Below are positions 1-24,692 of a DNA stretch of 24,692 nt, piece by piece; position 1 is the stretch's first letter, and every line of letters begins with the position of its first letter. The DNA is from a virus. The notes beneath the pieces were generated by a model. The model was not told the origin of the DNA. It saw nothing but the letters and a program-made list of their open reading frames with translations, and searched no databases. The stretch lies in the IMG/VR virus record IMGVR_UViG_3300014962_000047, positions 1 through 24,692 of that record; one strand, 5' to 3'. Both the position numbers and the translations under genes were made by a program.

Positions 1-5
1 AACAT
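1..5 (-). CDS. Start codon of next operon gene (cut by window edge)
   Basis: A minus-strand ATG reads from position 5 into the left edge. It lies about 10 bases after the gp8 stop codon and has a TAAGG Shine-Dalgarno-like element 8 bases upstream. The spacing matches the other tightly packed genes of this operon, so another baseplate or fibre gene probably follows gp8. Only five bases are visible, so nothing can be said about the product. Confidence 0.35.
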
Positions 6-14
6 GAATTAACC

Positions 15-1622
15 TTAAAATTTGAATACTAATTTAACTTCTTCAGACTGTGCAATCGATCTTTCGACTTTTAGAATATTTTTACCAAAAAGAATGTCAC
101 CAGCATATGGTTGCAAATCTGGATTTTTAACGCTTACCACAACATTTTGTTGTCCTGATTGTGACCCAATAAGTTGACCACCAACACTCGGTGTCTTATA
201 GACATTGTTTAACTTTACATTATTACCTTGTTGATAAACAACATAACCTACAAAAGTTGGATTTGTGTTACTACCTTGATACACCATCTCATCAACAGTA
301 AAGTTGGAAAGAGAAATCAATTCCAAATCCGTTGTCTGTGATACGATTGTGTTTGCATCGTATTCAGACAACACATCAACTTCACCATATTTATATGGGT
401 TTATAACAAGACCATATTGTCTAAAATCAATATCAACAGGAATTATTTCATCTTCTGTCGCATCAATTTCACCAATACGGCTTAAAATCATAACATTGGT
501 TGCACCTAGTTCTACGGCAGGATTATAACCATGTCCAAACTTAGGTGGAAGAATAACACGAGCATTGGCCGTAGAACTGGACCCATAAATCGTTACGTTT
601 GCTTTTGTATAATTAACACCAATATTTGTAACATCTATTTTATGAATAGTATTACCTGATAAAATAACATCAGTATTACCACCAGTACCATCTCCAGAAA
701 CAACAACTCTAGTCTTAATTGTTATTCTATTTGCGGCCGTATTTCCACCACCCGAACTAATTGTGTTAGTTGATAAAAATAAAGTTGCAGGACTTGAAGG
801 TCCTATAGTTGCAATATATGTTGATTCCGATAAACCGTTTCCAGAAACCGTCATATTTGTTTTAATTGTTTCGGATGTTGTTAGATCAATAAATCCGTCT
901 GTAATACTTAAAGTGTTGGTGCCAGCAACAAAAGGTTCAACATTTAATGTTGTATGAAAATAACCCGTGCCGTTGTTTGCCATTTCAATCTTACACAACG
1001 ATCCATCAATTATATTTGTTGTACTAAAATTGTATTCAGTGTATTCAGTGTTTGCTTGAATATATGGAACTGGAATCCAAAAACCAGTAAAAAATTTATT
1101 TGATCCTCGGACATTATACATGTATTTCCACAGATATTCGGGTTCACCATCTAAGTCGGTTTGAATAAAACCATCATTCTCGGTGTAAGTGCCCGTTGGT
1201 TCAATAATAGATATATCACCAGCATTATTTGAAATACACTTATAAACATTACCTTCTGTATTAATAACATACATTGGATAAATTGGTGTGCCATCTTCTT
1301 CATATGAAGTTGTTAAAAGACTGTTTAGGTTTGCCGTGTCATCGAATTGTTTATACTTTGCCCCAGGCAACCAATCATATCTTGGTATGACAAGTTCAAC
1401 ATCATTTGGAATGACTCTTTTCGCAAGAATCATATCGTCCCAAATTTGTTTTTCTTGTGAAACTGTATCTATCAGATCAGTTGCAACATTCTCATTTGGA
1501 TATTCCGAAGATTTTGACAAAAATATGTAACCTATTCTTTTTGGTACTGTCTCTTTAAAAGAATCTTTAAAAGCTCTTGCGGCTGCAATCTTTGTTTTGT
1601 AAGAAACATAACTTGTTGTCAT
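15..1622 (-). CDS. gp8: Baseplate wedge subunit gp8-like, with internal insertion
   Basis: This is a structural wedge protein of the T4 baseplate, 535 aa against about 334 aa in T4. Recognisable gp8 features include VIPNDVELVIPRYDW at residues 70-84 (T4 has a similar VIPRRDW), the YLWKYMYNV segment near 163-171, FRQYGLVINPYK near 400-411 (T4 FRQISIITNPLE), and a C-terminus ending EEVKLVFKF (T4 EEINILFTF). The extra length lies at about 205-365, a Gly/Thr/Asn-rich beta segment containing GDGTG and GxNYT motifs like those in gp6 and the 793-aa protein of the same operon. It starts with an ATGA overlap on the stop of the collagen-like fibre gene, which implies translational coupling. The homology is recognised from remembered family motifs, not from a search. 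Confidence 0.85.
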   Translation of the reverse strand: MTTSYVSYKTKIAAARAFKDSFKETVPKRIGYIFLSKSSEYPNENVATDLIDTVSQEKQIWDDMILAKRVIPNDVELVIPRYDWLPGAKYKQFDDTANLNSLLTTSYEEDGTPIYPMYVINTEGNVYKCISNNAGDISIIEPTGTYTENDGFIQTDLDGEPEYLWKYMYNVRGSNKFFTGFWIPVPYIQANTEYTEYNFSTTNIIDGSLCKIEMANNGTGYFHTTLNVEPFVAGTNTLSITDGFIDLTTSETIKTNMTVSGNGLSESTYIATIGPSSPATLFLSTNTISSGGGNTAANRITIKTRVVVSGDGTGGNTDVILSGNTIHKIDVTNIGVNYTKANVTIYGSSSTANARVILPPKFGHGYNPAVELGATNVMILSRIGEIDATEDEIIPVDIDFRQYGLVINPYKYGEVDVLSEYDANTIVSQTTDLELISLSNFTVDEMVYQGSNTNPTFVGYVVYQQGNNVKLNNVYKTPSVGGQLIGSQSGQQNVVVSVKNPDLQPYAGDILFGKNILKVERSIAQSEEVKLVFKF

Positions 1623-3517
1623 TTTTTAATCTGCTCTTTTAGTTCTTTTATAGCTTGTACCAAAATAGGAATAAGTTGCATGTATGAAACTGTCTTGTAA
1701 TCTAGTGTCCTGTCTACCAGTTCGGGCATAACCTTTTCGACTTCTTGTGCAACAAAACCATATGCTTTGTTTCCATTATCTTTCCAATTAAACGTGAAAC
1801 CTTGTAAACTATCTATAATGTTCAAAGCATCGTGTATTTCATTGATATTATCTTTGAGTGCCATATCAGATAATGAGTTGAAGTTTGTTGCAGATAAAGT
1901 ACCTGTAGAAGGATTGAAATACAGTTTTGATGAAGAAATATAAACTTCACTTGCCGAACCGGCAGTAGTAACCATAACTGGATAATATCCAGCATCAGTC
2001 GAAGTATCATCAACAGCATAAAGATTATTTGCTGAACCATCCGATTTCGAATCAATGATAATGGTATTAGTTACATCATTTCCCGTGATTGTAACATTAG
2101 CACCAGGTGTGATGGTTAATGTGTCTAATGGAACGTTCGGAGATATTGATGTTCCGTTAGCACTAAAGTAGAAAAATACTTGAGGTAAAGCACCCGAATA
2201 ACCCGAATAACCAGATAATCCTATTCCAGAATATCCCGAGTAACCAGATGTACCTATACCACCAACACTACCTGAATAACCAGAACGTCCTGAGTATCCA
2301 GAGTAACCAGATGTACTTGCACCAGAGTAACCAGATCGACCTGAGTAACCGGAGTAACCAGACGAACCTAAACCACCATCAAGTCCAGAATATCCAGAGA
2401 AACCAGAACGTCCAGAATAACCAGAGAAACCTGAACCACCGGAGAAACCAGAACCATTTATACCGGAATATCCAGAGAAACCCGAATATCCAGAAACACC
2501 TTGTGCACCAGACCAACCAGAGTAACCAGAGTAACCAGATGTTCCTTGACCAGAATATCCTGAGTAACCAGAATATCCAGAGAAACCAGATTGACCAGAG
2601 AAACCAGATGTACTGTTACCGGAATAACCAGAAGTACCTTGTGCACCAGACCACCCAGAATATCCTGATGTACCTGAACCAGAATAACCAGAGTATCCAG
2701 AAATTCCAGAGTAACCAGACCAACCACTAATACCAGAGTAACCAGAATATCCAGAATTTCCAGAATAACCAGACCAACCAGAATAACCAGAGAATCCTGA
2801 CCAACCACTTGTTCCTGAACCAGAGTAACCCGAGAATCCGGAAGCACCTAAAATAGTACCTAAGTCAATCCAAACATGTGTGTAATCATAAAAATAGATT
2901 CTATCGGTATCATTTACATACCAAATATCAGTATTCGATGCAGTGACAGAAGCCAGTTCAGAATAGGTGTTTACAACACCTTTGATGTTAATTGCTGTAC
3001 TAGGTAAACCAGAATATCCGGAGTATCCAGAAATACCCGAATAACCACTTTTACCAGAATATCCTGACCAACCACTTATTCCAGAATATCCAGAATAACC
3101 TGAATTTCCAGAATAACCAGACCAACCAGAATAACCAGAGAAACCAGAAAAACCTGATGATCCCGAGAAACCCGATTGTCCAGAATATCCCGACTCACCG
3201 GAATAACCTGAGTAACCAGACCAACCACTTATTCCAGAATATCCAGAATATCCCGAAAATCCTGAAATACCAGAATATCCTGAGTATCCAGAAGGACCAA
3301 TTTCACCCGAATAACCTGAATAACCAGAGAATCCCGAATAACCGGAGATACCAGAACCTGGGTAAGCCCATTGAGTACCATCTGAGAAATAGATCGAACC
3401 GTCATCACCATATACGATTGCACCTTCATAAACTGCAGGATCTAATTGAATTGGTACTGGATAAGATATACCCTGTCCGATTATTGTTTCTTTTCCAGAA
3501 ACAAACTTATTAGCCAT
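1619..3517 (-). CDS. Collagen-like tail/baseplate fibre with C-terminal S74 chaperone domain
   Basis: The protein has 632 aa. Residues 1-56 form a non-repetitive head. Residues 57-170 and 225-442 are uninterrupted or nearly uninterrupted Gly-X-Ser triplets with X mostly Tyr, Phe, Trp or Ile. They are separated by a globular insert at about 171-224 (includes IYFYDYTHVWIDLG). Residues 445-545 are a beta-rich neck. The C-terminus is a Peptidase_S74 intramolecular chaperone, with LSDMALKDNI at 549-558 (S550-D551 expected self-cleavage site, K555) followed by YGFVAQEVEKVMPELV and a terminal amphipathic helix. S74 domains trimerise phage fibres and spikes and then cut themselves off, so this is most likely a trimeric host-contact fibre. 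The start overlaps the upstream stop as TAATG. Receptor and exact virion position are unknown. Confidence 0.85.
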   Translation of the reverse strand: MANKFVSGKETIIGQGISYPVPIQLDPAVYEGAIVYGDDGSIYFSDGTQWAYPGSGISGYSGFSGYSGYSGEIGPSGYSGYSGISGFSGYSGYSGISGWSGYSGYSGESGYSGQSGFSGSSGFSGFSGYSGWSGYSGNSGYSGYSGISGWSGYSGKSGYSGISGYSGYSGLPSTAINIKGVVNTYSELASVTASNTDIWYVNDTDRIYFYDYTHVWIDLGTILGASGFSGYSGSGTSGWSGFSGYSGWSGYSGNSGYSGYSGISGWSGYSGISGYSGYSGSGTSGYSGWSGAQGTSGYSGNSTSGFSGQSGFSGYSGYSGYSGQGTSGYSGYSGWSGAQGVSGYSGFSGYSGINGSGFSGGSGFSGYSGRSGFSGYSGLDGGLGSSGYSGYSGRSGYSGASTSGYSGYSGRSGYSGSVGGIGTSGYSGYSGIGLSGYSGYSGALPQVFFYFSANGTSISPNVPLDTLTITPGANVTITGNDVTNTIIIDSKSDGSANNLYAVDDTSTDAGYYPVMVTTAGSASEVYISSSKLYFNPSTGTLSATNFNSLSDMALKDNINEIHDALNIIDSLQGFTFNWKDNGNKAYGFVAQEVEKVMPELVDRTLDYKTVSYMQLIPILVQAIKELKEQIKK

Positions 3518-3981
3518 TATTCTACTCCAGTGTGTTCGCTAGATAATTTCTCTTCAGCTGCAGCCCAAACATCAAAGGTATTTGCTGATGACGCTTTAAT
3601 TTGAATAATATCACCATTTGCAGTGTTAGCATTTCTCTTAAATATACTTCGACCTTGTAAAGGAATAAATGCAGTATCACCAGCGGGAACAGCAACATTT
3701 GCTAATTGAATTCTAACATTATTTTCGTTGTATAAAGATGTTTCAATGTATTCCGTTGTTTCGCCTTTGTTGCGGGCAGATAATGGTGTTAAAAAGAAAA
3801 TCTCTCCAGGTTTAATTGCTCTCGCCTCATCGGTTGGATCACGTGGAAAGAAAGTTCTTGAAGCATCAGGTACAGAAAAGTCCGGAGCTTCAGCAATAGT
3901 AACATAACTGATAGGGACATTAGCGACATTGACGCTCAATGGTTTACCAGTTGATGGTGTACGACATACGATTCTAGACAT
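3517..3981 (-). CDS. Small conserved-looking virion protein, function unknown
   Basis: This 154-aa protein has no signal peptide or membrane segment. It is predicted by eye to be mostly beta: alternating hydrophobic stretches such as VPISYVTIAE, EIFFLTPLS, VRIQLANVAVPAGDTAFIPLQG and NTFDVWAAAEE. It lies between the 839-aa spike and the collagen-like fibre in an operon of virion parts, and its stop codon overlaps the fibre start (TAATG). A structural, fibre-attachment or adaptor role is inferred from position only. I do not recognise the family. Confidence 0.75.
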   Translation of the reverse strand: MSRIVCRTPSTGKPLSVNVANVPISYVTIAEAPDFSVPDASRTFFPRDPTDEARAIKPGEIFFLTPLSARNKGETTEYIETSLYNENNVRIQLANVAVPAGDTAFIPLQGRSIFKRNANTANGDIIQIKASSANTFDVWAAAEEKLSSEHTGVE

Positions 3982-3983
3982 TG

Positions 3984-6503
3984 TTAAAAGCTCCTTGCGA
4001 TGACTGTCTTGTTAGCAATACGGTTAACGGCTGATGAGAATGGAGGACCTGCAAGTTCACCGGTATCTGAGTCGATGGTCATACCACCAACAAACAGTGC
4101 AGAACCTTGGTCATCTTGACCTGATGCAATTACGAGACCTTGATTTAATTCAAGAATACTATCAGTAATCTTTGCTTCGTTTAAAACTGGAGGAATCTTT
4201 GTAAGTGCAACACCAGCTAGTACCGCAGTCCATGTGTGACCGATTGCAGTAATTAATGATGGTTGAATTGTGAAAGATGGATTAACTATAGTTGTTTTTA
4301 GTGATTCTATTAAACACGTTACAATTTGTTTCGAATAATTATCAACACCATCTAAATCATTTATAGAATCTCTAATGTAATTAAATGAGTAAACAAAAGC
4401 ATAAGCTTTATCAGCAGAGAAAACAGGAACGCCTGTTGTATCATATAATGCTTTTGCAAAATCTAACATTGGTTTTTCGTTTGCTGTCTGTAATACCCAA
4501 GCAATGGATTGCAGAAGTGTTCCGGTGTCACGTTTAGTAAACAACTCATCTTCTGCTGTCCATCCGGTTGTATATCCTTCATCTTCCAAATATGTCCATG
4601 TGTTATTTATGATTGTATTGGAAGCAGCAACAATAGCGTTAGCACTATCGGTGTGAACATTCAGTGATACGGATGAATAAGACGGGTAACGAATTGTATA
4701 ATTAATACAGTTTGTCATTCCATCGACTATTCGTTTTGCGTAAGTGGATACACCAGTTAAACTTTTTATTGTATCACGAATGTAATTAAAAGAATATAAA
4801 AAAGCTAGTTGTTTGTTACTCGAATATACTTTATCGCCATTGGCATAAAAAAGTCCGTTAATGAAATATTGTAAGTAGGATTCATCACCTGTTTGTAAAC
4901 AACGAACAATTGCGTTCATTAATGTTTTTGCATCACGAACAGTAAACGCTTGATCGTTAGGTCCGTTTAAAACAGTGTTGTAACCTTCTGTAACTAGTGC
5001 TGTCCAAGTATCATTTGCAATTGTATTAACATTTGAACTAATAATATTTGCTGATACTAATTGAACATTTAATGTTGCTGTGGTTTGTACTGGAACAGCA
5101 ATTGTTGTTTTTAATGCTGTTGTAAGTTCAGAAACAATATTCTGTGCGGTTGCGTTGACACCACCTAGTGTTATAATTTGGTTTTTAATTTCATCAAACG
5201 ACCAATTAAATGCGGTAAGTTTACTACCTTCAATAACAGAAGTTCCATTTGCCCAAAATAACCCTCTAGAAAAGTTTTGTGTATATCTTTCATCGGCGGT
5301 TTGTAGAACACGAATAAATGCATTGATTAAATCACCAGCATCTCGTTTGGTATATGTCTCGTCTGTGGATGTCCAACCAGTCGTGTAACCATTTGCGACA
5401 AGATAATTCCACATATTAGTTACAATTGTATTTGATGCTGCGTTAATTGCTGCAGCGGAAGAAGATTGTACACTTAATGTGGTGTTTGCAGTTTGTGGAT
5501 TTGTGATTACAACTTCAGAAAGAGTTAGTGGATCTACTGCTTCAACATTGATAACTTCCAATGGATCAACAATGTTTCTGTAACCACTTGAAACCATTGT
5601 GTAGTCACCGAACTGTGTTGAACAGGCAGAAAGAATAATTTGTCCACCAGAAAGTGCATAGAAGTGTTTGTTAGCCCACATACTGACAGCATTAACGGCA
5701 TTAATCAGTCCACCATTCTTGGCACAATAACCAATTCCGTTGTGTGAGACAGGAGTAGCACCCCATGTCATGATGTTTGGGAAAATACTGTATGGTGAAC
5801 AAACATCACCGTCGGCTAAACAAACTCCAGCGCCACGACCAACTAGTGGGTTTGGTTCTGGTGTCGCATCTCTATCTAATGGTGGTGCAATATATGTCCA
5901 TGTAGGAGTGGTTCTAACAGCAATCTTATGTGCATACGGAACTCTTCGAATGACTGCACCTGGCCTAAATGATACTGCGAATCCTTCTGTTGGATTATCC
6001 ATATCATCCAATTGGAAATCTTCAAACAGAACACCTTCTAAGAAGCAACCAGAACCCATTCTAAAAACGTTGCGTTGTTCAAAACCTGCTTTTGGACGAA
6101 AGATTGCTGTTCTGTGTGCTGCCTTAATAATTGTATTATCAGGCATGTCAATGTGACCTTCAGTATGATAGATACCGGGTCCAATTTCAATTAATACTTG
6201 TAAGCTATTATTATTTGCTTGCCATGCTTCAGAAACAGTTAATGCATGTTCGATTGTTTGAAAACCTCGGTCCCAAGATTTACCATCATACATTGGATCA
6301 TCATCCTTACCATTTGGATGTACAAAGTACATTGCCTGAACATCACCAACTTCTCTTGTTGACAGAAGGAAATCTTCAACCGAAATCTTTTTAGTTTTTA
6401 GATTCTCATACGGTTCTTCAAGGTCAACAACAACTAAAAGGTTGTTGGACGCATTGGCGTTTATCGCATTTGCCTTAGGTAATTGACTAATTTTAATCGG
6501 CAT
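3984..6503 (-). CDS. Pectin-lyase-like baseplate spike/fibre protein with three internal helical repeats
   Basis: The protein has 839 aa. Residues 1-50 (ISQLP..., NNLLVVVDLEE) resemble the short attachment N-terminus common in phage fibre proteins. Residues 55-330 look like a right-handed beta-helix: GKSWDRGFQTIEHAL, ALxVSEAW, IEIGPGIYHTEGHI, FRPGAVIRRV and CSTQFGDYTM turns, typical of pectin-lyase-fold tailspikes. Three homologous ~133-aa units follow (about 341-472, 473-607, 608-743), each with TW-YL-x-GYTTGWT, TKRD/TVRDA, VLQTADE and SFNYIRDxI-type motifs. After them the beta-type sequence resumes (ITAIGHTWTAVLAGVALTKIPP, 751-772). The place in the operon (where T4 has genes 9-12) suggests a gp10-like or host-adhesion part. 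No enzyme active site could be assigned. Confidence 0.75.
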   Translation of the reverse strand: MPIKISQLPKANAINANASNNLLVVVDLEEPYENLKTKKISVEDFLLSTREVGDVQAMYFVHPNGKDDDPMYDGKSWDRGFQTIEHALTVSEAWQANNNSLQVLIEIGPGIYHTEGHIDMPDNTIIKAAHRTAIFRPKAGFEQRNVFRMGSGCFLEGVLFEDFQLDDMDNPTEGFAVSFRPGAVIRRVPYAHKIAVRTTPTWTYIAPPLDRDATPEPNPLVGRGAGVCLADGDVCSPYSIFPNIMTWGATPVSHNGIGYCAKNGGLINAVNAVSMWANKHFYALSGGQIILSACSTQFGDYTMVSSGYRNIVDPLEVINVEAVDPLTLSEVVITNPQTANTTLSVQSSSAAAINAASNTIVTNMWNYLVANGYTTGWTSTDETYTKRDAGDLINAFIRVLQTADERYTQNFSRGLFWANGTSVIEGSKLTAFNWSFDEIKNQIITLGGVNATAQNIVSELTTALKTTIAVPVQTTATLNVQLVSANIISSNVNTIANDTWTALVTEGYNTVLNGPNDQAFTVRDAKTLMNAIVRCLQTGDESYLQYFINGLFYANGDKVYSSNKQLAFLYSFNYIRDTIKSLTGVSTYAKRIVDGMTNCINYTIRYPSYSSVSLNVHTDSANAIVAASNTIINNTWTYLEDEGYTTGWTAEDELFTKRDTGTLLQSIAWVLQTANEKPMLDFAKALYDTTGVPVFSADKAYAFVYSFNYIRDSINDLDGVDNYSKQIVTCLIESLKTTIVNPSFTIQPSLITAIGHTWTAVLAGVALTKIPPVLNEAKITDSILELNQGLVIASGQDDQGSALFVGGMTIDSDTGELAGPPFSSAVNRIANKTVIARSF

Positions 6504-6504
6504 T

Positions 6505-8886
6505 TTATTCTTCTACACCTTCTGTGGTAATATAAATTGGCGGAGTTCCTTCAATTCTCACTTCTTCGTAAATTTCATTCAACAACGAATCATAGTCAAT
6601 CATTGTCGATATAATCACATCGTTTGCATTATAATTAAAGTTTTCTGATACGGTTAGATATGTGTTATTTATAACACTATTAACTACTCTAAGTTCTGTA
6701 TTGACTTTAATGTAAGAACCCGTATGTAAGAATCCTAAAGTATTTGCGAGAGCAAAGTAAGTGTTTGTACCCCAAACTCCTGATTGATTTGCAACGACAT
6801 TTGCGGTTCCAACAAGTTGTCTTTGGAATCTTGGTTGAACTGCAATATTTAGCGTTGCATTAATATCTTGGTCAATAACATATCGAGCATAATTTATTGC
6901 TCCCGAAGGATTCAACAGATTTTTAACAATTTGTTTATACTTACCAAACTCTACTTGCGAAGCAATAACGTAAGAAAAATCAATGTAATAGTTTCTACCC
7001 TGAAGTCTCGTTTCATCAGAAGAAATGATACCGTCAGAAGTCGTCCATCTTCCAGGTAACGTGATATAAGAGGATCTTGTTTGTGCTGTTATCTCTGCTT
7101 TTCCATCTCCATCAAAACGCATATCAATAATTGGAGGTGTTAAGAAACCTGTGCCTTTTTGTAATAAATCTATTTCAAGAATTTTTCCTTGAATACCATC
7201 ACCAGGATCATATTCAAACAAAGCACCAGCACCCAACATGTCTCTCAAAGATATTTGAGCTCCAGTACCAGTTGCACTATCAATAACCATTGTTGGTGGA
7301 TATTCAGGACTATATCCTAAACCACCATCACGAACGGAAACTTTAACAACTCCTCCAGTAACAGGGGAAACGAGAGAAACATAAGCGTTGGCACCTTGGC
7401 CGGAGAAATAAAAATCGTTTGAAAATACGACTTTATCTCCAACTCTGTAACCGAATCCTGGTGCATCAACTTTAATCGTACCAATAGCACCAATATCTTG
7501 AATTCTAGTGTCACCCGTTATAATTGTTGAGTTTGCTTCAAAAGTTGGAAGTGAGTTTGGGTTTAAGTCGGAGAAAGCAACAATAACATTTGTTGCAGGA
7601 CCTAATCCAGTAATAATAGTTTTAGACAAAGCAGTTGAAATTTGTGTACTGATATTTTCTGAAACTGCATTTGGAAAACCATAATCGGGAGCATTTATGA
7701 AAACGCCAGAGTAATCACTAATAACATCGGTATTATAGTAAAGTGTATTTTGTGATGAGAAACCAGTTGTATCAACGGAATCGATAAACGCTAAGAAATT
7801 GTTTGAAACTACATTATTAGCCCAAACGTTGTTACCGACCTTATAACCCGCACCAAAATAACCAACCTTAACACGAATATTTTCTAAGTTACCCGAACTA
7901 ACTCGACTAACAACAGCGATAGGTGGAACCGAAGAATTTCCTTTAAATAGAATATTGTCGCCGACAGAGTAACCACTACCCGGTTGTACGATGTTTAAAG
8001 ATTCCAATTCAGAAAAACATTCAAGATAAAAGTTTAATGTTCTACCATCAACGATCACATCAATTTTAATTAACTCACCATTGATGAACGGTGTCAATAC
8101 ATTTTTACTATTTACAAAAAACTGTAATAGATTTAGACCACCAATATTTCTTCGACCAACTCTTTCAACAATCGTTGTTGAGCCCGAGGATTGTCCAACA
8201 ATCTGACGACTTTCAAAAATGGATGTGTCAAAATTACCAAGATAAACAATTTTAATTATAGAACCATTTGTTGGTGCGGTATTAAAAATAAATTTGCCGA
8301 GTTCTTTTTTATAAACAAAATTTACAACTTCTTCTTGCAACACACCATTTACAAAAATTTCTATGTTCGACAGAGATAATGCATAAGGTAAATAATATGT
8401 TCTGTTTGTTCCATCACCAGTGTATAAACTATAGATTGTGGTTGATGTTCTCAACATATTTTCCACAACCCACTTACCATCAGATGCTCTTAAAATTCTG
8501 TCTTTAGGTTGTTCGATTTCAATTTCTTGACCAAACAACAAACGGAAAAGATATTGAAAAGATTCTGGCGTACCTTTAGACTGATAAAGTGGCAAAACGT
8601 TTTTAATCAAAAATGCTTTATCAACAACAGTATCTTTTGGAAGTAATGGAAGAAACGTATTGTAAAATTGTTCTTCAAACAAATCCAAAGAAGCATCAAC
8701 ATCACCAATATATCTTAAACGTTTAATAATCTCTGTTAAATTGTTTAGTTGACTAACTCCATCAACCAACTGTTCATTCTCTAAAAACTCGTAATAAGCC
8801 TTTAGGAAAGAAATAAACTTAGGATAGTCCTCACGAACAAATTCCGGAACTTGTCCTTGAACTAATAACGAGGTTTTCTGATCCAT
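6505..8886 (-). CDS. Large baseplate wedge protein in gp7 position
   Basis: The protein has 793 aa. The N-terminus (residues 10-125) is helical and carries VPEFVREDYPKFISFLKAYYEFLE, then LPLYQSKGTPESFQYLFRLLFG, a signature I associate with large virion structural proteins of marine T4-like phages. The remainder is beta-rich and repetitive: GSGYSVGDNI, GAGYKVGNNV, GFGYRVGDKV, GLGYSPEYPP and KGTGFLTPP motifs recur from about 295 to 580. It lies between gp6 and the spike gene, where T4 encodes gp7 (1032 aa), so a wedge-core role is inferred. Direct similarity to T4 gp7 cannot be claimed by eye. It starts 1 base after the gp6 stop region in a tightly coupled operon. Confidence 0.75.
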   Translation of the reverse strand: MDQKTSLLVQGQVPEFVREDYPKFISFLKAYYEFLENEQLVDGVSQLNNLTEIIKRLRYIGDVDASLDLFEEQFYNTFLPLLPKDTVVDKAFLIKNVLPLYQSKGTPESFQYLFRLLFGQEIEIEQPKDRILRASDGKWVVENMLRTSTTIYSLYTGDGTNRTYYLPYALSLSNIEIFVNGVLQEEVVNFVYKKELGKFIFNTAPTNGSIIKIVYLGNFDTSIFESRQIVGQSSGSTTIVERVGRRNIGGLNLLQFFVNSKNVLTPFINGELIKIDVIVDGRTLNFYLECFSELESLNIVQPGSGYSVGDNILFKGNSSVPPIAVVSRVSSGNLENIRVKVGYFGAGYKVGNNVWANNVVSNNFLAFIDSVDTTGFSSQNTLYYNTDVISDYSGVFINAPDYGFPNAVSENISTQISTALSKTIITGLGPATNVIVAFSDLNPNSLPTFEANSTIITGDTRIQDIGAIGTIKVDAPGFGYRVGDKVVFSNDFYFSGQGANAYVSLVSPVTGGVVKVSVRDGGLGYSPEYPPTMVIDSATGTGAQISLRDMLGAGALFEYDPGDGIQGKILEIDLLQKGTGFLTPPIIDMRFDGDGKAEITAQTRSSYITLPGRWTTSDGIISSDETRLQGRNYYIDFSYVIASQVEFGKYKQIVKNLLNPSGAINYARYVIDQDINATLNIAVQPRFQRQLVGTANVVANQSGVWGTNTYFALANTLGFLHTGSYIKVNTELRVVNSVINNTYLTVSENFNYNANDVIISTMIDYDSLLNEIYEEVRIEGTPPIYITTEGVEE

Positions 8887-8887
8887 A

Positions 8888-10954
8888 TTATACTGTTGTC
8901 AAAGTTGTGGTGATTGCAGAAGAATCGGCAGAATCAATAACGATGAGTGTATTCTTTATCGAACTGATAATTTCACTTTCTGATTCAACATTGATTTTTA
9001 TATAACCAGTTGTTGAACTTGTCGATAAGACGTTCAGGTTGTTTAATACAACTTGCCCAGAATCGTAATCAATTGTACCGGCGGTTGGGTTAATAATCTG
9101 TCTTTCGGCGTTCGAATCGAAGTAAACTGTTCTTAAAGTACCATAACGACTGTTGAGAACAACAACGGCGGTAGCACCGAAACCACCTCCACCAGACACG
9201 GTAATTAATGCACGACTGTAGTTGATACCACGATTGGTAATCGTGAAGGATTCAATTTTGCCGTTGACAATCTTTGCCGTTGCTGTTGCGCCAGTACCAT
9301 CACCAGTAATTGTTACCGTTGGTTGTGATGTATAACCTGTGCCGCCGTTTGTAATTAAAATGTCTGCGATTCCAGTAAACGATTCTGGAACTTCCTCAAG
9401 AATAGCGGTACGTCTTGTTCCACTGTTATCAAAAACATCAAACTGATCGGAAACTAAACGATTGATCTGCGAACCTCTATAAAGAGATGCGTTAAAATTA
9501 ATTGTGTATGTTGAATTGGTTGACAATGCAGGAATAAATTTCTTTTCCAAACGCATTGTGGTTTGAATACCAATAATTGCATCGTACATGTTATCAATTT
9601 CTTCATTCAGTTTTGAAATAGCAAAAGTTGAATTGAACTTGTTGACATTTAAATCAAAATATTCTAGTATCTTATTTCTAACAGAAGTTCTTATTGTATC
9701 AGGACTAGCAACAGTTTTCTTAGGATCATATTTAACGTTTGTATTTAATTTAACATACAAATATTCAGGATCACGAATTTCTGGATCAATAGAAAGAACT
9801 GCTTTTGGTCCAACAATGTCTGTTAGAATTCTTGTCTTTTCGGTTTCAGACAAATAATAACCAGTCTTTGGTTTCATTGAAATATAAACTTTGCCAAATA
9901 CAGGAGGAGTTTCTTCTTCACCACCCCAAACAGAGACAGAATCAATACTTGGGTATTTGTTTAAAATGTATGATGAATAATCTTTTTGTGTAACTAATCT
10001 GTTTTGTGCAGCATATGATGTTGATGCTGAATATTTGATAGAATCTACATCTTCTTTACCAATACCACCAACTGCTTCGGAAACAGAATCAACCGTGATG
10101 GTTGTTAATGTTTCATCCAAACTATCAGTTAGTGATCCAGTAGCAACAAAATTATTTGCTTTGTTTGCAACAGCTCCGTTTGTGACCAAGTAAGTAACAA
10201 TAACAATGTTTCCGTTATTTAATTTCTTACCAATGTAATCATTACCAAAATAGATTTCATAACGACCAACAGCAGACTCTTGTAGATAAAAAACTTCTGA
10301 ACTAGCGTCTGTATTTAAAATATCAGAAACAAGTGTATATGGTGTTGATGTTGAACTTGTTGATGAAGGAAGAACAGAAACTTTTAACGTGTTGGTATCA
10401 ATGTTTTCGTCAGGTAAAGTAAACACTTGTTTTGGATTAGACAATTCGTTGTAAGTGAATCGATATGTTACAACTTGTCCTTCGTAAATGTTTACGTTCT
10501 CAAAATAATAATTATCACCAGATTTTGTTGCGGTGTATTGTTCTAAGGTGTTAAACGTAAATGATGTACCATCAATTTGATTTGATTGGAATTGATAATA
10601 AGCAGGAAGAATTAACTCACCACTTGTTGTGTTTTCAGAAGGAACAGTAACATTAACGGAAGCAACAGGTGCGTTTGTTGAGTGTGGTGTGTAACCAAGA
10701 GATTTAGCCAAAGAAACAACAGAAGGACGAAGTTTGGCAGTATCAAGAAATGCCTCATTGGCAACCATGTTTAGATAGTATGCATTATAATGTGTATTAT
10801 AAGCAAGAATGTTTAACAGAACATTTAAACCTGATGCTTCAAAATCATAGTCTTGAAATTCTGGATTAACTGAAGAATCGCGGAGATAGTCTTTTAGATT
10901 TTGTTTTATAGTATCAAAATCTAGTTCGGTTACTTTTAAGTTATTTGTTGCCAT
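8888..10954 (-). CDS. gp6: Baseplate wedge subunit gp6
   Basis: The protein has 688 aa, close to T4 gp6 (660 aa). gp6 forms the inner ring that joins baseplate wedges and belongs to the baseplate J-like family. Family-like features are the N-terminal FDTIKQNLKDYLR, FEASGLNVLLNILAYNTHYNAYYLNMVANEAFLDTA (about 38-72), SVVSLAKSLGYTP and the later RLVTQKDYSSYILNKYP (319-335). Residues 530-600 contain a Gly-rich module (NGGTGYTSQPTVTITGDGTG, RGINYS, GGGGFGATAVVV) that also occurs in the downstream 793-aa and gp8-like proteins and looks like an added module. The gene follows gp25, as in T4. Confidence 0.92.
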   Translation of the reverse strand: MATNNLKVTELDFDTIKQNLKDYLRDSSVNPEFQDYDFEASGLNVLLNILAYNTHYNAYYLNMVANEAFLDTAKLRPSVVSLAKSLGYTPHSTNAPVASVNVTVPSENTTSGELILPAYYQFQSNQIDGTSFTFNTLEQYTATKSGDNYYFENVNIYEGQVVTYRFTYNELSNPKQVFTLPDENIDTNTLKVSVLPSSTSSTSTPYTLVSDILNTDASSEVFYLQESAVGRYEIYFGNDYIGKKLNNGNIVIVTYLVTNGAVANKANNFVATGSLTDSLDETLTTITVDSVSEAVGGIGKEDVDSIKYSASTSYAAQNRLVTQKDYSSYILNKYPSIDSVSVWGGEEETPPVFGKVYISMKPKTGYYLSETEKTRILTDIVGPKAVLSIDPEIRDPEYLYVKLNTNVKYDPKKTVASPDTIRTSVRNKILEYFDLNVNKFNSTFAISKLNEEIDNMYDAIIGIQTTMRLEKKFIPALSTNSTYTINFNASLYRGSQINRLVSDQFDVFDNSGTRRTAILEEVPESFTGIADILITNGGTGYTSQPTVTITGDGTGATATAKIVNGKIESFTITNRGINYSRALITVSGGGGFGATAVVVLNSRYGTLRTVYFDSNAERQIINPTAGTIDYDSGQVVLNNLNVLSTSSTTGYIKINVESESEIISSIKNTLIVIDSADSSAITTTLTTV

Positions 10955-11359
10955 TTATCGTATTCTTTCCAGTAAGAATCTAATTGTGACTGGTTCGGTT
11001 CTATTAATTACGTTGAAACTTAGTGTGACACCAAAAGAATTGTTGTCGTAATCTGGCGTTACAGATACATCCAGTATTCTAACTCTCGGTTCAAAGTTTT
11101 GGATGGTTTTAGTTATTTCAGTTTGTAATGCAGATGCGGTAATTGTGTCTAAATTTTCAAATAATAATGCACGAACATTACCACCAATTTCTGGATGAAA
11201 TGGTGACTCATAGTGATTTGTCATAATAAGATTTTTTAGTGCATGAATAACTGCCATCTCACCAGTAAACTTATTGATATCTTTTTTTACTGGATGGACA
11301 GTGAAATTCAAGTCTAAATCACTATATCTTTGTGGAATTGTTATAGTTGCGGTTGCCAT
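10955..11359 (-). CDS. gp25: Baseplate wedge subunit gp25
   Basis: The protein has 134 aa, the normal size for gp25 (132 aa in T4). It is the most conserved sheath-initiating wedge protein of contractile systems (GPW_gp25 family, also in type VI secretion). Visible features are DLDLNFTVHPVKKDI, AVIHALKNLIMTNHYESPFHPEIGGNVRALLFE and the conserved EPRV motif in TIQNFEPRVRILDVSV. It is directly upstream of gp6, as in T4. A CATAAATA octamer ends 4 bases before the ATG and overlaps the stop of the preceding gene. Confidence 0.96.
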   Translation of the reverse strand: MATATITIPQRYSDLDLNFTVHPVKKDINKFTGEMAVIHALKNLIMTNHYESPFHPEIGGNVRALLFENLDTITASALQTEITKTIQNFEPRVRILDVSVTPDYDNNSFGVTLSFNVINRTEPVTIRFLLERIR

Positions 11360-11363
11360 CTTC

Positions 11364-11371
11364 TATTTATG
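11364..11371 (-). promoter_or_regulatory. T4-type late promoter octamer CATAAATA just before gp25
   Basis: The minus strand reads CATAAATAG, one mismatch from the T4 late consensus TATAAATA. It overlaps the TAA of the upstream 295-aa gene and ends only 4 bases before the gp25 ATG. A normal late promoter starts transcription about 6 bases downstream of the octamer, so it would give an essentially leaderless or truncated message. A true promoter role is therefore uncertain. Confidence 0.35.
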
Positions 11372-12254
11372 AGTTAATTCTAGAGAGGAGTTTAGATGTA
11401 CCAACATAATTTTGACATAAATTGTTTGCAGTTGATCCCATGTTACTGTATGTTCTTATTGTCGTAAACTCATTCATGATTGTTTTTGAGTTTACATAAA
11501 AATTTTCATCGTGTGCTCTACGAGTTGCCATCGTAGAATTAATCGTGTTTATATTGTTTTGCATTGACGAAACAACATCATAAGAAAGATTTGATGTTCT
11601 GGTATAAGTTATGGTGTTTGATTCTGGGTCATAAGTACCAGAAGAAATCGTGATACTTTGATTAATTGTGTCGTAATAAGTTGATATTGTTGTTGCCAAT
11701 GTGTTAATAGTGTCTTTCACTAAAAGACTTGTAAAACATCCTAACACAGGAGAATTATTAGACACACCATCGGCCTGTCTGGTAATCAACATAATTGTTT
11801 GTCCTGAATTTATTGCGATATCATAATAAGGTTTTGTGGCAACATCAGAACCAATAGGAGTTACACCAGAAATTCTATTGGTGTGTTCTATATAAAGACC
11901 TCCGTTTGTACCTCCAATATTCGAACTCAAAGAATTCATAGAAGTGAATAGATTGGTAATGGCAGATGATGTTCCTTGTAAAGCAGAATAGTATATCGTA
12001 TTCGCCTCTTCAGTGGTCGAACTGGAAGACAACAAAGTAACTAATGAGTTACATGTGTTTCTAATGTTTTGTGATGAAGTTGCGACTGGATTTTGTTTGT
12101 AACCACCAACGTTGTTATCAGCAATATCTTTAATTTGCCAATCTTCTAACAAATTAGGAACAGTATTCATAAAAGCGATATTACTGTTCGATAAAGAATC
12201 AATACCAGGTCCATCATAGTTGTACTGTAGTCTTGCAAAAATTGTGTTGGTCAT
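11367..12254 (-). CDS. Unknown virion/baseplate protein between needle and gp25
   Basis: This 295-aa protein is rich in Ser, Thr and Asn with long predicted helices (NIRNTCNSLVTLLSSSS, AITNLFTSMNSLSSNI, DTINTLATTISTYYDTINQ, VVSSMQNNINTINSTMATRR). There is a central beta segment (YYDIAINSGQTIMLITRQADG). No signal peptide, membrane helix or catalytic motif is seen. It lies between the gp5-C-like needle and gp25 with short spacers on both sides, so a hub or wedge accessory role is likely from context. I do not recognise the family. Confidence 0.75.
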   Translation of the reverse strand: MTNTIFARLQYNYDGPGIDSLSNSNIAFMNTVPNLLEDWQIKDIADNNVGGYKQNPVATSSQNIRNTCNSLVTLLSSSSTTEEANTIYYSALQGTSSAITNLFTSMNSLSSNIGGTNGGLYIEHTNRISGVTPIGSDVATKPYYDIAINSGQTIMLITRQADGVSNNSPVLGCFTSLLVKDTINTLATTISTYYDTINQSITISSGTYDPESNTITYTRTSNLSYDVVSSMQNNINTINSTMATRRAHDENFYVNSKTIMNEFTTIRTYSNMGSTANNLCQNYVGTSKLLSRINS

Positions 12255-12263
12255 AATATATCC

Positions 12264-13223
12264 TTAAACAAATGGTATTGATGATGTTCCTGTTGTTCCG
12301 TCTGGAGCAGGGTGTGTATGAAAATTATGAGCAACGGAATTAACAATATCGGCCATAAGAACCGATCCACAAAAACCCCAAGTTCCTGTTGGTGCTGAAC
12401 AAGAGACAGCTGAAGATATTGGAAGCAAAGCAGTAACAGGACCTCTGGAATACACACCATGAATACCAGCTCTAATTCCTGTGCCAGCATCAATTCTTGT
12501 TGTTGCATTGATAATTAAACCAGAAATAGTTCCAGAAACATTTAAATCAGATTTCACAAAAACATCTTTTGGACAATGCAAATAAATTGATCCAGTGAAA
12601 TCTTTACCGGCAGTCAAATCTATGTCGTCATCAGTATCAAGTTTAATACCTTTAGCTGCAGCTAAATGAAATTGTTTTCCAACAGTAACATTATAATCAC
12701 CACTGATCGTTTGAGTCATATCACCTTTGACTTCCATATTACAATTACCTTCAACCGTAATATTACAAGTTCCTTTAATCAGAACATTTTTACCTTTCAT
12801 GTGTATTTCATAACCATTACCAAAAACTTTATAAACTGCATCTCCGTTTGGATGAAATTCCAAAAAAGTTTTACTTCTATGGTTCAACCTAACTCGTTCA
12901 CGACCTGGTGTATCGTCCAACTCAAATGTGTGTCCAGATTGTGTCTTGGTTATATTATTATAAGGATATTGGGGAGGATTTTGAACTGTTGCTGCCGAAG
13001 GTGGTTCGGTCCACATACCGGTTTTAACCAAATCGGCGGGAGTTTCTGGTAAAACACTTGAACTTGAAGTGGAAGAAGCACCAGAAATTTTAGAACTTAA
13101 TTCATTAAATGTTGAAGATAATTCACTTGAAACTGAGGACGCATCGGTGGACAATGATCCAGAAACATTGGTAACTTCAGTAGTTAAATTATCTACAATA
13201 GATGTGGTATTTGCATCTGACAT
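12264..13223 (-). CDS. Central needle/spike protein, gp5 C-terminal (VgrG-like) beta-helix
   Basis: The protein has 319 aa. Residues 1-58 are Ser/Thr-rich and possibly coiled (VSSELSSTFNELSSKISG). Residues 97-128 (GHTFELDDTPGRERVRLNHRSKTFLEFHPNGD, given here in its parts GHTFELDDTPG and FLEFHPNGD) match the segment that precedes the beta-helix in gp5 and VgrG proteins. Residues 138-235 carry short VxVxG-type strands (NITVEGNCNMEVKGD, QTISGDYNVTVG), as in the triple-stranded gp5C prism. The C-terminus has HNFHTHPAPDG (H299, H302, H304), resembling the HxH iron-binding apex of the P2 gpV and phi92 gp138 spikes. It probably pierces the outer membrane. It is encoded apart from the gp5 OB-fold protein, 2 bases downstream of it. 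Confidence 0.85.
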   Translation of the reverse strand: MSDANTTSIVDNLTTEVTNVSGSLSTDASSVSSELSSTFNELSSKISGASSTSSSSVLPETPADLVKTGMWTEPPSAATVQNPPQYPYNNITKTQSGHTFELDDTPGRERVRLNHRSKTFLEFHPNGDAVYKVFGNGYEIHMKGKNVLIKGTCNITVEGNCNMEVKGDMTQTISGDYNVTVGKQFHLAAAKGIKLDTDDDIDLTAGKDFTGSIYLHCPKDVFVKSDLNVSGTISGLIINATTRIDAGTGIRAGIHGVYSRGPVTALLPISSAVSCSAPTGTWGFCGSVLMADIVNSVAHNFHTHPAPDGTTGTSSIPFV

Positions 13224-13225
13224 GA

Positions 13226-14341
13226 TTATGGTCTCTCTTTACCTTCATTTGGTGCCGGTAATGTATTGGTGTTACTACTACTACTCTCATACTGATTAAT
13301 ATAATTGTTTGCAGCTGTAATATCTGCCTGAGAAACAGGAGACAACATTCCGATCGTAACACCTTCGGCAATAGCAAAGGTGTTGGTTACAATATTCATT
13401 GTTGAACTTGCTAGTTGCGAAGCCTGATCTCTAACTTCTTTTGCGTTATTAATCAGTTCGGTGAATTCTCCACCAGAATTAAAACCAGAAAGTCCATCTT
13501 GTGCACCAGCAATTGTATCCGTAAATATTTTTCCAATCAAACTCAAAACTCTATTTAAACAATCTTGAAGCATAGAAAGAAATTGTGCTGGAAGACTTAA
13601 AATCCATTGAATAATTTGACGCATTTTCACAATGTATGCCAAAACATATTTTTGAAAATCTTGAATAGGTTTTAGTATTTTTGTGTTAAACCATTCTAAA
13701 GCACTTTTAATTTTTTTCATCAATGTTATTGCCCAAGATGCCTCACCTGTTACATCACCAAATCCTAAAGCAAGAGCTAAATCTTCAATTGCATCACGAA
13801 TTTTTGACATAATCATTTTCATGTATTCTCTTAATTTCAGATTTTTTTGTGCTTCCGAAACAAAATCACAAACATGAGCAAGTGTATTGTTTGTTTTATC
13901 AATTAAAGAACCTTGAATGACACCTCGTGCTTCTGGTGCAGTTGTTGGTTGACCTAAAGGTCTATCAACCGATGTTGATGTTGGATGACTTGAAGATCCT
14001 CCACTACGTACAACAGCCTCTTCATATATAATTTGTGCTTGTTTTGACTGAATACCACCGTAAACTCCGGTGACAATAGGCACTTGAGCCTGTTCACTGT
14101 CTTGGAAGAATCCTTGAACCCAATCACCTTCACGTGGTCCGGATGTTGTCATTGCACCCGTAGTCGGAAGTAAAACTTGTGCCCACGGAAGTTGTGTTGT
14201 TGGAACTTTTGTCTTATCATCAGAGTGAATGCCAAAAATACGAACACGTAAACGACCTAATTTCAATTCATCTTTAACATCTTCGACCACACCAATCCAC
14301 CAGATGTATTGTTTTTTTCCATAAAAATCCTGAGGTATCAT
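13226..14341 (-). CDS. gp5: Baseplate hub gp5-like protein: OB fold, no lysozyme domain
   Basis: The protein has 371 aa. Residues 12-98 form the gp5 OB-fold domain: WIGVVEDVKDELKLGRLRVRIFG, LPWAQVLLPT, GPREGDWVQGFFQDSEQAQVPIVTGVYGG. T4 gp5 continues with a T4-lysozyme-type domain and the gp5C helix. Here residues 99-150 are a Ser/Pro linker and 155-285 are helical and partly hydrophobic (AYIVKMRQIIQWILSLPAQFLSMLQDCL region). No lysozyme catalytic pattern is seen. The needle is the next gene. The gene overlaps the end of the gp27-like gene by 4 bases, in line with gp5-gp27 forming the hub complex. Confidence 0.88.
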   Translation of the reverse strand: MIPQDFYGKKQYIWWIGVVEDVKDELKLGRLRVRIFGIHSDDKTKVPTTQLPWAQVLLPTTGAMTTSGPREGDWVQGFFQDSEQAQVPIVTGVYGGIQSKQAQIIYEEAVVRSGGSSSHPTSTSVDRPLGQPTTAPEARGVIQGSLIDKTNNTLAHVCDFVSEAQKNLKLREYMKMIMSKIRDAIEDLALALGFGDVTGEASWAITLMKKIKSALEWFNTKILKPIQDFQKYVLAYIVKMRQIIQWILSLPAQFLSMLQDCLNRVLSLIGKIFTDTIAGAQDGLSGFNSGGEFTELINNAKEVRDQASQLASSTMNIVTNTFAIAEGVTIGMLSPVSQADITAANNYINQYESSSSNTNTLPAPNEGKERP

Positions 14342-15639
14342 TTCTTACTCGTATCAGTAGATAATTCAATAATAGTTTCATGCATATTTGGTCTAATAAT
14401 ATGTCTTACACCAGTAATTATATATTTGCCACTTAAAGTGTTATCGGAAGATGTTTGATTCGCATCAGCCTGTGCAAAATGAGGAACTGTTAAATTAATA
14501 ACATAACCACAAGACAATCCAAAGTTACCGTTCATAACCAACTGTATTCTTCTCTGCAATAAATTTGTGAAATATGCTTTTCTTTGGAACATATATTTGT
14601 GTGTTTCGTCTGTAATTGCAGCAGTTCTTGGAGAGTTCTGGTTGATGTACGGAGAAACAACTCTAGGTAAAGTAAATGGGTGATAAACAATTCTAGAATC
14701 ATTCATATCACGATAATCTTTACCGTCTTTTGTTTTAGCCGAAGTCATGTTTTGTTTATCATTGCCACTATTTTGACTGTTGGTGTCGGCATCAGCAACT
14801 TTATTAATAACGATAGTTTTTGTCAGTGTATCAATACCACCAAACTTACCACCGTAAACACCATCTTGAATTCCTTTTCCCATATCATACTGAGAAAGAA
14901 TCTTCATATCACGGGCACCTAAAAATTCTGTTCCCAAATTATCATCGATATTTTTTGGTACAACATTGATTTTCCATTTTACACCATCAGACCATAATTT
15001 GGAAACAGGAACGAAATTATAACCATTGGCATTTTCATAAAACAAAAAATCAGGAACTTTATATTGTGAAGAAGTCGATCTTTTTGAAATCCATTGAATT
15101 GATTCAAAAGGAGACAAATTTGGAACAATCACATCCTGTATCTTGTCTGTAGGATAAATCTGATTTACACCGGACTTTCCATTTTTTGGTGGTGCAATGT
15201 TTACGTTTAATTGATCTTTTAAAATTTTAGAAACTAATGCGGAATATAGACCAGAATAACTCTGAGAAAGTTTTTTTTGTTCAGAGAAAATAAAATCTTC
15301 GTTGACAAAATGTAAAACAAATATTTGCGATGTTGGAGAAAGGTTTTGACGATTTGTTGTTTTGTAAACGACAAACTCTTTTTTAAAATTCATCGCCTTT
15401 GGACCACCTTCTGCTTTATCAATGTCAATGAATATTTTTTCACCACCTTTAATATTCATTCTCTCATAAATTCCCGCACTATCTTCAATAACAATGTTAC
15501 CTGAACGACAAGGTAGAAAAATGTTTTCAAATAAGTTCAACTCACGAAACGAACCACCCAAAGGAAATGTTTGACCATTTCTCAACGTAATGTTGAGTTT
15601 GTTGATTTTAAATTGTGTTGTTTGTTTTAATGATGCCAT
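14338..15639 (-). CDS. gp27: Baseplate hub subunit gp27-like
   Basis: The protein has 433 aa, compared with 391 aa for T4 gp27, the ring that joins the gp5 spike to the tail tube. The N-terminal half carries a recognisable hub pattern: INKLNITLRNGQTFPLGG, ELNLFENIFLPCRSGNIVIEDS, FIDIDKAEGG, and LSPFESIQWISKRSTSS near 175-191 (typical of gp27 and gpD-like hub proteins). Then come FLFYENANGYNFVP and a C-terminal SGKYIITGVRHIIRP segment. It overlaps gp53 upstream and the gp5-like gene downstream, matching a hub operon. Confidence 0.82.
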   Translation of the reverse strand: MASLKQTTQFKINKLNITLRNGQTFPLGGSFRELNLFENIFLPCRSGNIVIEDSAGIYERMNIKGGEKIFIDIDKAEGGPKAMNFKKEFVVYKTTNRQNLSPTSQIFVLHFVNEDFIFSEQKKLSQSYSGLYSALVSKILKDQLNVNIAPPKNGKSGVNQIYPTDKIQDVIVPNLSPFESIQWISKRSTSSQYKVPDFLFYENANGYNFVPVSKLWSDGVKWKINVVPKNIDDNLGTEFLGARDMKILSQYDMGKGIQDGVYGGKFGGIDTLTKTIVINKVADADTNSQNSGNDKQNMTSAKTKDGKDYRDMNDSRIVYHPFTLPRVVSPYINQNSPRTAAITDETHKYMFQRKAYFTNLLQRRIQLVMNGNFGLSCGYVINLTVPHFAQADANQTSSDNTLSGKYIITGVRHIIRPNMHETIIELSTDTSKK

Positions 15640-16286
15640 TATGAGAACACTTGACTCAATTCGTTTTCAAGACCCGGAACAAAATCGGTTTTGAGAATTT
15701 TAATTTTTCTCTTCTCTTCGTTTAAATCCATTTCATAGTTATAATAGGACTTTGTTTCTTTTGTTACGTTTATGGTAATTGATGTTCCATCTTGTAATGC
15801 ATAATTGTTAGATGTATTTACAATTGTGGAGTATGTGTTGGAATCAACTTCATACTTTTCAATGTTGGTGTTTGATGATGTAGTTTTTGTTATCACCTTA
15901 TAGTATGAATGAACATTGTCAACATTCTGTGCCCAAGTTAGTCCACTTATTCCTGTGTTTGCGGTGTCTGCATATTCTGGTGTAGAATACTTTGATTTTA
16001 CATATTCATTAAACGCAGAGTATGAAAGTGGCCAATCGTACTGAGGATCAACAACATTATTCATCATCAAAATAATCCAATGTCTTTCTGACGAACCATA
16101 AACTTTAGATGCAATAATCTCAGGTGTTTCACCATCTCTAACTTGATACGTATAAAAAACAGCTGAGTTTTCTTTTAGTTGATCTTCAATACCAAATCGT
16201 GAAACCAAACTAGTAACATAATCATACTTGTTTGGTTTTTCTATCGAGTAACCAACTTTAGGAAAGTAATTAAAATATTTTGACAT
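15639..16286 (-). CDS. gp53: Baseplate wedge subunit gp53
   Basis: The protein has 215 aa (T4 gp53 about 196 aa). gp53 clamps neighbouring wedges together in the baseplate. The diagnostic part is a LysM-like stretch at residues 44-88: FYTYQVRDGETPEIIASKVYG, then SERHWIILMMNNVVDPQYDWPLS. The N-terminus YFNYFPKVGY is also family-like. A clear ribosome-binding site (TTTAGGAG) lies 6-7 bases before the ATG on the minus strand. Its stop touches the gp27-like start. Confidence 0.92.
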   Translation of the reverse strand: MSKYFNYFPKVGYSIEKPNKYDYVTSLVSRFGIEDQLKENSAVFYTYQVRDGETPEIIASKVYGSSERHWIILMMNNVVDPQYDWPLSYSAFNEYVKSKYSTPEYADTANTGISGLTWAQNVDNVHSYYKVITKTTSSNTNIEKYEVDSNTYSTIVNTSNNYALQDGTSITINVTKETKSYYNYEMDLNEEKRKIKILKTDFVPGLENELSQVFS

Positions 16287-16287
16287 A

Positions 16288-17484
16288 TTAATCTCCTAAA
16301 GGTGTGGTTGTACCAAGCGGTTGACTTGTTGTGTAAGGAGTATCAGTTATGTAACCAGGTGAATTATCGGTACCAGTTGAGTTTGGAAATATTCCACTCT
16401 GAATTGCATTTTGAAACCTGTTCTTAGTCATAATTTCGGTTTCTTTGAACATAAGTGTCATTTCAATGGCAACTGGCATACCTGTACGACCTAGTGATGG
16501 AGTATTTTCACCCTGAACTTCGTAAGCAGCAAATCCTTGAGGTGCATAGTTGACATTAATACCAGTCAACACACAAGTTGAAATTTTAGGAATGTTAGGA
16601 TTAACTTTACCGTTGTAGTAAAACGATATATCAAATTCTGAAGGTGGAACAAGGAAGAATCCTTCACCTGTATCACCAACTTTTGCGACTTCAGGTGATT
16701 GGTGGAAATATAAACGGTTGATGATGTTTTGAACTGCAACTGCTTCTTTCTCATCACGTGGATAAAACTTAAAGTCAAACTGAAATGATCTGAATTCTGG
16801 TGAAGAGTAAATTAACTCCAACATCGGATTAACTACAGTACCGGTTACTGCCGCAAACGCAGCAGTCATGGCTGGATCTCCTTTTAACTTATTCGCAATA
16901 TATGGAGTCATGTTCTTACCAATTCTTTTTAAGTTTTCTTTGGCGTTACTAGGAGACATTGTTTTTATATCTTCCAATATTGATCCACCAGCAGATGTTT
17001 CTGCCGCCATAGCAGTCATGGTACCCGTTAAAGATAAATCCGGATAAAGTTGATTTTGTTGAAACAACAAAGTATCGGGCATGTAAAGTGCAATTGTGTC
17101 TGTTGAACGTTTAATTGTTCTTGCAAAATTTACAGAAAAATTATTAGAATCTTCATTGGAATAAGCACCAGTTTTTTGTCCAAAATAACTTACTACATTA
17201 CCAAGTAGACCACCAAAAGTTGCGCTAAACCCATCTTCAATTCTATTAGAAATTACTGTTGGTAAATCACTGAGTACACCAATACCGGACGATTCACCAA
17301 ATGATGACGCACGTTGCGTATTGACATTGATAACCATGTAATGTCCTCTATCCGTATTTCCAACATCGCTCGGAAAACGATAGATTCCTTTGGTGTATTC
17401 ACTACCCAATCCTAGTCCTTGACCCGAATCAAGTAATCTTTGGACTGAATCGAATGATATATCTGTGAGAGAGAAGAATGCCAT
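16288..17484 (-). CDS. gp48: Baseplate tail-tube cap gp48
   Basis: The protein has 398 aa, close to T4 gp48 (364 aa), which caps the hub so that the tube can polymerise. Visible features are the DTIALYMPDTLLFQQNQLYPD segment seen in tube-associated proteins, FRSFQFDFKFYPRDEKEAVAVQNIINRLYFHQSPE (the tube-fold core with a PRxxxE motif, comparable to T4 TPRSTEDLMAI), and a C-terminal IEMTLMFKETEIMTKNRF like T4 LEITMREIITLNR. It is the first gene of the minus-strand operon and has an AGAAGG ribosome-binding site just upstream of its ATG. A late promoter octamer lies about 90 bases upstream. Confidence 0.85.
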   Translation of the reverse strand: MAFFSLTDISFDSVQRLLDSGQGLGLGSEYTKGIYRFPSDVGNTDRGHYMVINVNTQRASSFGESSGIGVLSDLPTVISNRIEDGFSATFGGLLGNVVSYFGQKTGAYSNEDSNNFSVNFARTIKRSTDTIALYMPDTLLFQQNQLYPDLSLTGTMTAMAAETSAGGSILEDIKTMSPSNAKENLKRIGKNMTPYIANKLKGDPAMTAAFAAVTGTVVNPMLELIYSSPEFRSFQFDFKFYPRDEKEAVAVQNIINRLYFHQSPEVAKVGDTGEGFFLVPPSEFDISFYYNGKVNPNIPKISTCVLTGINVNYAPQGFAAYEVQGENTPSLGRTGMPVAIEMTLMFKETEIMTKNRFQNAIQSGIFPNSTGTDNSPGYITDTPYTTSQPLGTTTPLGD

Positions 17485-17502
17485 TTTGACCTTCTAGTAT
17501 TA

Positions 17503-17510
17503 GATAAATA
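17503..17510 (+). promoter_or_regulatory. T4-type late promoter octamer GATAAATA, rightward
   Basis: The plus strand reads GATAAATAG, one mismatch from the T4 late consensus TATAAATA. It is 57 bases before the GIY-YIG start codon, a normal leader length. It would drive the endonuclease and gp4. Late promoters of this type are read by host RNA polymerase carrying phage gp55/gp33. The exact same 9-mer occurs on the opposite strand 70 bases away. Confidence 0.7.
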
Positions 17511-17513
17511 GTG

Positions 17514-17543
17514 GTAGGTCGCCAAGGGGTAACTTGCACCTAC
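17514..17543. repeat. Inverted repeat between the two late promoters
   Basis: GTAGGT (17514-17519) and ACCTAC (17538-17543) can pair across an 18-base loop, and a smaller CAAG/CTTG hairpin can form inside it. Because it lies in the stretch transcribed from both facing promoters, a weak hairpin could form in both 5' leaders. It is short, so function is unproven. Confidence 0.35.
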
Positions 17544-17567
17544 TCTAATATGTAAAGGCATATCAGC

Positions 17568-18101
17568 ATGACTATTTATCACAGTCCAAATAAATATCCG
17601 CCCGGTTTTTATGTTTATTGTTACGTCAGAAACGATGGAACGCCATACTATTTTGGAAAAGGCCAGAAAAACAGAGCTTGGAATAAAAAATATCATCCAT
17701 TACCAAAAGATAAAAGTAAAATAATAATTGTGGAGTCTAATTTAACAGAAATTGGTGCCTTGTCTTTAGAAAGAAGAATGATTAAATGGTGGGGAAGAAA
17801 AGATAATGGAACTGGAATTCTAGTTAATCACACAGATGGGGGTGAAGGATTTATTGGATTAAAACAATCAAACGACCATAAAGAAAAACAATCCATAAAT
17901 GCTAAGAAAAGATGGAATGATAAATTTTTTAGATTGAAAAATTTAAAAAATTGGAAATTAACATCACCTACTGGTGAAGAATTCATTATTCAAAACTTAT
18001 ATGATTTTTGTTTAAAAAATAATCTTCAACAAAGTTTAATGTCTAAAGTATCCAGAGGAGAAAGATCAAACCACAAAGGATGGAAAGTAATTCAAGTATA
18101 A
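17568..18101 (+). CDS. GIY-YIG family homing endonuclease, free-standing
   Basis: The protein has 177 aa. The nuclease domain lies at about 11-95: FYVY (14-17) for the GIY part, YYFGKG (27-32) for the YIG part, R36, and the metal-binding Glu E68 in [11 protein letters not shown], followed by [10 protein letters not shown]. Residues 130-175 ([32 protein letters not shown] in parts) look like the NUMOD-type helix-turn-helix that anchors such enzymes to DNA. Free-standing (Seg-like) enzymes cut related phages that lack the gene and are copied into them. The gene sits before gp4 and its stop overlaps the gp4 start (TAATG). A weak AAGG ribosome-binding site lies 9 bases before the ATG. Confidence 0.88.
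17573..17580 (-). promoter_or_regulatory. T4-type late promoter octamer GATAAATA, leftward, for the baseplate operon
   Basis: The minus strand reads GATAAATAG, identical to the rightward copy at 17503. It is 88 bases upstream of the gp48 start codon and is the only good promoter candidate at the head of the minus-strand operon. It lies inside codons 2-5 of the GIY-YIG gene on the other strand, so that coding sequence and this promoter constrain each other. Confidence 0.7.
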
Positions 18102-18535
18102 TGTCATATAAAGGAAGATTCTTACCCAAAAACCCCAAAAAATATGCAGGTGATGCCAACAACATCATCTGGAGATCCACGTGGGAACAAAGAGTAATGA
18201 AATGGTTAGATGAATCCGAATCTGTCATCTATTGGGCATCGGAAGAACTAGTGATCCGATACTACAGTCCTGTTGACAACAAGATACACAGATACTTTCC
18301 AGACTTCGTGGTAAAAGTAAAGAAGAAAGATGGGAAAGTAATGACTCATGTGTGGGAGATTAAACCTGATTATCAGACTAAACAACCTACACAGACAAGA
18401 AAGACTAAAAAGTTTCTAGAAGAATCCATGACTTATGCTATCAATCAAGCTAAGTGGAAAGCAGCAACTGAATTCTGTAATGATAGAGGATGGATATTCC
18501 AAGTTCTTACGGAACATGATTTAGGTATTAGCTAA
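18101..18535 (+). CDS. gp4: Head completion protein gp4 (PD-(D/E)XK nuclease-like)
   Basis: The protein has 144 aa when started at [12 protein letters not shown], close to T4 gp4 (150 aa). An ATG 21 bases upstream (18080) is in frame, but the family begins at MxYKGRxxPxNPxKYxGD and the chosen ATG overlaps the endonuclease stop as TAATG, so the shorter form is preferred. The nuclease-like core is TWEQRVMKWLD (E29), RYFPDFVV (D68) and VWEIKP (E86, K88), the D-x(n)-ExK pattern. gp4 acts on filled heads before tail joining. It is bracketed by two homing endonuclease genes. Confidence 0.92.
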   Translation: MSYKGRFLPKNPKKYAGDANNIIWRSTWEQRVMKWLDESESVIYWASEELVIRYYSPVDNKIHRYFPDFVVKVKKKDGKVMTHVWEIKPDYQTKQPTQTRKTKKFLEESMTYAINQAKWKAATEFCNDRGWIFQVLTEHDLGIS

Positions 18536-19018
18536 TTAATTTCTCAAAAAATCTCTATGGTATTTTTCCCTGGCTTCCTGTATAACCAGTTCTGCTAATT
18601 CCAAATCTTCATACATTCCTAATTTGATTCTTTTAGAATTTACCATAAGTTGAGACCACCACTTTTTACATGACGAAACCCAAGTAATACCTTTTATACC
18701 AGATTTACTATTTTTACTTATTTTTCTATTATGCATATTTTGATTGTGGGTACACACTCTAAGATTTTCTATTTTGTTGTTTAGTGTATCTCCGTCAATA
18801 TGGTCTATATGAGTCGGATTGAAATCATGATGTAAAATAAAAATGATTCTGTGTACTTTATACCTTTTTCCATATATTTTGACAACACGATAACCACTAG
18901 AATGATAACAACCGGCTTTAACACCTGGAGTTAATCCATTCCTGGATCCTTTCTTCCAATAAATATGTCCATCAGAGTAATGGAAAAGTTGTTCTAAGGT
19001 AGCTTTGGATAATTCCAT
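18536..19018 (-). CDS. HNH homing endonuclease with AP2 DNA-binding domain
   Basis: The protein has 160 aa from the chosen ATG. An in-frame ATG at 19135 would add 39 residues unlike this family and would run into the start of the next gene, so 19018 is preferred. The HNH core is THIDHIDGDTLNNKIENLRVCTHNQNMHN at about 69-97, here split as THIDHIDGDTLNNKIENL (69-86) and RVCTHNQN (87-94). An N-terminal part typical of these enzymes (GHIYWKKG..., SGYRVVKIYGKRYKVHRIIF) precedes it. The C-terminal AP2 part is SGIKGITWVSSCKKWWSQ plus KRIKLGMYEDLELA (106-143). It is convergent with gp4: the two stop codons abut with no terminator between them. Confidence 0.88.
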   Translation of the reverse strand: MELSKATLEQLFHYSDGHIYWKKGSRNGLTPGVKAGCYHSSGYRVVKIYGKRYKVHRIIFILHHDFNPTHIDHIDGDTLNNKIENLRVCTHNQNMHNRKISKNSKSGIKGITWVSSCKKWWSQLMVNSKRIKLGMYEDLELAELVIQEAREKYHRDFLRN

Positions 19019-19029
19019 ATTATTACTTG

Positions 19030-19071
19030 AAAAGTCAACACCGATACTTATAAGATTTTGTAGTGACTTTT
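19030..19071. repeat. Inverted repeat upstream of the HNH gene
   Basis: AAAAGTCA (19030-19037) and TGACTTTT (19064-19071) form an 8-bp inverted repeat with a 26-base spacer. It lies in the 110-base non-coding gap between the HNH gene and the 192-aa gene. It could be an operator, a weak hairpin in the HNH leader, or a trace of the insertion. On the minus strand the spacer holds TATAAGTA, a weak late-promoter-like sequence. Confidence 0.35.
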
Positions 19072-19116
19072 GAGTGAAACCACAGGTAATAATAAAAGAT
19101 TGCCTAAAAATTATGA

Positions 19117-19124
19117 GATAAATA
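19117..19124 (+). promoter_or_regulatory. Late promoter-like octamer GATAAATA just before the 192-aa gene
   Basis: The plus strand reads GATAAATAC and ends 4 bases before the ATG at 19129, the same spacing as the CATAAATA in front of gp25. If it acts as a late promoter, the expected start site would lie at or inside the start codon, so a conventional role for this gene is doubtful. No other promoter is evident for the right-hand operon. Confidence 0.4.
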
Positions 19125-19128
19125 CACG

Positions 19129-19707
19129 ATGGCATACTTACTAGACCGAATCAATGAATCGCTTGCGAAAGAGGGATTAACCAATCGCACCAATGCTGCT
19201 CGTACATGGTTACAAGCAAAGTTAAAAACATTGAGTCCAACTCGCATGGCGCTATTCCAAGATTCAAAAAGGTTGAAGAGTAATACCATTATAGGTCGTA
19301 TGTTCTTCTTCTATTACGACCCGAAACTGAAGGATACGTTGCCATATTACGACAGGTTCCCATTGGTCTTACCAATAGAACAATACTCAGACGGGTTTCT
19401 AGGGTTGAATCTACATTATATTCACCCAAAGCAACGCATCATTCTCTTAGATAAATTAAGTGAATATGCAAACAATAAGAAGTTCGATGCCACAACACGC
19501 CTTAGACTATCATATCAAACAATAAAAAGTGCATCGACCATATACGAACATACACCGTGTGTCAAGAGATATTTGTTTAAACATGTGGAATCAAGATTCG
19601 TTGAGATTGATGCCAACGAATGGGATATTGCCGCATTGTTACCTATGGAATCATTCGTGAGAGCATCAGCAAGTAAAGTTTACGCAGAATCTAGGAAAAA
19701 ATTCTAA
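19129..19707 (+). CDS. Conserved T4-like phage protein of unknown role
   Basis: This 192-aa soluble protein has no membrane segment or signal peptide. The central stretch MFFFYYDPKLKDTLPYYD, followed by RFPLVLPIEQYSDGFLGLN and LHYIHPKQR (about 58-102), is highly aromatic. I recall it as conserved across large T4-like marine phages, but without an assigned function. The C-terminus is basic (KVYAESRKKF). It is the first gene of a plus-strand set of tube, hub and tape-measure genes, and its stop overlaps the next start (TAATG). A virion assembly role is inferred from position. Confidence 0.75.
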   Translation: MAYLLDRINESLAKEGLTNRTNAARTWLQAKLKTLSPTRMALFQDSKRLKSNTIIGRMFFFYYDPKLKDTLPYYDRFPLVLPIEQYSDGFLGLNLHYIHPKQRIILLDKLSEYANNKKFDATTRLRLSYQTIKSASTIYEHTPCVKRYLFKHVESRFVEIDANEWDIAALLPMESFVRASASKVYAESRKKF

Positions 19708-20498
19708 TGTCATTCTCACCACAGTTATTCATGACCAACATCAACGCCAAGGAGGGTCTTGCTCGCCCTTGTCGTTATGAGGTTGTTCTTCCCATTCCAA
19801 CATACATCAATCAGTATATTGGCAATTCATTCATTGAAAAGTTTCTAAACTTACCAAACACTTTGGTATCGGACATTTCAAACATTTTTAATAACACACA
19901 AGACGTTCAATCCAGAAGTGCGAATCCTGATATTTCAAGATATTTGGCGATGCAATGTGATGCTGATGCTGCCGAGTTACCTGGTAAATCACTTATCACC
20001 GCTGACTATAAAGTTTATGGACCTAGTATTAAAATTCCATATCAAACACAATACGCAGACACAAACCTGACGTTTCTCTGCACCAACGAATTCTACGAAA
20101 GAAAATTGTTTGATCGTTGGATAGATGCGATCATGCCTTCAGATACAAACAATCTGAGATATCCAAGAGGTCAGAATTCCAGATATTTAACCAACATCAA
20201 AATTATTCAGTATGATGAGTTCATTCGCCAAATTTTTGCAGTTGAACTTATTGATGCTTATCCAGTTAGTATCGCACCACAACCATTATCTTGGATGGAT
20301 GATAACTTTCATAGATTGACTGTGAACTTTACATATTCAAAATACAGAGTTGTATATCAAGGTTCTTATGACCTTATTGCTGCTGCAACTGCACTGTTTG
20401 GTGTCAAGGCATCTCCTTGGTTTCAAAACATTCAACCTACAGCAACACAACCTCTTGGCACACTGTTTAATGATATTAACAAATTGTTTAATTACTAA
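19707..20498 (+). CDS. gp54: Tail-tube-fold protein, probable baseplate tube initiator gp54
   Basis: The protein has 263 aa (T4 gp54 is 320 aa). The middle and C-terminal part look like the phage tube fold: CDADAAELPGKSLITADYKV, PSIKIPYQTQYADTNLTFLCT, FYERKLFDRWIDAIM, then IIQYDEFIRQIFAVELIDAYPVSIAP and LTVNFTYSKYRVV, the typical series of beta-hairpins shared by gp19, gp48 and gp54. A separate gp48 is already assigned in this window, and this gene neighbours gp26, which favours gp54. A second tube-like or gp19-related protein is the main alternative. It starts by TAATG coupling. Confidence 0.6.
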   Translation: MSFSPQLFMTNINAKEGLARPCRYEVVLPIPTYINQYIGNSFIEKFLNLPNTLVSDISNIFNNTQDVQSRSANPDISRYLAMQCDADAAELPGKSLITADYKVYGPSIKIPYQTQYADTNLTFLCTNEFYERKLFDRWIDAIMPSDTNNLRYPRGQNSRYLTNIKIIQYDEFIRQIFAVELIDAYPVSIAPQPLSWMDDNFHRLTVNFTYSKYRVVYQGSYDLIAAATALFGVKASPWFQNIQPTATQPLGTLFNDINKLFNY

Positions 20499-20513
20499 TA
20501 CTATGGAGACATT

Positions 20514-21257
20514 ATGGCACTACCTAAAATTGATTCGCCAATTTTTACAACAAAATTGATTTCAACAGGAAAAGAAGTAAAGTTTAGACCTTTTACTGTT
20601 AAAGAAGAAAAGTTGTTTCTGATTGCAAACGAATCGGACGATCCCAAAACAATCACTGATGCAATCATTCAAGTTTTGAATAATTGTATTTTGGACGATA
20701 CACAAGTCGAGTCTCTTCCACTTTTCGACATTGAATTCTTGTTTTTAAATTTAAGAGCAAGATCAATTGGTGAAGTTGTTGATTTAAATTATAGATGCAA
20801 CAATTTAGTAAAAGACGAAGAAGGTGTGGAAAAGAAGTGTAACAATAAAGTTGAAATAAAAGTCAATTTATTGGAAATCAAACCTACAATTTCCGAAGAA
20901 CACAAAAACAAAATTGAAATCAACGATAAGTTGGGTATTGTTATGAAATATCCAACAATGGATGCCGTTGGTAAAATTGAAGGTTCTGAAGAGTTGGATG
21001 AAGTTGATATGGTTGTCGAAATGATTTTGAGTTGTATCGATTACATCTATGATGAAAATAGTGTCTATTATGCAAAAGATTCTACCAAAGAAGAGTTGTT
21101 GGAGTTTATTGAATCATTAAGTACGAAAGATATGGAAAAACTAAAAGTATTTTTTGATACCTTACCGAAACTTAGTAAAAAGGTTGAGTTTAAATGCAGT
21201 AAATGTGGATACACGGAAGACATTGATATTGAGGGACTCCAAAGTTTTTTCATGTAA
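20514..21257 (+). CDS. gp26: Baseplate hub/tail assembly protein gp26 (T4_baseplate family)
   Basis: The protein has 247 aa (T4 gp26 208 aa). The N-terminus has the family pattern LPKIDSPIFTTKLISTGKEVKFRPFTVKEEK split over 3-33, then a helical part with FDIEFLFLNLRARSIGE (71-87). Four cysteines (C95, C109, C228, C231; the last two as CSKC) could bind one zinc ion. A GGAG ribosome-binding site lies 5 bases before the ATG. Two codons before the stop is a T TTT TTC heptamer, after which the -1 frame is open for 62 codons. A share of ribosomes may therefore make a 308-aa longer form. The gene lies directly upstream of the candidate tape-measure gene, as chaperone genes do in other tailed phages. 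Confidence 0.85.
   Translation: MALPKIDSPIFTTKLISTGKEVKFRPFTVKEEKLFLIANESDDPKTITDAIIQVLNNCILDDTQVESLPLFDIEFLFLNLRARSIGEVVDLNYRCNNLVKDEEGVEKKCNNKVEIKVNLLEIKPTISEEHKNKIEINDKLGIVMKYPTMDAVGKIEGSEELDEVDMVVEMILSCIDYIYDENSVYYAKDSTKEELLEFIESLSTKDMEKLKVFFDTLPKLSKKVEFKCSKCGYTEDIDIEGLQSFFM
21245..21251 (+). promoter_or_regulatory. Candidate -1 ribosomal frameshift site T TTT TTC
   Basis: The gp26 frame reads AGT TTT TTC ATG TAA. The heptamer fits the X XXY YYZ slippery rule exactly, with both Phe tRNAs able to re-pair one base back on TTT TTT. After the slip the next codons are CAT GTA AGC in a frame that stays open to 21439. A long-range 10-bp stem begins 23 bases downstream (21275-21284 with 21349-21358). 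Confidence 0.65.
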
Positions 21258-21439
21258 GCTTTTGTTATGATAATCTAGGGAATTTTTACAAGACAAACTT
21301 TGCTTTAATGCAACACCACAAGTATAGTTTGACTGAAATTGAGAACCTAATTCCCTGGGAACGAGATGTATATTTGAATTTGTTGATTCAATTTTTAGAA
21401 GAAGAAAAAGAACGTTTAAAAACACAAAGTAGAAGGTAA
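21251..21439 (+). CDS. -1 frame extension of gp26 (frameshift product; gp51-like or chaperone T-part)
   Basis: The frame is open for 62 codons with stop TAA at 21437-21439. It reads HVSFCYDNLGNFYKTNFAL and then MQHHKYSLTEIENLIPWERD, and ends in a charged helix (FLEEEKERLKTQSRR). The only ATG is at 21308 (43 codons) with no Shine-Dalgarno element. The preceding residues CYDNLGNFYKTNFAL read as real protein yet have no ATG, GTG or TTG start. Fusion to gp26 by -1 frameshift at 21245-21251 would give 246 + 62 = 308 aa. T4 places gene 51 after 26, so independent gp51-like translation from 21308 is the alternative. The stop lies 3 bases before the next start. Confidence 0.7.
   Translation, partial: HVSFCYDNLGNFYKTNFALMQHHKYSLTEIENLIPWERDVYLNLLIQFLEEEKERLKTQSRR
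21275..21358 (+). repeat. 10-bp inverted repeat inside the frameshift extension
   Basis: CTAGGGAATT (21275-21284) can pair with AATTCCCTGG (21349-21358) with nine Watson-Crick pairs and one U-G pair; the loop is 64 bases. It starts 23 bases after the slippery heptamer, farther than in classical cases, but could still pause ribosomes or regulate the next gene. Confidence 0.45.
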
Positions 21440-21442
21440 AAA

Positions 21443-23377
21443 ATGTCGTCTTTAGCTGACTTGGTTAGAAGTAGAAGAGAATCCGGTGGTTCAATCGCCG
21501 GTTCTCTTTCGTATGGATTTAAAGAAAGAATGAAGGAATCTTTCGATCCTAGACGAATGATTAATCAAGGAGGATTGTTGACTGCTTTGTTTCCAAGTTT
21601 AAAATCTTATAAAGCAGGTTCTGGTAAAAGATCGATAGGATCAAAATCAATTCTTGGTGAAAATTCACAATTATCTTCAGATCCTATATTAGAATCAATT
21701 AGATTAAACACCAGAACATCAGCAAAAAATTCTTTAGTTCTTCCTTCTATGGCAAGAGATGTTTTTGTAATGAATAAAAACATCAAACAGATGGTGAAAA
21801 TATTTGGTGGTAAACCTAAAGACACCGCCGATGAGTGGTTTTCTAGACAGGCAGCAAGAGAAGCCGCATACGAAAGTCGTTTTGGTCTAAAAACAAAATC
21901 CAAAAAAGACACAAAACCAACTCCAGAAAAAGAGCCTGACAAAAAAGGATTTTTCAGAACTATTGCTGACATGGTTATGAAAATACCTTTTATCGCATCA
22001 CTCGCTGGAGTCATTTCAAAATTAAGTGGTGCTATTGCCAAAATTGCAGGACCTGTAGGAAGTGTTATTGCTGTTGTTGCGTTGTTGGGTAAAACATTTT
22101 TTGGCTTAATTAGATTTTTGTCAAAATTCAAAATGTTTTCTGCGTTGATTGGAACTTTAGGTCTTGGTGTGTTAATGGACAAATGGAATAATTTTCAAAA
22201 AATGTCCGGAGATTTAAACAAATCAATAGGTGACACACAAAGCATTTCAAAAGGTCTTGGTGCCGAAGGAACATCACCAGGTGGTGTTCAAGAAAAGACA
22301 TATATGGAAGCAGCAGGATCAGGACTAAGTGCATATGTTTCTGTAAAAGGTGCACAGGCAGTTAGTCGATGGGCTCACAAACGTGGAGTTGCATCAAAAG
22401 CAGCAAAAGGATTCACACCTAAAATTGGATCTGAAGCAAAATTAGGAAAACAAAATTATCGATTTATGGGTAAACAATGGGCTGAAGTTACTGCTTCTGG
22501 TAAAACTGGCAGAATGGCAGAAAAAGGAATTACAAAAGAATTGGCTAGAATTGCATCACAAACAAAAGGTGAAAAAATGTTGATGCGTATTTCCAAATCT
22601 TTATCGAAAATAATTAAAAATGGTAAAGTAGTTGAATTCATAACAAAATTACTTGGAAAGTTCGGTAAAAAAATTGCAATGATTGCTGTCAAATTTTTGG
22701 TTGGTGTTTTGGGTGTTCCTCTTGCTGCAACTGGTCTTGGTGCTCTTTTTTCAATTACAATGTGGGGACTGGCAGCATATGAACTTTATGACCTTTATCA
22801 GTGTTTATATGGGCCAGGTGGTATACTAACAGAAATGGAGGGTGAAAGTGATACATCACCTACACAGGAATCGACCGGTCCCGCAAGCGCATTGCCTGGT
22901 GCAACAGGCAGTCGAGGTACACAATCTACTTCAATTGGTGGAGTAAAGGGTGCTTCCGATAAACGTCAGGCTGTTGCAGTAAAAGAAATGCAATCCGATA
23001 AAGAAATATTTAAAACTGACGATTATCTTGCTTGGAGAGAAGGACAATGGAAAGAAAAAGGATTTTCTTCCATGAGAAAAAATCTCAGTAGTGGAATGTA
23101 TGATCCCTTATTTGGTGTTGATGCTTACAAAAAAGCAAAAAATTTAACCGGCACGCAAAAAACTGCAGGTGATAAAATTAAAAATGGAAATGCAGAAGTT
23201 AGAAAGGCAAGAACAGAAGCACAAAGACCACAGGTCAATGTAATGAATAAAGAAAAAACAACCCCTAAAAAATCAACACAATCAGGTGGAACAGATATAA
23301 CACAAGCATCTGTCTATGATGAGGAATTTTTAAAACTATTGGGAATGTCCACAACTAATTTAGGAAAAACAGCGTGA
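21443..23377 (+). CDS. Candidate tape-measure or hub protein with hydrophobic segments
   Basis: The protein has 644 aa (T4 tape measure gp29 is 590 aa). Residues 1-150 form a helical N-terminal region also found in the next gene: DLVRSRRESG, DPRRMINQGGLLTALFP, AKNSLVLPSMARDVFVM, EWFSRQAAREAAYES. Residues 181-245 and 410-450 are long hydrophobic stretches with Gly, as in tape-measure proteins that insert in the host membrane. The region between is basic and Ala/Gly-rich. The last ~180 residues are polar. It follows gp26 and the frameshift extension at 3 bases, with an AGAAGG ribosome-binding site 6 bases before ATG. That order fits a tape measure. A baseplate-hub membrane-contact protein is the alternative. 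Confidence 0.6.
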   Translation: MSSLADLVRSRRESGGSIAGSLSYGFKERMKESFDPRRMINQGGLLTALFPSLKSYKAGSGKRSIGSKSILGENSQLSSDPILESIRLNTRTSAKNSLVLPSMARDVFVMNKNIKQMVKIFGGKPKDTADEWFSRQAAREAAYESRFGLKTKSKKDTKPTPEKEPDKKGFFRTIADMVMKIPFIASLAGVISKLSGAIAKIAGPVGSVIAVVALLGKTFFGLIRFLSKFKMFSALIGTLGLGVLMDKWNNFQKMSGDLNKSIGDTQSISKGLGAEGTSPGGVQEKTYMEAAGSGLSAYVSVKGAQAVSRWAHKRGVASKAAKGFTPKIGSEAKLGKQNYRFMGKQWAEVTASGKTGRMAEKGITKELARIASQTKGEKMLMRISKSLSKIIKNGKVVEFITKLLGKFGKKIAMIAVKFLVGVLGVPLAATGLGALFSITMWGLAAYELYDLYQCLYGPGGILTEMEGESDTSPTQESTGPASALPGATGSRGTQSTSIGGVKGASDKRQAVAVKEMQSDKEIFKTDDYLAWREGQWKEKGFSSMRKNLSSGMYDPLFGVDAYKKAKNLTGTQKTAGDKIKNGNAEVRKARTEAQRPQVNVMNKEKTTPKKSTQSGGTDITQASVYDEEFLKLLGMSTTNLGKTA

Positions 23378-24692
23378 GTACGTTTACTGATTTAGTTAAA
23401 AGTAGAAGAGAAAGTGGATTATCAATAGGGAGTTCTCTTGGCCAAAGTTTTAGAGAATATGTCAAAGAAAAAATTGATCCTAGAAGATTTCTTAATCAAA
23501 CCGGTTTATTAACGGCGTTATTTCCAAAATTAAAAGCATATGAAGCAAAAAGTGTAAAAAATAAAGTAACAAAAGAATCTTTAGTGAATCAAGATAATTT
23601 TAATTCTGCAACACTACAAGATATAAAAGAAGATACACAACTTTTTGCCAAAAATTCTTTGGTTTTGCCTTCCATGGCAAGAGATATTTTTGTGATGAAA
23701 GAAAATATCGCAAAAATTATTAAATCAAAAGGCAAAAAACCATCCACTTCTGCCAAAGAGTGGATGGCCAGACAAGCAGCAAGAGAGGCTTCATACGAAA
23801 GTAAATTTGGTAAAAAACCAATTGAAGAAGTTGTTAAAAATATAACCAAAAAATCATCTTGGTTATCATCACTTATTGGAGTTGCTGCGGTTGGAGGCCT
23901 TTCTGCATTTTCTGGATCAGCATCAGCAAGTATCAATAGAACACCCGGACAATACACGGGAAGTGATTTAACTTTTAATCAATTATCCAGAGAAGAACAA
24001 GATAGACTTTTGGATGCACAAGCTGTTCAAGAAGGTAAAAATAAACCAGGAAGTTTACCAAACAGATTAAACAATCCTGGTGCTATGAAATTTTCCAAGT
24101 GGCAAGAGAAGTTTGGTGCAACAAGAGATGAATACGGATTTGCCAGATTTCCCACTATGGAACAAGGGCGGGCGGCACAAAGACAATTGTGGGAAAAAAG
24201 TTATGGTAATATACCTATAACACAAGCGGTATCCAAGTGGGCACCGGATGCTTCACCAAATTACGCAAATGCTTTGATTCAGTCAACAGGAAGACCTTCA
24301 TACACATCCGGTGGTAGAGAGTCGTGGTTAGGATCAATTTCCGGTAGTTTTGGTGAATCAAGACCTGGACATACTCATGCTGGAGTAGATATTCGAACAT
24401 TCAATTATGGTGTTCCAGTTCACGCTGTCGAATCTGGAGTCGTTACTAGAGTTGATGGATATGATGTTGATGGTTATGGCAATCAAATTGAAATAGAACA
24501 CGCAGGTGGTTATAAAACAAAATACGCACACTTAGGTGCAATGAATGTTAAACCAGGACAAAAAATTAATGCAGGTGATGTAATCGGAAATGTTGGTAGA
24601 ACAGGTAGAACGTCTGGTCCACATTTACATTATGAAGTTATGAAAGATGGTAGAAAAATTAATCCAGAATCATTTAATGTTTCGCATAATCC
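23374..24692 (+). CDS. Paralogue of the preceding protein carrying an M23 peptidase (3' end outside window)
   Basis: The open frame runs from a GTG start (GTGA overlap with the previous stop; TAGGA ribosome-binding site 8 bases before) to the window edge, at least 439 aa. Residues 1-150 repeat the N-terminus of the 644-aa protein (DLVKSRRESG, DPRRFLNQTGLLTALFP, AKNSLVLPSMARDIFVM, RQAAREASYES). A short hydrophobic segment lies at 161-185. Residues 225-305 have NRLNNPGAMKF and SKWAPD, a pattern found in phage murein-degrading virion proteins. Residues 325-425 are a lysostaphin-type M23 domain with the zinc ligands H335-AGV-D339 and H417-L-H419, plus YAHL at 384-387. It probably cuts cell-wall cross-links during infection. 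Confidence 0.88.
   Translation, partial: MSTFTDLVKSRRESGLSIGSSLGQSFREYVKEKIDPRRFLNQTGLLTALFPKLKAYEAKSVKNKVTKESLVNQDNFNSATLQDIKEDTQLFAKNSLVLPSMARDIFVMKENIAKIIKSKGKKPSTSAKEWMARQAAREASYESKFGKKPIEEVVKNITKKSSWLSSLIGVAAVGGLSAFSGSASASINRTPGQYTGSDLTFNQLSREEQDRLLDAQAVQEGKNKPGSLPNRLNNPGAMKFSKWQEKFGATRDEYGFARFPTMEQGRAAQRQLWEKSYGNIPITQAVSKWAPDASPNYANALIQSTGRPSYTSGGRESWLGSISGSFGESRPGHTHAGVDIRTFNYGVPVHAVESGVVTRVDGYDVDGYGNQIEIEHAGGYKTKYAHLGAMNVKPGQKINAGDVIGNVGRTGRTSGPHLHYEVMKDGRKINPESFNVSHN

Follow-up and report, generated by a model that had tools for sequence, protein, structure and literature searches.

Does the gene 26 homologue of this phage yield one protein or two? In the stretch of DNA analysed here (24,692 nucleotides, hereafter the window), the open reading frame (ORF) for gp26 runs into a short open frame shifted by -1, which is followed by a long ORF. 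The features under discussion are as follows.

19707–20498, plus strand: tail tube-like protein just upstream of gp26 (PHROG 45 tail tube, 1.9e-27)
20514–21257, plus strand: gp26 ORF, 247 aa, putative short tail-assembly chaperone (G-like, TAC-N; PF12322, PHROG 150)
21245–21251, plus strand: zero-frame slippery heptamer T_TTT_TTC, separated from TAA by one sense codon (ATG); read directly, conserved
21251–21439, plus strand: -1 extension, 62 codons plus TAA, predicted T-like, gp51 C-terminal part of a long form (TAC-NC; PHROG 634, purifying selection in the -1 frame)
21308–21310, plus strand: earliest ATG in the frame of the extension, which we do not take for a start (no SD-like motif, conserved codons upstream)
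21443–23377, plus strand: 644-aa ORF, candidate tape-measure protein, so placed by its position 3 nt after the extension stop

Read directly, the 3' end of the gp26 ORF is AGT TTT TTC ATG TAA, with the two phenylalanine codons at 21246–21248 (TTT) and 21249–21251 (TTC) and the stop at 21255–21257. Together with the preceding T, these codons form a classical heptamer of the X_XXY_YYZ type close to where the first ORF ends. It is in phase with the zero frame, so that a tandem -1 slip would re-pair both Phe tRNAs on UUU. The nearest upstream stop in the -1 frame is the TGA at 21230–21232, so that a slip is possible only within 21233–21257, and T_TTT_TTC is the sole classical slippery site in that interval. 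A ribosome that slipped there would read on as HVSFCYDNLGNFYKTNFALMQ for 62 codons, up to the TAA at 21437–21439, giving a predicted fusion of 308 aa with the junction peptide SFF-HVSFCYDNLGNFYK. The preliminary description of this DNA had claimed the heptamer in the gp26 zero frame, the 62 open codons, the lack of any start codon in the extension before the ATG at 21308 and a long ORF beginning 3 bases after the extension stop, and all four were confirmed in the sequence.

We then identified the proteins. The gp26 ORF matched the Pfam family PF12322 (T4_baseplate) with an E-value of 2.3e-67 (227 bits, where 24.5 is the cut-off) and PHROG 150 with 9.8e-73. The extension matched PHROG 634, 'baseplate hub assembly catalyst' (gp51), with an E-value of 2.4e-27, as well as positions 238–276 of PHROG 150. 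T4 gp26 and gp51, which a review counts among the hub assembly chaperones (PMC3004832), are built accordingly: T4 gp26 consists of the PF12322 domain alone and ends close to the zero-frame end in the window, and T4 gp51 carries PF12322 at residues 1–201, followed in one and the same frame by a tail that aligns with the window extension. The link to T4 genes 26 and 51 drawn in the preliminary description is thus borne out, T4 gp51 being equivalent to the gp26 domain plus the extension. An AlphaFold model of gp26 (pLDDT 86.5) matched models of T4-like hub chaperones in BFVD. A fold search of the PDB with this model gave no significant match, the likeness to HK97 gp13 (2ob9) being weak (TM 0.44 by target length, E 3.2, rank 26), and a sequence search of the PDB with gp26 or T4 gp51 returned nothing meaningful.

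The check that the preliminary description had proposed, an alignment of relatives in which the heptamer and the open -1 frame should both be kept, was carried out on 80 IMG/VR loci whose gp26 is 54–66% identical to that of the window, two of which end before the gp26 stop. All of the remaining 78 have the heptamer in an identical place, 10 nt ahead of the stop, as TTTTTTC in 76 and as TTTTTTT in two, and a homologous -1 extension follows in each of them wherever the contig continues. In a non-redundant set of 45 (the window, 42 relatives, Syn1 and S-PM2), the site has AGT, AAT or TCT ahead of its two Phe codons, which are TTT TTC in 44 sequences and TTT TTT in one, while TTC accounts for just 98 of the 520 Phe codons in the rest of the gene. 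Few columns of the gene are as strongly conserved at synonymous sites as the slip codons (TTT in 43 and TTC in 42 of 43 non-redundant sequences, counts from relatives that share ancestry and so do not represent independent trials), and the codons neighbouring the site vary synonymously. These comparisons indicate that the placement of the heptamer is not due to chance.

The extension itself bears the marks of a coding sequence well before its first ATG. In codons 3–19, from the junction to that ATG, 60.8% of single-base codon differences are synonymous when read in the -1 frame, while readings in the two alternative frames give 19.5% and 9.1%. Stops in this stretch, which according to the preliminary description would count against it, were looked for, and none occurs in the -1 frame of the relatives compared. 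To judge from these substitutions, purifying selection has acted on the -1 reading of the extension right from the junction.

These data bear directly on the alternative, found in the annotation of several GenBank cyanophage records, that the extension forms a small gene 51 of its own and that its translation begins with the ATG at 21308 or with a non-standard codon. Such an arrangement has precedents: the annotated gp51 of Syn1 begins at an internal ATG lying 50 nt past gp26, and in ValKK3, Mendera, Pootjesviridae, VP-1 and Aglimvirinae the stop of the first gene overlaps an ATG (TAATG or TGATG), which could restart translation. However, neither the window nor most of its relatives has a start before the ATG at about +53 (the majority of close relatives lack a start codon all the way from the gp26 stop to an ATG some 50–53 nt downstream), an SD-like 4-mer 4–18 nt upstream of the extension's first ATG is absent from 43 of 43 sequences, and the codons ahead of this ATG are held under selection in the -1 frame. 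A start at 21308 does not explain the sequence, given this coding before the ATG and the missing SD-like 4-mer, and a separate gene would also leave the conserved heptamer without explanation. We therefore regard a separate gene as very unlikely; the earlier claims that the ATG at 21308 has no ribosome-binding site and is preceded by protein-like sequence both held up in the SD scan of 43 sequences and in the selection on the -1 frame. Still less probable is that the frames are joined in the RNA, by an RNA polymerase that slips on the six Ts and gains or loses bases in the mRNA. A T6 run is indeed present and T7 variants exist, but the run stays at T6 in most relatives, where longer runs would be expected to be favoured, and the seventh base and the codon phasing (TTT TTC, TTT TTA) fit tandem tRNA re-pairing. 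As for a fusion gene that has decayed or was sequenced wrongly and involves no functional frameshift, errors or mutations in such runs do occur, as in one Menderavirus-like record that is one base off, yet the same junction recurs in about 200 loci from many assemblies, a conservation that refutes this reading and leaves it a negligible probability. In the record concerned (L280, compared to L279, near position 1950), the run is T5 instead of T6 and gp26 is shifted to the +1 frame, through either mutation or an assembly error.

A -1 slip of the ribosome is strongly supported by these comparisons, and gene 26 ribosomes probably slip back one base at the T-rich site to make both a short and a long tail-assembly chaperone. 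The supporting features are present in the sequence: the site, its phase, the conserved -1 coding frame, the lack of a plausible alternative start and the homology to T4 gp26 and gp51. Most ribosomes would stop at the TAA at 21255–21257 and release the 247-aa gp26 as the short form, while a fraction would slip by -1 on T_TTT_TTC, both Phe tRNAs re-pairing to UUU, and read the 62 further codons, yielding a 308-aa form with the gp51 domain as its C-terminus. By analogy with lambda gpG/gpGT, the domain shared by the two forms would coat the tape-measure protein, the presumed product of the gene that follows, and the extension would bring in tail-tube subunits. In searches for stimulatory elements, the largest conserved downstream structure that RNAalifold, which models pseudoknot-free folds, predicted in sliding windows along 43 sequences was a 2-bp stem, and no excess synonymous conservation indicative of an upstream Shine-Dalgarno-like stimulator was seen at the E-G codons. 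Taken together, we consider it very probable that a T4-like myophage makes its pair of tail-assembly chaperones from this locus, via a -1 slip on T_TTT_TTC; heptamer conservation, -1 coding and gp26/gp51 homology all support what the preliminary description had proposed for gp26 and its extension.

We next considered the distribution of this arrangement among T4-like phages. T_TTT_TTN, with C, A, T or G as its last base, was found in 128 distinct Kyanoviridae-like loci (63 of 63 and 65 of 65), accompanied by the -1 extension, which in at least one case is cut by the contig end. Site and extension also occur together in single records of Schizotequatrovirus (ValKK3), Chrysonvirus (avDM12, phiAS5) and Menderavirus, in Pootjesviridae (RHph_I1_9 and phiM9, with TTTTTTG), in Emdodecavirus phiM12, in Pelagibacter phage Mosig and in nACB2. 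Heptamer-bearing genomes have a single PF12322 copy where tested, including the complete genomes of S-PM2, Syn1 and ValKK3 (one copy each); the window, a 24.7-kb record of an incomplete genome, likewise holds one copy, the gp26 ORF, and no separate short and long PF12322 genes were found in it. Among 20 reference phages, the slip site was present in 10 of the 14 single-copy records, and six phages carry two PF12322 copies as separate short and long genes: T4, RB43, Aeromonas 31, Krischvirus FL15, Proteus phiP4-3 (Bragavirus) and Acinetobacter KARL-1 (Lazarusvirus). The five minus-strand gp26 genes of these two-copy phages (the RB43 short copy excluded) showed neither T_TTT_TTN nor a matching -1 extension. 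In a midpoint-rooted tree of 39 sequences with long branches, all T4-type gp26 and gp51 fall together on one side of a supported branch (96/95). Most single-copy relatives of T4 thus keep the frameshift, and the clustering of T4-type gp26/gp51 pairs is consistent with one duplication that replaced the slip. The simplest reading, in which the direction of change is inferred, is that an ancestral frameshift gene was duplicated once in the T4 lineage.

In one group, the -1 extension is conserved without a classical heptamer. Ackermannviridae and the Vibrio D510/K474 type have the site NTT TTY NNN TAA, and one PF12322 copy where tested; a search for loci related to the Vibrio K474 gp26 gave no matches. 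In VP-1, D510, K474 and Aglimvirinae, an ATG overlaps the stop. Among the Ackermannviridae loci (L091, L102–L116, L281–L285), Kuttervirus and Taipeivirus read GARATTTTCATTTAATTTTT, with ATT where Aglimvirinae have the stop-start ATG, and offer no canonical start for about 11 codons. Four layouts can thus be told apart: a slip site by itself (the window clade and many cyanophages), a slip site with a stop-start overlap (Schizotequatrovirus, Menderavirus, Pootjesviridae), such an overlap but no classical heptamer (Vibrio phage VP-1 and Aglimvirinae), and duplication (T4). That phages of the T4 superfamily use these as interchangeable routes to supply the C-terminal part of the chaperone is a tentative proposal that we hold to be rather doubtful. 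In the group with an overlap and no heptamer, the extension may be a free polypeptide acting in trans, or may be reached by a single-tRNA slip on T_TTY.

The window resembles lambda G/GT in having a short ORF and a predicted -1 frameshifted long form beside a candidate tape-measure gene, although its heptamer is T_TTT_TTC, unlike what we take to be lambda's slip site. In lambda, the short form binds the tape measure and the extension recruits tube subunits (PMC5009743). The same 2016 review describes T4 as the exception to the widely conserved G-T frameshift of tail chaperones (PMC5009743), a view on which our survey of single-copy T4 relatives bears. T4 genes 26 and 51 encode proteins homologous to the short and the long form, respectively, but they are separate genes on opposite strands, and T4 gene 26 lacks the slippery heptamer. 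Vandenendeviridae and Andersonviridae also make their chaperones by a -1 shift on a poly-T site before the tape-measure gene (a candidate one in the window), yet they are different phage families and use the motif GTTTTT (PMC12846349).

Judging by its title and by two papers that cite it (PMC10885494, PMC12846349), Vladimirov et al. (Virology 2022) identified the tail-assembly chaperone genes of T4-like phages: a 2025 paper (PMC12846349) refers to it for poly-T -1 signals in the TAC-N genes of T4-like phages, and PRFect (PMC10885494) for the occurrence of distinct short and long genes in some of them. By all indications in these sources, those genes belong to the same family as the window gp26, although the window comes from an undescribed metagenomic phage. 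As far as these citations convey, the frameshift mechanism in T4-like phages appears to have been published already. The interpretation given in the preliminary description is supported by the comparisons above but appears not to be new. In the literature searched, outside which Vladimirov et al. 2022 stood, we found no account of such a frameshift for cyanophages. In some cyanophage records 'gp51' is misannotated, being given as a truncated ORF from an internal ATG or left out; Syn1 (L082, 4268–4399) and ACG-2014d (H224–H228) are cases of this.

Finally, we turned to the neighbouring genes. The 644-aa ORF has hydrophobic segments near residues 173–227 and 407–440; searches against Pfam and PHROGs gave it no family match and no tape-measure match. 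Most relatives have a long ORF that starts within a few nt of the extension stop, of about 508–769 aa when complete, with a conserved N-terminus and a variable remainder. In the window, the ORF at 21443–23377 and the next one, at 23374–24690, have a 150-aa N-terminal domain in common (55% identity, E 2e-47), and the latter ends in an M23 peptidase domain. The two appear to be paralogous; one might be a tape measure and the other a hub or cell-wall hydrolase protein, with a docking domain in common. Upstream, two HNH-type endonuclease-like ORFs (17568–18101 and 18536–19135) flank the head-closure gene at the strand switch.
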